From Albidovulum marisflavi (GTDB lineage: Bacteria > Pseudomonadota > Alphaproteobacteria > Rhodobacterales > Rhodobacteraceae), in NCBI RefSeq assembly GCF_025751435.1, contig NZ_JAOWKY010000004.1, forward strand, positions 310,001 to 374,000: 64,000 bases of DNA. Reading direction: 5' to 3'. Shown piece by piece: positions 1 to 64,000 of this stretch. Numbering within the stretch: position 1 is the stretch's first letter; every line of letters starts with the position of its first letter. Under the pieces are notes generated by a model. That model made no database searches and was not told where the DNA came from. It was given only the letters and a program-made list of their open reading frames with translations. The position numbers and the translations under genes were made by a program.

Positions 1-1038
1 GCCACCAGCCGAACGATAGGGAATGCCCAGACGACGGACCAGCTGACCGACGCCGTAGGTGACGTGGCTCGCTTCCGGGGTGCCGAAGGTCGGCGCGCCA
101 GAGTTCATGTCGATCGAGGTCACGAAGGCGCCTGCGATGACCGGCGCGCCCTTGCGGATCAGCTGGCTGTACGCCACGCCCGCAAGCACTTCGGCCAGAA
201 CCTGCGTGAGGGTTCCCGCGACCGTCACCGGAGCCATTGCGCCGCCCACGATGAACGGAGAGATGATGGCGGCCTGGTTGTGCTGCGCATAGACCTCGAG
301 CGCGCCCATCATGATCCCGTCGAAGGTCATCGGCGAGTTGATGTTGATGAGCGAGGTCATCACCGTGTTCTGCTCGACGAAGTCGTCACCGAAGAGGATC
401 TTCGACATCTCGACCGAGTCTTCCGCGCGCACCGGCTCGGTGACCGAGCCCATGTACGGTTTGTCGGACAGCGTCATGTGCGCCAGCAGCATGTCAAGGT
501 GGCGCTTGTTCACCGGGACATCAGTCGGTTCACAGACAGTGCCGCCGGAGTGATGCAGCCACTTCGACATGTAGCCAAGCTTCACGAACTTCTGGAAGTC
601 CTCGATCGTCGCGTAACGGCGGCCGCCTTCGTCGCGCACGAAGGGGGGGCCGTAGACCGGTGCAAGGACAAGGCCCTTGCCGCCAACGGTCACGTTGCGC
701 TCGGGGTTGCGGGCATGCTGAACGTAGGAAGACGGCGCCGTCTTGCACAGTTCGCGGGCCAGGCCGCGCGGGATGCGGACCCGTTCGCCCTGAACATCGG
801 CACCAGCATCCTTCCACCGCTCCAGCGCAGCGGGGTTTTCAACGAAGTTTACGCCGATCTCTTCCAGAATCGTCTCGGCGTTGTGCTCGATGATCTGGAG
901 CGCTTCTTCGTTGAGGATCTCGAGGTTGGGGATGTTCCGTTCGATGAACTTCGCGCATTCGATACGGACCGCGGTGCGCTCCGCTCTACGAGCGGCTCCG
1001 CCGCCCCTTGCACGCCGGCCTTCGCCCACGTCGCTCAT
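1..1038 (-). CDS. Trimethylamine methyltransferase (MttB) family protein, partial
   Basis: The reading frame runs from an ATG at 1038 off the left edge, giving 346 visible codons; an AAGGAG ribosome site lies 8 bases upstream. The translation matches the MttB family (corrinoid-dependent methyltransferases): a conserved start around FIERNIPNLEILNEEAL, a GIMMGALEVYAQHNQ stretch and a glycine-rich TIM-barrel-like core. Family members demethylate trimethylamine or quaternary amines such as glycine betaine onto a corrinoid protein. No in-frame amber (TAG) codon occurs in the visible part, so this looks like the non-pyrrolysine branch, whose substrates vary. The C-terminus, including much of the active site, is outside the window. 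The first 20 residues are Arg/Gly/Ala rich and probably disordered. It would have been missed by a closed-ORF search because it lacks a stop. Confidence 0.88.
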   Translation of the reverse strand, partial: MSDVGEGRRARGGGAARRAERTAVRIECAKFIERNIPNLEILNEEALQIIEHNAETILEEIGVNFVENPAALERWKDAGADVQGERVRIPRGLARELCKTAPSSYVQHARNPERNVTVGGKGLVLAPVYGPPFVRDEGGRRYATIEDFQKFVKLGYMSKWLHHSGGTVCEPTDVPVNKRHLDMLLAHMTLSDKPYMGSVTEPVRAEDSVEMSKILFGDDFVEQNTVMTSLININSPMTFDGIMMGALEVYAQHNQAAIISPFIVGGAMAPVTVAGTLTQVLAEVLAGVAYSQLIRKGAPVIAGAFVTSIDMNSGAPTFGTPEASHVTYGVGQLVRRLGIPYRSAGG

Positions 1039-1346
1039 GTCTGCCACTCCTTGGGTATGGTATTGGCGCACTTATTAGCCGCTTGAGCGCCGGAGCGGCT
1101 GCAGTTTCCGTCACATGGCAGGCGAAAACGACATTCCACAGGGGTGATCACGACATCGCGGCACATTGGGCCGGAACCGGCGGCGATTTGCGCGGACAGA
1201 GGGCAACACAGGCGGCTTGCCAGCGCGGAGACGCAAAGCAACCAAGCGCGATTTTGCAAGCGCGTTTCTGCGTTCGGTGCTTGTAAACGCCAAGGATCGG
1301 CTGGTGCCGTCGCCGCGGCAAGGCAAATCCAGCCTGCGCCACGTCG
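1039..1346. other. Intergenic stretch between mttB-like gene and phoB
   Basis: 308 bases without a convincing gene. Open frames on both strands here have no good ribosome site and Arg/Pro-rich shadow compositions. The only structure I see is a 7-bp inverted repeat (AGCCGCT / AGCGGCT, 1077-1100) without a T-run, close to the start of the mttB-like gene. The promoter of that gene should lie here. No clear terminator for phoB is visible. Confidence 0.5.
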
Positions 1347-2036
1347 TCAGCCCAGGGCGTAACCCGCGCCACGGACGGTTCTGACCGGATCCTCTCCGCC
1401 ATGGACGCAAAGTGCCTTGCGAAGGCGACCGACATGGACGTCGACGGTTCGGGTGTCCACATAGATGTCGCGGCCCCACACGCGGTCCAGAAGCTGTTCG
1501 CGGCTGAACACCCGGCCTGGCTTTTCCATGAGCGTGGTCAAAAGCCGGAACTCGGTCGGGCCCAGCTTGACCGGTTTGCCGTCCCGCTGGACGCGATGGG
1601 TTTCGGAGTCCAGCGTGATGTCCTCGAACACAAGCACCTCGCCTTGGGTGGCGGGGCGGGTGCGGCGCAGCTGCGTGCGGATGCGCGCCATCAGCTCGAC
1701 CACGGAATAGGGTTTGACCACGTAGTCGTCGGCGCCTGTTTCCAGCCCTCGCACACGGTCGAACTCTTCGGAGCGCGCCGACAGCATGATGATCGGAACC
1801 GACTTGGTTTCGGACCGGGCCCGCAACCTGCGGCAGACCTCGATGCCCGAGACGTTTGGCATCATCCAGTCCAGCACGACGATGTCGGGCGTCTCTTCGG
1901 ACACCATCGTCATGGCCTCTTCCCCGTCCCCGGCGATACGCACCCGGAACCCCTCGGCCTCAAGGTTGTAGGCAAGGATTTCGCGCTGCGCCGCCTCGTC
2001 CTCGACCACAAGCACATTCGGTTGGGCGATGCTCAT
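1347..2036 (-). CDS. phoB: Phosphate regulon response regulator PhoB
   Basis: 229 aa, the usual length for OmpR/PhoB regulators. The receiver domain (about residues 7-122) has the acidic pair E12/D13, phosphoacceptor D56 in the VVLDWMMP motif and the conserved KPY lysine near residue 107. The C-terminal winged-helix DNA-binding domain ends at GAGYALG. It is the last gene of phoR-pstSCAB-phoU-phoB, 2 bases after phoU, so probably co-transcribed. By family knowledge, phosphorylated PhoB activates genes with Pho boxes; one lies in front of pstS in this window (7560-7577), which would give positive feedback. The neighbourhood makes PhoB far likelier than another OmpR-type regulator. Confidence 0.96.
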   Translation of the reverse strand: MSIAQPNVLVVEDEAAQREILAYNLEAEGFRVRIAGDGEEAMTMVSEETPDIVVLDWMMPNVSGIEVCRRLRARSETKSVPIIMLSARSEEFDRVRGLETGADDYVVKPYSVVELMARIRTQLRRTRPATQGEVLVFEDITLDSETHRVQRDGKPVKLGPTEFRLLTTLMEKPGRVFSREQLLDRVWGRDIYVDTRTVDVHVGRLRKALCVHGGEDPVRTVRGAGYALG

Positions 2037-2038
2037 GG

Positions 2039-2752
2039 TCAGCCCCCGTTCACACCGTGCGTCGTGACGCTTTCGGCCTTGGGCCGGTCCTCATCCGGCT
2101 TTTCGCCGGTCACCAGATAAATCACCTGCTCGGCGATGTTGGTCGCAAGATCGCCCATGCGTTCGACGTTCTTGGCGATGAAATGCAGATGCATGCTTGC
2201 GGTGATGTTGCGGGGGTCTTCCATCATGTGTGTCAGGAATTCCCGGAACAACGCATTGTACATCTGGTCAATCTCGCGGTCGCGGATCAGCACGTCGCGC
2301 GCCAGGTCGGCGTCGCGCTGCACATGGGCGTCCAGCGCGTCCGTCAGCAGGGCCACGACCGCCTTTGACATCCGGCGAAGCGATCCGGTCGCGCCGCCCA
2401 CCTCCGGCATCTGGGCCAGCACGACCGACCGCTTGGCCATGTTCTTGGCGTAGTCGCCGATCCGCTCAAGGGCGGCCGCGATCTTGATGACGGACAGCAC
2501 CATGCGCAGGTCAGTCGCAATCGGCGCGCGCAGGGCGATCAGGCGGGCGGCCTCGTCGTTGATCTTTTCCTCAAGCGCGTCAATCGCCTTGTCGTCCGAC
2601 CGAACCTTCTGCGCCAGCTCGTCGTCCTTGGCCTCAAGCGCGTTGGCGGCTTCCAGAATTGCGGTTTCAACCATGCCGCCCATCTTCATAAGCAGGGCCT
2701 GTATGGTTTCCAGATCCCGGTCGAAAGCGCGCAGGATATGCTGCTCGGTCAT
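2039..2752 (-). CDS. phoU: Phosphate signalling protein PhoU
   Basis: 237 aa with the two-repeat helical PhoU architecture. Each repeat carries a metal-binding type motif; the second reads around MHLHFIAKNVERMGDLATNIAE and the first around IKIAAALERIGDYAKNMA. PhoU links the Pst transporter to the PhoR kinase, turning signalling off when phosphate is plentiful. It sits between pstB and phoB with short gaps, the standard operon place. Start ATG is preceded by a GAGGAG-like site. Confidence 0.97.
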   Translation of the reverse strand: MTEQHILRAFDRDLETIQALLMKMGGMVETAILEAANALEAKDDELAQKVRSDDKAIDALEEKINDEAARLIALRAPIATDLRMVLSVIKIAAALERIGDYAKNMAKRSVVLAQMPEVGGATGSLRRMSKAVVALLTDALDAHVQRDADLARDVLIRDREIDQMYNALFREFLTHMMEDPRNITASMHLHFIAKNVERMGDLATNIAEQVIYLVTGEKPDEDRPKAESVTTHGVNGG

Positions 2753-2762
2753 GCTCGTCTCC

Positions 2763-3569
2763 TCAACCGATCCGTCCGGAAATGTAGCTTTCCGTTCGCG
2801 GGTCCTGGGGTTTCGTGAAAATCTGCCCCGTTTCGCCGTACTCGACCAGATTGCCGAGGTGGAAGAACGCCGTCTTTTGGCTGACGCGGGCTGCCTGCTG
2901 CATCGAGTGCGTGACGATCACGACAGAGAAGTTGGCTCTGAGCTCGTCGATCAGTTCCTCGACCTGGGCGGTGGCGATCGGGTCAAGCGCCGAGCAGGGC
3001 TCGTCCATCAGCAAGACCTCGGGCGAGGTCGCGACCGCCCTGGCGATGCAAAGGCGCTGTTGCTGACCACCGGACAGCCCCGTGCCGGGCGCGTGAAGGC
3101 GGTCCTTCACCTCGTTCCACAGGGCTGCGCGGCGCAGCGACTGCTCGACCACCTCGTCCAGCTCGGCCTTGTTGCGGGTCAGCCCGTGGATGCGCGGACC
3201 GTAGGCCACGTTGTCGTAGATCGACTTCGGAAATGGGTTGGGTTTCTGGAAAACCATGCCCACCTTGGCGCGCAGTTGGACCGGGTCCACGCGGCGGTCG
3301 TAGATGTCTTCGCCATCCAGTGTGATCTTGCCTTCGACACGGCAGATCGGAATGGTGTCGTTCATCCGGTTCAGGCTGCGCAGGAAGGTCGACTTGCCGC
3401 AACCCGACGGCCCGATGAAGGCGGTGACCATACGGTCAGGTATGTCCACGTCGACATCCTTGATGGCGTGGTTGTCGCCGTAGTACACCTGCACCTTCCG
3501 GGCGGAAATCTTCACATCTGTCGCGTCAACGGCGCGTTCTGTCAGTCGCATGTCGTTCATATCGCTCAT
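2763..3569 (-). CDS. pstB: Phosphate ABC transporter ATP-binding protein PstB
   Basis: 268 aa. Walker [10 protein letters not shown] at about 53-61, signature LSGGQQQR and Walker [13 protein letters not shown] are intact. The Cys of SGCGKS and the DEPCSALDP wording are typical for PstB. It powers high-affinity phosphate uptake with PstA and PstC at the inner membrane. The first 20 residues before the ABC core are variable; an internal Met (7) is also possible as start. It lies between pstA and phoU. Confidence 0.97.
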
Positions 3570-3575
3570 ATCCGT

Positions 3576-4919
3576 TCACCAGCGCCGTTCGAAGCGGCGA
3601 CGCAGCAAGATTGCCGCTGTGTTCATGACGAGAAGGAAGACCAGCAGCACGATGATCGCCCCCGAGGCCCGTTCGACAAAGGCCGGATCCGCGCGCTGTG
3701 TCCAGTTGTAGACCTGAACCGGAAGAGCCGCGGCGGGATCGAACAGACCTTCCGGAGGAGCGGCCGGAAAGTCCCGCACGAAGGCCACCATGCCGATCAG
3801 CAGTAGCGGCGCGGTTTCGCCAAGCGCCTGCGCGAGGCCGATGATAGCCCCCGTCAGGATTCCGGGCATGGCGAGCGGCAGGACATGGTGGAACACGGTC
3901 TGCATCTTTGAGGCGCCGATCCCAAGTGCCGCGTCCCGGATCGAGGGCGGCACCGCCTTGATCGCCGCCCGCGTCGTGATGATGATCGTCGGAAGCGTCA
4001 TCAGCGTCAGCACCAGGCCACCGACGATCGGGGCGGATTGCGGCAGTCCCGCAAAATTGATGAAGATCGCAAGCCCCAGGATGCCGAAGACGATCGAGGG
4101 GACCGCCGCGAGGTTGGAAATGTTCACCTCGATCAGATCGGTCCAGCGGTTCTTCGGAGCGAACTCCTCAAGATAGATCGAGGCTGCGACACCGATGGGC
4201 AGCGAAAGAACCAGCACCACGATCATCATGTAGGCCGATCCAAGGATCGCCACGCCAAGGCCAGCCGCCTCGGGCCGAAGCTCGGACGCGTCCGCCGCGG
4301 TCAGGAAGCCCCAGTTGAACGACTTGCCGATGATGCCGCGCTCCACCAATGATTCCGTCAGCCGAAGCTGATTGACCGAGACGTTGCTGTCGCGTTCGGC
4401 GCTTTCCATCGAAACCCGGCCCTTCAAATAGCCGTCGATGCGCCCATTCGCGAGAACCTTGAGGTCGACGGTCTGGCCGATCAGGTCTGGATTGCCGAGC
4501 ACTCGGTCGCGGACCTGGGCAGCGGCCTCGTCCGAAATCATGTCCTTGATGTCGGACGAGGCCAAGCCTTCGACCACGATGCCCTCTTCCTCGATCACCT
4601 GCGTCAGGCTGTTGACCAGCAGCTTGGAGTATCCGATCGTCGTGACCTTCTTGAGATCTGCGGGATCGCGGTTTCCCTTCTTGTCCAGCACGGCGGCGTC
4701 AAGCGTCACGGGCATTGAGATGAAGGTCTGCCGGAAGGCGCTCAGGCCATTTCCAAGGACCGAGGTCAACAGGATCACGAGCGCCATGATGGCGATGCCG
4801 ATCGCAACCTGTCCATAGAGCCGGAAGCGGCGCTCGGCATTGTTGCGGCGGCGGGTCCGCTCGTCCTGACGGAGCAGCGACCCGGAATGCGGCGTCGGAT
4901 GGGCGACGGCGTCGGTCAT
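3576..4919 (-). CDS. pstA: Phosphate ABC transporter permease PstA
   Basis: 447 aa, clearly longer than the roughly 300-aa enterobacterial PstA. The C-terminal half holds the six-helix permease with the EAA-type loop around AALGIGASKMQTVFHHVLPLA. The extra N-terminus has one membrane helix (about 33-58) and a periplasmic region of about 150 residues, the DUF3333-type extension known in alphaproteobacterial PstA. The start codon overlaps the pstC stop (ATGA), showing translational coupling. Confidence 0.95.
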   Translation of the reverse strand: MTDAVAHPTPHSGSLLRQDERTRRRNNAERRFRLYGQVAIGIAIMALVILLTSVLGNGLSAFRQTFISMPVTLDAAVLDKKGNRDPADLKKVTTIGYSKLLVNSLTQVIEEEGIVVEGLASSDIKDMISDEAAAQVRDRVLGNPDLIGQTVDLKVLANGRIDGYLKGRVSMESAERDSNVSVNQLRLTESLVERGIIGKSFNWGFLTAADASELRPEAAGLGVAILGSAYMMIVVLVLSLPIGVAASIYLEEFAPKNRWTDLIEVNISNLAAVPSIVFGILGLAIFINFAGLPQSAPIVGGLVLTLMTLPTIIITTRAAIKAVPPSIRDAALGIGASKMQTVFHHVLPLAMPGILTGAIIGLAQALGETAPLLLIGMVAFVRDFPAAPPEGLFDPAAALPVQVYNWTQRADPAFVERASGAIIVLLVFLLVMNTAAILLRRRFERRW

Positions 4920-6376
4920 TCGTATTGCTCCCGGTATTTGCGCACGACGTAGAGTGCGATGACGTTAAGTCCGAGCGTGAAGATGAACAGCATCATGCCA
5001 AGCGCGAAGGCGACGAGGGTCTCGGGAGAGGCGAATTCGGTGTCGCCGGTCAGCTGGCTGACGATCTTGACGGTGATCGTGGTCATCGCCTCCAGAGGAT
5101 TGAGGCTGAGCTTTGCGGCCGCCCCTGCCCCCATCACGACGATCATGGTTTCGCCGATCGCGCGGCTGGCAGCCAGGAGGATCGCGCCGACGATTCCCGG
5201 AAGGGCAGCCGGCAGAATAACCTGGCGCACGGTTTCCGAGTGCGTGGCGCCAAGTCCGAACGACCCGTCGCGCATGGCCTGCGGCACGGCGTTGATGATG
5301 TCATCGGAAAGCGAAGACACGAAGGGGATAAGCATGATGCCCATGACAAGACCGGCTGTCAGCACCGAAGAGGATGACGTCCCGAGCCCGAGCGGCTGCG
5401 CAAAGTAGTCGCGCAGGAACGGCCCCACGGTGATCAGGGCGAACAGACCGTAGACGATCGTCGGAATCCCCGCGAGGATCTCGATCGCCGGTTTCACGAC
5501 CGAACGGACGCGCTTGGAGGCATATTCCGAAAGGTAGATCGCGCTCAGCAGGCCGACCGGCACCGCGAAAAGCAGCGCGACGAAGGAAACGTAGAGCGTG
5601 CCCCAGAGCAGCGGCCAGATGCCCAGATCAGACCCGCCACGAAACTGGGGGTTCCAGGTCAGGCTGAAGAGAAAATCCTTGATCGGATACAGCTGGAAGA
5701 AGTGGACGGATTCGACCACCAGCGAGGCGATGATGCCGAACGTCGTCAGGACGGCGACGAAGGAAGACCCGATGAACAGGAGCTTCACGAAGCTTTCGGA
5801 CACGTTGCGGGCGCGGAATTCGGCTTGGATTCGGGACGCCGAGAAGACAAGACCGGCGAGAGCAACCAGGATGGCGCTGATCGACAATGCCGTCAGCCCT
5901 GTGTTGTTCATCTGTCGGTACGTTCTGGATGCTTCGAAAACGCTGGGCTGCACGTCGGAGGCAAGCGCTACGCCCGCATTGCCCAGCCGCGAGCGGAGGC
6001 CCCCAAGATCGGCGCCCATCGCGGCGATTTCGTCCTCGGTCAATTGTTCATTCGCTGCGATCGCGTTCAGCCCATCCGCGACGCGACGCACGTCGCTCAT
6101 CACGAGATCAAGACTGCTGCCCTGCGGCACGTCGGATTCTGCGATCATCCCGCTCACGCGCGCTTCGATGACGACCGGTTGCAGCAGCAACCATGCCCCA
6201 ACGACAAGCAAGGCCGGGACGGCGGTAAAGAGAAGTACCGACTGGCCGTGATATCCCGCCAGCGAATGAAGGCGGCGCGTATCGCCGCCCGCTCTGTCCT
6301 TGGCGCGCCGGATCCCGATCACGTAACCAACGGCCGCGAGCCCGAGGATGATCGCAAGCAACAGCCCAATGCTCAT
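4916..6376 (-). CDS. pstC: Phosphate ABC transporter permease PstC
   Basis: 486 aa from the ATG at 6376 (MSIGLLLAIIL); an in-frame GTG 42 bases upstream (6418) is the alternative but would put a short hydrophilic leader before the first helix. The C-terminal permease has the EAA-type loop around GSFGLGATHSETVRQVILPAA. Like PstA it carries a long N-terminal extension with two membrane helices and a periplasmic domain ahead of the permease core, the DUF3708-like layout of alphaproteobacteria. It lies directly after pstS. Confidence 0.94.
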   Translation of the reverse strand: MSIGLLLAIILGLAAVGYVIGIRRAKDRAGGDTRRLHSLAGYHGQSVLLFTAVPALLVVGAWLLLQPVVIEARVSGMIAESDVPQGSSLDLVMSDVRRVADGLNAIAANEQLTEDEIAAMGADLGGLRSRLGNAGVALASDVQPSVFEASRTYRQMNNTGLTALSISAILVALAGLVFSASRIQAEFRARNVSESFVKLLFIGSSFVAVLTTFGIIASLVVESVHFFQLYPIKDFLFSLTWNPQFRGGSDLGIWPLLWGTLYVSFVALLFAVPVGLLSAIYLSEYASKRVRSVVKPAIEILAGIPTIVYGLFALITVGPFLRDYFAQPLGLGTSSSSVLTAGLVMGIMLIPFVSSLSDDIINAVPQAMRDGSFGLGATHSETVRQVILPAALPGIVGAILLAASRAIGETMIVVMGAGAAAKLSLNPLEAMTTITVKIVSQLTGDTEFASPETLVAFALGMMLFIFTLGLNVIALYVVRKYREQYE

Positions 6377-6443
6377 CGAGATATCCAGTCCGCAAAAGAG
6401 AGTGGCGGGCAGCGGCACATGACCGCCGCCCGCTTTGTCAGGT

Positions 6444-7469
6444 TCAGTTCAGCGGCGCCATCGGGGTGCCCGAGGCAACCATTTCCTGCGTCTTGGCCAG
6501 TTCCGGGTCCGACACGAGGCCGTAGGCGGCCAGCGGACCGTCCGGTCCAGCCATGTCATCCGAAACGAAGAAGTCGATGTACTCCTGCAGGCCGGGGATC
6601 ACGCCGAGGTGCGCTTTCTTCACGTAGAAGAACAGCGGGCGCGAAACCGGGTAGTCGCCCGAGGCGATCGTCTCGGTCGAGGGCACGATGCCGTCCATCG
6701 TCGCGACGCGCAGCTTGTCGGTGTTGTTCTGGTAGAACGACAGGCCGAAGACGCCGATGGCGTTCTTGTTGGCGTCGATCCGTGCAAGGGTTTCGGTGTA
6801 GTCGCCGTCGATGTCGACCGATACACCATCGGTACGCAGCGCGAGACAGCCTTCGGCCTTCTCGTCGCCCGCAGCCTTCATGGCCTCGGCGGCGCCGGTG
6901 GCTTCACAGCCGGCTTCCAGCACCTTCACGTCGAAAACTTCGCGGGTGCCGTGCTTGGTCCCCGGGATGAAGGCAAGAATGTCCTGCGCGGGCAGATCGC
7001 CGTTCACGTCGGCCCATGTCTTGTTGGTGTTGTCGACCAGCACACCGTCCTTCACGACCTTGGCGGCCAGTGCGTTGTACCAGTCGGCCGGGGTGAAGGC
7101 GAATTCGGCGCCATTCAGATCCGAGGCGAAGACGATGCCGTCATAGCCGATGCGGACTTCCATGATCTCGTTGACGCCGTTCGAGGCGCAAAGGTCGATG
7201 TCCGACTGCTTGATGCGCGAGGAGGAGTTGGCGATGTCGATGGTGTTCTCGCCAACGCCTTCGCACAGCTTCTTGCGGCCGGCGCCCGAACCGCCACCTT
7301 CCACGACCGGGGTCGGGAAGTCGAAGTTTTCGCCGAATGCTTCGGCCACGATGGTTGCGTAGGGCAGCACGGTCGACGAACCGGCGATCTGGATCTGGTC
7401 ACGGGCCTCGGCGGCGCCAGCGGCGGCGACAAGCGCGAGGGCGGATACGGTGATTTTGGCGGCTTTCAT
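6444..7469 (-). CDS. pstS: Phosphate-binding periplasmic protein PstS
   Basis: 341 aa. An N-terminal signal peptide (MKAAKITVSALALVAAAGAA, cleavage near residue 22) is followed by IQIAGSSTVLPY, the typical start of mature PstS, and by the phosphate-binding SGAGRK and SSRIK motifs. It delivers phosphate to PstCA. It is the first pst gene after phoR and has its own regulatory region with a Pho box, so it can be induced independently of phoR. The ribosome site AGGAG lies just before the ATG. Confidence 0.96.
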   Translation of the reverse strand: MKAAKITVSALALVAAAGAAEARDQIQIAGSSTVLPYATIVAEAFGENFDFPTPVVEGGGSGAGRKKLCEGVGENTIDIANSSSRIKQSDIDLCASNGVNEIMEVRIGYDGIVFASDLNGAEFAFTPADWYNALAAKVVKDGVLVDNTNKTWADVNGDLPAQDILAFIPGTKHGTREVFDVKVLEAGCEATGAAEAMKAAGDEKAEGCLALRTDGVSVDIDGDYTETLARIDANKNAIGVFGLSFYQNNTDKLRVATMDGIVPSTETIASGDYPVSRPLFFYVKKAHLGVIPGLQEYIDFFVSDDMAGPDGPLAAYGLVSDPELAKTQEMVASGTPMAPLN

Positions 7470-7559
7470 GGCACACTCCTAGCAGCTCTGTTTCGGTCGC
7501 CTCTGTAGCGACCTCGACGGCGGTTTAGATGCCGCATGCAATGCTTTTGTGACTCGAGT

Positions 7560-7577
7560 GTAACAGCAGCATGACAA
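7560..7577 (-). promoter_or_regulatory. Pho box (PhoB-binding site) upstream of pstS
   Basis: On the minus strand the 18 bases read TTGTCATGCTGCTGTTAC, two 7-bp half-sites related to CTGTCAT/CTGTCAC separated by 4 bases, as in the known PhoB consensus. A third, weaker unit (GAGTCAC) follows at the same 11-bp period. The box ends about 90 bp before the pstS start, leaving room for a promoter. Fits autoregulated phosphate control. Confidence 0.8.
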
Positions 7578-7610
7578 TTGCCAAATCCGGCGCGGCTTGC
7601 CCCCGCAGCC

Positions 7611-8657
7611 TCATGCCGGACTTGATGGGATTATCACTATGAAATTGCAGCCTTTTCCAAGCTCGCTTTCAATCCTCAGACGCCCGCGGTGGCGATTGAC
7701 GATATGCTTTACAATCGCAAGGCCAAGGCCCGTTCCGCCTTTGGAGCGGCTTCGATGAGTGTCGACCCGGTAAAAACGCTCTGTCAGGCGCGGCAAGTGG
7801 ATCGCATCGATTCCTTCGCCCCGGTCGATCACCTCGATCTGCACGGCCGGACCCTTCAGCACAGGTTCACGGGCAACCTCGCTAACCTTCAGGGTCACGA
7901 CCTTGCCCGCGCCGCCGTACTTCACGGCGTTTTCGATAAGATTAAGGAAGACCTGCATCAGCTGGTCTGAATCGCCCCGCACCACCGCTTCGGGCACCGT
8001 GGTGTCGATCTCAAGCGTGACGTCCGCGCTGCCCGCAAGGGCCGTTTGCGCGGCGATCGCGCGGCGCAGAAGCGCCAGGACTTCCACCGTTTCCGAGGGA
8101 CGCCGCCGCTCTTCGGCCTGAACGCGCGAAAGCGACAGAAGGTCGTTGACCAGCCGCATCATGCGCCCGGCCTCGCTTTCCATCACCAAAAGGAATCGTT
8201 CTCTCGCGACGGGATCGTCGCGGGCGGGACCCTTGAGCGTTTCGATGAACCCTACCAGCGCGGTCAGGGGCGTTCGAAGCTCATGGCTGACGTTGGCGAC
8301 GAAATCGCGGCGGATGGCTTCGGCCTGCTCCAGTGCGGACACGTCTTCGAAAGCGGCCAGCGCGGCCGGACGGCCCTGGATTCTGACCGGCTTGATATGA
8401 ATGTTCAGCCCGCCCTCTTCCGATTTGCCGGGCAAGGTCGAGCGCGTTTGCGCGACCACACCCTCGGCCAAGACACGCGAGAGCGCGTCCAGGAACGCGG
8501 GATGACGCAGCACAGCCGCGCCAAGACGGTCCTCGACGGCGCCCCCGAACAGGACCCGCGCGGCTTCGTTCGCCGCGACGATACGCTCATCCCTGTCCAG
8601 CAGCATCAGCGCCATGGGCACGGCGGCAATCGCTTCCTGCCAGTCCTCGCTGTTCAT
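7611..8657 (-). CDS. phoR: Phosphate regulon sensor histidine kinase PhoR (no membrane anchor visible)
   Basis: 348 aa. An N-terminal PAS domain (about 5-110) is followed by the H-box with H125 in NVSHELRTP, then the HATPase domain with N-box NLIENAVKYG and the G-boxes around GEGID and GTGLGLAIV. It phosphorylates PhoB under phosphate limitation. Unlike the enterobacterial enzyme it has no transmembrane segment before the PAS domain, and the frame upstream of the ATG is closed by a stop within 27 bases, so this is not a start-site error. The ribosome site is GGAGG. It precedes pstS. Confidence 0.92.
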   Translation of the reverse strand: MNSEDWQEAIAAVPMALMLLDRDERIVAANEAARVLFGGAVEDRLGAAVLRHPAFLDALSRVLAEGVVAQTRSTLPGKSEEGGLNIHIKPVRIQGRPAALAAFEDVSALEQAEAIRRDFVANVSHELRTPLTALVGFIETLKGPARDDPVARERFLLVMESEAGRMMRLVNDLLSLSRVQAEERRRPSETVEVLALLRRAIAAQTALAGSADVTLEIDTTVPEAVVRGDSDQLMQVFLNLIENAVKYGGAGKVVTLKVSEVAREPVLKGPAVQIEVIDRGEGIDAIHLPRLTERFYRVDTHRSRSKGGTGLGLAIVKHIVNRHRGRLRIESELGKGCNFIVIIPSSPA

Positions 8658-8674
8658 CTGACCCTCCGGGATCT

Positions 8675-8695
8675 TTCTGCACTAACCGTGCAGAA
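8675..8695. repeat. 8-bp perfect inverted repeat in front of phoR
   Basis: TTCTGCAC - 5 bases - GTGCAGAA, centred 28 bases upstream of the phoR start and 43 bases past the stop of the PLP enzyme gene. There is no T-run on the minus strand, so it is not a classic terminator; it could be an operator or an mRNA-end hairpin. Confidence 0.5.
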
Positions 8696-8737
8696 CCAAT
8701 TGCTTCGCGCAAGTACGTCAGGCGAAGGAAAGGAAGA

Positions 8738-9937
8738 TCACCCCGCCGCAGCCTTTGCGGCGGCAACCCCCGCACTGAAGTCGCGTTTCAGAAGCTCGAT
8801 ATCCTCAACCCCGACCGAGATGCGGAAGAACCCTTCGGTGATGCCAAGTTCTTGCCGTGCTTCGGGTGAAAGCGCGCGGTGAGAGGACGAGGCCGAATGA
8901 GACAGGATCGTCCCGATGTCGCCCAGCGTGGGCGCAAAGGGCAGATCCGCCATCGCGCGCGTCAGGGCGTTCGCCCCTGCCCTGCCGCCTTCGACCTCGA
9001 ACGAAAGCATGTTGCCTCCGCGCGTCCCCAGAAGCGCCGCCGCCCGGTTGTGGTCGGGGTGGTCGTGGCGAAGTGGATACAGCACGCGCCTGACACCGGG
9101 CAGACCGCCAAGATGTTCGGCCAAGGCCTTTGCGTTCTCCTCTGCCCGATCATAGCGCAGATGAAAGCTCATCAGCCCGCGTTCCGCCAGCCAGCAATCA
9201 AAGGGGCTTGGCGTCATGCCAGTCGTTACAGCGAAATCGTAGATCGCCTTGCGCATCGCGGGATCCCTTGCCGCGACGTAGCCCAAGGTTACGTCGGAAT
9301 GACCCGCCAGAAGCTTCGTCACCGAGTGAATGACAATATCGGCCCCGTGCTCGAACGGGCGGAAGGCGCGCGGCGTGGAAAAGGTGCTGTCCACCACCAG
9401 AATCACACCGTGTTCCCGGCACACCGCCGCGATGCCCGGAATGTCCGCGACACGCAGCGTTGGGTTCGACACCAGTTCGACCAGAACCATCCGCGTCTCG
9501 GGCCGCATTGCCCGGACGAATGCGGACGCATCGGTCGGATCGGCCAACGAGGTGGAAATGCCAAGCCTCGGCAGGTCCTGCCCCATCAGCCGCAGGGATC
9601 GGCCGTAGAGCTGATCGCCGCCTAGGACATGGTCGCCCGCCTTCAGGCACCCCAGTAGAACCGCCGAAACCGCCGCCATGCCCGAGCCGACGATCAACCC
9701 GCCCTCGGCGCCCTCAAGCGCGTCGATCTTGCTGGCCAGAACCTCGGCGTTAGGGTGTCCTTCGCGCGCATAGGTGAAGCCCTTCACCCGACCCTCGTAC
9801 TGTGCATCCAGTTCATCCGGACATTCCGAGGCATAGACGACCGACGGCATGATCGGCGTCACGACGGGGCGACTGACGCTTGCCGGCATGGGCGCGCGGC
9901 GCACGAGGTTTTCGGGAATGGCGCGATCATCAGTCAT
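8738..9937 (-). CDS. PLP-dependent trans-sulfuration enzyme (cystathionine beta-lyase / gamma-synthase family)
   Basis: 399 aa from the ATG at 9937, chosen because AAGGAG sits 10 bases upstream; the frame stays open 132 bases further but with shadow-like sequence. It is a Cys/Met metabolism PLP enzyme: [19 protein letters not shown], the DSTFSTP motif with the PLP-contacting Asp (D183), and the Schiff-base lysine K208 in [10 protein letters not shown]. The family cleaves or forms thioethers in Met/Cys biosynthesis (cystathionine beta-lyase, cystathionine gamma-synthase, O-acetylhomoserine sulfhydrylase, methionine gamma-lyase); the sequence alone does not settle which. Its start lies right next to a hairpin that holds the ribosome site. 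Confidence 0.88.
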
Positions 9938-9958
9938 GGGCGGATCTCCTTTCCGCCC
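9938..9958 (-). promoter_or_regulatory. Hairpin holding the Shine-Dalgarno of the PLP enzyme gene
   Basis: On the minus strand a perfect 7-bp stem (GGGCGGA / TCCGCCC) encloses AAGGAGA in its 7-base loop, and the ATG follows immediately. Such a structure could make translation sensitive to upstream RNA folding. The leader further upstream carries two GGCCAAC words but no recognised riboswitch core. Confidence 0.55.
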
Positions 9959-10034
9959 TGCTTGGCACGTTGGCCTGCGACGCTCAAGTGGCGGGTTGGC
10001 CGGCGCGGCGGACGACGCCGAAGCCGCACCGTTT

Positions 10035-10217
10035 TCAGGATCTGCGCAGGAACAGCTCGTAAAGCGCATAGCCGCCCAAGGCGCCGAAGATCACGGCCCA
10101 AAGCGGGTTGCCGGCGGCAATTTCCAACACCGCCCAGCCAAGCGGTGCGGCGACGGTTGCCACCCGGACCCAAAGGCGGCGGAAGATCGGGTGTTCGCGA
10201 TCCAGGAACTTCGGCAT
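10035..10217 (-). CDS. Small membrane protein of 60 aa (DUF3329-like)
   Basis: Begins MPKFLDREHPIFRRLW and has two hydrophobic stretches (about 20-34 and 38-55). The pattern D-x-x-HP-x-F-x-x-LW-R followed by two short helices recalls a small Rhodobacteraceae protein family (DUF3329-like, from memory, unverified). It sits between the PLP enzyme and carbonic anhydrase genes on the same strand, 23 bases after the latter. Function unknown. Confidence 0.75.
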   Translation of the reverse strand: MPKFLDREHPIFRRLWVRVATVAAPLGWAVLEIAAGNPLWAVIFGALGGYALYELFLRRS

Positions 10218-10240
10218 GTCAGCGCCCCGCCTTGCCCATG

Positions 10241-10759
10241 TCAGAGCGGCATCAGCCCGGCAATGAATCGCTGCGCGTTGCGGCGGTAGCCCTCGGCAGA
10301 TGCAAGAAGCCGCGCGCGCGCTGCCTCGTCCAGCGTGCGAATGACCTTGCCGGGCGCGCCCATCACAAGCGAACCGTCCGGTATCTCCTTGCCTTCGGTC
10401 ACAAGCGCACCCGCGCCGATCAGGCAGCCGGCGCCGATCCTGGCGCCGTTCAGGATCGTGGCGCCCATCCCGATCAGGGTTCCCGCACCGATCGTGCAGC
10501 CGTGCAGCATCGCCTTGTGGCCGATGGTGCAGTCGGGGCCGATCACAAGCGGATAGCCCATGTCGGTGTGACAGACGACGTTTTCCTGGATGTTGGTGCC
10601 GCGGCCGACGTGGATCACCTCGTTGTCGCCGCGCAATGTCGCACCGAACCAGATGCCGGACTCGTCTTCCAGAACAACCTTGCCGATGATGTTCGCATCG
10701 GGCGCGATCCAGACATCGTGGCCGATTTCGGGGGCGACACCGTCAAGCGAGTAGATCAT
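10241..10759 (-). CDS. Gamma carbonic anhydrase family protein
   Basis: 172 aa left-handed beta-helix protein with hexapeptide repeats (for example [37 protein letters not shown]). The histidines expected for zinc binding are present (CHTD and HKAMLHGC). Members include true carbonic anhydrases and the PaaY/YrdA proteins of uncertain activity. The start overlaps the gmk stop by 4 bases, so it is coupled to gmk. Confidence 0.92.
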
Positions 10760-11397
10760 CTTGCTTCGAACTCCTTGTTCAGGCCGCGCACGAATTCCGA
10801 CAGGCCTGGCTGGCGGTCGCGCCGCATCCGTTCGGCGGTCACGATCGTCTTGAGATCGGCCTCGGCGCGGTCAATGTCATCGTTGATCAGGACGTAGTCG
10901 TATTCGGCCCAGTGACTGATCTCAGCCTCGCTCTTGGCCATACGCCCCGCGATGACTTCTTCGCTGTCCTGCGCGCGCGCGCGCAGTCGCCGTTCTAACT
11001 CGGCGATCGACGGGGGCAGCACGAAGATTGACACGACATCATTGCCGAGAACCGAGTTGCGCACCTGCTGACCACCCTGCCAGTCGATGTCGAACAGTGT
11101 GTCGCGCCCGTCCTTCATCGCCTGCTCAACCGGCCCCTTCGGAGAGCCGTAGAAATTGCCGAAGACTTCCGCATGCTCCAGCATTTCGCCTGCGGCAACC
11201 ATGGTTTCGAAGTCCTCACGCGTGCGGAAATAGTAATCCCGTCCGTCAACTTCACCCGGTCTGGGCTGCCGCGTCGTTGCCGACACCGAGAATTTCAGCG
11301 TCGGGTCCCAAGCCATCAGCCGTTTCGCCAAAGTCGATTTGCCCGCGCCAGAGGGCGAGGACAGGATGATGAGAAGACCCCTGCGCTGCATATTCAT
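10756..11397 (-). CDS. gmk: Guanylate kinase
   Basis: 213 aa. P-loop [10 protein letters not shown] (about 13-22), GMP-binding region with [21 protein letters not shown], and the lid around [11 protein letters not shown]. Converts GMP to GDP. Its first codons overlap the end of yicC by 4 bases, a common alphaproteobacterial yicC-gmk pair. Met3 is an alternative start. Confidence 0.97.
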
Positions 11398-12296
11398 TCC
11401 ACGTTCTGAACCTGTTCGCGCATCTGGTCGATCACGGTCTTCAGGTCAAGGCCGATCCGTGTCAGCTCGGCGTTGCCCGACTTGGAACACAAGGTGTTGG
11501 CCTCGCGCATGAACTCCTGCATGAGGAAGTCAAACTTGCGGCCGACCAGACCCGCCTCGCCCAGCAGACGTCGGGCTGCCGCGACATGGGCGACAAGCCT
11601 GTCAAGCTCTTCCGTGACATCGGCCTTGACCATCAAAAGCGCCAGTTCTTGCGCGATCCTGTTCGGGTCCGCATCGGCCGCGCCCGCCATGATCCGGGCC
11701 AGGTTATCGCGCAGCGACTGCTCCATCTCTGGCCGACGCAATTCCGCAGCGTCGCGAGCATTCCGGGCAAGCTCGTCGATTCGCGCAATCTGGCCGTTGA
11801 TGACTTCGGCCAACGCTCGCCCTTCGGCCGCGCGCATTGCGCCAAAATCGTCGAGCAGGGCATCCAGATCGGCCAGAAGCGCCACCAGCAGCGGCCCCGT
11901 ATCTTCGGGCGGCGCTCCGGTCTCCATGACCCCGCGCAGTGTCAGGATATCGGTGGCCGCGGGCTGTCGAACCTCGAACCCGCGGCGCGCGGCCTCTTCG
12001 GTCACGAAGGCGACAGCATCAAGCGCGACCGCCAGGCCAGCGGCGTTCACCCGGATCGCACCCGCTTCGCTTGACCGCGAAAGTTTAAGGGAAAGCGACA
12101 CGTTGCCCCGTGCCACGCGTGCGGAAACCGCCGCCCGCGCCGCCTGTTCAAGCCCGTCGATCCCCTCGGGCAGGCGCATCCTAAGATCAAGCCCCTTGCC
12201 ATTGACCGCCCGGATTTCCCAGACCCAGTCACCAAGAGGACCCGCGCCGCGGCGCTCGGCGAAGCCAGTCATTGAGACAAGCGCGTGATTAACCAT
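11394..12296 (-). CDS. YicC family endoribonuclease-type protein
   Basis: 300 aa from the ATG at 12296, preceded by AGGAAG; a GTG-type frame start 27 bases upstream is less likely. Typical YicC beginning ([10 protein letters not shown]), the middle [14 protein letters not shown]-like stretch, and the conserved C-terminus with [17 protein letters not shown] and [15 protein letters not shown]. Some family members act as ribonucleases affecting small RNAs; the role here is unproven. Coupled to gmk. Confidence 0.94.
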
Positions 12297-12338
12297 CGGC
12301 TTCCTTTTTTCCGCCCAACTCATTCAAGATCGGCTATG

Positions 12339-12353
12339 TTAATACTTAGGTAA
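12339..12353 (+). promoter_or_regulatory. Candidate CtrA box upstream of the PAS-like gene
   Basis: TTAA-N7-GTAA (one mismatch to TTAA-N7-TTAA), about 88 bases before the gene at 12441 and in the divergent region with yicC. A further GTTAAC word lies 24 bases downstream. Match to the known CtrA consensus is by eye. Confidence 0.4.
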
Positions 12354-12440
12354 GCATTTCCGCCTTAGGGTTAACAAAGCCTGAACCCGTGAACAACGCA
12401 GTCGCTGACATGTTCGCGGGATCCGGCAGGAGAGTGTGTG

Positions 12441-13103
12441 ATGAGTGTGGATGGTTTCTTCGGGGGCGTGGTCGTCCCCTTCGCCAGGGCGCGAAAGAAC
12501 ATGACTCAGACAGTATTGGAAGAAATTCGGGCGTATTGGGAAACCCTCCGCGCCAGCCGGACGGTTCCGCTTCGATCCGAGATCGATCCCCGTGGCATCG
12601 AAGCCGTGCTGGACCACGCCTTCATTCTGGAACGGGTGGCGCCGCAGATCGCGCGCTTCCGGGTCGCGGGCGGACAGTTGAACGACCTCATGGGCATGGA
12701 GGTCAGGGGCATGCCCATCACGGCGATGTTCACTTCGGGATCGCGGCCGCGAATGGGCGCGGTGATCGCCGACCTGTTCGACACGCCCACGGTGGCCGAA
12801 CTTGCGCTGGTGGCTGAAACGGGGCCTGGCCGGCAGGCGCTGACGGGGCGGCTCTTGCTGTTACCCATGGCAAGCGATCGCGGAGGAATAGACCGGGCGC
12901 TCGGTTGTTTGGCAACCACGGGCCCGATCGGGCTTGCGCCGCGGCGCTTCACGATTGCCGACGCGCGGCGTACAGAGATCATCACCGGCCATCCGATCTC
13001 GCTGCCTAGGTCTGGGGTGTCGGGATTTTCCGAACACATGCCAGCTTTCACCGGGCCTGAACGCCGGCGGGGGCACCTGCGGCTTGTGAAGTCCGACGAA
13101 TGA
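12441..13103 (+). CDS. PAS_5-like sensory protein of unknown role
   Basis: 220 aa from the ATG at 12441; AGGAGA lies 7 bases upstream, and an in-frame GTG one codon earlier is unlikely. Residues 30-165 resemble the PAS_5 family of alphaproteobacteria: RSEIDPRGIEAVLDHAFILERV, ARFRVAGGQLNDLMGMEVRGMP, and a final LLLPMASDRG strand. No output domain is seen. Such stand-alone PAS_5 proteins occur widely in Rhodobacterales without known function. It is monocistronic, ending at a terminator shared with aroG. Confidence 0.8.
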   Translation: MSVDGFFGGVVVPFARARKNMTQTVLEEIRAYWETLRASRTVPLRSEIDPRGIEAVLDHAFILERVAPQIARFRVAGGQLNDLMGMEVRGMPITAMFTSGSRPRMGAVIADLFDTPTVAELALVAETGPGRQALTGRLLLLPMASDRGGIDRALGCLATTGPIGLAPRRFTIADARRTEIITGHPISLPRSGVSGFSEHMPAFTGPERRRGHLRLVKSDE

Positions 13104-13106
13104 AAA

Positions 13107-13125
13107 CGGGCCCCGACGGGGCCCG
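13107..13125. terminator. Bidirectional terminator between PAS-like gene and aroG
   Basis: 8-bp GC stem (CGGGCCCC / GGGGCCCG) with a 3-base loop. The minus strand continues with CGTTTTC's T-run, so it serves aroG best; the plus strand has only CTTCG after it. Confidence 0.75.
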
Positions 13126-13149
13126 CTTCGATCTGCGATTCCGGCAGGT

Positions 13150-14520
13150 TCACATGCCAGCGGCTTTCTGCATCGATCGACGATCCTGCAACTCCTCGGC
13201 TACCAGGAAGGCCAGTTCCAGCGACTGGCTCGCGTTGAGGCGCGGATCGCAGGCCGTGTGGTAGCGGTCAGAGAGGTCTTCGTCCGTCACCGCGCGCACG
13301 CCGCCGGTGCATTCGGTCACGTCCTTGCCCGTCATCTCGAAATGCACGCCTCCGGGGATCGTGCCCTCGGCCTTGTGGACCGCAAAGAACTCTTTCACTT
13401 CGCGAAGCACGCTGTCGAAGGGCCGGGTCTTGTAGCCAGAGGCCGACTTGATGGTGTTGCCGTGCATCGGATCGCAGGTCCAGACGACCTTGGCGCCCTC
13501 TTCCTCGACGGCCTTGATCAGCCGCGGAAGGTTGTCCCCCACCTTGCCGGCGCCGAAACGCGCGATCAGGGTCAGGCGGCCCGGCTCGTTCTCCGGGTTG
13601 AGCTTGCGCAACAGCACCTTCAGATCGTCCGAAGACAACGACGGGCCGCACTTCAGGCCGATCGGATTCTGCACGCCGCGGCAGAACTCGACATGCGCGC
13701 CGTCAGGCTGCCTGGTCCGGTCGCCGATCCAGATCATGTGCCCCGACCCGGCCACCGGCAGGCCCGAGGTGGAATCGATACGGCAAAGCGCCTCTTCGTA
13801 TTCCAGCAACAGTGCCTCGTGGCTCGTGTAGAAATCCACGCTGGACATGGCGTGGACGGTGTCCGAGGTCACGCCGGCCGCCGCCATGAAATCCATGGCG
13901 TCCTGGATGCGCGTCGCGATCTCGCGGTAGCGCTTGGCTTCATCTTCGTCGGTGAAGCCAGAAATCCAGCTTTGAACGCGGTGCATGTCCGCGAAGCCAC
14001 CGGTCGAAAACGCCCTGAGAAGATTCAGCGACGCGGCAGCCTGCGTATAGGCCTGCAGCATCCGCATCGGATCGGGAATGCGCGCATCGGCCGTGAAGTC
14101 GAAGCCGTTGATGATGTCGCCACGGTAGGACGGCAGCTCCACGCCGCCGATGACCTCGGTCCCGGCGGAACGAGGCTTGGCGAACTGCCCTGCGACGCGG
14201 CCGACCTTCACCACGGGCAGCTTGGCGCCCCAGGTCAGGACGATTGCCATCTGCAGGATGACCTTGAACGTGTCGCGGATGTTGTCGGCCGAAAACTCGG
14301 AGAAGCTTTCGGCGCAGTCGCCGCCCTGAAGCAGGAACGCGCGGCCGGCTGCGACTTCACCCAAGGCGCGCTTGAGGCTGCGCGCTTCGCCTGCAAAGAC
14401 CAGGGGCGGCATGCGCGCGATCTGCGCCTCGACCGCGTTCAGTGCGGATTGATCCGGATAATCCGGCATCTGCACCCGCGGACGGTTGCGCCAATCGGAT
14501 TTGTTCCAGCCCTTGGTCAT
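13150..14520 (-). CDS. 3-deoxy-7-phosphoheptulonate synthase, class II
   Basis: 456 aa, the plant/actinobacterial type (class II DAHP synthase). Recognised by [33 protein letters not shown]-like [11 protein letters not shown], and [12 protein letters not shown]. It condenses phosphoenolpyruvate and erythrose-4-phosphate, the first step of aromatic amino acid synthesis. No leader peptide or trp-type attenuator is visible in the 144 bases upstream. Divergent from the GlxA-type regulator. Confidence 0.95.
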
Positions 14521-14664
14521 GGGTCACTCCAAGCGTTTAGCGTTAACCGGGCGGCTTATACTGGCAGGGCCGCCGCCATGCAAACCCATTGCGCCACTCC
14601 ATGCCCCTTGCAGGGCGTGAAATTTGATGGTTCTGTGACCAAAACGACAAATCAGAGTCGCATA

Positions 14665-15684
14665 ATGTCTCCCGCGCCGTCCTCAAGCAAGTCCGCGCCC
14701 ACTACAGCGCCGCGCAAGAAACGCTTCGTTTTCTTGCTGCTGGACAACTTTACCATGCTGTCCTTTGCAGGTGCCATCGAACCCCTGAGGATCGCCAACC
14801 GCGTCATCGGCAAGCAAGCCTATGTCTGGGCGCTGGCCGGGGAGAACGGAAAGGAGGCGACATGTTCGAATGGCGCGTCCTTCAAGCTGGACATGGGGCT
14901 GGATGAGATATCTCGGGATGATACCGTGCTGGTGTGTGGCGGGATCGACGTTCAGGACGCAACCTCGAAACCCATCCTGAACTGGCTTCGCCGAGAGGCG
15001 CGTCGCGGTTCGGCGATCGGCGGTCTTTGCACCGGGGCCTACACATTGGCCAAGGCGGGGCTGCTGGACGGCAAGCGCGCGACGATTCACTGGGAAAACC
15101 AGGACAGCTTCATCGAGGAGTTCGAGGACGTAAAGCTCACGAAGTCCGTCTTCGTTCTGGATGGCAACCGCATGTCCACCGCGGGCGGCACCGCATCCAT
15201 CGACCTGATGCTCAAGATCATCGCCTCGGATCACGGCGAAGAGGTGGCGAACACCGTTGCCGACCAGTTGATCTATTCCTCGATCCGGACCGATCAGGAT
15301 ACGCAGCGCCTGTCGATTCCGACGCGGATCGGCGTGCGGCATCCGAAGCTGTCGCAGGTCATCCAGATGATGGAAGCGAATATCGAGGACCCGATCAGCC
15401 CGGCCGACCTGGCGGACCAGGTCGGCATGTCCACACGTCAGCTTGAGCGGTTGTTCCGCCGCTACCTGAACCGCAGCCCCAAGCGGTATTATATGGAACT
15501 GAGGCTGCAGAAGGCGCGCAACCTGCTTATGCAGACGGACATGAGCGTCATCAACGTGGCGCTTGCCTGCGGCTTCGCCAGCCCGTCGCATTTTTCCAAG
15601 TGCTACAGGGCGCACTACAAGACGACCCCCTACCGCGAACGTGGCACCCACGGCGTGCCAGGGGTCACACGCCTTTCCATCTGA
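14665..15684 (+). CDS. GlxA family (DJ-1/PfpI-AraC) transcriptional regulator
   Basis: 339 aa from the ATG at 14665; the frame is open far upstream but only as an antisense shadow of aroG. N-terminal DJ-1/PfpI-like domain (about 20-185, KRFVFLLLDNFTMLSFAGA; the nucleophile-like Cys in GGLCTGAY) and C-terminal AraC HTH (about 235-335, with LADQVGMSTRQLERLFRRYL and ALACGFASPSHFSKCYR). The family includes GbdR, ArgR-type and choline/betaine/carnitine regulators. With a dimethylglycine-dehydrogenase-like gene nearby, a GbdR-like role is an attractive inference. The ribosome site is weak. Confidence 0.9.
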   Translation: MSPAPSSSKSAPTTAPRKKRFVFLLLDNFTMLSFAGAIEPLRIANRVIGKQAYVWALAGENGKEATCSNGASFKLDMGLDEISRDDTVLVCGGIDVQDATSKPILNWLRREARRGSAIGGLCTGAYTLAKAGLLDGKRATIHWENQDSFIEEFEDVKLTKSVFVLDGNRMSTAGGTASIDLMLKIIASDHGEEVANTVADQLIYSSIRTDQDTQRLSIPTRIGVRHPKLSQVIQMMEANIEDPISPADLADQVGMSTRQLERLFRRYLNRSPKRYYMELRLQKARNLLMQTDMSVINVALACGFASPSHFSKCYRAHYKTTPYRERGTHGVPGVTRLSI

Positions 15685-15859
15685 AGCCCCTGTCCGGGCA
15701 CGCCTGCAGGTTCCGGTCGCGACGCCGGATCATGCGCAAACGGGTGATTTTCGGTCATGCGCTGCCGGCACCCTGTGGAACGTTTCGAACCGCTTTTCTT
15801 TTCCCGAAACCCGCTCTAGGGTCTCTGCCAGGATTTTGATCCAATATGGGAGCAACAAG

Positions 15860-17044
15860 ATGAAGAAACTTCTCGCCGCGACTGCTTCGGTCGCGCTTTT
15901 GGCGGGTGCGGCCAGCGCTGAGGACATCAAGGTCGGTGTCATCCTGGGCTTCACCGGCCCGCTGGAATCGATCACCCCGGCAATGGGTGCGTCGGCGGAA
16001 CTTGCGATGAAGGAAGTCAGCGACTCCGGCAAGCTGCTTGGCGGCTCGACCGTGACCTCGGTGCGCGGCGATTCGACCTGCGTGGATGCCGCCGCCGCCA
16101 CCGCCGCGGCCGAACGTCTTGTCACCACCGACAAGGTCAGCGCGATCATGGGCGCGGACTGCTCGGGCGTGACCGGCGCGATCCTTGGCAACGTGGCCGT
16201 CCCGAACGGCGTCGTGATGATCTCGCCCTCGGCGACCTCACCCGCGCTGTCGACCGCTGAGGACAACGGCCTGTTCTTCCGCACCGCGCCCTCGGATGCG
16301 CGCCAGGGCGAAGTGGTAACGGACATCCTGAAGGAGAAGGGCGTCGAATCGATCGCTCTGACCTACACGAACAACGACTACGGCAAGGGTCTCGCGGAAT
16401 CGATCCAGCGTAACTTCGAAGCCGCTGGCGGCACGGTCACCATTTCGGCGGCCCACGAAGACGGCAAGGCCGACTACTCTGCCGAAGTCGGCGCGCTTGC
16501 CTCGGCCGGCGGCGACGTCCTGGTGGTTGCGGGCTATGTCGACCAAGGTGGTTCGGGCATCGTGCGCGCCGCCATCGACACTGGTGCGTTCTCGACCTTC
16601 TACTTCCCGGACGGGATGGTTGGCCAGAAGCTGAACGAAAACTTCGGCGCGGAACTCAATGGCTCCTATGGCGCCTATCCGGGCACCGACAGCCAGGGCG
16701 CGGCAATCTTCGCGGACCTGGCAAGCGCTGCTGGCATTGACCCGACGTCGGCCTTCGCCCCGGAAAGCTACGACGCCGCCGCTCTGATCCTGCTTTCGAT
16801 GGCGGCCGCCGGCTCGTCGAATTCGGCCGATTTCGCGGGCAAGGTGATGGATGTCGCCAACGCGCCGGGCGAAAAGATCTATCCGGGTGAACTTGGCAAG
16901 GCGCTGGACCTGCTCGCTGCCGGCACCGACATCGACTATGAAGGTGCAAGCGCGGTCGAACTGGTGGGTCCGGGCGAAAGCAAGGGCAACTATCAGGAAA
17001 TCCTGTTCGCTGACGGCGCCTACTCGACGGTGGGCTACCGCTAA
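15860..17044 (+). CDS. Branched-chain amino acid type ABC transporter, substrate-binding protein
   Basis: 394 aa starting at the ATG at 15860 after GGGAG. Signal peptide [20 protein letters not shown] (cleaved near residue 20), then the Peripla_BP_6 fold with [14 protein letters not shown] and [14 protein letters not shown]. Family members bind branched-chain amino acids, urea, amides or other small nitrogen compounds; the ligand cannot be read from sequence. First gene of a livK-G-F unit; a hairpin follows it, which would allow higher expression than the ATPases. Confidence 0.92.
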
Positions 17045-17061
17045 GCGGATCACTTTCACAG

Positions 17062-17090
17062 GGCAGCCCGGAGATCTCCGGGCTGCCTTT
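17062..17090 (+). terminator. 26-bp perfect palindrome between livK-like and livG-like genes
   Basis: GGCAGCCCGGAGA and its exact complement, followed by TTTCC. It is a strong hairpin with a short T-run, probably a partial terminator or mRNA-stabilising end that gives excess binding protein over the ATPase genes. Confidence 0.7.
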
Positions 17091-17136
17091 CCATATCGAA
17101 AGACGCGGGCATACCCGCGCGAAGGGATGGAAACGC

Positions 17137-17997
17137 ATGATCATCGTTGAAGATCTGCACAAGCATTTCGGTGGGTTCCGCGCCGTTGACGGTGCGTCCC
17201 TCGAGATCGCAAAGGGATCGATCACGGGGCTTATTGGGCCGAACGGGGCGGGCAAGTCCACGCTGTTCAACGTGATCGCGGGTGTCTACAAGCCAACCTC
17301 CGGCCGCGTCGTGATGGACGGCGAGGACATCACGGGGCTGCCACCGCACGACCTTTTCCACAAGGGGCTTCTGCGGACCTTCCAGATCGCGCACGAGTTC
17401 TCCTCGATGACGGTGCGCGAGAACCTGATGATGGTGCCGGCACGGCAGTCCGGCGAGACGCTGTGGAACGCCTGGTTCGGGCGCAAGCGCATCGCCGCCG
17501 AGGAACGCGCGCTCGCGAAGAAAGCCGACGAAGTTCTTGACTTCCTGACCATTTCCCACCTCGCGAACGAACGCGCGGGCAATCTTTCCGGCGGACAGAA
17601 GAAGCTGCTGGAACTGGGCCGCACGATGATGGTCGATGCCAAGATCGTCTTCCTTGATGAGGTCGGCGCCGGCGTGAACCGAACCCTTCTCAACACGATC
17701 GGCGATGCGATCGTGCGGCTGAACAAGGAACGCGGCTACACCTTCTGCGTGATCGAGCACGACATGGATTTCATCGGCCGCCTGTGCGACCCGGTGATCG
17801 TGATGGCCGAAGGCAAGGTTCTGGCCGAAGGATCGGCCGCGCACATCATGGAGAACGAGGCCGTGATCGAAGCCTACCTGGGCCGGGGCCTGAAGAACAA
17901 GGTCAAGGCCGAAGTCGAGGCCGAATCCCGGACCCACGAAAGTCACGGCGCCCAGCCGGGGCTTGGCGACGAAGCCGGTCAGGGAGGTGCGGCATGA
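17137..17997 (+). CDS. livG: Branched-chain amino acid type ABC transporter ATPase (LivG-like)
   Basis: 286 aa. Walker A GPNGAGKS (34-41), signature LSGGQKK, and a Walker B that reads [11 protein letters not shown] where most LivG have LDEPAAGLN; the catalytic Glu is kept but the following Pro is Val. The C-terminal 35 residues ([13 protein letters not shown] onward) are a charged, low-complexity tail longer than usual for the family. The end overlaps the next ATPase start by 4 bases (ATGA). Confidence 0.93.
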
Positions 17998-18698
17998 GCT
18001 TTCTTGCGGCCGAGAACATGACCGGCGGCTACGGCGCCGCCGATATCCTGCACGACTGCACCCTGACGGTCGAAAAGGGAGAAATCGCGGTGATCGTCGG
18101 CCCCAACGGCGCTGGCAAGTCAACCGCGATGAAGGCGGTCTTCGGGATGCTGCACCTGCGCAAGGGGCATGTGAAACTGGACGGAGAGGATATCACGGGC
18201 CTTACCCCCCAGGATCGCGTAGCAAGGGGCATGGGCTTCGTCCCGCAGGTCAACAACGTGTTCCCCTCGATGTCGGTCGAAGAGAACCTGGAAATGGGCG
18301 CCTTCATCCGCAAGGACGATTTTCACAGGACGATGGAACAGGTCTACGACCTGTTTCCGATCTTGAAGGAAAAGCGCCGCCAGCCCGCAGGTGAACTTTC
18401 CGGCGGCCAGCGCCAGCAGGTCGCCGTGGGCCGCGCACTTATGACGCAGCCCAAGCTCCTGATGCTGGACGAACCCACCGCCGGCGTCTCCCCCATCGTC
18501 ATGGACGAGCTTTTCGACCGCATCATCGAGGTCGCCCGCACCGGCATCTCGATCCTGATGGTCGAACAGAACGCCCGCCAGGCGCTTGAGATCGCGGACA
18601 AGGGCTATGTCCTGGTACAGGGCGCGAACCGCTACACCGACACAGGGGAAGCGCTTCTTGCCAACCCCGAGGTTCGCCGGACATTCCTGGGCGGATAA
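17994..18698 (+). CDS. livF: Branched-chain amino acid type ABC transporter ATPase (LivF-like)
   Basis: 234 aa from the ATG at 17994, coupled to the livG-like stop. Walker A GPNGAGKS (36-43), signature LSGGQRQQ and Walker B LMLDEPTAGVSP are all standard. It pairs with LivG on the cytoplasmic face of the transporter. The unit ends at the palindromic terminator 37 bases downstream. Confidence 0.95.
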   Translation: MSFLAAENMTGGYGAADILHDCTLTVEKGEIAVIVGPNGAGKSTAMKAVFGMLHLRKGHVKLDGEDITGLTPQDRVARGMGFVPQVNNVFPSMSVEENLEMGAFIRKDDFHRTMEQVYDLFPILKEKRRQPAGELSGGQRQQVAVGRALMTQPKLLMLDEPTAGVSPIVMDELFDRIIEVARTGISILMVEQNARQALEIADKGYVLVQGANRYTDTGEALLANPEVRRTFLGG

Positions 18699-18734
18699 GC
18701 CGTTCCAAAAAGACGACTTTCAAGCCGAAAACGA

Positions 18735-18756
18735 CGCCGCGATCGCGGCGCGTTTT
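18735..18756 (+). terminator. Terminator after livF-like gene
   Basis: 16-bp palindrome (CGCCGC-GATC-GCGGCG plus flanking pairs) followed by CGTTTTAC. It closes the livK-G-F unit before the small secreted protein gene. Confidence 0.7.
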
Positions 18757-18855
18757 ACTGTTACACAACCCCCGTGAAAGCGCCTAGATGCTGACACGTT
18801 TCAGCCATAGTGCACTTCTACTGCGCCGGCTCGGAACACAACATTGGAGCCTTCC

Positions 18856-19182
18856 GTGAAACATGCTCTTGTCGTCATCGCCTCTTTGCTGCCCATTTCT
18901 GCAGAGGCGGGAAACAGGGTTTTCGATTGCTCGGGCGCAGTGGCGCAGGCGACCGCGCAGCTGGTCCAGTATGAAGGTGAGGACAAGGGCCATGTCCTGA
19001 TCGAGGGCGCCGAGATCCCATCAAGCGTCTACCCCGGCGCAAACAGCCTTTTCTTCGTCGTTATCGGCGAAGGCTTCACGCAGAACTTCACCGTCCAGAC
19101 CGACACGGGCGAACTGAACTACACCGGAACCGGCAGCAAGTCCGGGTTCGCCAAGGGAACCTGCGCGGAGGCGCAAGGCTAA
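18856..19182 (+). CDS. Small secreted protein of 108 aa, unknown function
   Basis: Starts at GTG 18856, chosen because GGAGC lies 7 bases upstream; a TTG at 18844 is in frame. A signal peptide (MKHALVVIASLLPISAEA) precedes a mature part of about 90 residues with two cysteines that could pair (FDCSG and KGTCAEAQG). No domain is recognised. It is wedged between livF-like and livH-like genes, with terminators on both sides, so it is probably its own transcript. Whether it serves the transporter is unknown. Confidence 0.7.
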   Translation: MKHALVVIASLLPISAEAGNRVFDCSGAVAQATAQLVQYEGEDKGHVLIEGAEIPSSVYPGANSLFFVVIGEGFTQNFTVQTDTGELNYTGTGSKSGFAKGTCAEAQG

Positions 19183-19205
19183 CGAACCAGATCCATCGCT
19201 CAAGG

Positions 19206-19240
19206 GACCCCGGATCGTCTGGTTCCGGGGTCTTTTCTTT
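19206..19240 (+). terminator. Terminator after the 108-aa secreted protein
   Basis: 9-bp stem (GACCCCGGA / TCCGGGGTC) with a 9-base loop, then TTTTCTTT: a standard Rho-independent terminator. Confidence 0.85.
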
Positions 19241-19274
19241 GCCCTGGGGGCACGGAACACCGGTCGCGACTGCT

Positions 19275-19304
19275 TTGACTTGCAGAGAGGGCCGGGTGTG
19301 GTAT
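19275..19304 (+). promoter_or_regulatory. Candidate promoter of livH-livM
   Basis: TTGACT, 18 bases, TGGTAT, about 53 bases before the livH-like start and just after a terminator. Good -35, mediocre -10. Confidence 0.4.
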
Positions 19305-19356
19305 TTGATCCAGTGACAATAATGACAGGCCAAAACGGCCAGCAAAGGGGGGGGGC

Positions 19357-20367
19357 ATGGATCTGCTCAATGCGGTCGTCGCGCTTCTGAACTTCGTCGT
19401 CATCCCGGCGACAGCGTACGGGGCGCAGCTTGCGCTCGGGGCGCTTGGGGTAACGCTGATCTACGGCATCCTCAGGTTCTCGAACTTCGCGCATGGCGAC
19501 ACGATGGCGCTTGGCACCGGGTTCGTCATTCTCGTGACCTGGTGGCTGCAGTCGATGGGTGTCACCTTCGGCGTCCTTCCAACGGCTTTTCTCGCCCTGC
19601 CCTTCGGCATCGCGGCCACCGCGGCGGTCGTGCTGCTGACGGATCGCAGCGTTTACCGGTTCTACCGAAAGCAACGGGCGGCGCCGGTGATCCTGGTGAT
19701 CGTATCCATGGGGGTCATGTTCGTGATGAACGGCGTGACCCGCTTCGTCATCGGCGTGGATGAGATCCGCTTTGCCGATGGCGCGAAGTTCCTGATCAAC
19801 GCCAATGAGTTCAAGCAGTCGACCGGCCTGGCCGAGGGGCTGGCATTCAAGGCAAGCCAGGCCCAGACCATCGTCACCGCGATCGCCGTCGTTGCGCTGT
19901 TGTTCTGGTTCCTCAACAAGACGCGCACCGGCAAATCCATGCGCGCCTATTCCGACAACGAGGATCTGGCGCTGCTGTCGGGCATCAACCCCGAGCGTGT
20001 GGTGGCGGTGACCTGGATAATCGCCTCGGGCCTCGCAGTGATCGCGGGTACGCTTTACGGGCTGGACAAGAGCTTCAAGGCCTTCAACTACTTCCAGCTT
20101 CTGCTGCCGATCTTCGCCTCCGCGATCGTCGGAGGGCTTGGCAGCCCCCTGGGCGCGATCGCCGGCGGCTTCCTGATCGCCTTTTCCGAGGTGGGGTTCA
20201 CCTACGCCTGGAAGAAGGTCGCGACCTATGTGCTGCCGGAAAGCCTCGCGCCTGACGGGCTAGCCCAGCTGCTGTCGACCGATTACAAGTTCGCGGTTTC
20301 CTTCGCGATCCTGATCGTCGTGCTGCTCTTCAAACCCACAGGTCTGTTCAAGGGGAAAGCGGTATGA
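19357..20367 (+). CDS. livH: Branched-chain amino acid type ABC transporter permease (LivH-like)
   Basis: 336 aa, about eight membrane segments. Family landmarks are ALGALGVTLIYGILRFSNFAHGD near the N-terminus and ASAIVGGLGSPLGAIAGG near the C-terminus. A G-rich run (AAAGGGGGGGGG) just before the ATG serves as ribosome site. Overlaps livM by 4 bases. Confidence 0.94.
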   Translation: MDLLNAVVALLNFVVIPATAYGAQLALGALGVTLIYGILRFSNFAHGDTMALGTGFVILVTWWLQSMGVTFGVLPTAFLALPFGIAATAAVVLLTDRSVYRFYRKQRAAPVILVIVSMGVMFVMNGVTRFVIGVDEIRFADGAKFLINANEFKQSTGLAEGLAFKASQAQTIVTAIAVVALLFWFLNKTRTGKSMRAYSDNEDLALLSGINPERVVAVTWIIASGLAVIAGTLYGLDKSFKAFNYFQLLLPIFASAIVGGLGSPLGAIAGGFLIAFSEVGFTYAWKKVATYVLPESLAPDGLAQLLSTDYKFAVSFAILIVVLLFKPTGLFKGKAV

Positions 20368-21683
20368 ACATGCGCAACATCCTTCTGTTCGCTGGCATGG
20401 CGCTGCTGATCGTGCTGGAAGGGTCGACAACCTTTGGCGGGCTGTTCGGTGGCAGTTGGAACACCGCGCTCTTCATCCTGAATTTCGGCCTGCTGTCGGC
20501 GATCATGGCCTTGGGCGTGAACATGCAGTGGGGCTACGCGGGTCTTTTCAACGTCGGCGTCGTGGGCTTCATCGCGCTAGGCGGGCTGGCCCCGGTCCTG
20601 ATCGCCACCCCTCCGGTTACCGAGGTCTGGACGACGGGCGGCGTCGGCCGGCTGATCTTCGCCCTGATCGTCGGCGCGGGGGTCATCGCGCTTGCAATCA
20701 CGCTGAACCATCGCCTGCGGGGCAAGGTCCGCCTGGTTGCGCTTTGCGTGACGCTGATCGGCGGATTTTTCCTTTACCGGGCGCTGTTCGATCCCGCGGT
20801 CGAGGTGATCGAAGCCTTCAACCCGGCGACGAATTCGAACCTTGGCGGCCTGGGCCTGCCGGTGCTGCTGGCCTGGCCTGTGGGTGCGGCCTTGGCTGCC
20901 GGCGCGGCCTGGCTGATCGGCAAGACTGCGCTTGGGCTACGTTCGGACTATCTGGCCATCGCGACGCTCGGTATCGGGGAAATCATAATCGCGACCCTCA
21001 AGAACGAGGATTGGCTGGCGCGCGGCGTCAAGAACGTGATCGGCATCCCCCGCCCCGTGCCGTACGAGGTCGATCTTCAGAGCAGCTCGGGCTTCATTGA
21101 ATTCGCGGCGCGCTTCGGCGCCGATCCGGTGGTCGCCTCTACGATCGTGGTAAAGCTGCTTTACGCGGTGCTGTTCCTGGTCGTCCTGCTGGTCCTGATC
21201 ACAGCCAGCGAACTGGCCTTGAGGTCTCCCTGGGGCCGCATGATGCGCGCCATCCGCGATAACGAGGTCGCGGCCGAAGCCATGGGCAAGAACGTCACCG
21301 GCCGGCACCTGCAGATCTTCATGCTCGGCTCCGCCGTCTGCGGGTTGGCGGGTGCGATGATGGTGACGATGGACAGCCTGCACAATCCCGGCACCTACAA
21401 TCCGCTGCGCTTCACCTTCCTCATCTGGGTGATGGTGATCGTGGGCGGTTCGGGCAACAACTGGGGCGCGATGCTGGGCGGTTTCCTGATCAGCTTCCTG
21501 TGGCTCAAGGTCGAAAGCTGGGGGCCGGCCGGGCTGGAATACCTGACTTCCGGTCTCGACCCGGCTTCTCCGCTGCGCGAGCATCTGAAGGACTCGGCGG
21601 CGCACATGCGCCTGATCGCGCTTGGCCTTGTACTTCTGCTTGTGCTCAGGTTCAGCCCAAGGGGGCTGATACCCGAAAAATAG
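20364..21683 (+). CDS. livM: Branched-chain amino acid type ABC transporter permease (LivM-like)
   Basis: 439 aa, hydrophobic, with LGVNMQWGYAGLFNVGVVGF, the DYLAIATLGIGEII stretch, and an EAA-like RAIRDNEVAAEAMGKNV loop. The region between helices 3 and 5 carries an extra segment (around residues 130-165). It forms the inner-membrane channel with LivH. A terminator follows. Confidence 0.94.
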   Translation: MNMRNILLFAGMALLIVLEGSTTFGGLFGGSWNTALFILNFGLLSAIMALGVNMQWGYAGLFNVGVVGFIALGGLAPVLIATPPVTEVWTTGGVGRLIFALIVGAGVIALAITLNHRLRGKVRLVALCVTLIGGFFLYRALFDPAVEVIEAFNPATNSNLGGLGLPVLLAWPVGAALAAGAAWLIGKTALGLRSDYLAIATLGIGEIIIATLKNEDWLARGVKNVIGIPRPVPYEVDLQSSSGFIEFAARFGADPVVASTIVVKLLYAVLFLVVLLVLITASELALRSPWGRMMRAIRDNEVAAEAMGKNVTGRHLQIFMLGSAVCGLAGAMMVTMDSLHNPGTYNPLRFTFLIWVMVIVGGSGNNWGAMLGGFLISFLWLKVESWGPAGLEYLTSGLDPASPLREHLKDSAAHMRLIALGLVLLLVLRFSPRGLIPEK

Positions 21684-21701
21684 GCGCCTTCTTGCAGGAT
21701 C

Positions 21702-21735
21702 GAAGCCGGGGGAAACCCCGGCTTCCTTGCTTTCC
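21702..21735 (+). terminator. Terminator after livM-like gene
   Basis: 10-bp perfect stem (GAAGCCGGGG / CCCCGGCTTC) with a GAAA tetraloop, then CTTGCTTTCC. It separates the transporter from the flavoprotein gene. Confidence 0.75.
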
Positions 21736-21833
21736 AGCGCCCCGCAACCCGAAACGACATTTTTTGTCGCAGATCGACATGCCTGACAGCGCTTTCGGGC
21801 CTTGATATGTCGTAAAATCCTCTGGAGGCAAAA

Positions 21834-24260
21834 ATGAAGACCCAGGCACAGGTCGTAGTCATCGGCGGCGGCGTCGTCGGATGCTCGGTGCTTTACCACC
21901 TGACGAAGTACGGTTGGAAAGACGTGATGCTGATCGAGCGCTCGACGCTCACGTCCGGTTCCACCTGGCACGCTGCGGGCGGGTTTCACACGCTGAACGG
22001 CGACACCAACATGGCCGCCCTGCAGGGATACACCATCCAGCTTTACAAGGAGCTGGAAGAAATTACGGGAATGTCCTGCGGCCTGCACCACGTGGGCGGC
22101 ATCACCCTGGCCGACAACCAGGCGCGGTTCGAAATGCTGGTCGCCGAACGCGCCAAGCACCGCTACATGGGCCTGCACACCGAGATTCTGGGGCCCGACG
22201 AGATCAAGGAATTCACCTACGGCCAGGTGAACCTGGATGGCATCGTCGGCGCGCTTTACGATCCGCTGGACGGGCATCTTGACCCCTCGGGCACCACGCA
22301 CGCATACGCGCGGGCCGCCAAGATGGGCGGGGCCGAGATCGTGGAACACAACCGTGTGCTTGAAACCAACCCGCGTGCGGACGGCACCTGGGACGTCGTC
22401 ACAGAAAAGGGCACGATCCACGCCGAGCACGTTGTCAACGCCGGCGGCCTTTGGGCGCGCGAGGTCGGCGCAATGGCGGGCGTCTACCTGCCGCTTCTGC
22501 CGATGGCGCACCAGTACCTGGTGACCGACGACATCCCCGAGATCATGGACATCCTGAAATCGGGCAAGGAATTCCCACACGTCATGGATCCGGGCGGCGA
22601 GAGCTATCTGCGACAGGAGGGCCGCGGGCTTTGTATCGGTTTCTACGAAAAGCCCTGTGAACCCTGGAGCGTCGACGGCACGCCGTGGAACTTCGGGCAT
22701 GAACTGCTGAACGAGCAGTTCGACAAGATCGAGGACTCGGTCAACTTCGCCTACCGCCGCTTCCCTGTTCTGGAGCGAACGGGCGTCAAGCGCGTGATCC
22801 ATGGCCCCTTCACCTTTGCGCCCGATGGCAACCCGCTGATCGGACCCGTGCCGGGGCTGCGCAACTACTGGTCGGCCTGCGCCGTCATGGCGGGCTTCTC
22901 GCAGGGCGGCGGCATGGGCAAGTCCCTTGCCGAATGGATGATCCACGGCGAAACCGAGGTCGACCCGCGCGGCTTCGACGTCGCCCGCTTCGGCAAGTGG
23001 ACGACGCCCGGTTACACGGTCCCGAAGGTGATCGAGAACTACCAGATGCGCTTCTCGGTCTCCTATCCGAACGAGGAACGCCCTGCTGCCCGCCCCTTCC
23101 GCACCACGCCGATGTACGACATCTTCGACGGCATGGGCGCGGTCTGGGGTCAGCAATACGGGCTTGAAGTCGTGAACTACTTCGCGCTTCCCGGCGAACC
23201 ACGCTATGAAATACCGTCCTTCAAGCGGTCGAACGCCTGGGAAGCGACGCGTCAGGAAGTCATGGCCGTGCGCGAGGCCGTCGGCATCAACGAGGTCCAG
23301 AACTTCGGCAAGTTCCGCGTCACTGGGTCGAACGCGCGCGCCTGGCTCGACCGCATCATGGCGGGCGCGATCCCGAAGCCGGGCCGCCTTTCCCTGACCC
23401 CGATGCTGTCGCCCAAGGGCAAGATCATCGGCGATTTCACCGTCACCTGCATCTCTGACACCGAGTTCCAGATCACGGGCAGCTACGGCGCGCAAGACCA
23501 GCACCTGCGCTGGTTCGAAACAAATCTCGAAGAAGGCGTCAGCGTCGAAAACGTCTCTGACCGGGTCACGGGCTTCCAGATCGCAGGGCCGAACGCGCGG
23601 GAGCTTCTGTCCCGCGTGACACGCGCGGATGTTTCTGGAGAGGCGTTCAAGTTCATGGACGCGAAGCGCATGACCATCGGCATGGCAGACTGCCTTGTGC
23701 AGCGAGTCAGCTACACGGGCGATCTGGGCTATGAGATCTTCACCGACTTCATGAGCCAGCGGTCGCTTTGGCACACGCTGTGGGCTGCTGGGCAGGACCT
23801 TGGCCTTCGTCCCTTCGGGATGCGCGCCATGATGTCCCTGCGCCTCGACAAGCTGTTCGGGTCCTGGGCGCGGGAATTTTCCCCGGACTATTTCCCCGGC
23901 GAAACCGGCATCGACCGCTTCATCCGCTGGAACAAGGCGGCCGACTGGATCGGCAAGGCGCCAGCGATGGCCGAAAAAGCCGCGGGTCCCAAGCGCAAGC
24001 TTTGCGCCTTCATCGTCGAAGCCAACCAGGCCGACGTCGTGGCGTATGAGCCGATCTGGATCGGCGACACGGTCGTCGGCTTCTGCACCTCGGGCGGCTA
24101 TTCGCACTGGACCGGCCAGTCCGTCGCGCAGGGTTTTGTCCCGGTCGATCTGATCGCCGACGATCTGGAGGTGGAGATCGAGATCCTGGGCGATCGGTGC
24201 AAGGCGCGCATGATCACAGGACCGCTTTGGGACGCCGACGGCGCGCGCATGCGCGGGTAA
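21834..24260 (+). CDS. Dimethylglycine dehydrogenase-like FAD/folate oxidoreductase
   Basis: 808 aa with the two-part layout of DMGDH, sarcosine dehydrogenase and related demethylases. Residues 1-390 are a FAD-dependent DAO domain (VVVIGGGVVGCSVLYHL at the dinucleotide-binding loop; STWHAAGG, the flavin-contacting region). Residues 420-808 are the aminomethyltransferase (GcvT-like) folate domain, ending in the GcvT C-terminal barrel (SGGYSHWTGQSVAQGFV). Such enzymes remove N-methyl groups and pass formaldehyde to tetrahydrofolate. Dimethylglycine, sarcosine or dimethylsulfoniopropionate-demethylase-like substrates are all possible; I favour a methylated glycine because of the GlxA regulator nearby. 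Ribosome site GGAGG. Confidence 0.88.
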   Translation: MKTQAQVVVIGGGVVGCSVLYHLTKYGWKDVMLIERSTLTSGSTWHAAGGFHTLNGDTNMAALQGYTIQLYKELEEITGMSCGLHHVGGITLADNQARFEMLVAERAKHRYMGLHTEILGPDEIKEFTYGQVNLDGIVGALYDPLDGHLDPSGTTHAYARAAKMGGAEIVEHNRVLETNPRADGTWDVVTEKGTIHAEHVVNAGGLWAREVGAMAGVYLPLLPMAHQYLVTDDIPEIMDILKSGKEFPHVMDPGGESYLRQEGRGLCIGFYEKPCEPWSVDGTPWNFGHELLNEQFDKIEDSVNFAYRRFPVLERTGVKRVIHGPFTFAPDGNPLIGPVPGLRNYWSACAVMAGFSQGGGMGKSLAEWMIHGETEVDPRGFDVARFGKWTTPGYTVPKVIENYQMRFSVSYPNEERPAARPFRTTPMYDIFDGMGAVWGQQYGLEVVNYFALPGEPRYEIPSFKRSNAWEATRQEVMAVREAVGINEVQNFGKFRVTGSNARAWLDRIMAGAIPKPGRLSLTPMLSPKGKIIGDFTVTCISDTEFQITGSYGAQDQHLRWFETNLEEGVSVENVSDRVTGFQIAGPNARELLSRVTRADVSGEAFKFMDAKRMTIGMADCLVQRVSYTGDLGYEIFTDFMSQRSLWHTLWAAGQDLGLRPFGMRAMMSLRLDKLFGSWAREFSPDYFPGETGIDRFIRWNKAADWIGKAPAMAEKAAGPKRKLCAFIVEANQADVVAYEPIWIGDTVVGFCTSGGYSHWTGQSVAQGFVPVDLIADDLEVEIEILGDRCKARMITGPLWDADGARMRG

Positions 24261-24294
24261 CGACCCGCCTTCGTCAAGAGACCGGCTATTGCCA

Positions 24295-24332
24295 GAATGA
24301 TGCGCGGATCGGATACTCCGCGCATCATGTCT
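24295..24332 (+). terminator. 12-bp perfect inverted repeat, probable terminator
   Basis: ATGATGCGCGGA - 8 bases - TCCGCGCATCAT followed by GTCTTTCC. It lies 35 bases past the flavoprotein stop and before the nucleotidyltransferase start. Confidence 0.6.
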
Positions 24333-24371
24333 TTCCGGGTGGCCGGAGTTCCTGATGCAGGTCAGATCCAA

Positions 24372-24977
24372 ATGAGCAGTGTCGCGATCCTGATCCCGGC
24401 GGCCGGCAGTTCCAGCCGGATGCGCGGTGCGGACAAGCTGATGGAACCGGTGGATGACGAACCGGTTCTGCGGCGGGTCGCGCGGCTGTCGCTGGCGGCA
24501 AGCCCTTTGGTATTCGTAACGCTTCCCGATGGCGGGCCTTATGCCCTGCCCCGAAAATCTGCCTTGAGCGGCCTCCAGGTACGCTTGCTGCCGCTTTCGG
24601 ACGCGCATGAAGGCATGGCGGCATCGCTGCGCGCCGGAGCGAAGATGGCGGGAAAACACTTGGCCTCGGGCCTTATGGTGGTGCCTGCCGACATGCCCGA
24701 ACTGACCGCACCCGATCTGATCACGGTCGCGGCGATCTATGAACAGGAGCCGGACTCAGTCCTTCGTGCGACGGCATCGGATTACACGCCCGGCCATCCG
24801 GTCGTCTTCCCGCTGCGCCTTTTTCCCGCGCTATCGGTACTTAGCGGTGACAGGGGCGGGCAAAAGATCCTTCAAGAGGAAAGTGCCCGCCTGTTGCCCC
24901 TGCCTGCCCGCCACGCCACGACGGACCTGGACACGCCCGAGGAGTGGGCAGAATGGCGAAATCGGCAAGGGATGTGA
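24372..24977 (+). CDS. MobA-like NTP transferase (MocA/CoxI-associated type)
   Basis: 201 aa from the ATG at 24372 (MSSVAILIPAAGSSSRMRGADKL). The LIPAAGSSSRMRG motif is the nucleotide-binding signature of the MobA/GlmU-type transferases, and MVVPADMPELTAPDL is the metal-binding DxD-like region. Proteins of this branch include molybdenum cofactor cytidylyltransferase (MocA). No molybdoenzyme gene is near, so the substrate is open. Longer in-frame starts upstream fall inside the inverted repeat and are unlikely. Confidence 0.85.
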   Translation: MSSVAILIPAAGSSSRMRGADKLMEPVDDEPVLRRVARLSLAASPLVFVTLPDGGPYALPRKSALSGLQVRLLPLSDAHEGMAASLRAGAKMAGKHLASGLMVVPADMPELTAPDLITVAAIYEQEPDSVLRATASDYTPGHPVVFPLRLFPALSVLSGDRGGQKILQEESARLLPLPARHATTDLDTPEEWAEWRNRQGM

Positions 24978-25006
24978 TCGGCAGGCGGTTCCGGTCTTGA
25001 CCGCCG

Positions 25007-25660
25007 TCAGGCGACGGCGCAGGCCCGCAGAAGGCCAAGATCGATATCGGGGCGGGCCGCCGCGCTTGCCCCGCCCTCTTCGCTCAGCATCGCCCCTAAT
25101 GAGCGATGCGCCGACATGGGCAAGGATCGCAGCACCGCGTGCGTCAGGGGCAGGCTTTCACTCCAACATCCGTTAGCACAGATGAGATCGTGCCGGCCAA
25201 GTGCGATCTGGACATAATGGGGCACGCCTGCACGCATGCGACGAACGCCGTGCAAGCCGACCAGGTCCGCAGCTCTTGCCAGAACCTCCTTGACCTGACC
25301 AAGCCCGCGCCCAAAGGCACCTGCAATCAACAGGCGCTGGTCGGGCGCGACCACGATATCTTTGGCCGGGTGTCCCTCGCCAAGCGCACCTGCGAGGATC
25401 TGGATGGGAAGGAGGGACAAGACCCGCTTCGACGCGCCCCAGTCCCGGGCGCAGGCCCCGGTCCAGATCAGCTGACGAAAACCGTTGTCGCGCGTCAGAA
25501 CACGGTCGCCAGCGCGCAATGTTTCAACAGCGCGTTCGCCCCGATCGGTCAGAATCATCGTACCGGCGGTAAATGACGGCAGGTCCGGCGCCGCTGCACG
25601 ATGCGCCCCGGACGCAGAGTCCGGCACCAAGCACTTGCCATCAATTTGCGAATCGAACAC
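25007..25660 (-). CDS. Hint (hedgehog/intein) domain protein, copy 1
   Basis: 217 aa from a GTG at 25660; a GTG at 25777 is also in frame but adds 39 residues of W/F-rich AT-rich sequence without a ribosome site, so I prefer the shorter form. The Hint_2-type core spans about 28-175: FTAGTMILTDRGERAVETLRAGDRVLTRDNG at the N-terminus and IALGRHDLICANGCWSESL near the end. The residue at the Hint start is Thr (AGTM) rather than Cys. It is followed on the same strand by a second copy upstream (25799-26377). Function unknown; no secretion signal is seen. Confidence 0.75.
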   Translation of the reverse strand: MFDSQIDGKCLVPDSASGAHRAAAPDLPSFTAGTMILTDRGERAVETLRAGDRVLTRDNGFRQLIWTGACARDWGASKRVLSLLPIQILAGALGEGHPAKDIVVAPDQRLLIAGAFGRGLGQVKEVLARAADLVGLHGVRRMRAGVPHYVQIALGRHDLICANGCWSESLPLTHAVLRSLPMSAHRSLGAMLSEEGGASAAARPDIDLGLLRACAVA

Positions 25661-25798
25661 CGGCCAGAACCAACTTTTCCCAACTTGGTTTTGACTAACC
25701 GGCCAATAAGGTAAGTTTTTGGCAAAGACCGACAAAAAATGCGACTCGCCGCACCAAACGCGCCAAACCTTCGACACCTGGAACAGGGTAAACGTTGT

Positions 25799-26377
25799 TC
25801 AGTGACGCTGCGGCAGCGGGATCACCTGGCCGGGTGCGGCCTTGGTAACGCCTTCGCCGAAAAGTGTCTGCAGTTCGGGATAGAGCGCGTAAAGCTCAAA
25901 CCTCTGGGCGTTGCCCATTCCATTGAGGGAGATGTCTCCGGGATGGAATGCCTCGGTCCAGATCCCGTTGGCGAGGATCAGTTCGTGTCGGTCGAACAGA
26001 AGGTGGATGTAGCAGGACGCGGCTACCGGGCCGGATGAAGCCGTTCGAAGGCCCACCATGTGCTTGGCCGAGACCAGCGCCTCATGTTCCTCAAAATGCA
26101 AGAGACTGCGATCCCGCGGCGCCAAGACCCTCTGGCTGGGACTGATCTGCATATCGCTCTCGGGAAGCATGCCGTCCAGCCCCCCGCGCCGAAGCAACAG
26201 GGGCCGGAGATGGTCGCACTCGGCTGCTGCCAGACGGCTGAGCTGACACTTGCCGATCCAACGCAGCGCCTGCAGCCCATTGTCACGCGTGATGACCCGG
26301 TCATCCAACCTGAGCGCCTCTGCCGGCAGTTCCCCGCGATCCGTGGCGATGACGCATCCCTCTGTCAGAAACGGCAT
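25799..26377 (-). CDS. Hint (hedgehog/intein) domain protein, copy 2
   Basis: 192 aa from the ATG at 26377 with GGAG 9 bases upstream. The protein is almost only the Hint_2-type domain: FLTEGCVIATDRGELPAEALRLDDRVITRDNG, a central SPSQRVLAPRD strand, and LLFDRHELILANGIWTEAFHPGD. Here the Hint start residue is Cys (EGCVIATD), the nucleophile position, unlike copy 1. The two copies share the same spacing of motifs, so they are probably a tandem duplication that has diverged. Transcribed toward copy 1. Confidence 0.8.
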   Translation of the reverse strand: MPFLTEGCVIATDRGELPAEALRLDDRVITRDNGLQALRWIGKCQLSRLAAAECDHLRPLLLRRGGLDGMLPESDMQISPSQRVLAPRDRSLLHFEEHEALVSAKHMVGLRTASSGPVAASCYIHLLFDRHELILANGIWTEAFHPGDISLNGMGNAQRFELYALYPELQTLFGEGVTKAAPGQVIPLPQRH

Positions 26378-27011
26378 GTCAACTGCTCCGCAATGGGCAC
26401 TTCAGGCCAGCCCGAAACCCCATGTCACTTCGAAAGCAAAAGACGATCATCACTATCACGCGTCCCTCCGCCATTTTTGGCTTTTTGATCCTTCCCGCAC
26501 CTGTAGCCGTCCCGATGCGATGCGGCTGCTACGGACTTGATCTAGCCGCGCGTTTCGGCGGCGGGAAAGGCAATTGTGGCAAAATAATGTCATTTCGCCC
26601 GGTCGCGATCGAGAATTTCGGAAACAATCCGGAAGCCGCAAGCGCCGAACATCGCGCCAAATACGGCCTGATTTGCCGCAATTACCCCTATCTGAACGAC
26701 AAATTACTCCAAGAAGCGCGTTGGTCGCGGCGGTAAAGGCGCTCATTTCGGAAACAGTTTCGCGGCAATTCAAACGCGGCGTCGGCTCGGAAGCTGCGAC
26801 ACATCGTTTCCAGCAGGGGGACAGGTCGCCTGCGCCTGAAGATTGGAAACTGTGCGGAAACCTGCGGGCGGCACAGGACGTTTCTGTCACGCGTCGCTTG
26901 TCCGAGAGACGCCGGCCCGGAATTGCGGATCGGGGGGGTCTGCGATCGTCCCGGCACGGCAGTTGGGCCAACAATGAACCGCCCCAAATCTTTCCCAACC
27001 ATGTTCTGAGG
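26378..27011. other. 634-bp gap between Hint gene and tRNA-Leu, unexplained
   Basis: No gene is convincing: both strands have open frames up to 225 aa, but with Arg/Ser-rich shadow composition and no ribosome sites. It contains a 12-bp direct repeat (ATTTCGGAAACA at 26615 and 26745) and two further GGAAAC words, and several GGCAATT/GCCGCAATT words. The promoter of the Hint genes must lie at its left end. Base composition is lower in GC than the neighbours between 26560 and 26720. Confidence 0.5.
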
Positions 27012-27095
27012 TGGTACCCGAGGTCGGACTCGAACCGACATGCCTTTCGGCGGCGGATTTTGAATCCGCTGCGTCTACCATTCCGCCACTCGGGC
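27012..27095 (-). tRNA. tRNA-Leu (anticodon CAA)
   Basis: 84 bases including a genome-encoded CCA. Acceptor stem GCCCGAG / CTCGGGT (first pair G-T), anticodon stem GCGGA-TTCAAAA-TCCGC with anticodon CAA, a class II long variable arm (CGCCGAAAGGCATG) and a standard TTCGAGTC T-loop. Reads UUG. It is a stand-alone gene. Confidence 0.97.
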
Positions 27096-27150
27096 CTCAG
27101 GCCAGCGGTCTATCTCGCCGGCACGCGCATGACAAGCGGTTTGCTCGGGC

Positions 27151-28011
27151 TCAAAGACGAGTTGCGCCGAACGTGTCGCAGTCGCCGACATTCCCGGTCT
27201 GGTAGCCCCGCTCAAACCAGCGCTCCCGTTGGTCCGAGGTGCCATGGGTAAAGGTATGCGGCATGGGCTGCCGACCAGCATTTCGCTGCAGCGTGTCATC
27301 GCCGATCTTGCGCGCCGCGTTCAGCGCCTCGCTCAGGTCCCCATCCTCTATCGTTCCCAGAACGGATTCGGCATGCCGGGCCCAGATGCCCGAGAGGCAG
27401 TCGGCCTGAAGTTCGATCCTCACCGAGATCGCGTTCGACGCGGTTTGACCGGCACTCTGTCGCGCCGCGTTGGCCTGCCCGAGGATGCCCAGTTCGTCCT
27501 GAACATGATGAGCGACCTCATGCGCGATGACGTAGGCCGCCGCGAAGTCGCCCTGCGCGCCAAGCTGGCGGCCAAGCGTCACAAAGAAGTCGGTGTCGAG
27601 GTAGATCTTGCGATCGGCGGGGCAATAGAACGGTCCCGTCGCCGCGCTTGCCGTGGCGCATGGCGATTGGGTCAGCCCCTTGAACAGAACCAGGGTCGGA
27701 GGGTCGTAGGTTCGGCCAAGCTCCACCCTGAAGATCCGGCCCCAGATTTCCTCGGTGTCGGCAAGCGTGACCGACACGAACTCGCCAGCCTGCACGTCCG
27801 CCTCGGTCAACCGTGTGTTACCCTGGACAGCGCCACCGCCCTGCTGGCGCGACACCTCGTTCAGGACCGGGGTCACGTCCACTCCCAGGAAGTACGCAAT
27901 CACGACGATCGCGACCAGGCCGAGTCCACCAACCTGAACCGTGCCACCGCGCCGCCCCATGCGGCGACGATCCTCGATATTATTGCTTTGTCGACGCCCC
28001 CGCCAGCGCAT
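27151..28011 (-). CDS. Neutral zinc metallopeptidase (YpfJ family)
   Basis: 286 aa from the ATG at 28011 after GGAGGGG. Typical YpfJ N-terminus MRWRGRRQSNNIEDRRR, one membrane helix (about 28-45), then the zinc site AHEVAHHVQ (HExxH) and the downstream ELQADCLSGIWA Glu ligand motif. Family members are putative membrane-anchored peptidases whose substrates are unknown. Divergent from the YqaA-like gene, whose start is 140 bases away. Confidence 0.93.
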   Translation of the reverse strand: MRWRGRRQSNNIEDRRRMGRRGGTVQVGGLGLVAIVVIAYFLGVDVTPVLNEVSRQQGGGAVQGNTRLTEADVQAGEFVSVTLADTEEIWGRIFRVELGRTYDPPTLVLFKGLTQSPCATASAATGPFYCPADRKIYLDTDFFVTLGRQLGAQGDFAAAYVIAHEVAHHVQDELGILGQANAARQSAGQTASNAISVRIELQADCLSGIWARHAESVLGTIEDGDLSEALNAARKIGDDTLQRNAGRQPMPHTFTHGTSDQRERWFERGYQTGNVGDCDTFGATRL

Positions 28012-28151
28012 CGCGCCCCTCCGGATCAGATCGCTCCGCCCGCACGATATCGTGCGCCGGCACGGGTGCAAAGCCGCTTGACGTCGTGGCGACCGCATGG
28101 CCTAAGAAGCCGCCGCCCCGAAGCTGGCAGCAAGATCGGAGACGCTTGGCC

Positions 28152-28730
28152 ATGATCCGGCCCCTTTACGACTGGACCATGCGACTGGCCAATCACCGCC
28201 GCGCCCTTCCGGCCTTGGCGGTGGTGTCCTTCGTTGAAAGCTCGGTTTTTCCGATCCCGCCCGACGTGCTGATGATTCCGATGATCCTGGCACGGCCATC
28301 GCGCGCGTGGCTCGTCGCATTGGTCGCGCTGGTGTCATCGGTTCTTGGCGGAATTCTTGGCTACGCCATCGGCGCCTTCGCCTTCGATCAGGTTGGTCAG
28401 CCGATCCTGGCCTCGCTTGGCAAGGCCGAGGCGATGGCGGAATTCAACTCGCGCTTCAACGACTTCGGATTCTGGGCTGTCCTCGTTGCGGGCGTCACCC
28501 CTTTTCCCTACAAGGTTATCACCATCATGTCGGGCTGGACCGGGATGCCGCTTGCGACCTTCGTCGTGACGTCGATCCTGGCGCGAGGGCTGCGCTTCTT
28601 CGTGGTGGCAGGGCTACTGTGGAAATTTGGCGCCCCGGTGCGCGACTTCATCGAACGGCGGCTCGGGCTGGTGTTCACTGTCTTCATCTTCCTGCTGCTG
28701 GGCGGCTTTCTGGTGGTGCGATACCTGTGA
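28152..28730 (+). CDS. YqaA family (SNARE-associated / VTT-like) membrane protein
   Basis: 192 aa with about five membrane segments. The family core is recognisable in FVESSVFPIPPDVLMIPMIL and FGFWAVLVAGVTPFPYKVITI. These DedA-related proteins are thought to affect membrane lipid or ion homeostasis. Its TGA overlaps the GTG start of dsbB (GTGA), showing coupling. Confidence 0.9.
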   Translation: MIRPLYDWTMRLANHRRALPALAVVSFVESSVFPIPPDVLMIPMILARPSRAWLVALVALVSSVLGGILGYAIGAFAFDQVGQPILASLGKAEAMAEFNSRFNDFGFWAVLVAGVTPFPYKVITIMSGWTGMPLATFVVTSILARGLRFFVVAGLLWKFGAPVRDFIERRLGLVFTVFIFLLLGGFLVVRYL

Positions 28731-29185
28731 CACGTCGAAACCTTGTTCTTCTTGCCGGTCTTGGCTCGATCCTGCTTCTGGGCGGCGCTTTCGTTTTCCA
28801 GGCGCTTGGCTATTCTCCGTGCAAGCTGTGTCTTTGGCAGCGCTGGCCACATGGCGCGGCGATCGTCATCGCCGGGCTTATCCTGTTTACCGGTTCCCGG
28901 TTTCTGCCCTGGCTGGGCGCGATCGCCGCGGCCACCACAGGCGCAATCGGCGTCTATCACGCCGGTGTCGAGGTCAAATGGTGGGAGGGGCCGACAACCT
29001 GCACCTCGGGCCCGGTCGGCGGCATGTCGGCGGACGACCTGCTGAACCAGATCATGGCTGCGCCCCTCATCCGCTGCGACGAAATCGCCTGGAGCCTTTT
29101 GGGCGTTTCGATGGCGGGATGGAATGCGATCCTGTCGTTTGCTCTTGCGGCAATCTGGATTGCGGCGGCCACGCGGCGCGCCTGA
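28727..29185 (+). CDS. Disulfide bond formation protein B (DsbB family)
   Basis: 152 aa from the GTG at 28727 that overlaps the previous stop. Four membrane helices; the first redox pair is CKLC (residues about 31-34) followed by WQRWPH, and the second pair is formed by TTCTSG and LIRCDE, as in DsbB. It would reoxidise a periplasmic thiol oxidase using quinone. No dsbA is near. Confidence 0.9.
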   Translation: MTRRNLVLLAGLGSILLLGGAFVFQALGYSPCKLCLWQRWPHGAAIVIAGLILFTGSRFLPWLGAIAAATTGAIGVYHAGVEVKWWEGPTTCTSGPVGGMSADDLLNQIMAAPLIRCDEIAWSLLGVSMAGWNAILSFALAAIWIAAATRRA

Positions 29186-29638
29186 TCACCGCCGGCTTGC
29201 CCGTCGGGTCGACAACAGCAGGCTTGTTTCGGAGGCCAGCACCCCCTCGTAACCTCGGACCTTCATCAGCACCGCATCCAGTTCTTCAAGCGTGCGCGTG
29301 CCGATCTCTGCGATGATGTCCCAGCGGCCGTTCGTGGAATGGACGGCCGTGATCTCCGGCAAGCCGGCAAGCCGCGCGATGATGCGTTCGGTGCCCCGCC
29401 CCTCGATCGCGATCATCATCAGGCCGCGCACGGGCTGCGCGGTCACGTCCGATCGAGTGAGTACACTGAAGCCTACAATCTCGCCGCGCGCCTGCAGCCG
29501 CTCCATCCTGGCGCGCACCGTTGCACGCGCGATGCCAAGCCGGTCGGCCAGATCGGACAGAGACGCGCGACCATCGCGCCTGAGCTCCGCGATGATCCTT
29601 TGATCGACCTCGTCCAGATCGGTGCTCGGCGCGGCCAT
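29186..29638 (-). CDS. Lrp/AsnC family transcriptional regulator
   Basis: 150 aa from the ATG at 29638 (MAAPSTDLDEVD), an internal start of a longer open frame. HTH at about 8-50 (DLADRLGIARATVRARMERL) and an AsnC ligand-binding domain with ITAVHSTNGRWDIIAEI. It is divergent from arginase and ornithine cyclodeaminase with a 100-bp shared promoter region, so it very probably controls them in response to arginine or ornithine, as in the known alphaproteobacterial arrangement. Confidence 0.92.
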   Translation of the reverse strand: MAAPSTDLDEVDQRIIAELRRDGRASLSDLADRLGIARATVRARMERLQARGEIVGFSVLTRSDVTAQPVRGLMMIAIEGRGTERIIARLAGLPEITAVHSTNGRWDIIAEIGTRTLEELDAVLMKVRGYEGVLASETSLLLSTRRASRR

Positions 29639-29738
29639 TTCGGACAATCCTTTGTTCGTTTCGACAAAAACAAGGGTGTAATCTGACACAAACCGACAAC
29701 ACACTTTACCGCAAGCCTGAATCGAGCGGAGAACCCAG

Positions 29739-30665
29739 ATGAAGAAGACCTGTATCCTGATCGGCGCCCCTATCGACACCGGGCAGAAGCGCGAAGGATG
29801 CCTGATGGGACCAGCCGCCTTTCGTGTGGCGGGGATCTCCCGCACCATCACGGATACGGGAAACCTGGCCGAGGACTGGGGCGACGTGGCGCTTCCGGAG
29901 CTCAGGCCCGCGGCCTGCCTGAACTCTGCGGTCCATTCGCTGGCCGAAACGGTCGGATGGACCAAGGCGTTGGCCGAAACCGGCAAGCGCGCCATGGCAA
30001 AGGGTTTCCCTATCTTCATGGGCGGGGACCATTCGTTGTCGTTGGGATCGGTCGCCGGCGTAGCAGCCCACGCGCGCGATGAGGGTCGGCCGCTGTTCGT
30101 CCTGTGGCTGGACGCGCATTCGGATTACCACACCCCCATGACAACGGCCTCGGGCAACCTGCATGGAACACCCGTCGCCTATATCGCGGGGCGGCTCGGG
30201 TTCGATGCCTTTCCGCCGTTCCCCGCCCCCGTTCCGCCGGACCGGATATGCCTTTACGGCATCCGTTCCGTTGACGGGCCAGAACACGCGGGCCTAGTCG
30301 AAACCGACGCCACCATCTGCGACATGCGCGTGCTGGACGAACGCGGCATCGTGGCGCCGCTGCGCGAGTTCCTGGACAAGGTTCAGGCCCAGAACGGCTT
30401 GCTGCACGTGTCGCTGGACGTTGACTTCCTGGACCCCAGCATCGCCCCTGCCGTCGGAACCACGGTTCCCGGCGGCATCACCTTCCGCGAGGCGCATCTT
30501 GTGATGGAGCTTCTGCACGAAAGCGGACTTGTCACCTCGCTCGACCTCGTCGAGCTCAACCCGTTCCTTGACGAACGCGGACGGACCGCACGGCTGATGG
30601 TGGACCTTGTGGGGTCGCTCATGGGGCGCAAGGTCTTCGACCGGCCCACCCGGAGTTTCGGATGA
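29739..30665 (+). CDS. rocF: Arginase
   Basis: 308 aa. The manganese ligands lie in [19 protein letters not shown] and SLDVDFLDP, all intact. It cleaves arginine to ornithine and urea. The stop overlaps the next start by 4 bases, so ornithine cyclodeaminase is co-translated; the pair converts arginine to proline. Confidence 0.96.
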
Positions 30666-31735
30666 TGACCAAGAAATTGAATGTCGTTCCTTTTGTCAGC
30701 GTGGACAACATGATGAAGCTTGTTCTTCATCTTGGGGTCAAGCGCACGATGACCGAGATCGCGGACTACATCGAGGCGGATTTCAAGCGCTGGCCGCTGT
30801 TTGACAAGACGCCTCGCGTGGCCTCTCACTCGGATGTCGGGGTGATCGAACTGATGCCCACTTCGGATGGCGAGATGTACGGGTTCAAGTATGTCAATGG
30901 CCACCCGAAAAACATGAAGGAAGGGCTTCAAACCGTTACGGCCTTTGGCCTATTGGCTGATGTCAATACCGGCTACCCGATCCTGCTTACGGAAATGACG
31001 ATCCTGACGGCGCTTCGAACTGCCGCGATGTCGGCGCTTGCAGCCAAACACCTTGCGCCAAAGGGCGCGACGACGATGGCGATGATCGGAAACGGCGCGC
31101 AGGCCGAGTTCCAGGCGCTGGCTTTCGGTGCGATCTGCGGCATCGACACCGTGCGGCTTTACGACACCGACCCCGCAGCTACGGAAAAATGCATCCGCAA
31201 CCTTGCCAACAGCGGATTGGCAACGGTCCCATGCCGCAGCCCGGAAGAGGCGGTCGAAGGCGCGCAGATCATCACCACCTGCACCGCGGACAAGCAATAC
31301 GCCACGATCCTGACCGACAACCTTGTTGGCGCGGGCGTCCACATCAACGCGGTCGGCGGCGACTGCCCCGGCAAGACCGAGCTGCACCGCGACATCCTGC
31401 TGCGGTCGTCGATCTTTGTCGAATATCCGCCGCAGACCCGGATCGAAGGCGAAATCCAGCAGCTGGAACCTGATCACCCCGTGACCGAGCTTTGGGAGGT
31501 GATGACTGGAGCCGCCAAGGGCAGAACCGACGCGCGGCAAATCACCCTGTTCGACAGCGTCGGCTTCGCGATCGAGGACTTTTCCGCGCTGCGCTACGTC
31601 CACGACCGCTTGAAGGGCACTTATTTCTTCGAAGAACTGGACATGATCGCGGATCCCGATGAGCCACGCGACCTTTACGGGATGCTTCTGCGGGCAAAAG
31701 ACGCCTGGCAGTCAGAGTTGATTTCCGCCGTTTGA
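30662..31735 (+). CDS. Ornithine cyclodeaminase
   Basis: 357 aa, typical length. NAD-binding Rossmann region [16 protein letters not shown] and the catalytic-region [14 protein letters not shown] (the Asp in [10 protein letters not shown] is the conserved acid). It turns ornithine directly into proline and ammonia. The first two codons are both Met (ATGATG), the first being coupled to arginase. Confidence 0.95.
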
Positions 31736-31787
31736 GGCAGGGCGGGCAAGGCCAGAAGTGACTTCATAAACGGCGCTAAGGTCTCCT

Positions 31788-32654
31788 TCAGCGCGACCTG
31801 AAATGCCCCCGCGCCCAGCGAAGAAACGTCGCGATGCGCGGGTGGCTTGCTTCTTTGGCGTCGGCGATCAGCCATACGGGCGAGGCATCGGCAACCGGCA
31901 TGCCAAGCTCGCGGATCCGGCCATCGTCGCGCGCCAGCGCCTTGGGAAGCAGCGCAAGCCCCAATCCGCGTGCACACGCCTCCAGTTGCGCGACAGGGCT
32001 GGAGGATGTCATGGCCGGCTGACCGCCAAGGGCCTTGAGTTTCGCATAGGCGCCGATCTCGCCCAGCGAACCGGAAGCGCGGATCACCTTGTGCCCGTCC
32101 AACGCGTTGGCGCCGGGCCTGACCGGATGCACCGCCAGATACCCCGGTGCTGCATAAAGGCCCCAGTCGATGCGGCCGATTTCAAGCCCCTGCGCCCCCT
32201 CCGGCAGGCTTTCGCCCGGCGTGACAAGGATGTCGTACTGTGCGGCTGGCAGGGAAAAAAGGTCATCATAGATCGCAAGGTCCGCCGGATCGCGCCCCTG
32301 ACGCGCCCACTCCGGCAGGGCATCGGCGACGAACAACTGTGCCGTCACCTCGCATGCCGCTATTCGGATCGGCCGCGGAACGGCATCCAGATTGGCCAGC
32401 AGATCGTCATAGGCCGCACGCATCACGCGAGCGGCTAGAACCATGGCCTCGCCCCTTTCGGTCAGCGCAAGCGCGCCCAGGGCGTCGCGGGCAAAAGCAC
32501 GCGCGCCGCCCGCCTCGACCGCGGCAAGCCGGCGTGACATCGTGGACTGGCTGACCCCTGCGAACCGCGCAGCTGCCGACAGGCTACCCGCTTCGTGGAC
32601 CAGAAGCAGGTCGCGCAGATCGTTCCAGTCGGGAAGGTCCGATGAGACGGGCAT
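31788..32654 (-). CDS. LysR family transcriptional regulator
   Basis: 288 aa. Winged HTH at about 10-70 (SLSAAARFAGVSQSTMSRRLAAVEA) and a LysR-type substrate-binding domain. It is divergent from the arylamine N-acetyltransferase gene with 96 bases between starts, so it may regulate that gene. No effector can be assigned. Confidence 0.9.
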   Translation of the reverse strand: MPVSSDLPDWNDLRDLLLVHEAGSLSAAARFAGVSQSTMSRRLAAVEAGGARAFARDALGALALTERGEAMVLAARVMRAAYDDLLANLDAVPRPIRIAACEVTAQLFVADALPEWARQGRDPADLAIYDDLFSLPAAQYDILVTPGESLPEGAQGLEIGRIDWGLYAAPGYLAVHPVRPGANALDGHKVIRASGSLGEIGAYAKLKALGGQPAMTSSSPVAQLEACARGLGLALLPKALARDDGRIRELGMPVADASPVWLIADAKEASHPRIATFLRWARGHFRSR

Positions 32655-32750
32655 GGGGCATGCGAAAACGGATGGCTGGCTGCACTATTGCGGATTGCCC
32701 CTGCCGGGTCAATCGGGTCATCCGGGTGCCGAAACCACGCGGAGTCCATC

Positions 32751-33554
32751 ATGCCCCTTAACCTCCCCCGCTATCTTGACCGGATCGCCATCAAGGACGA
32801 GGCGCCCTCGCCCGAAGGTCTGTCGCGCCTTCAGGCCGCGCAACTGCGCGCGATAGCGTTCGAAAACACGGAACCGCTTTTGGGCGTCGTTCCCGATCTG
32901 TCTCTTGCGGCCGTGCAGCAGAAGCTGGTCGTGGCCAAGCGCGGCGGCTATTGCCTCGAACTCAACGCGCTTTTCGGAGCCGCTCTTGGCGCTTTGGGAT
33001 ATCAAGCGCGCCCGGTCCTGGGCCGGGTTCGCATGGGCGCGGCAACGGGTGGTCCACGCGCCCACCTTGCCCACATCGTCCAGTTCGGCGATCGCGCGTT
33101 TCTTGCGGACACCGGCTTTGGAGGTCCGGCCCCCGAGGCCCCAATCGAGATCGGAACCGGAACGCCTGTTGCGGACAGGCTTGGGCAGTATCGCCTTCGC
33201 AGGGATGCCGCCACCGAGGAATGGGTGCTTGAGCGAGAAACAACGCAAGGCTGGTTTTCGCTTTACGGCTTCGACACTGTCCCCGTGACCGAGCCGGACC
33301 GCATCGCCGCCAACTTCTTCTGCGCGCGCTTTCCGGCCTCGCCCTTCCCAAATCACCTGATGCTGAACCGCGTCACGGAAACGGGCCGCGTCAGCCTGTT
33401 CGACAGGAAGCTGACCAAGGACGACACGGTAACGGAACTCAGGGACTCCGCCGATCTGGCAGATGCGCTGCGCGATCAGTTCCGCCTGCCTTACGATTGT
33501 GCCCTTGCACGAAATCTATGGCACAAGCTGGCCCCTGAAGCGCTTGTTGCGTGA
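32751..33554 (+). CDS. Arylamine N-acetyltransferase
   Basis: 267 aa from the ATG at 32751; longer in-frame starts upstream overlap the divergent promoter. The catalytic triad is visible: C68 in RGGYCLE, H105 in RAHLAHIV and D120 in ADTGFGG. These enzymes acetylate aromatic amines and hydrazines with acetyl-CoA. Monocistronic beside a LysR regulator. Confidence 0.93.
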   Translation: MPLNLPRYLDRIAIKDEAPSPEGLSRLQAAQLRAIAFENTEPLLGVVPDLSLAAVQQKLVVAKRGGYCLELNALFGAALGALGYQARPVLGRVRMGAATGGPRAHLAHIVQFGDRAFLADTGFGGPAPEAPIEIGTGTPVADRLGQYRLRRDAATEEWVLERETTQGWFSLYGFDTVPVTEPDRIAANFFCARFPASPFPNHLMLNRVTETGRVSLFDRKLTKDDTVTELRDSADLADALRDQFRLPYDCALARNLWHKLAPEALVA

Positions 33555-33572
33555 ACGGTTCGCAGCCTGATC

Positions 33573-33854
33573 TTAGTGAATGCGGAATTCGCCCACCACG
33601 TTGCGCCACTCACCCGGCGCGATCAGCTTGCGATGACAGAACCGGACCGAATGCAGCGGCCCCTCGATCTTTTCCTGCCAGAACTCGATGAACCGGAACA
33701 ATTCCGGGTAATCCGGGGCAAGGTCGTATTCCTGCCAGATGAATGAGTTCAGCACGCTCCGGAAATCGGGCATCCGGTAGTAAAGTTCGGCCGTCGTCAG
33801 CCCGTATCCCTTCAGCATCAGCTCGGCTTCCGCGCCCGGTCCTTCCACCCGCAT
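33573..33854 (-). CDS. Usg family protein
   Basis: 93 aa from the ATG at 33854, with AGGAGGG 4 bases upstream. It matches the Usg family first seen upstream of the Caulobacter trp genes: LKGYGLTTAELYYRMPD, SFIWQEYDLAPDYPEL, HSVRFCHRKLI. Function unknown. It is transcribed away from gyrA, sharing the 202-bp region between them. A longer frame exists upstream but overlaps that AT-rich promoter region. Confidence 0.93.
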   Translation of the reverse strand: MRVEGPGAEAELMLKGYGLTTAELYYRMPDFRSVLNSFIWQEYDLAPDYPELFRFIEFWQEKIEGPLHSVRFCHRKLIAPGEWRNVVGEFRIH

Positions 33855-34056
33855 GGCACCCTCCTGAATAGCCTCATGGCTACATCTTGCCACTAGGCTT
33901 CTACTTTTCAATGAAAACAATGTGTTGAGAGTTTGGCAGCACTGTGGGCAGACATTCCGCCCACCTGCCATTGCACCCAACAGATTGGATGGGATATAGT
34001 CACGCACAACAACATGTGGCCCTATCGGGCCCCCAATCAAAAATGGGCGAGCATCC

Positions 34057-36789
34057 GTGACCGATACCCCGGAAACCCCTGAAAACGAAGGCGAATTGCC
34101 GCGTCGTATGATGTATGACGGACCCACCGTCGACATCGCGGACGAGATGAAGACGGCCTATCTGGATTACGCGATGAGCGTGATCGTCAGCCGTGCGATC
34201 CCCGACCTGCGCGACGGCCTGAAACCTGTTCACCGGCGCATCCTTTACGCGATGCACGAAACCGGCAACGCACACGACAAGCCCTATCGCAAGTCCGCGC
34301 GTCCGGTTGGGGACGTGATGGGGAAATACCATCCGCACGGTGACGCGGCGATCTATGACGCGCTGGTGCGGATGGCGCAGGATTTCTCGATGTCCTTGCC
34401 GCTTCTGGACGGCCAGGGCAACTTCGGCTCAATGGACGGCGACAACGCGGCGGCCATGCGCTACACAGAGGTGCGCATGGACAAACCCGCCGCTGCGCTT
34501 CTGGCGGATATCGAAAAAGATACCGTCGATTTCCAGGACAACTACGACGGCAAAGACAAGGAACCGACCGTCCTTCCCGCCCGCTTCCCCAACATGCTGG
34601 TCAACGGCGCGGGTGGCATCGCGGTCGGCATGGCCACGAATATTCCCCCCCATAACTTGGGCGAGGTCGTGGACGCGACGCTTGCGCTGATCGAGAACCC
34701 CGATCTGTCCATGGAACAACTGATGGAGATCGTTCCGGCCCCCGACTTCCCGACCGGGGGTGTGATCCTGGGCCGGTCCGGCGCGCGCAAGGCGTATCTG
34801 GAGGGCCGCGGCAGCGTCATCATCCGAGCAAAGACGCGCGTCGAAGAGATCCGCAAGGACCGTTACGCCATCGTTCTGGATGAGATCCCCTACCAGGTGA
34901 ACAAGGCCTCGATGATCGAGAAGATCGCGGAAATGGTCCGCGACAAGAAGATCGAGGGCATCGCCCACGTTCAGGACGAAAGCGATCGCGTCGGCGTCCG
35001 CGTCGTCATCGAGCTGAAGCGCGACGCAACGCCGGAGGTGGTTCTGAACCAGCTTTACCGCTTCACGCCGATGCAGACCTCGTTCGGGTGCAACATGCTG
35101 GCGCTGAATGGCGGTCGCCCTGAAACGCTGTCACTGCGCGATTTTCTTTCGCATTTCATTACCTTCCGCGAAGAAGTTGTAGCCCGGCGCACGGCCTTCG
35201 AGCTTCGCAAGGCACGCGAACGCAGCCACATCCTGTGCGGCCTTGCCGTCGCGGTGTCCAACGTGGACGAAGTGGTGGCGACCATCCGCGCCTCTGCCGA
35301 CCCCGCCGAGGCGCGCGAACGCCTGATGACGCGGCGCTGGCCGGCAGAGGATATTGCCGCCTACATCCGGCTGATCGACGATCCGACCCACACGATGAAC
35401 GAGGACGGAACCTACAACCTGTCCGAAACCCAGGCACGCGCCATCCTTGACCTGCGCCTGCAGCGCCTGACCGCGATGGGCGTCAAGGAAGTCACGGACG
35501 AGCTTGAGGATCTGGCAGCCAAGATCAAGGATTACCTCGACATTCTGTCCTCACGCGAGCGGATCATGGCGATCATCTCGACCGAGCTGAACGAGGTGAA
35601 GACCGCCTTCGCCGTTCCCCGCCGAACCGAGATCGTCGATTGGGCGGGCGACCTTGAGGACGAGGACCTGATCGAGCGGGAGGACATGGTCGTCACCATC
35701 ACTTCTGGCGGTTACATCAAGCGCACGCCCCTTGCCGATTTCCGCAGTCAACGACGCGGTGGCAAGGGCTTGGCCAGCATGGCGACCAAGGAAGATGACG
35801 TGGTCACCACACTGTTCGTGGCCAATACCCACACGCAGCTTCTGTTCTTCACGACCGACGGCATGGTCTACAAGCTGAAGACCTGGCGCCTTCCGCTTGC
35901 GGGGCGCACGGCCAAGGGCAAGGCCATCGTGAACATCCTGCCCATCGATCAGGGCGTTTCGATCGCGGCCCTCATGCCCGTTGATGTGCCCGAGGAGGAA
36001 TGGGAAAACCTTCAGATATTCTTCGCCACCTCCGAAGGCGACGTGCGCCGCAACGCGCTGTCCGATTTCACCAACGTCATGCGCAACGGCAAGATCGCGA
36101 TGAAGCTGCCCGAGGGCGTTAGCCTTGTGAACGCGCGCATCTGCGACGAACAGGACGACGTCATGCTGGTCACATCCGGCGGGCGCGCGATCCGCTTCCC
36201 GACAACAGAGGTCCGCGTATTCAAGGGGCGGGACTCCACGGGCGTCCGCGGGATCCGCCTTGGCGCGTCTGACAAGGTGGTGTCGATGTCGGTCATTCGG
36301 CACTTCGAAGCCGACCCGGCCGAACGCGCCGCCTATCTGAAGCAACGCCGCCTGATGGCGGGAGTGACCGAGGACGAGGTCGACGAGGACGAAGAGGATG
36401 TCGCCGAAGGGCAGCTGACGCCCGAACGCTACGCCGAGATGTCGGCAGCCGAGGACCTGATCCTGACCATCACCGCCTCGGGCTCGGGCAAGCTGACCTC
36501 ATCGCACGATTACCCCGTGCGCGGACGCGGCGGCCAAGGCGTCAAGGCGATCTCGACCGGCAACCGGGGCGGCCGCCTTGTTGCCTGCTTCCCGGTCGAG
36601 ACCGACGACCAGATCATGCTGGCGACCTCGACGGGGCAATCGATCCGCTGCCCGGTCGAGGGCATCAGCTTCCGCTCTCGTTCTGCAGGGGGCGTCAAGG
36701 TGTTCGATACCGGGGCCGGCGAAGAGGTGGTGTCGGTCGCGCGTATCGCCGAACAAGGCGATGATGAAATCGAAGCCTCCGAGGAGTGA
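34057..36789 (+). CDS. gyrA: DNA gyrase subunit A
   Basis: 910 aa. Catalytic tyrosine Y136 in AAMRYTEVR, the GyrA box QRRGGKG near residue 565, and six beta-propeller blades. In the quinolone-resistance-determining region the sequence is [11 protein letters not shown]: the residue equal to E. coli Ser83 is Ala (A97), while the Asp87 equivalent is kept (D101). A short acidic insert ([12 protein letters not shown], about 770-780) sits in the propeller. It introduces negative supercoils with GyrB. Confidence 0.98.
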
Positions 36790-36807
36790 TCTCTGCCTAT
36801 TGGAACC

Positions 36808-36837
36808 AAGGCCCCTATCCGCAGATCGGGGCCTTTT
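36808..36837 (+). terminator. Terminator after gyrA
   Basis: 8-bp stem (AAGGCCCC / GGGGCCTT) with a 12-base loop and TTTT. Confidence 0.8.
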
Positions 36838-36887
36838 CCAGTCGCCTAGTTGCGTTTACCAATTTCAGAATTAACCATCTGAAAAGG

Positions 36888-36903
36888 TTATTGTTTTCTT
36901 AAC
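36888..36903 (+). promoter_or_regulatory. Candidate CtrA box upstream of the beta-barrel-like gene
   Basis: TTAT-N7-TTAAC, one mismatch to TTAA-N7-TTAAC, 74 bases before the start at 36977. An imperfect palindrome (ATTAACC ... GGTTATT) overlaps it. The region is AT-rich in a GC-rich genome. Confidence 0.4.
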
Positions 36904-36976
36904 ACCCTCAGCTCGGGCATAACCCGGACATCGCCAGCGCCAGGACGCCGCGCTGTACCAGTTCAGAGGGTTCAAG

Positions 36977-37741
36977 ATGTTCAAGAGTGTGCGCCAACTT
37001 TTCTTTCCCATGGCGCTGGCGATAGCCCTGCCCGCTTGCGCGGAGCCAAGCCTTGGCCTTGTGCGAACAGAGGCGAGCATTGGCATGACCGCGTCAGCCC
37101 CTGACAGCTTGGCTGATGCGCGACTGTCGGGGGATTTCCGGATAACCCAGGCACACGGGCTTCAGTTCGACGTGTCGGCGCAGGACTACGCGGGCGGCTA
37201 TCTTGGCCAAGTCGACAGCCACCTTTATCTTCAACCCTCAACCCGCTCGAAATACGGCTTCTTTGCGTCTCTTGCCGATGTCAACGGACGAGAGGCGACG
37301 ATCGCCTACCTGGGTGCCGAGGGGCTGTTTGCGCTAAGCAATCGGACCGTTCTCGAGATCCGCGGCGGGGCCGGATACGCCCGGCCGGGCTCCTATGACT
37401 TCGTAGGTGCGGAGGCGTGGCTAAGTCGAGCGGTGTCTGAAAGCTTGTCGATGTACGGCGCGGTGCAATTGGTGGAAATCCAGGAAGACCGCCTGGACTC
37501 TGTCGCTTGGGGGGCGGAATTTGGCGCCACCTGGCAGCCGAAGGAAAGCCCTTTCGCGTTTACGGCATCCGCAGGAAGCACCGGCATGAGTGGCGCCGAC
37601 TCCGCGCCCGCGGAAGGATATCTGCGGCTGGGTATCTCGTGGAGCTTGGGCGGAGAACGCGGCGCCCGTCAATCGCTTGCGGCGCGCGGCTTTCGTTCTC
37701 CTCGCCCGTTCGATCCACTGCTTCGGGCGGGATGGTTCTAA
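36977..37741 (+). CDS. Secreted, beta-strand-rich protein (possible outer membrane barrel), unknown function
   Basis: 254 aa. A signal peptide (cleaved near residue 22, ALPACAEP; the Cys could even suggest a lipoprotein, but the box is poor) is followed by alternating polar/nonpolar strands with Gly/Tyr turns (SAQDYAGGYLGQVDSHLYL, LGISWSLGGERG). The C-terminus ends in an aromatic residue (AGWF), as outer membrane barrels often do. No family is recognised. Monocistronic; a candidate CtrA box lies upstream. Confidence 0.7.
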   Translation: MFKSVRQLFFPMALAIALPACAEPSLGLVRTEASIGMTASAPDSLADARLSGDFRITQAHGLQFDVSAQDYAGGYLGQVDSHLYLQPSTRSKYGFFASLADVNGREATIAYLGAEGLFALSNRTVLEIRGGAGYARPGSYDFVGAEAWLSRAVSESLSMYGAVQLVEIQEDRLDSVAWGAEFGATWQPKESPFAFTASAGSTGMSGADSAPAEGYLRLGISWSLGGERGARQSLAARGFRSPRPFDPLLRAGWF

Positions 37742-37838
37742 TCTGCGCCAGCGCACAAAACCTGTTCCCGCATCGCCATTCTCTGCGCATGCGCAAAGAG
37801 ATACTTCGGTTCGACAAGACCTAGAACAGGAAACGCCC

Positions 37839-38237
37839 ATGACCTCTGTCAACGCCTTCGCCATACTTGCCGCGCGCATCATGATCGCGGCGATGTTTCT
37901 AGTTGCCGGCATCGGCAAACTGGGCGACGTCGCCGGCTTTACCGGATACATGACCTCAGCCGGCGTACCCGCCATCCTGGCCTGGCCGGTGATCCTTCTG
38001 GAAATCGCGGGCGCCGCCGCCTTGGTCGCGGGCTTCCAGACCCGCATCGCCGCGCTGGCGCTTGCAGGCTTCACCATCATGGCCGGTGCTCTTTATCATC
38101 TCCAGCCAGCGGACCAGATGCAGATGATCATGTTCTACAAGAACCTTGCCATCACCGGCGGTCTGCTGATGCTTGCGGTGACCGGCGCTGGCCACTACGC
38201 TTTCGACAATCGCCGGGTCGCTTCGGCCGTCGCCTGA
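37839..38237 (+). CDS. DoxX family membrane protein
   Basis: 132 aa from the ATG at 37839 after AGGAAA. Four membrane helices with the family start [19 protein letters not shown] and the central [28 protein letters not shown]. DoxX-like proteins are linked to thiosulfate:quinone oxidoreduction or oxidative stress, but most are uncharacterised. Followed by a terminator. Confidence 0.9.
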
Positions 38238-38248
38238 ATCCGGTCGCG

Positions 38249-38278
38249 AAGGGGCGGCGGCTCTGCCGCCCCTTTTCG
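38249..38278 (+). terminator. Terminator after the DoxX gene
   Basis: 10-bp perfect stem (AAGGGGCGGC / GCCGCCCCTT) with a 6-base loop and TTCG. Confidence 0.75.
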
Positions 38279-38308
38279 TCTGCACGGAACTGGCGTAAAC
38301 CGCGCGCC

Positions 38309-39649
38309 ATGACAGAAACATTGCACATCATCGGCGGCGGCATGGCCGGATCGGAAGCCGCGTGGCAGGCGGCTAACATGGGCGTTCGCGTCGTCATCCA
38401 TGAAATGCGGCCCAAGGTGGGAACATTCGCCCACAAGACAGGCCTTCTTGCGGAAATGGTCTGTTCCAATTCGTTCCGCTCGGACGATGACGAACGCAAC
38501 GCGGTGGGCCTGCTGCACTGGGAAATGAGGGCGGCGGGCGGATTGATCATGGCCTCTGCCGCCGCGCACAGGCTGCCTGCGGGTGGTGCCTTGGCTGTGG
38601 ATCGTGACCCCTTCGCCGAAACGGTCACGGCGCAACTGCGTGCACATCCCCTTATTTCCGTGTCCGAAGAAGAAGTTGCCGAACTTCCCTCAAGCGGCCA
38701 CTGGATCGTCGCGACCGGGCCTTTGACCTCCGCCAGCCTTGGTGCTGCGATCCGTGCGGAGACCGGCGCTGACCACCTCGCCTTCTTCGACGCAATCGCA
38801 CCGATCGTCTACGCCGAAAGCGTGGACATGTCGGTTGCCTGGATGCAGTCGCGCTACGACAAGGGCGAGACCGAGGAAGAGCGCACCGCCTACATGAACT
38901 GTCCAATGGACCGCGATCAATATGACGCATTCATCGACGCTCTCTTGGCCGCGGACAAGACCGAGTTCCACGAGGGCGAAACCGCCGGGTACTTCGACGG
39001 ATGCTTGCCGATCGAGGTGATGGCGGAGCGCGGGCGCGATACGCTTCGTTTCGGTCCGATGAAGCCCGTCGGCCTGACCAATGCCCACCGGCCTGACGTG
39101 AAACCCTATGCCGTGGTACAGTTGCGCCGCGACAATGCCCTTGGCACGCTCTACAACATCGTGGGCTTCCAAACCAAGATGAAGTACGGAGCCCAAATCG
39201 ATGTTTTCCGTATGATTCCCGGATTGGAACATGCCAGCTTTGCAAGGCTGGGCGGCATCCATCGCAACACGTTCATCAACTCTCCGACCCTGCTTGATGA
39301 CCGGATGCGCCTCAAATCGCGTCCGCATATCCGTTTTGCGGGCCAGGTCACCGGGGTCGAGGGCTATGTCGAAAGTGCCGCGATGGGCCTTCTGGCCGGA
39401 AGGATGGCAGCGGCAGAGATCCTGGGCCGCGATCTGCCCGCGCCCGGACCGGAGACGGCGATGGGCGCGCTTGTGACACACATCACGGGCGGAGCAGAGG
39501 CCAAGACCTTCCAACCGATGAACGTGAACTTCGGGCTGTTTCCTCCGATTGACGCGAAGGGCGGACGCCGGGGACGCAAGGATCGCTACAAGGCCTATAC
39601 TGACCGAGCGAAAGACGTATTTTCACAATGGCTTCAGGCGCAAAGCTGA
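38309..39649 (+). CDS. trmFO: Methylenetetrahydrofolate-tRNA-(uracil-54-C5) methyltransferase
   Basis: 446 aa, FAD/folate-dependent tRNA m5U54 methyltransferase. FAD-binding [16 protein letters not shown] at the N-terminus, the family motif [12 protein letters not shown], and [16 protein letters not shown] in the C-terminal half. Modifies the T-loop of tRNAs. Its TGA overlaps the next ATG by 1 base. Confidence 0.96.
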
Positions 39650-40485
39650 TGCGAACCCGGTTTGCGCCATCGCCAACCGGGCCGCTTCACCTTGGCCATG
39701 CCTATTCCGCCATTCTGGCCCATGACGAGGCCCGCGCCCGGAATGGGGTGTTCCTCCTCCGCATGGAGGATACCGATATGGAACGTTGCCGGGCTGAATG
39801 GGAAGCGCTGATCGTAGAGGATCTGAGCTGGCTTGGCCTGACCTGGGACGAAGAGATCCTGCGCCAGTCGGACAAGATCGACATCTACAACGCGCGGCTG
39901 GAAACCTTGGGCGAAAGCGGGTTGCTGTATCCGTGTTCCTGCACGCGCGGAGATATCCGCGCGGCCCTTGCCGCCCCGCAGGAGGGCGTCGTGCACAACA
40001 TCTATCCCGGAACCTGTCGTGGGCGCACGATGGCCAGCCGCAAGCCCGGCGATGCGCTGCGCCTCGACCTGTCAAGGGCCCTTGAGGCGCTGTCCGGGCA
40101 CGTTCTGCGCTTTGTCGAAACCGGCCCCGCGCATGAGGGAAGCCATATCGTCGATCCCGAGCAGGCGCGCCGGACAATCGGTGACGTTGTCCTGGGCCGC
40201 AAGGGCGAGGATATCGTGGCCTACTTCCTGGCCTCGGCGTTCGACGATGCGGACCAGGCGATCACGCATGTCATCCGTGGCGAGGATCTGTTCGAATTCA
40301 CGGCAATCCAGGTGATCCTGCAGCACCTTTTCGGATTGCCGACACCGATCTATCACCATCACCGGCTCATAAGGGATGAGAACGGCAAGCGTCTTGCCAA
40401 GCGTGACGATGCACGTGCGATCCGCAAGTATCGCGAGGATGGCGTCACGCCCGATGACATCCGGCGCAGCCTGGGCCTTGAATGA
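39649..40485 (+). CDS. gluQRS: Glutamyl-Q tRNA(Asp) synthetase
   Basis: 278 aa from the ATG at 39649 (overlapping the trmFO stop); an ATG 21 bases upstream is possible but has no ribosome site. It is a truncated GluRS without the anticodon-binding domain: PSPTGPLHLGHAY is the HIGH-like motif and KRLAKRDDA the KMSKS-like motif. Zinc-type cysteines are seen in YPCSCTRGD and PGTCRG. Attaches glutamate to queuosine of tRNA(Asp). Confidence 0.93.
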   Translation: MRTRFAPSPTGPLHLGHAYSAILAHDEARARNGVFLLRMEDTDMERCRAEWEALIVEDLSWLGLTWDEEILRQSDKIDIYNARLETLGESGLLYPCSCTRGDIRAALAAPQEGVVHNIYPGTCRGRTMASRKPGDALRLDLSRALEALSGHVLRFVETGPAHEGSHIVDPEQARRTIGDVVLGRKGEDIVAYFLASAFDDADQAITHVIRGEDLFEFTAIQVILQHLFGLPTPIYHHHRLIRDENGKRLAKRDDARAIRKYREDGVTPDDIRRSLGLE

Positions 40486-40511
40486 GCCAATTGCGGCCGG
40501 TCGCGCGGAAC

Positions 40512-40871
40512 CTAGACCTGCGGTTGCAGGATCTCGACCTCGGACCCGTTGCGAACGGCGGTGTAGAAGCAGGACCGTCGGTTGGTGTGGCAGGCCGGGC
40601 CGACCTGGTCGACCAGAACCAGCAGGCAGTCGCGATCGCAGTCCATGCGCATCTCGATCAGCCGTTGCGCGTGGCCGGAACTTTCACCCTTGACCCAGAA
40701 AGCCGCACGCGAACGCGACCAATAGGTTACACGGTTTGTCTCAAGCGTCCGCGCCACGGCCTCGGCGTTCATCCAGGCCATCATCAGGACTTCACCGGTG
40801 GCATGATCCTGCGCTATGGCCGGGATCAGACCGCGATCATCATAGCGCAATGTGGTAGGGTCGAAGGTCAT
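40512..40871 (-). CDS. hisI: Phosphoribosyl-AMP cyclohydrolase
   Basis: 119 aa, the usual single-domain form. Key motifs: YDDRGLIPAIAQDHATGEVLMMAWMN, YWSRSRAAFWVKGESSGH, and the metal-binding DCDRDCLLVLVDQ and ACHTNRRSCFY. Third step of histidine synthesis. Convergent with gluQRS. Confidence 0.97.
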   Translation of the reverse strand: MTFDPTTLRYDDRGLIPAIAQDHATGEVLMMAWMNAEAVARTLETNRVTYWSRSRAAFWVKGESSGHAQRLIEMRMDCDRDCLLVLVDQVGPACHTNRRSCFYTAVRNGSEVEILQPQV

Positions 40872-40934
40872 GGCTCACCTTTGCAAACAGCACGCGTTCC
40901 CCTATCTATGGGACGGGCGCGCCAGGGGGAAGAC

Positions 40935-41378
40935 ATGAGCGACAGCGACCTCATAAAGCTCTATTCGCAACGCATCCTTGCGCTTGCGGCGGATATTCCT
41001 CATCTGGGCCGTCTGGACCATCCCACCGCCACCGCGCGCCGCCGCTCTCCGCTTTGCGGATCGACGGTCGCCGTCGATCTTGACGTCAAGGACGGCAAGA
41101 TCACCAACTATGCTCAGGATGTGAAGGCTTGCGCCTTGGGTCAGGCCGCCGCGGCCGTGGTCGGCGACGTGATCATTGGCCGCACGCGTGCCGAGGTGGA
41201 AAGGGCCCGCGACGAGTTGCGCGCAATGCTGAAGGAAAATGGCCCCGTCCCGTCCGAACCCTTCGCAGGGCTGGAGGTGCTGCTGCCGGCGCGCGATTAC
41301 AAGAATCGTCACGCTTCGATAATGCTTGCGTTGGAAGCTGCGGCAGAGGCCTTTGCCAGCGCCGAGGCCGCAGCTTAA
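40935..41378 (+). CDS. NifU/IscU-like protein lacking one cluster cysteine
   Basis: 147 aa from the ATG at 40935, preceded by GGGGGA. It has the NifU_N/SufU fold with cysteines C41 (SPLCGSTV) and C66 (KACALG), but at the third conserved site, where IscU/SufU have Cys in a K/R-x-C-S/A context, it reads RHASIM (A127). This makes an ordinary three-Cys cluster site impossible, so it may only partly act as a scaffold. Divergent from hisI. The stop is immediately followed by the minus-strand terminator of the 40-aa peptide gene. Confidence 0.85.
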   Translation: MSDSDLIKLYSQRILALAADIPHLGRLDHPTATARRRSPLCGSTVAVDLDVKDGKITNYAQDVKACALGQAAAAVVGDVIIGRTRAEVERARDELRAMLKENGPVPSEPFAGLEVLLPARDYKNRHASIMLALEAAAEAFASAEAAA

Positions 41379-41413
41379 AAAAAACCGCCGCGCGTCGATC
41401 GACGGCGGCGGCA
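41377..41413 (-). terminator. Strong terminator of the 40-aa peptide transcript
   Basis: On the minus strand a GC-rich hairpin (GCCGCCGCCGTCGATCGACG, continuing CGCGGCGG) is followed by eight Ts. It overlaps the last codons' stop of the plus-strand NifU-like gene. The direction is clearly minus. Confidence 0.85.
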
Positions 41414-41548
41414 GTCAGCAAGTTCTCCAAGAAACCCCGAGACTGGGCGGCATGCTTGGGGGAGCTGGCCGCGCATGACAGGCATGTCAGATGCCTGGGG
41501 GAGGCACCTTCGGGCGGGAAAACTGCGAGGCAGTTGAGGGATACGGGG
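41414..41548 (-). ncRNA. Structured 3' region, candidate sRNA with C-rich loops
   Basis: 135 bases between the peptide stop and the terminator, on the minus strand. In order: a 6-bp hairpin AACTGC-CTC-GCAGTT (41521-41535), a 7-bp hairpin with loop CCCCC preceded by CCT (41490-41508), a 5-bp hairpin TGACA-TGCC-TGTCA (41476-41489), and a broken stem (41449-41470) with loop CCCCCA. The CCTCCCCC words are complementary to Shine-Dalgarno sequences, resembling the C-rich loops of CcsR-type sRNAs in Rhodobacter. It may be processed from the peptide mRNA or just be its 3' UTR. Confidence 0.4.
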
Positions 41549-41671
41549 TCAAAGAAGACCGGGCAGGTGCAGTCCAACGATCAGCATGACGACCAGAGAC
41601 ACCAGCCCTGCTGCATCCTGCACAAGCGTCCCGGACGAACGGGCAATCACGGATTTCAGATCGAATTTCAT
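41549..41671 (-). CDS. 40-aa single-helix membrane peptide, probably SOS-controlled
   Basis: ATG at 41671 with GGAGG 6 bases upstream; stop TGA at 41549. The peptide begins MKFDLKSVIARSSGTLVQD and has one hydrophobic helix (about 19-40, AAGLVSLVVMLIVGLHLPGL). It is too short for the usual ORF cut-off. A perfect GAAC-N7-GAAC LexA-type operator lies 54-69 bases upstream. By analogy with known SOS peptides (SidA of Caulobacter, TisB of E. coli), an inner-membrane division inhibitor or toxin is conceivable, but nothing here proves it. Its own transcript ends at the T8 terminator. Confidence 0.75.
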   Translation of the reverse strand: MKFDLKSVIARSSGTLVQDAAGLVSLVVMLIVGLHLPGLL

Positions 41672-41725
41672 CGGAACCTCCACCTGAGTTGCCTATTTGT
41701 TCTCATATGATTCATCACTTGTAAA

Positions 41726-41740
41726 GAACTAAATGAGAAC
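41726..41740. promoter_or_regulatory. LexA (SOS) box upstream of the 40-aa peptide gene
   Basis: GAAC-TAAATGA-GAAC on the plus strand, i.e. GTTC-N7-GTTC on the minus strand, the exact alphaproteobacterial LexA consensus. A third GAAC follows at 41747 and a one-mismatch copy (GTTC-N7-ATTC) at 41699-41713. It lies between recG and the peptide gene, reading toward the peptide. Confidence 0.75.
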
Positions 41741-41761
41741 ATTTGTGAACGATGTGCCAAC

Positions 41762-46766
<5,005 letters not shown>

Positions 46767-46818
46767 CCGGCGATCTCCGCATTAAGCCCTCGACTGATCA
46801 GAGACTTGCCGAGAATGG

Positions 46819-46833
46819 TTAAGCAGGCGTTAC
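46819..46833 (-). promoter_or_regulatory. Candidate CtrA box in the ctrA promoter
   Basis: On the minus strand GTAA-N7-TTAAC, one mismatch to TTAA-N7-TTAA, 53 bases before the ctrA start and inside the ctrA-sciP gap. Confidence 0.55.
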
Positions 46834-46860
46834 CATAACGAGGATTTTGGCCCCAACAAT

Positions 46861-47139
46861 CTATAGCTGTCTGAACTTCTGGATTTTTGTGACTTTAAGC
46901 GCGGTTGCACCATGCCGCGACACAGCCTCGAACCAAAGGTCAAGCTCTTCCTCCGAAAGCGCATAACGCTCAAGCGCCTCGCCCCGCGAAATCAACCCCG
47001 CGGCAAGCGCCTTGACGACCAGCGCCTTGCGGCTGGCCACCCAGCGGCAGGTATCTTTGGGCGGCAGGTCCGCCCGCGTCATCACGCTTCCATCCGGCAA
47101 GGTCACGGCACGTGGCCCGCTCACCCTTTTAAGGTACAT
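46861..47139 (-). CDS. sciP: CtrA inhibitor SciP
   Basis: 92 aa from the ATG at 47139 with AGGGGG upstream; an in-frame GTG 27 bases earlier is less likely. DUF1153-type small protein with RAVTLPDGSVMTRADLPP at the start and RYALSEEELDLWF plus the final KVTKIQKFRQL. SciP blocks CtrA-dependent transcription in Caulobacter. The ctrA gene lies 94 bases downstream on the same strand. Confidence 0.95.
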   Translation of the reverse strand: MYLKRVSGPRAVTLPDGSVMTRADLPPKDTCRWVASRKALVVKALAAGLISRGEALERYALSEEELDLWFEAVSRHGATALKVTKIQKFRQL

Positions 47140-47262
47140 CACGCACCCCCTTTTTATCACCACCAACGGCAGGATCGCGCGCTGTGCTTAAGGGACGGTG
47201 AAACCCGGCCTTGCGACTAGTTCGCATTTTCCTATATTCCCGCACATCTCGCGGAGAACGAA

Positions 47263-48402
47263 ATGCCACTGGACGTCCCCTTGAACTCGCTCGGCCTGCC
47301 GAAGTCACCTGCGCAAACGCGGGTCGTCGTGGCCATGTCCGGTGGCGTGGACAGTTCGGTCGTCGCCGCGATGTTGAAGGAAGAAGGGTACGACGTCGTC
47401 GGTGTTACCCTGCAGCTTTACGACCACGGCGCAGCGCTGGCGAAAAAGGGAGCCTGCTGCGCGGGTCAGGACATCCATGACGCCCGCCGCGTGGCCGAGG
47501 CAATGGGTTTTCCGCACTACGTTCTGGACTATGAAAACATCTTTCGCGACGCGGTCATCGAGGAGTTCGCCGATGCCTACCTGGCTGGCGCGACGCCCGT
47601 GCCCTGCATCCGTTGCAATGAGCGGGTGAAGTTCAAAGATCTGCTTGCCACGGCACGCGATCTTGATGCCGATTGCATGGCAACCGGACACTACATCCAG
47701 CGCAAGATGGGTAACGGCAGGGCAGAGTTGCATTCGGCAGCGGATCCCGCGCGCGATCAAAGCTACTTCTTGTTCTCGACCACACCTGAGCAGCTTGATT
47801 TCCTGCGCTTTCCACTCGGCCACCTGGCCTCCAAGGCCGAGACTCGGGCGCTGGCCGCGAAATACGGCCTGTCGGTGGCCGACAAGCCCGACAGCCAGGA
47901 CATCTGCTTTGTCCCGAACGGCAACTATGCCGCCGTCATCGAAAAGCTGCGCCCCGGTGCCGCCGATCCGGGCGAAATCGTGGACATGGACGGCAATGTC
48001 GTGGGGGATCACCGCGGCGTCATCCACTACACGATCGGGCAACGGCGCGGCCTTGGCATCGGTGGGCTGGAGGATCCGCTTTACGTGGTCCGCCTGGATC
48101 CGGACACGCGCCGTGTCGTCGTCGGCCCGAAAGAGGCGCTGGCAACGCGCGTGATCCCGGTCAGAGAGATCAATTGGCTGGGCGACGGTCCATTCGACGG
48201 CCCCCGGGAACATCACGTCTCGGTCAAGGTGCGTTCGACACGGCCCCCGCGGTCGGCGATCGTGCGTCCGATCAGCGCGACCGAGGCCGAGGTCGAGCTT
48301 CTGGACCCGGAAACCGGCGTAAGCCCAGGTCAGGCCTGCGTGTTCTACGAAACGGGTGGAAGCCGCATCCTGGGTGGCGGCTGGATCTGGAAGGGCCGCT
48401 AG
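47263..48402 (+). CDS. mnmA: tRNA-specific 2-thiouridylase MnmA
   Basis: 379 aa. PP-loop [10 protein letters not shown] (about 28-37), the first catalytic cysteine in [10 protein letters not shown] and the second in [11 protein letters not shown]. It thiolates U34 of tRNA Lys, Glu and Gln. Its TAG is shared with the convergent lpxB stop in the palindrome CTAG. Confidence 0.96.
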
Positions 48403-49559
48403 GCCGATCGGCCTTCGCCGCCGATGGCACGCAGCACAGATCGGGCCGCACGATGACCGGGCGGCTCGCCTCCTCGGCCAAGCCTGTCCATCGTCAGCGC
48501 CATTGCGGCCTGCTGTTCGGTCCGCGCCGCCGGATCCTTGAACAGCCGTCGCACGGCCCCTGCCAGAGCCTCGGGATTGCAGCGTTCCCCAAGGAATTCC
48601 GGCACCGCGCGGGTGTCGGACACCAGATTGACCAGCGTTACCGTGTCGTGGCGCACGATGCGGCGCAAGATGAACCGGCTGACGGGATTGAAGTCATAGC
48701 CGATGACCATGGGAACCGCGTGCGCAGCAAGTTCCAGGCTGACAGTGCCAGAGGCCGCCAGCGCCACGTTCGCAGCGGCGTAGGCGGCGGGCCTTTCCGC
48801 ACCCTCGACGACGATCGGCCTAGGTGTCCAGGCGGCGGTCATTTCGCGCACCATTGCGGCCACACCCCGAACGGTCGGGATCGCCACGGCAAGACCGGGC
48901 ACCTCGCGCGCGACGAGTTCAAGCGCGGCGCCAAAACGCGGGCCAAGCCGCGAAACCTCGCCCTTGCGGGATCCGGGCAGGCACAGCGCCAGCGGCGCGT
49001 CGGGCGCGATGCCGTGCCGTGCACGGAACGCATGTGCTTCCTGCGAGGACGCGACGGGCATAGCGGCGACCGGGTGCCCTACGAAATCGCAGGTCATACC
49101 GGCCGCTTCCATGTAGGGCGGTTCAAACGGAAGAAGCGCCAGAACATGATCGATGATCGGCGCCATCTTCGCCGCCCGGCCGGGCCGCCAAGCCCAGACA
49201 GACGGGGCGACGTAATGGACGGTTCTGAGTTCAGGCCAAAGCGCCCGCGCCGCGCGAGCGACCCGAAGCGTGAAGTCGGGACTGTCGATCGTGATCAGCG
49301 CGTCCGGCCGCGATGCGGCCACGGCCTCAGCCGTCTCCCTTATCCGACGCTTCAGGTGGCGATACTTCGGCAGGACTTCCATCAGCCCCATGACCGACAG
49401 TTCTTCCATCGGAAAGCGGCTCTCAACGCCCTCGGCCTCCATCAGCGGGCCGCCGACACCTTCGAAGCGCACACCGGGGACAAGATGCTTCAGCCCGGCC
49501 ATGAGAGCCGCGCCAAGTGCGTCGCCCGACGCCTCACCGGCGATGAGAAACAGATTCAT
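48399..49559 (-). CDS. lpxB: Lipid-A-disaccharide synthase
   Basis: 386 aa, normal length. Family motifs [12 protein letters not shown] at the N-terminus, [25 protein letters not shown], and LPGSRKGEV. Joins UDP-diacylglucosamine with lipid X in lipid A synthesis. Overlaps the lpxI stop by 4 bases. Confidence 0.97.
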
Positions 49560-50365
49560 GCCTGTCCGCCGCTGGGTCTAACCCACAGGAACATCCCCTG
49601 CGCGTCCAAGGCGCGAACAACTGCCGGCAAGTCCAGAACCATGACGCCACCAGCCTCGATCACGATACCGCCCAATCCCGCCTCGGCCGCGAGGCGCGCG
49701 GTGCCGGGTCCGATCACCGGCAGATCGACGCGGCGGTCCTGGGTCGGCTTTGGCGCCTTGAACAGGATGCCTCGCCCGGCGGTCCGCTTCAAGGACGCCA
49801 GCATCGCATCCGTCCCCGCCGGCCCTTCGCGCGCCACGACCAGATCGTCCACGACGACACAGGACTGGCCGGTGTCGGCGCGCCCCATCTCGGCCACCGT
49901 CGCTTCGCCCAGGCGCGCGTCCGGCTCGGTCTGCGGCAAAAGCCCCGCGCTGGTCAGCACGCCCGCATCTGGCAGCAGATCAGGCGCCAGTTCATGCGCC
50001 CCCACGATGCCGAACCCGTGTTCTTCGAATATCGCAAGGAAGGTGCGCAAGGTCGCATCGTCACCCGGCTGCATCGCGGCAAGGATCCGGGGCACCAGCG
50101 TCGCGGTTCGCGGATCGAACAGTTCTGGTTCCAGCTTTGGTCTGCGCACGGCGCCCGCGAGGCAGATGCGTTCAACCCCGCGCTCAGCCAGGCGGTCAAG
50201 AAAGGGCACGAGCCTTTCCAAACGAAACACATCGACATCCACGCCGGGAAGATCCGGTTCGAACATATTCAGCGCGGCTACGACAAAGGGTTCCTGCGCC
50301 TTGCGAAGCGCGTCCACGATCAGCCGGGGAAGCTGCCCCTGCCCTGCGATCAGCGCGGTGGTCAT
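49556..50365 (-). CDS. lpxI: UDP-2,3-diacylglucosamine pyrophosphatase LpxI
   Basis: 269 aa, the DUF1009/LpxI type that replaces LpxH in most alphaproteobacteria. Conserved IAGQGQLPRLI, and GILFKAPKPTQDRRVDLPVIGPGT. Makes lipid X between LpxA/LpxC/LpxD products and LpxB. Overlaps lpxA. Confidence 0.95.
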   Translation of the reverse strand: MTTALIAGQGQLPRLIVDALRKAQEPFVVAALNMFEPDLPGVDVDVFRLERLVPFLDRLAERGVERICLAGAVRRPKLEPELFDPRTATLVPRILAAMQPGDDATLRTFLAIFEEHGFGIVGAHELAPDLLPDAGVLTSAGLLPQTEPDARLGEATVAEMGRADTGQSCVVVDDLVVAREGPAGTDAMLASLKRTAGRGILFKAPKPTQDRRVDLPVIGPGTARLAAEAGLGGIVIEAGGVMVLDLPAVVRALDAQGMFLWVRPSGGQA

Positions 50366-51156
50366 CTCGGCGTCAGGAAGGAACGGTCCGAGGGACCAAG
50401 GATGAAATCCAGAACCTCTCGCACCTGAGCGGTCGCATCTTCCGCCTCGGCCGCCTGACGCGCGCGTTCGCGGAAGTTGCCATCCGAAAGCGAGTTGAAC
50501 AGATCACGCAGCGCTCCGATATCGCCGCGATCGAGCCCTCGGCGCTTCAGACCGACAAGGTTCAGCCCGTCCAGCGCACCGCGCGGCCCCTGGACAAGGC
50601 CGTAGGGTATCACATCGGCCGTAACCATGGTCACAGCTCCGATCATTGCACCACGGCCGATTCGCACGAACTGGTGGATGCCGGACAGACCACCAACGAT
50701 CACCTCGTCCTCGATCACGCAGTGACCGGCCAGCGCCGCATTGTTCACGAGAATGACATTGTTGCCGATCCGGCAGTCATGCGCGACATGCGCGCCGGCC
50801 ATGATCAGGCAATCGTCTCCGATCTCGGTCAAACCGCCGCCGCCCTCGGTCCCGGTGTTGATCGTGACATGTTCGCGGATTCGGTTGCGCGCGCCGATGC
50901 GAAGCATCGTCTGTTCGCCCCGGAACTTAAGGTCCTGAGGTATCTCGCCAATCGTGGCGAAGGGAAAAACAACGGTTTCTTCGCCGATCTCGGTTTTTCC
51001 GGTCAGGACGGCGTGGCTTTTCACCACGACGCCGCGCGCTAAGCGCACATCTGCCCCGATCAGGCAGAACGGGCCAATCTGGCAGTCAGGCCCGATCACC
51101 GCCCCGGACTCCACATGTGCCGAGGGATGGATCCGTGCGCTTGCGTCGATCGCCAT
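50362..51156 (-). CDS. lpxA: UDP-N-acetylglucosamine acyltransferase LpxA
   Basis: 264 aa with left-handed beta-helix hexapeptide repeats (IHPSAHVESGAVIGPDC onward), catalytic His in MAGAHVAHDCRIG, and the C-terminal helical part with LNSLSDGNF. First committed step of lipid A. Two bases after fabZ. Confidence 0.97.
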   Translation of the reverse strand: MAIDASARIHPSAHVESGAVIGPDCQIGPFCLIGADVRLARGVVVKSHAVLTGKTEIGEETVVFPFATIGEIPQDLKFRGEQTMLRIGARNRIREHVTINTGTEGGGGLTEIGDDCLIMAGAHVAHDCRIGNNVILVNNAALAGHCVIEDEVIVGGLSGIHQFVRIGRGAMIGAVTMVTADVIPYGLVQGPRGALDGLNLVGLKRRGLDRGDIGALRDLFNSLSDGNFRERARQAAEAEDATAQVREVLDFILGPSDRSFLTPR

Positions 51157-51158
51157 GG

Positions 51159-51617
51159 TCAGTCCCTGAGATCCATCATTGCCGCGATGTCGGCCTCACA
51201 GGCAAGCTCGCCCGCGACCTTCGCCTCTCCGTGGAACTTCCAGATCTTTCCGCCGCCACGCTTCACGGTCATGTGCAACTCAAGGACGTCGCCCGGCACA
51301 ACCTTGCGCCGGAACTTGCACGAATCGATCGAGAGGAAATAGGTCAGCAGGTCGCGCCCCACGACGTCCATCGAAATACCGACCAGAACCGCGGCCGCCT
51401 GGGCCATCGCCTCGACGATGGTGACGCCCGGCATGATCGGCGCCTGAGGAAAGTGCCCCTGGAAATGCGGCTCGTTGAAGGTCACGTTCTTGATGCCGAT
51501 ACACCCTTCGTTAACGCGGATATCCACGACCTTGTCGATCAGCAGGAACGGATAGCGATGCGGAATAATCCGCTGGATCAGGTGGATATCGGCCTCGGTC
51601 ACGGGTGCGTCGGTCAT
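51159..51617 (-). CDS. fabZ: 3-hydroxyacyl-[acyl-carrier-protein] dehydratase FabZ
   Basis: 152 aa. Catalytic His in [11 protein letters not shown], Glu in [14 protein letters not shown]. Dehydrates hydroxyacyl-ACP for fatty acid elongation. In most proteobacteria lpxD lies between skp and fabZ; here there is none. Confidence 0.97.
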
Positions 51618-51690
51618 CTTTCATCCTTGCGCGAGGGGCTTCGGTTACCCGGACTAGCTAGCAAGTCGGGCATCTTGGCGCAAGCGCCGG

Positions 51691-52269
51691 TCAGTTGTCG
51701 ACCGAAGGCAATTCCGGTCTACGGCCCGCCCCCAAAGCGGTGTCGATCCTGGCAATGGCCTCATCCGTGATGTCGATCACATCCGCGGCGATAAGAACGG
51801 AGCGGCGATCGAGAATCACCAGCGCGCCGGGCGTTTCGGAAAGCAGCCCCCGCAGTACGGGCACGGCGGTCGCCAGAAACGCCTGCCGCTCGACATCCCT
51901 GAGCCGTGCCAGATCACGTGCCTTGGCGTCCTGATTTCGGCGGATCTCGATGACCTTGGCATCGAACGCGTCAGCCAGGGCCCGGAACTCTTCGCCCGGA
52001 AGCGTTTTGCGCTGTTCCGTCAATGCCTGTTCTTCGGTCTCAAGATCCGACTCGATCTGACGGTTCTCGGCCGCAAGCGCGCTGGAATCCGCCTCGATTT
52101 CGGACACCACGCGCTTGCCCCACAACGAACCCTCGAACAACCGCTCCTGATCCAGGACCAGGATGGATGTCATGACCGGCCTTGGCCCGGTCGTTACCGA
52201 CGCCTCCTGTGCGGCCACTGGCAGCACGGCCGCGACGGCAAGCGACAGAGCGACCAGCCAGAAACGCAT
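51691..52269 (-). CDS. OmpH/Skp family periplasmic chaperone
   Basis: 192 aa. Signal peptide (MRFWLVALSLAVAAVLPVAA), then the Skp-like start (ILVLDQERLFEGSLWGKRV), a charged coiled-coil stretch (about 60-125), and the C-terminal strand RSVLIAADVIDITDEAI. Helps outer membrane proteins reach BamA. Its ATG overlaps the bamA stop by 1 base. Confidence 0.93.
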   Translation of the reverse strand: MRFWLVALSLAVAAVLPVAAQEASVTTGPRPVMTSILVLDQERLFEGSLWGKRVVSEIEADSSALAAENRQIESDLETEEQALTEQRKTLPGEEFRALADAFDAKVIEIRRNQDAKARDLARLRDVERQAFLATAVPVLRGLLSETPGALVILDRRSVLIAADVIDITDEAIARIDTALGAGRRPELPSVDN

Positions 52270-54605
52270 CAGAACTGCGTGGATACGGACAGGTCGAAGT
52301 TCTGCGTGCGGTCGTAGTCTTCCTTCTTGAGCGCATGCGAGAAGTTGAAACGCAGCGGCCCAAGGACGGATTCCCAGAAGACCGAGAAGCCAATAGAGGC
52401 GCGAAGGTTCAGTGAGTCATCGACCGCGTTTCCGCCGGCACCGGTCGTGTTGTCCAGCCCCCAGACAGAACCAACATCTGCAAACAGGCCGCCTGTGATG
52501 CCGTATTCGGTAGGCAGGCCAAGCGGGAATTCCGCCTCAAGGCGGGCGACCGCAAAGTAGTTCCCACCAAGCGCATCCTCGTTCACGGCGTTCAGATCGC
52601 GCGGCCCGATCCCGTTGGGTTCGAACCCGCGGATCTTGCCGTTGCCGCTGAAACGGTCCAGCACGCGCGTGTCGCCGTTAAGACGCTCGACCATGCCGCC
52701 TTCGATCTCGGCCCGCAGGGTCACGTCTTCGCGCATGATCTTGCGCTGGTGCGATGCAATGGCAGTCGTCGTGATCTGTTCAACATCGCCACCAAATCCG
52801 GCGAAATCCTGGTTCAGCCGCAAAAGGGTACCGCGCGTGGGATCAAGGCCGCCGATCCGCGTATCGTAGCTGAGCGTATAGCCAAGCGCACTCGACACTT
52901 CCTTGCCTTGTTCGGCCAACAGGATCGGGGATGAATCAGCGGGCGTGTCACCACCAACATCCGAAAGCTCATCGCTGGCAAGCTTGTACCGCACCTCAAG
53001 GCGCGTGAACTCGCTGAGCGGGAATTCCAGCGAGGGCTGCACACCGATGCGGGTGGTATTGTAGGACGAATTGTCTTTGTCAGTGGTGGTATAATAGGCG
53101 TTGAAGCGGAACCTCAGATCGCGGTCCAGCAGCGCCGGCTCAATGAAGGTGATCGAGCTGTTCTGGTTGTCGGTGCCCGCGTTGATGTTCACGCTGACGT
53201 ACTGGCCACGTCCAAGGAAGTTCGCCTCGGACAGGCCGATGTTGAAACCCACACCATTCGAGACCGAATAGCTGGCACCGAAGGTCAGAGAGCCTGTCGG
53301 CTGCTCTTCGACGTTGACGTCGACGATGACCTGATCCGGCCCCGTTCCCGGGTTGGCATTCACGTCGGAGTTGGAGAAGAAGCCCAGGGCGCGGATGCGC
53401 GCCGCGGCGTCCCGAATTTCGCGCGGGTTGAACGGATCGCCCTCAACCGTGCGGAACTGGCGGCGGACCACCTGGTCAAGCGTGGTCGCGTTGCCCTCGA
53501 TGTCGATACGCTCGACGAAGACACGCGGCCCCTTGGTCAGAACGAAGGCGACATCGAGCGTTCCTTCGCGTTCGTTGCGCGTCACGCGCGGTTCGACACG
53601 CAGAAAATCCAGACCATTGCGAAGGGCAATTGCCTCCATTTTGTTGATCGTCGTGTCGATCGCCAAGGGAGAATACGCCGCGCCATCCCGGATCTTGATC
53701 ACCTCGGCGTATTCCGACGGGTCCACCCCCTCGTACTCACTGGCAGTCGTGATCTTGCCGAAACGGAATTGCTGGCCTTCACGCACGTTAAAGGTCAGGA
53801 AGAAGGCGTCACGCTCACGCGAATACTCCGAGGCAACCGAGAGAACCTGGAAATCGACATAGCCGCGGGAATTGTAGAAATCCTTCAAGAGTTGCTTGTC
53901 GAATTCGGTACGGTCGCCGATGAAGGTGTCGCGCTGCACGAGGCGACGGAAGATGCCTGCCTGCTTGGTCTCCAGGACACGGCGCAGGCGCCAGTCGGAA
54001 TATGCCTGGTTGCCAGTGAACGACAGGCGCTCGATCTCGGTCACGCTGCCTTCGCGAATCTCGAACACCAGATCGACGCGGTTACCGTCGCGCCTGATGA
54101 TCCTCGGCTCCACCCGAGCAGACAGGCGGCCCTGGTCGGAATATATCTGGGCGATTGCGGCGGCATCGGCCTCGGCCTGCGCTGCGGAAAAGACGCGGCG
54201 CGATTGCGACTTGATGACCGCTGCAAGCTCTTCATCCTCGAGCCGGCGGTTGCCTTCGAAGTTCACGATGTTGATCGTGGGGTTCTCGACGACCCGGATC
54301 ACAAGGGTGTTTCCTGAGGGGACAAGTTCAACCGTCTCGAACAGCCCCGAATCCGCGATGCGCTGATAGGCGTCATTCAGTTGCGACGCCGACATCGCAG
54401 TACCTCTGGCGATTCCCGCGAACTTGAGGATCGTCGCGTCCTCGATCAGCGAGTTGCCTTCGATCGCGACGGAACTGAACACGTAGTCCTGCGCAAAGGT
54501 TGCGTCGGGAATCGTGGAAAAAGCCAGGGAAATCGCCACTGCCGCGGGGGCAAGCCCCAAGCGAACCAGCCCGCTGTTGCCGCCGAGTTTGCGCCGCCGG
54601 TCCAT
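52269..54605 (-). CDS. bamA: Outer membrane protein assembly factor BamA
   Basis: 778 aa. Signal peptide (about 1-38, TFAQ cleavage), five POTRA domains (about 40-420), and a C-terminal 16-strand barrel with the conserved RGF-type stretch IRGFEPNG and a final aromatic residue (VSTQF). Core of the outer membrane insertion machine. Confidence 0.97.
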   Translation of the reverse strand: MDRRRKLGGNSGLVRLGLAPAAVAISLAFSTIPDATFAQDYVFSSVAIEGNSLIEDATILKFAGIARGTAMSASQLNDAYQRIADSGLFETVELVPSGNTLVIRVVENPTINIVNFEGNRRLEDEELAAVIKSQSRRVFSAAQAEADAAAIAQIYSDQGRLSARVEPRIIRRDGNRVDLVFEIREGSVTEIERLSFTGNQAYSDWRLRRVLETKQAGIFRRLVQRDTFIGDRTEFDKQLLKDFYNSRGYVDFQVLSVASEYSRERDAFFLTFNVREGQQFRFGKITTASEYEGVDPSEYAEVIKIRDGAAYSPLAIDTTINKMEAIALRNGLDFLRVEPRVTRNEREGTLDVAFVLTKGPRVFVERIDIEGNATTLDQVVRRQFRTVEGDPFNPREIRDAAARIRALGFFSNSDVNANPGTGPDQVIVDVNVEEQPTGSLTFGASYSVSNGVGFNIGLSEANFLGRGQYVSVNINAGTDNQNSSITFIEPALLDRDLRFRFNAYYTTTDKDNSSYNTTRIGVQPSLEFPLSEFTRLEVRYKLASDELSDVGGDTPADSSPILLAEQGKEVSSALGYTLSYDTRIGGLDPTRGTLLRLNQDFAGFGGDVEQITTTAIASHQRKIMREDVTLRAEIEGGMVERLNGDTRVLDRFSGNGKIRGFEPNGIGPRDLNAVNEDALGGNYFAVARLEAEFPLGLPTEYGITGGLFADVGSVWGLDNTTGAGGNAVDDSLNLRASIGFSVFWESVLGPLRFNFSHALKKEDYDRTQNFDLSVSTQF

Positions 54606-54671
54606 CCGCCGTCCCCCTGTCTATTTCTGGTCAATGCCTTGGGGAGTCACTAGCCCCTTTGGGGCACCTTG

Positions 54672-54709
54672 TCAAAAGGCGCGGCGCGGCTTCTTTCGAA
54701 GCCGCGCCG
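54672..54709 (-). terminator. Terminator downstream of the 53-aa membrane protein
   Basis: 12-bp perfect stem (CGGCGCGGCTTC / GAAGCCGCGCCG) with a 4-base loop; on the minus strand it is followed by CGCCTTTTG. It lies between the small gene and bamA, so bamA probably has its own promoter or depends on read-through. Confidence 0.65.
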
Positions 54710-54746
54710 TTGATCGCGCGCATGGGTTGGGGGCCAGCGCGATCGG

Positions 54747-54908
54747 TTAAAAGAAATAGTCCACAGGCACTGTCAGCACCGAAGCCTTGGTTGCGAGGTA
54801 GGCTGATAGTGCCAGGCCTGCGGCAATCACGATGGGAACAATCACACGGTCGAATCCCAAGTCGTAAAGCACGGAAAGGCTGCGGTATCCGCTTTGAATC
54901 AACTGCAT
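54747..54908 (-). CDS. 53-aa single-helix membrane protein, unknown function
   Basis: Open from the ATG at 54908 to the TAA at 54747, too short for the usual cut-off. It begins MQLIQSGYRSLSVLYDL and has one membrane helix (about 21-42, VIVPIVIAAGLALSAYLA), with the C-terminus ending in VPVDYFF. The ribosome site is weak (GTGGCGGCC). Third-codon GC bias and its place inside the rseP-bamA cluster make it probably real. A role in envelope biogenesis is guesswork. Confidence 0.65.
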   Translation of the reverse strand: MQLIQSGYRSLSVLYDLGFDRVIVPIVIAAGLALSAYLATKASVLTVPVDYFF

Positions 54909-55014
54909 CGATGGCCGCCACTGTTTGCTTTGGGTTTAAGCGATTCAAACCCTTAAATACGGCAACAATACGGCATCTGCGCAGGGTCGCTGTCTTACGG
55001 CAGACTCTTGCCTG

Positions 55015-56349
55015 TCAGGTACACAGGATATCGTTGGACAGACCAAAGACCATCAAAGCGATTACCAGGATCAGGCCGACGCTCATCGCAAGGTTCATCG
55101 CGCGGTCCGAAGGGGGTTTTCCGCGCGCCCATTCATAGGCGTGAAAGATCAGGTGTCCGCCATCAAGGACGGGAATCGGCAGCAGGTTGAGAAAGCCGAT
55201 CGCGACTGACAGCGATGCCACGAGGCCGATAAAATAGTCCCAGCCCTGGCTCGCCGCCGCCCCTGCCGCCTGGGCGATTCCGATCGCACCCGAAATGCTG
55301 CAGCTCGATATGGAACCCGCGACGATTGCCACAAGGCTGGAGATCGTACCCGTGATAGACGCGAAGGTGGCCTGAACACCGATCACCGCCGCTTCCCAGG
55401 GCGAGGCGCGGCGCGACTGCTGGTCAAAGGCGATGTCCCCGTAGATCCCGATCTGCCAGTTCATCTCGAAGCCGCCATCCTCGGTCTGGACCGGACGCTC
55501 GCGCGGGACCAGCGTGGTATCAAAGGTTTCGCCGTCACGCCACACCACAAGCGAAAGCGGCGCACCCTGACTTCCCATGGCGCGGGAGCGGAGTTCCTCG
55601 AAGCGCCAGATCGTGGTGCCGTCTACGCTGACGATGACATCGCCCGCCTGAAGGCCCGCATCGATTGCCGCACTTTTCGGTGCAACACCCGAGATCAGCG
55701 GGGGCAGCGCCTGCGGCCCCATCACCTCGATCCGCTCGCCCTCGCGCTCGACGCCGTAGCGCACCAATGGCGCCGGCGGAAGGTTATTCGCCGCGGTCGC
55801 GAAATCCTCGAAAGTGGCAACGGGCGTCCCTTCGACCGCAACGATGCGATCGCCGGGCAGAAGGGTCACGCCCTCGACCGGAAGCGGCTTCAGGCTGACA
55901 ATCGTGGGGGTGTCGTCGGCGATGCCGCGCACCAGCACGAAGCCCGCGAAGATGATCGTGGCAAGGATGAAGTTGAAGAACGGCCCCGCAAAGACGGTGG
56001 CCGCGCGCGCCCAAAGCGGCGCGCCATGCATAGTGTGGCGACGTTCCGTATCCGAGAGCCGCGACATGGTTTCCTCATCTGCGCCTGCAGATGCGGCATT
56101 GGCGTCGCCCAGGAACTTGACATACCCCCCCAGTGGAACGGCCGCTACCTGCCAGCGCGTGCCGCGCTTGTCGACGCGCGAGGCGAGAATGGGGCCGAAC
56201 CCCACCGAAAACACCTCGGCATGGATGCCCGACCAGCGCCCAACGATGTAATGGCCGAATTCATGCACCGTCACGATGATCGAAAGCGCAACGATGAAGG
56301 CACCGAGATAGAATACCTGTCCGGCAAAGGACTCAATGAACGCAACCAT
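55015..56349 (-). CDS. rseP: RIP metalloprotease RseP
   Basis: 444 aa. Zinc site HEFGH (about residue 30) in the first helix, two tandem PDZ domains (about 125-310), and the NLLPIPVLDGGH motif in the last helices. Cleaves membrane proteins such as anti-sigma factors. Located between dxr and the 53-aa gene, as usual in the rseP-bamA order. Confidence 0.96.
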   Translation of the reverse strand: MVAFIESFAGQVFYLGAFIVALSIIVTVHEFGHYIVGRWSGIHAEVFSVGFGPILASRVDKRGTRWQVAAVPLGGYVKFLGDANAASAGADEETMSRLSDTERRHTMHGAPLWARAATVFAGPFFNFILATIIFAGFVLVRGIADDTPTIVSLKPLPVEGVTLLPGDRIVAVEGTPVATFEDFATAANNLPPAPLVRYGVEREGERIEVMGPQALPPLISGVAPKSAAIDAGLQAGDVIVSVDGTTIWRFEELRSRAMGSQGAPLSLVVWRDGETFDTTLVPRERPVQTEDGGFEMNWQIGIYGDIAFDQQSRRASPWEAAVIGVQATFASITGTISSLVAIVAGSISSCSISGAIGIAQAAGAAASQGWDYFIGLVASLSVAIGFLNLLPIPVLDGGHLIFHAYEWARGKPPSDRAMNLAMSVGLILVIALMVFGLSNDILCT

Positions 56350-56358
56350 TGTGAATAC

Positions 56359-57540
56359 TCAACTCCCTTGTCGACGGGCAATGACTTCGGACGCCCTGCG
56401 GCGCGCCATGGCGTCAACCGCAAGCACCATATCGAGATCGCCAGGCGCGTTTCCAAGGGCGCCTTCGCCCGAAAGCGCTTCCAGCACCGCCTCCACCACC
56501 TCCGGCATCACGGTAAACCCGATGGTGCCGTCGATGAAAGCGTCCAGCGCCGCTTCCTTCGCGGCGTTGAAAGCCGCGCCACAAAGACCGCCTTCCGCCA
56601 TGACTTCACGTGCCAGCCGCAACGCCGGGTAACGCGAAGGATCCGGAGCGCGAAAGGTCAGCGCGCCGATGCGCGCCAGATCCAGTCTTGCGACCGGCAG
56701 GTGCGCCCGGTCCGGCCAGTTCAGCGCATAGCCGATGGCATGGCGCATGTCCGGCGCGCCAAGGTGGGCGATCACGCCGCCATCGCGAAACCCGACAAGA
56801 GCGTGAACGAGGGATTCTGGGTGCACCAGCACCTCGATCCTTTCCGGTTCGATCGCGAAGAATTCCCGTGCCTCGATCATCTCGAGCGCCTTGTTGAACA
56901 TCGATGCGCTGTCGATCGTGATGCGCTGGCCCATCGCCCAGTTCGGATGGGTAGAGGCTTCGGAAACTGTCGCCCTTGCCAGTCGTTCAAGCGGCCAATC
57001 CCGGAACGCCCCGCCGGATGCGGTGATGGTGATGTGCTCGACCGTCGCCATATCCTCGCCCACCAGCGCCTGGAACACCGCGGAATGTTCGCTGTCCACT
57101 GGGAGTATCCGGGCGCCATGCCGCCGCGCCTGGGCCATCAGAAGCGGACCTGCGGTTACAAGGCTTTCCTTGTTGGCAAGCGCCAGGGTGCCGCCATGCG
57201 ACAGGGCGCGGAACCCGGGCACGAGGCCCGCAGCGCCGACGATGGATGACATCGTCCAATCCGCCGGACGGTCCGCCGCTTCTACGATCGCGCTGCGGCC
57301 TGCCGCTGCCGCCGTACCGCTGCCGGCAAGCGCCGCACGCAGGGCCGGCAGGCATTCGTCATGGGCGGTGACCGCAAGCTCGGCCCCAAGGGCGCGCGCC
57401 ATCTCTGCCAGCCGCGCAACATTGCGGCCGCCCGTCAGCACGACGGTGCGGTACCGTTCGCGTCCGCCCTGCCCCATCAATAGGTCGAAGGTGCTTTCGC
57501 CGATCGAGCCGGTGGCCCCGAAGACCGAAACGCTTCGCAT
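56359..57540 (-). CDS. dxr: 1-deoxy-D-xylulose 5-phosphate reductoisomerase
   Basis: 393 aa. NADPH site VFGATGSIGESTFDLL, metal-binding ILPVDSEHSAVFQAL, and GGAFRDWP, TVSEASTHPNWAMG. Second step of the MEP isoprenoid pathway, which supplies the substrate for UppS nearby. Four bases after cdsA. Confidence 0.97.
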   Translation of the reverse strand: MRSVSVFGATGSIGESTFDLLMGQGGRERYRTVVLTGGRNVARLAEMARALGAELAVTAHDECLPALRAALAGSGTAAAAGRSAIVEAADRPADWTMSSIVGAAGLVPGFRALSHGGTLALANKESLVTAGPLLMAQARRHGARILPVDSEHSAVFQALVGEDMATVEHITITASGGAFRDWPLERLARATVSEASTHPNWAMGQRITIDSASMFNKALEMIEAREFFAIEPERIEVLVHPESLVHALVGFRDGGVIAHLGAPDMRHAIGYALNWPDRAHLPVARLDLARIGALTFRAPDPSRYPALRLAREVMAEGGLCGAAFNAAKEAALDAFIDGTIGFTVMPEVVEAVLEALSGEGALGNAPGDLDMVLAVDAMARRRASEVIARRQGS

Positions 57541-57544
57541 CAGG

Positions 57545-58336
57545 TCAGCCCCCGATCACGGGCAACGGCAGGACGAAACCCATCAATATCAGGAACAGGA
57601 CCGCCCCGATCAGACCGTCGAACCGATCAAGCACGCCGCCATGCCCGGGGATCAGATGGGAGCTGTCCTTGACCCCGGCGCGCCGCTTGATCGCGCTTTC
57701 CGCGATATCGCCCATCTGCGCGGCGAACGCGACCAGGGCCGAAAGCGCGAACAGCCATGACGGCGCACCGACAAAGGCCGAAAACGCGGCCCCGACCAGC
57801 GCCGCCCCGATCCAGCCGGACACCGTTCCGGACCAGGTCTTCTTGGGTGACACCCGGGGCCAGAACTTCGCCCCGCCGATGATCCGCCCGCCGAAGTAGC
57901 CCAAAACATCCGATGCGACGACGACCGCCACGACCCAGAGGAGGAACGAAAGACCAAGTCCGCCACGAAACGCCACGAAGCCGTAGCCGGTCATCATCAC
58001 CGCGAAGCCATAAAGGAAAAAGACCGCCCTGTCCCGGCGCGGGCGCAGCGCCCCGATCCCCGGCGGCACAAGCGCCAGCGCTATCGCAAAGGGCGCGTGG
58101 TTCCACAGGATGCCCGCCAGGCACAGCGCCGCGATCATACCCAGCAACCGCGCCTCGCCCGGACGGTCCGGTGCGGTCATCGCCGCCAGTTCCCAGATCA
58201 TCAGACCCGTCACCGCGATCGAAAGCGCCTCGATCCAGATGCCGCCCGCGACGACATCGGCGACGCCCACAACCGCCATGGCAAGCCCCGCAAGCAGTCG
58301 GGGCGCCAGATCGTCCCACTTGGCCCCGCCGCTCAT
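57545..58336 (-). CDS. cdsA: Phosphatidate cytidylyltransferase
   Basis: 263 aa from the ATG at 58336, overlapping the uppS stop by 4 bases; the frame is open upstream only as a shadow. Multi-helix membrane protein with the CDP-diglyceride signature in SAIKRRAGVKDSSHLIPGHG followed by GGVLDRFDGLI. Makes CDP-diacylglycerol for phospholipids. Confidence 0.96.
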   Translation of the reverse strand: MSGGAKWDDLAPRLLAGLAMAVVGVADVVAGGIWIEALSIAVTGLMIWELAAMTAPDRPGEARLLGMIAALCLAGILWNHAPFAIALALVPPGIGALRPRRDRAVFFLYGFAVMMTGYGFVAFRGGLGLSFLLWVVAVVVASDVLGYFGGRIIGGAKFWPRVSPKKTWSGTVSGWIGAALVGAAFSAFVGAPSWLFALSALVAFAAQMGDIAESAIKRRAGVKDSSHLIPGHGGVLDRFDGLIGAVLFLILMGFVLPLPVIGG

Positions 58337-59076
58337 GCCCGCACCGTGCCGCCATAGCGCCGGTCGCGCATGCGGAAACGGGCAAGGATCGTCTCCAGCT
58401 CGGCGGGCGTGAAATCGGGCCAAAGTGTCGGGGTGAATTCGTACTCGGAATAGGCCGACTGCCACAGCAGGAAGTTCGATATCCGCGTTTCGCCAGAGGT
58501 GCGGATCACCAGATCAGGGTCCGGCAGGCCAGCGGTATCGAGCCGCGCCGTAATCGCGGCCTCATCCACCGCCTCGGGCGCGATCCTGCCCTCGGCCACG
58601 TCAAGCGCAAGCTTGCGCGCCGCTCGGGCGATTTCGTCCCTGCCACCATAATTGATCGCGACGTTCAGGTTCAGCGCTGTGCTGTCGGCCGTCTTCGCCT
58701 CGATCCCCGCCATCATTTTCTGCAGCTTCTTGTCCAGCCTTTCGCGCCCGCCGATAAACCTGAGGCGCACACCCGCATCCGACAGCCGCTGCGCTTCGCT
58801 TTCGATGTAGCGGGCGAAGATCGTCATCAAACCGATGACCTCTTCGGTCGACCGCTTCCAGTTCTCGGTCGAAAAGGCGTAAAGCGTCAGGTGCCGGATA
58901 CCCAGACCCGGCGCCGACTCGACAATGGCGCGGACACGCTCTGCGCCGCGACGGTGTCCGACCAGGCGAGGCCAGCCGCGCTCGGTCGCCCAGCGACCGT
59001 TCCCATCCATGATGATCGCGACATGCAAGGCCCCTGCCCCGGTCAGATCCTTCGCGCCCATAGGCCGCCCCTTCAT
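58333..59076 (-). CDS. uppS: Undecaprenyl diphosphate synthase
   Basis: 247 aa. IIMDGNGRWA (with catalytic Asp), GHRRGAERVR, LTLYAFSTENWKR and the C-terminal DLVIRTSGETRISNFLLWQ. Cis-prenyl transferase for the cell wall lipid carrier. A start at Met6 is also possible. Confidence 0.97.
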   Translation of the reverse strand: MKGRPMGAKDLTGAGALHVAIIMDGNGRWATERGWPRLVGHRRGAERVRAIVESAPGLGIRHLTLYAFSTENWKRSTEEVIGLMTIFARYIESEAQRLSDAGVRLRFIGGRERLDKKLQKMMAGIEAKTADSTALNLNVAINYGGRDEIARAARKLALDVAEGRIAPEAVDEAAITARLDTAGLPDPDLVIRTSGETRISNFLLWQSAYSEYEFTPTLWPDFTPAELETILARFRMRDRRYGGTVRA

Positions 59077-59094
59077 CCGCGCGCCCGAACCGGC

Positions 59095-59652
59095 TCAGAC
59101 CTGCATGATCTCCGCCTGCTTTGCCTCAAGCGCCTTGTCGACCATCGCGATATGCTTGTCGGTCAGTTCCTGGATCTCGTCGTGCCAGAACTTCTGATCG
59201 TCCTCGCTGACCCCCTGCGCCTTCTTCAGCTTGTCCATGCCGTCACGGCGCACGTTCCGGATCGCCACGCGGGCGTGTTCGGCGTACTGCGCCGCCACCT
59301 TGGTCAGGTCGCGGCGACGCTCCTCGTTCAGTTCGGGGATCGGCAGCATGATGATCGTGCCGTTGAGCTGCGGGTTGATGCCGAGACCAGATTCCCGGAT
59401 CGCTTTTTCCACCTTGCCGACCAGCGCCTTGTCCCAGACGTTGATCGTGACCATGCGGGGTTCGGGTACGTTGATCGTGCCAACCTGATTGACGGGCGTC
59501 AGGGAACCATAGGCGTCGACCATGATCGGCTCCACGATCGATGCCGAGGCGCGCCCCGTGCGGAGCGAGCCGAATTCCTGCCTGAGAGCCGCAAGCGCCC
59601 CGTCCATCCGGCGCTCCAGATCGTCGGTGTCCAATTCAAAATCGTCAGACAT
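59095..59652 (-). CDS. frr: Ribosome recycling factor
   Basis: 185 aa, standard length. [40 protein letters not shown] and the C-terminal helix. Splits ribosomes after termination. Ribosome site GAGAGGG. Between pyrH and uppS. Confidence 0.97.
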
Positions 59653-59803
59653 TCTGCCCTCTCACGGTCGTTCTCAATCTTTGCATGGCTCATAAGCCAT
59701 TGGCGGCGGGTTGTATAGCAATCTTGGCCCGACGCGTGGCCTGCCTGAGCCACGCAAGGGAAGGCTGCGCTTTTCTCGACGGCGACGAAACGACCGCCGC
59801 GTC

Positions 59804-60535
59804 TTAGCCCTGAACCTTGGTGTAGGTGCCTTCACCGGCAAGGATGCCGCGGAATCCGCCCGGCTCATCCAGAGAAAACACGATGATCGGAAGGTCGTTG
59901 TCCCTCGCCAGGGCAATCGCCGAGGCATCCATGACACCGAGATGCTTTTGCAGCACCTCGTCGAACGACACGGTGTCGTAGCGCTTGGCATCTGCGAACT
60001 TCTTGGGGTCCTTGTCGTAGACGCCATCCACCTTGGTGCCCTTGAAGATCGCCTCGCATCCCATCTCGTTCGCGCGCAGTGTCGCCGCGGTGTCGGTGGT
60101 GAAGTAAGGGTTGCCCGTTCCCGCCGCGAAGATACAGACCCGCTTCTTTTCAAGGTGCCGGACAGCGCGGCGGCGGATGTAGGGTTCGCAGACTTGATCC
60201 ATGGGGATCGCAGAGATCACGCGGGTATGTATCCCGAGTTGCTCTAGCGCCGCCTGCATCGCCAGCGCGTTCATGACCGTCGCCAGCATGCCCATGTAGT
60301 CGGCCGTCGTCCGCTCCATCCCCTGCGCGGCGCCGGAAAGTCCGCGGAAGATGTTGCCGCCGCCGATCACCATGCATATCTCGACGCCGAGATCATGAAC
60401 GGACTTAACTTCATTGGCGATGCGCGCGACGGTCGGGGGATGAAGCCCGAACCCCTGGTCGCCCATCAGCGCCTCGCCTGAAATCTTCAGAAGTACGCGC
60501 TTGTAGGTCACCTTGGGTTCTTCCGCCCTGTTCAT
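59804..60535 (-). CDS. pyrH: UMP kinase
   Basis: 243 aa. [25 protein letters not shown], and [18 protein letters not shown]-like region (seen as [13 protein letters not shown]). Phosphorylates UMP to UDP. Upstream member of the frr-uppS-cdsA-dxr cluster. The 151-bp gap before frr contains a 7-bp inverted repeat (59734-59755) without T-run. Confidence 0.97.
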
Positions 60536-60670
60536 CGTGCGCTCCGCTTGCCGCCCATCATCTGACGGCGCAAAATGAAGGAAATCGCATCGGGGTTCAA
60601 CCGCTCAGGACAGCGGAAACGCAACGCATCACAAAACGGGCCGCCCACAACATGAATTTACCCGCGTAGA

Positions 60671-61549
60671 ATGCTGGAAAAAATAGAAAATATCCCGCTC
60701 AAAAAACATGTTCTTATCGCGGGGCCGACGGCTTCGGGCAAATCCGCCCTGGCGTTGGCGATAGCACGGGAACAGGGCGGCGTGATCGTCAACGCGGACG
60801 CGCTTCAGGTATGGGATTGCTGGCGAATACTCAGCGCCCGCCCAAACGAGGCTGAAGAAGCGCAGGCCGAACACCGCCTTTATGGGCATCTTCCCTGCGG
60901 CGCGGACTACTCGGTCGGCCACTGGCTTCGCGAGGTCGCAGCGATTCTGGATGAGGGCAAGCGCCTTATCGTGGTCGGCGGAACCGGTCTTTACCTCTCC
61001 GCGCTGACCGAAGGTCTGGCAGAGATCCCGCCAATTCCCTCGGAGGTTCGCGCCGAGGCGGACAAGCTTGTAGCGACAGGCGGCCTGGACCGGATGATCG
61101 CGACCCTTGATCCCGACACCAATGCCCGTATCGACCTTCGCAACCCCGCGCGCGTGCAACGGGCGTGGGAGGTACAGCGCGCCACCGGCCGCGGAATCGC
61201 GGCATGGCAGGCGGACACCGGCCCTGCCCTGATCCCGCTGAAAGGCGCGACGGCGATCCGCATCGAGTGTGATCGCGACTGGCTGGCTGACCGGATCGAC
61301 AGACGCTTTCTGACAATGGTTGAGGACGGGGCGCTTGAGGAAGCAAAGGCCGCCCTTCCCCGCTGGGATCCCTCGGCGCCTTGGGCCAAGGCAATCGGCG
61401 CGCCGGAACTGATCGCGCACCTTCGTGGCGAACTGTCTTTGCCCCAAGCGATCGAAGCCGCCCAGGCAGCCAGCCGCCAATACGCAAAGCGGCAGCGGAC
61501 CTGGCTGCGCAGCCGAATGGGTGGCTGGACCCCGCTCAACCCGACGTGA
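60671..61549 (+). CDS. miaA: tRNA dimethylallyltransferase MiaA
   Basis: 292 aa. P-loop [12 protein letters not shown] (about 16-27), the DSTQ-like NADALQVW motif, [10 protein letters not shown], and RVQRAWEV. Adds the isopentenyl group to A37 of tRNAs reading U-starting codons (a substrate here would be the tRNA-Leu class). Divergent from pyrH. The ribosome site is weak. Confidence 0.95.
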
Positions 61550-61656
61550 CAGATCGGCCACGCGCCGCGCATTGTTGGAATCATGCGGAAATTCCCTTTG
61601 GCGAGTGATTCGCCAGACGATAGAATCGGCGCGAAACAGCCCCGAGTGCCCACAGA

Positions 61657-62604
61657 ATGTCCACGAAACTGTTCTCTGCGACGCCCTTGTCTCTTTTTGC
61701 CGACCGCCTTCCAAAAACATCGGAAGCGGCCGCCAAGGGGACGGAGCCGGCCACAAAACCCGCCCGGAAGCCAAAGGCGACGACCCGGCCGCAGGAGCCT
61801 CGTCGCCCCGCGCAGCCGCTTCCGGCGGATGACGGCGGACTGCGGCTCGTGCCGATCCAGCGACTGGCCCAGGGTGGGCGCTGGAGGGTGGAGGCGATGC
61901 GTTCGTACAGCCACCCCGTGCTCTACTGGTTCACCCGTGGACAGGGCCGCGTCACCATCGGCGGCGTCACGCGCGGCTACGGCGCGCACAACGCGATCTT
62001 CGTGCCGGGTGGTGCCATGCACGGTTTCGAAGCCGGTCCCCAAAGCTTCGGCGTTGCGCTGTTCTTCGGGCGCGAAGAAGGGCTCGACCTGCCGTCCGAC
62101 CCCATGCACCTGCGCGTGCGCGATGCCATCCCGCAGGGCGAACTGTCTAACATCCTTGATCAAATCCAGCGCGAGCTTGAAAGCGCCAAGCCCGGACACG
62201 AGCGTGCAGCGCGTCACTACCTTGGCCTGCTGTCGGTCTGGATCGAGCGTCATGCCGACAGCGCCGAAAGCGGCCGATCGGGCGCCTACCAGCGGCTGGC
62301 CAGGCGCTATGCGGAACTGCTTGAGGACGGCTTTCGCAGCGGCCAGGGCGTTTCAGATTATGCCCGATCGCTCGGCGTGACGCCGACCCACCTGACCCGC
62401 GTCTGCAACAAGACCTGCGGGCGATCTGCCTCGGATCTGTTACACGACCGCGTCATATTCGAAGCGCGTCGCATGCTTCTGGAGACCCGCCTTCCGGTTG
62501 CGAAGGTGTCAGAGCAACTGGGCTTTGCCTCGCCCGCATATTTCACACGCGCGTTCCAGCACCGCACAGGCAAGACACCCTCGGCCTTCAGGCGTGGCGG
62601 TTGA
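61657..62604 (+). CDS. AraC family transcriptional regulator with cupin-like sensor
   Basis: 315 aa. The first 65 residues are Lys/Arg/Pro/Ala-rich and probably disordered. Next comes a cupin-like AraC-binding domain (about 75-150, HPVLYWFTRGQGRVTIGG, FVPGGAMHGFEAG). The C-terminal AraC HTH is standard (SDYARSLGVTPTHLTRVCNKTCG, VSEQLGFASPAYFTRAFQHRTG). It precedes a peptide-type ABC binding protein on the same strand and may control it. Confidence 0.9.
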   Translation: MSTKLFSATPLSLFADRLPKTSEAAAKGTEPATKPARKPKATTRPQEPRRPAQPLPADDGGLRLVPIQRLAQGGRWRVEAMRSYSHPVLYWFTRGQGRVTIGGVTRGYGAHNAIFVPGGAMHGFEAGPQSFGVALFFGREEGLDLPSDPMHLRVRDAIPQGELSNILDQIQRELESAKPGHERAARHYLGLLSVWIERHADSAESGRSGAYQRLARRYAELLEDGFRSGQGVSDYARSLGVTPTHLTRVCNKTCGRSASDLLHDRVIFEARRMLLETRLPVAKVSEQLGFASPAYFTRAFQHRTGKTPSAFRRGG

Positions 62605-62778
62605 TGGCCGTCAGTGAGGCCATGTCGCAAAATCGGCCAATGATGACGTAATCCGGCGTTGACGTCGGGTGAAAAACTGGGCGCAATGTGCGCGTGAGCA
62701 AAGTCGTGGTACCTGATGGCTGCAGTCGCTGTGGCCATGTTTCCGCGCACTTGGAACGTCACACAGGGAGAACTCAGA

Positions 62779-64000
62779 ATGACACTGCACTTCACGCCGA
62801 ATGTTCATCCGGCGGCAAAATCCTACGCAGAAGAAGTCCGTGCCGGAACGCTTAGCCGGCGTGAATTCCTGACCCGGACCTCTGCGCTCGGCGTCAGCGC
62901 CGCCGCGGCTTACGGGCTGCTTGGAATGACCGCTCCGACCCCCGCGCGCGCCCAGGCCATGGGCGGCACCGTGCGCTGCCAGCTGGAAACCAAGGCCCAG
63001 AAAGATCCCCGGACCTGGGACTGGTCGGAACTGGCCAACTTTGCGCGTGGCTGGCTTGACTACCTCGTCGAATATAACGGCGACGGCACGATCCGCGGCA
63101 TGCTGCTGGAAAGCTGGGACGTAAACGACGATGCAACCGAATACACATTGCATGTCCGGCAGGGTGTGAAGTGGAACAACGGTGACGACTTCACCGCCGC
63201 GGACGTGGTCAACAACTTCTCCCGCTGGTGCGACGCCACGGTCGAGGGTAACTCGATGGCCGCGCGTATGGGCGGACTTGTCGACGAGAACACCAAGCAG
63301 GCGCGTGAAGGCGCGATCACACAGGTCGATGACTACACCGTGAAGCTGACGCTGCCCGCGCCGGACATCACGATCATCGTTGGCGTGGCGGATTATCCAG
63401 CGGCGGTGGTTCACTCCTCCTACGACAATGGCGACCCCTCGGCCAATCCGGTCGGAACCGGCCCCTACCTGCCGGAGACCAACGAGGTCGGCGTGAAGCA
63501 GGTTCTGGTGCGCAACGCCGAGCACACCTGGTGGGGCACCGAAGTCTATGGCGGCCCGTACCTGGACCGCATCGAGTACATCGACCTCGGCACTGACCCG
63601 TCCGCATTCGTGGCGGCGGCCGAAGCTGAAGAGATCGACATGCTGCACCGCACGGACGGTGACTTCGTGGCAATCTTCGACGGCATCGGCTGGGAAAAAT
63701 CCGAAGCGGTCACCTCGGCGACTCTCGCCGTGCGCTTCAACCAGCTTTCGGATCTCTATCAGAACCTGAACGTGCGCCGCGGTCTGCAGATGGCTGTGGA
63801 CAACGCCGTGGTTCTCGAGCTTGGTTACGCGGGCCTTGGCGCGCCGGCTGAAAACCACCACGTCTGCCCGATCCATCCCGAGTATGCCGAGCTTCCGCCG
63901 CTGGTCGTCGACCCGGCAAAGGCGAAAGAGATGATCGACGCAGAAGGTCACGCCGACACCGAGTTCGAACTGATCTCCATCGATGACGCCTGGCAGGCGG
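62779..64000 (+). CDS. Peptide-type ABC transporter substrate-binding protein (SBP_bac_5), partial
   Basis: 407 complete codons visible, cut by the right edge. Begins [20 protein letters not shown], then a Tat signal ([20 protein letters not shown], twin Arg at about 28-29) and the family 5 domain: [36 protein letters not shown] and [11 protein letters not shown]. Members bind peptides, nickel, or other small solutes; the ligand is open. Transport genes probably continue beyond the window. Confidence 0.9.

What the first reader, a model, noticed from the sequence alone, without database searches (positions are those of the whole stretch)
41549..41740. SOS-box-controlled 40-aa membrane peptide gene next to recG
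A 40-codon gene with a GGAGG ribosome site and one hydrophobic helix is preceded by a perfect GAAC-N7-GAAC site, the alphaproteobacterial LexA operator. Known SOS peptides of this size and form block division or depolarise membranes (SidA, TisB). I know of no description of this peptide; it would be a damage-response effector in Rhodobacterales. The operator, gene and terminator are seen directly; regulation and effect are inferred.
Basis: partly seen in the sequence, partly recalled or inferred. Interest (0 to 1): 0.82.

Follow-up and report, generated by a model that had tools for sequence, protein, structure and literature searches.

The report
SOS transcript: membrane peptide plus RNA
Next to the DNA-repair gene recG, bacteria of one large marine and soil family carry a short gene that looks switched on by DNA damage; its message seems to encode a tiny membrane peptide and also to carry a conserved folded RNA, perhaps a two-part brake on cell division.

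Summary
The 40-codon gene lies on the minus strand (41671-41549). A GTTCN7GTTC match alone means little here. Conservation counts: 257 of 296 family genomes carry the peptide; in a class-wide sample 8 of 387 match, six of them in the same family; 63 of 63 loci fetched by peptide keep the operator, a control pattern 0 of 63. In the own genome the triple half-site GTTC-N6-GTTC-N7-GTTC occurs twice: here and at lexA. A scan with the promoter pattern alone listed 80 loci; 78 have the peptide downstream. LexA control and peptide coding are well supported, by computation only.

The unnoticed half is the stretch between stop codon and terminator: a conserved multi-branched RNA without an Rfam match, with strong covariation in fitted alignments and in an alignment-free test, found in 45 of 150 genomes, once each, behind the peptide. 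Its repeated unpaired motif CUGCCUG(U) can pair with the ftsZ ribosome site (7 or more pairs in 37 of 41 genomes, 9 of 300 background starts); RNA and ftsZ do not covary.

Best reading: an SOS division brake of peptide plus RNA; the effect is inferred.

The parts
41726..41750 (-). LexA operator: three half-sites GTTCACAAATGTTCTCATTTAGTTC (GTTC-N6-GTTC-N7-GTTC)
   Evidence: same triple array as the own lexA promoter; the only two such places in the own genome
41699..41725 (-). Promoter core: TTTACA (-35-like, 41725-41720) next to the operator, and conserved ATGAGAACAAA with an inverted GAAC half-site (41702-41699)
   Evidence: many columns invariant or nearly so in 59 distinct promoters; the sigma-70 consensus scan finds no promoter, so promoter assignment is inference
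41677..41681 (-). Shine-Dalgarno GGAGG
   Evidence: a broad SD-like pattern in 168 of 176 loci
41549..41671 (-). 40-aa single-helix membrane peptide gene, conserved D19, G22, L26, L34, P37
41377..41548 (-). Conserved structured 3' RNA with its terminator; the window's own copy is the genus variant
41525..41533 (-). CUGCCUCGC at the RNA's 5' end (repeated CUGCCU motif, first copy; its last bases enter P1)
41418..41526 (-). Closing helix P1: arms 41526-41517 and 41428-41418, enclosing P2 (41508-41490), P3 GACA-UGCC-UGUC (41488-41477) and P4 (41474-41447)
   Evidence: Single-sequence fold, places; swapped-arm test, same-genus part 19 of 20
41377..41412 (-). Rho-independent terminator (stem, then 8 U)
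   Evidence: z -3.0; 153 of 155 unique loci have one, shuffled 6 of 155
41762..43849 (-). recG, same strand, upstream neighbour in 171 of 176 loci

Best explanation
The locus is one LexA-repressed transcription unit behind recG. DNA damage clears LexA from a three-half-site operator next to the promoter, and a short mRNA is made. Its first part is translated into a 40-aa inner-membrane peptide (N-terminus inside, one helix). Its second part, after the stop codon, folds into a conserved multi-branched RNA that ends in a terminator and shows CUGCCUG and CUGUCC in mostly single-stranded places. The most likely role is a division brake during SOS: the peptide acts on a membrane divisome protein such as FtsW, as SidA does in Caulobacter, and the RNA pairs with the ftsZ ribosome site and lowers FtsZ synthesis, as DinR does in Klebsiella. 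Shown by computation: conservation, coding, operator, RNA structure, linkage. Inferred: LexA binding, induction, membrane topology, both targets, and that RNA and peptide work together. Separate estimates: LexA control about 0.9, real peptide above 0.95, real RNA structure about 0.95, division inhibition by the peptide about 0.5, ftsZ as an RNA target about 0.35.
For: Peptide: 36 of 61 relatives at E<=1 (4 of these above 0.01), including 22 of 22 in the genus; 257 of 296 family genomes at E<=0.01. Of 39 family genomes without a profile hit, the 20 listed were searched for the promoter: 10 have the pattern and 7 of these carry a divergent short ORF of similar build, judged by eye; in one (L228) no recG is in the fetched stretch but promoter and peptide are kept. 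Coding. Motif D19 165 of 166, G22 165 of 166. LexA: 63 of 63 boxes, control 0 of 63; in the own genome the triple site is only here and at lexA, reversed control 0; own recA has GAACN7GAAC; 30 of 30 lexA promoters have the box; 78 of 80 listed promoter-pattern hits lead to the peptide. RNA: 91.8% of cells paired against 76.3% shuffled, 21 of 21 pairs with two-sided changes; 88.9% against 68.4%, 32 of 32; slid structures 32-48%; own P1 arms beat swapped arms in 111 of 122 sequences outside the training set; 67 of 67 hits of model R1 and 56 of 56 of R2 among the loci lie behind the peptide on its strand; 45 of 150 genomes have a hit, one each, 45 of 45 directly behind the peptide. Loops: CUGCCU mean unpaired probability 0.78, CUGUCC 0.67, all positions 0.44. 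ftsZ: CAGGC[AG]G before ftsZ in 36 of 41; background 0 of 44 (window) and 4 of 408 (family loci), 8 of 314 (own genome); CUGCCUGU forms 7 or more contiguous pairs, G-U allowed, in 37 of 41 against 9 of 300. SulA in 0 of 61 family genomes. Papers: SidA/DidA act on FtsW/I/N (PMC4211646, passages); YneA binds FtsW, and low-confidence AlphaFold 3 models suggest FtsW for SidA too (PMC13396833, passages); DinR (PMC10907235, passages); DicB/DicF (PMC10448788, passages).
Against: No expression, LexA-binding or phenotype data. The triple array is not general at lexA: 4 of 23 family lexA promoters have it. The fitted alignments A3 and A4 lean towards the structure; on the unfitted alignment of 18 the covariation is weak (score 0.114 against 0.102, 29 of 500 shuffles reach it; further pair types 22 against 22.7; though two-sided pairs 7 against 2.6). 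105 of 150 family genomes give no hit with model R2 under strict filters, among them the own genome; a filter-off search shows only 5.9 bits at the locus, E 0.79, behind eight other places. ftsZ pairing: over the whole RNA the best ungapped duplex with ftsZ is only moderately better than background (median percentile 0.23, 5 of 26 at or below 0.05; 0.11 in the narrow window), own RNA does not pair better with own ftsZ than with that of other genomes (10 of 26), the commonest motif needs one G-U pair (its exact complement AGGCAG is in 3 of 41 ftsZ and 3 of 300 background starts), and 7 of 300 shuffled motifs do as well. ftsZ was the only division gene tried. G035 has the ftsZ motif without a detected peptide, G085 the peptide without the exact motif.
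Confidence: 0.5

Rival explanations
1. The peptide is the sole effector (a SidA-like division inhibitor); the structured 3' region only stabilises the mRNA or tunes its translation.
For: A conserved 3' structure with terminator can protect an mRNA (general knowledge); RNA and ftsZ do not covary.
Against: The repeated loop motifs are far above chance (CTGCCTG 163 against 7.2 in shuffles, 153 RNAs) and mostly unpaired, more than a stabiliser needs.
Confidence: 0.25
2. SOS-induced membrane-active toxin of the TisB or DinQ kind that depolarises the inner membrane and slows growth.
For: Size, one hydrophobic helix, positive N-terminal part, SOS operator.
Against: Single copy, in 257 of 296 family genomes, fixed place, strong residue-specific constraint (D19, G22, P37). 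No search for an antisense partner was made.
Confidence: 0.12
3. The RNA is a regulator or protein sponge with targets other than ftsZ (repeated CUGYCY motifs), and the peptide serves another SOS step, for example at RecG or in the envelope.
For: Several copies of one motif per RNA (100 of 153 have two or more TGCCT); the commonest motif matches ftsZ only with a G-U pair.
Against: A near-complement of the motif at the ftsZ ribosome site in 36 of 41 genomes, rare elsewhere.
Confidence: 0.25
4. The operator belongs to another GTTC-binding regulator, not to LexA.
For: The promoter is conserved beyond the LexA box; the triple array is at lexA in only 4 of 23 family genomes.
Against: In the own genome the same triple array is at lexA and nowhere else; 30 of 30 lexA promoters have the GAACN7GAAC box.
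Confidence: 0.07

Closest known systems
SidA of Caulobacter crescentus (29-aa SOS division inhibitor; PMC4211646, passages seen)
   Same: Very small, one membrane helix, LexA-controlled (Caulobacter motif GTTCN7GTTC, PMC12700426, passages), alphaproteobacterial
   Different: No sequence relation tested (the SidA sequence was not obtained); the passages seen describe no conserved 3' RNA with it; apart from two weak partial matches the profile finds nothing outside one family in 387 class genomes
DinR of Klebsiella pneumoniae (sRNA from the 3' end of LexA-controlled dinI mRNA, represses ftsZ; PMC10907235, passages seen)
   Same: LexA-controlled mRNA of a small protein followed by an RNA whose exposed motif fits the ftsZ ribosome site
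   Different: Different protein, different host class; here the RNA is found in many genera and covaries, whereas the paper calls the pairing stretch of DinR specific to Klebsiella; no experiment here
dicBF operon of E. coli (protein DicB and sRNA DicF, both division inhibitors; PMC10448788, passages seen)
   Same: One transcript giving a small protein and an RNA, both against division, the RNA at ftsZ
   Different: Cryptic prophage operon repressed by DicA, not LexA
Pos19 of Rhodobacter sphaeroides (219-nt coding sRNA; PMC5036791, passages seen)
   Same: Short transcript with a translated ORF and RNA-borne regulation in the same bacterial family
   Different: RpoE-controlled, the paper finds it only in R. 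sphaeroides strains, other targets
TisB / DinQ type I toxins (DinQ: abstract start in the listings; TisB recalled)
   Same: SOS-induced single-helix peptides
   Different: Those have antisense RNAs; none was looked for here

Membership tests
LexA (SOS) regulon of Alphaproteobacteria | GTTCN7GTTC operator in the promoter | tested here: met
   63 of 63 loci, control 0 of 63; motif stated for Caulobacter in PMC12700426 (passages)
LexA (SOS) regulon of Alphaproteobacteria | Operator shared with the organism's own lexA | tested here: met
   only two triple sites in the own genome; 30 of 30 lexA promoters with the box, 4 of 23 in the family with the triple array
LexA (SOS) regulon of Alphaproteobacteria | LexA binding and induction by DNA damage | not testable with these tools
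   No expression data
SidA-like SOS division inhibitors | Very small single-helix inner-membrane protein | tested here: met
   By hydropathy and charge only
SidA-like SOS division inhibitors | Sequence homology with SidA | not tested
   Modell 2011 not held; SidA sequence not obtained
SidA-like SOS division inhibitors | Blocks division through FtsW/FtsI/FtsN | not testable with these tools
   No complex prediction available
SulA | Pfam PF03846 | tested here: not met
   Peptide: no Pfam family in 25 of 25 members at E<=0.1; SulA 0 of 61 family genomes, E. coli control positive
Type I toxin (TisB, DinQ) | Antisense RNA antitoxin | not tested
   No search for antisense transcripts was made
DinR-like SOS 3' RNA | RNA element in the 3' region of a LexA-controlled mRNA, ending in a terminator | tested here: met
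   (LexA control itself by computation only)
DinR-like SOS 3' RNA | Base pairing with the ftsZ ribosome site | tested here: inconclusive
   For. Against:
DinR-like SOS 3' RNA | Processing and Hfq dependence | not testable with these tools
   None
A known Rfam family | Covariance match above the gathering score | tested here: not met
   Searches (window 41300-41850; 20 loci): nothing at or above gathering

The most novel reading that the evidence does not exclude
A family-wide SOS checkpoint in Rhodobacteraceae made from one short LexA-controlled dual-function transcript: the encoded 40-aa membrane peptide stops the divisome at the membrane while the 3' RNA, through repeated CUGCCUG/CUGUCC loops, shuts off ftsZ translation at a conserved ACAGGCGG ribosome site.
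Probability: 0.3. Interest if true: 0.93.

Novelty: new variant of a known kind. Interest (0 to 1): 0.8.

Why it matters
SulA is found in 0 of 61 family genomes, and in the listings and passages I saw there was no SOS division inhibitor described for this family (searches; most subscription papers are not held). If right, this is that missing checkpoint for a widespread marine and soil family, and an old, covarying example of an SOS dual-function RNA, which makes the question of how such RNAs arise directly testable. Even if the division role is wrong, it is a family-wide peptide gene without a Pfam or NCBIfam family and a structured RNA without an Rfam family, behind a clear SOS operator.

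Tried and rejected
Rejected: chance operator (single-genome counts alone would have allowed it; conservation does not). Mobile or plasmid gene: a family-like peptide found no match in plasmids, PHROGs gave none for two peptides, PADLOC none. Known protein family: Pfam and NCBIfam gave only weak matches under their cut-offs (PmbA_TldD_2nd E 0.16; none; three NCBIfam models with one member each, E 0.012-0.045); PDB none. Known RNA: the weak suhB and ncS54 matches at the locus are below gathering, as are six Ysr141 matches elsewhere in the loci (best E 1.4e-6, 37 bits against a gathering score of 196).

A first MAFFT alignment of 101 family RNAs was too gappy to use. The fold job of the peptide was not finished and is not used.

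Rows dropped: of loci L009-L190, six gave no peptide at E<=1e-3 in the six-frame scan (L072, L073, L090, L110, L139, L166), so 176 rows; L110 does match in the narrower scan. RNAs: 153 of 155 unique loci with a terminator, 144 of these with a CTGCC anchor in the first 80 nt. Alignment A2 used 18 hand-picked loci of one subtype. The R1 and R2 searches used 97 of the loci plus the window; 11 of these 97 were in the training set. Of 39 family genomes without a profile hit only the 20 listed ones were searched for the promoter. In one search the 300 background starts are a random draw from the family loci L074-L153, which repeat a few gene families.

Full report
What is there. The minus strand behind recG carries, in order: three GTTC half-sites (41750-41726), TTTACA, a conserved ATGAGAACAAA block, GGAGG, a 40-codon gene (41671-41549), a 136-nt 3' region and a terminator (41412-41377). 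A GTTCN7GTTC match by itself is poor evidence: 5 in the window with 2.46 expected, 175 in the genome with 120 for the reversed pattern.

Conservation of the peptide. A single-sequence search found it in 36 of 61 genomes at E<=1 (4 of these above 0.01), including 22 of 22 of the genus. A profile found it in 257 of 296 family genomes, in single copy in all but one. In a class-wide sample 8 of 387 genomes match at E<=0.01; six are of the same family, the own genome counted, and the other two are partial and weak. Record titles from a later scan are nearly all Rhodobacteraceae/Rhodobacterales or unplaced Alphaproteobacteria. Purifying selection acts on this frame (pooled pN/pS 0.44; 1.26 and 1.84 in the others; 21 sequences). 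In 166 aligned peptides (159 found by profile, 7 divergent added by hand) D19 and G22 are each kept in 165, L34 in 161, P37 in 157, L26 in 152; the part before D19 is net positive (+1.5 on average), so an N-in helix is likely; helical periodicity of conservation is marginal (p 0.05). recG lies directly upstream in 171 of 176 loci; 3 are uninformative and in 2 it ends about 620 nt upstream.

LexA control. Within 260 nt upstream, 63 of 63 loci fetched by peptide have GTTCN7GTTC, control 0 of 63 (59 distinct promoters). The triple array GTTC-N6-GTTC-N7-GTTC occurs in the own genome exactly twice, at lexA and here, with the same GTTCNCAAATGTTCT left part. All 30 lexA promoters examined, 23 in the family and 7 outside, have the two-part box; the triple array is in 4 of the 23. 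Of the 20 listed family genomes without a profile hit (39 in all), 10 have the promoter pattern; 7 of those carry a divergent short ORF of the same build, judged by eye, in one of them (L228) without recG in the fetched stretch. The promoter region is conserved well beyond the LexA box; that remains only partly explained.

The 3' RNA. A strong terminator follows the stop codon in 153 of 155 unique loci (6 of 155 in shuffled sequence). In 18 sequences folded one by one, the stretch before it mostly takes the same shape: a single-stranded CUGCC start, a long closing helix P1, and hairpins P2, P3, P4; genus members have a shorter form. Folding is more stable than shuffles (median z -1.97 in 148; control stretch further on -0.09 in 152; coding part +0.66). 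A model from 18 sequences found 67 of 98 sources at E<=0.1, 11 of them in the training set, all 67 behind the peptide on its strand. Pair counts: 91.8% of cells paired (shuffled 76.3%), 21 of 21 pairs with two-sided changes; with the hand-drawn 32-pair structure, 56 of 98 sources at E<=0.01, 88.9% paired (68.4%), 32 of 32 pairs. These alignments were fitted to the structure; on the unfitted 18 the covariation is weak (score 0.114 against 0.102, though two-sided pairs 7 against 2.6). An alignment-free test avoids this: in 122 RNAs outside the training set the two P1 arms of one RNA pair more strongly than arms swapped between genomes in 111, including 19 of 20 of the window's genus (relatedness not corrected). 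Over 150 family genomes the model, with strict filters, rings once in each of 45 and not in 105; 36 of the 45 places lie directly behind peptide places printed (compared by eye), and the other 9 were fetched and also have the peptide. The window's own RNA is a genus variant that the model does not reach; it folds into a like shape, and the genus alignment supports P1 weakly (two P1 pairs with a two-sided change in 18 sequences). Rfam has nothing at gathering level.

The loops and ftsZ. CTGCCTG occurs 163 times in 153 RNAs (7.2 in shuffles) and CTGTCC 171 times (14.4); CUGCCU is mostly unpaired (0.78, CUGUCC 0.67, overall 0.44). Because DinR and DicF act on ftsZ, I looked at ftsZ and at no other division gene. 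Its ribosome site is conserved, mostly as CAGGCGG: CAGGC[AG]G in 28 of 30, 36 of 39 and, with three starts placed by hand, 36 of 41. Background: 0 of 44 window genes and 4 of 408 in family loci (these loci repeat a few gene families), 8 of 314 own-genome genes. CUGCCUGU can form 7 or more contiguous pairs (G-U allowed) with it in 37 of 41 against 9 of 300; 7 of 300 shuffled motifs do as well. The complement of the second motif, GGACAG, is in 13 of 41 ftsZ starts and in 3 of 314 own-genome genes. Four genomes without a detected peptide (G025, G034, G061, G070) lack the ftsZ motif and one (G035) has it; of 36 with the peptide, 3 of them divergent, 35 have it (Fisher p 2.4e-4, not corrected for descent). 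Against: the whole-RNA duplex ranking is only moderate (median percentile 0.23; 0.11 in a narrow window), and own RNA does not fit own ftsZ better than that of others (10 of 26), which may only mean that the site hardly varies but is no support.

Reading. LexA control, peptide and RNA are well supported as features. A role as an SOS division brake follows from the class of small SOS membrane inhibitors (SidA, DidA, YneA; DidA itself is SOS-independent), from SulA in 0 of 61 family genomes and from the ftsZ match; it is inference. Both the peptide-FtsW link and the RNA-ftsZ link need experiments. I saw no description of this unit in the searches (listings, and passages of some papers), in a library that lacks most subscription journals. 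The main texts of Koppenhofer 2019 on D. shibae LexA sites (PMC6473078) and of the P. denitrificans sRNA survey (PMC5107571) have 0 occurrences of recG; I saw passages of both, not the whole texts.

Noticed in passing
window 46059-46766 and 46861-47166, minus strand: A response regulator with CtrA-like sequence and a DUF1153 protein (SciP-like; both names recalled, Pfam domains) lie just beyond ligA and recG, so likely cell-cycle regulators neighbour the SOS unit.
   Followed up: partly
L228 (about 1480-1690): Promoter and divergent peptide kept without recG in the 1.5 kb upstream: probably a relocated copy of the unit.
   Followed up: partly
ftsZ leaders, loci L272-L312: Unusual Shine-Dalgarno region CAGGCGG conserved across the family in front of ftsZ, whatever its reason.
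   Followed up: yes
lexA promoters L234-L253, L255, L256, L191: TTGACACAAA followed by GAAC-N7-GAAC, so that the box would lie over the -10; many have a second or third overlapping box 11 bases further on.
   Followed up: no
promoter block 41699-41725: ATGAGAACAAA and a GCAAC behind it are nearly invariant over 59 promoters, beyond what a LexA box or a standard -10 needs.
   Followed up: no
G305: The only one of 257 positive family genomes with two peptide matches.
   Followed up: no
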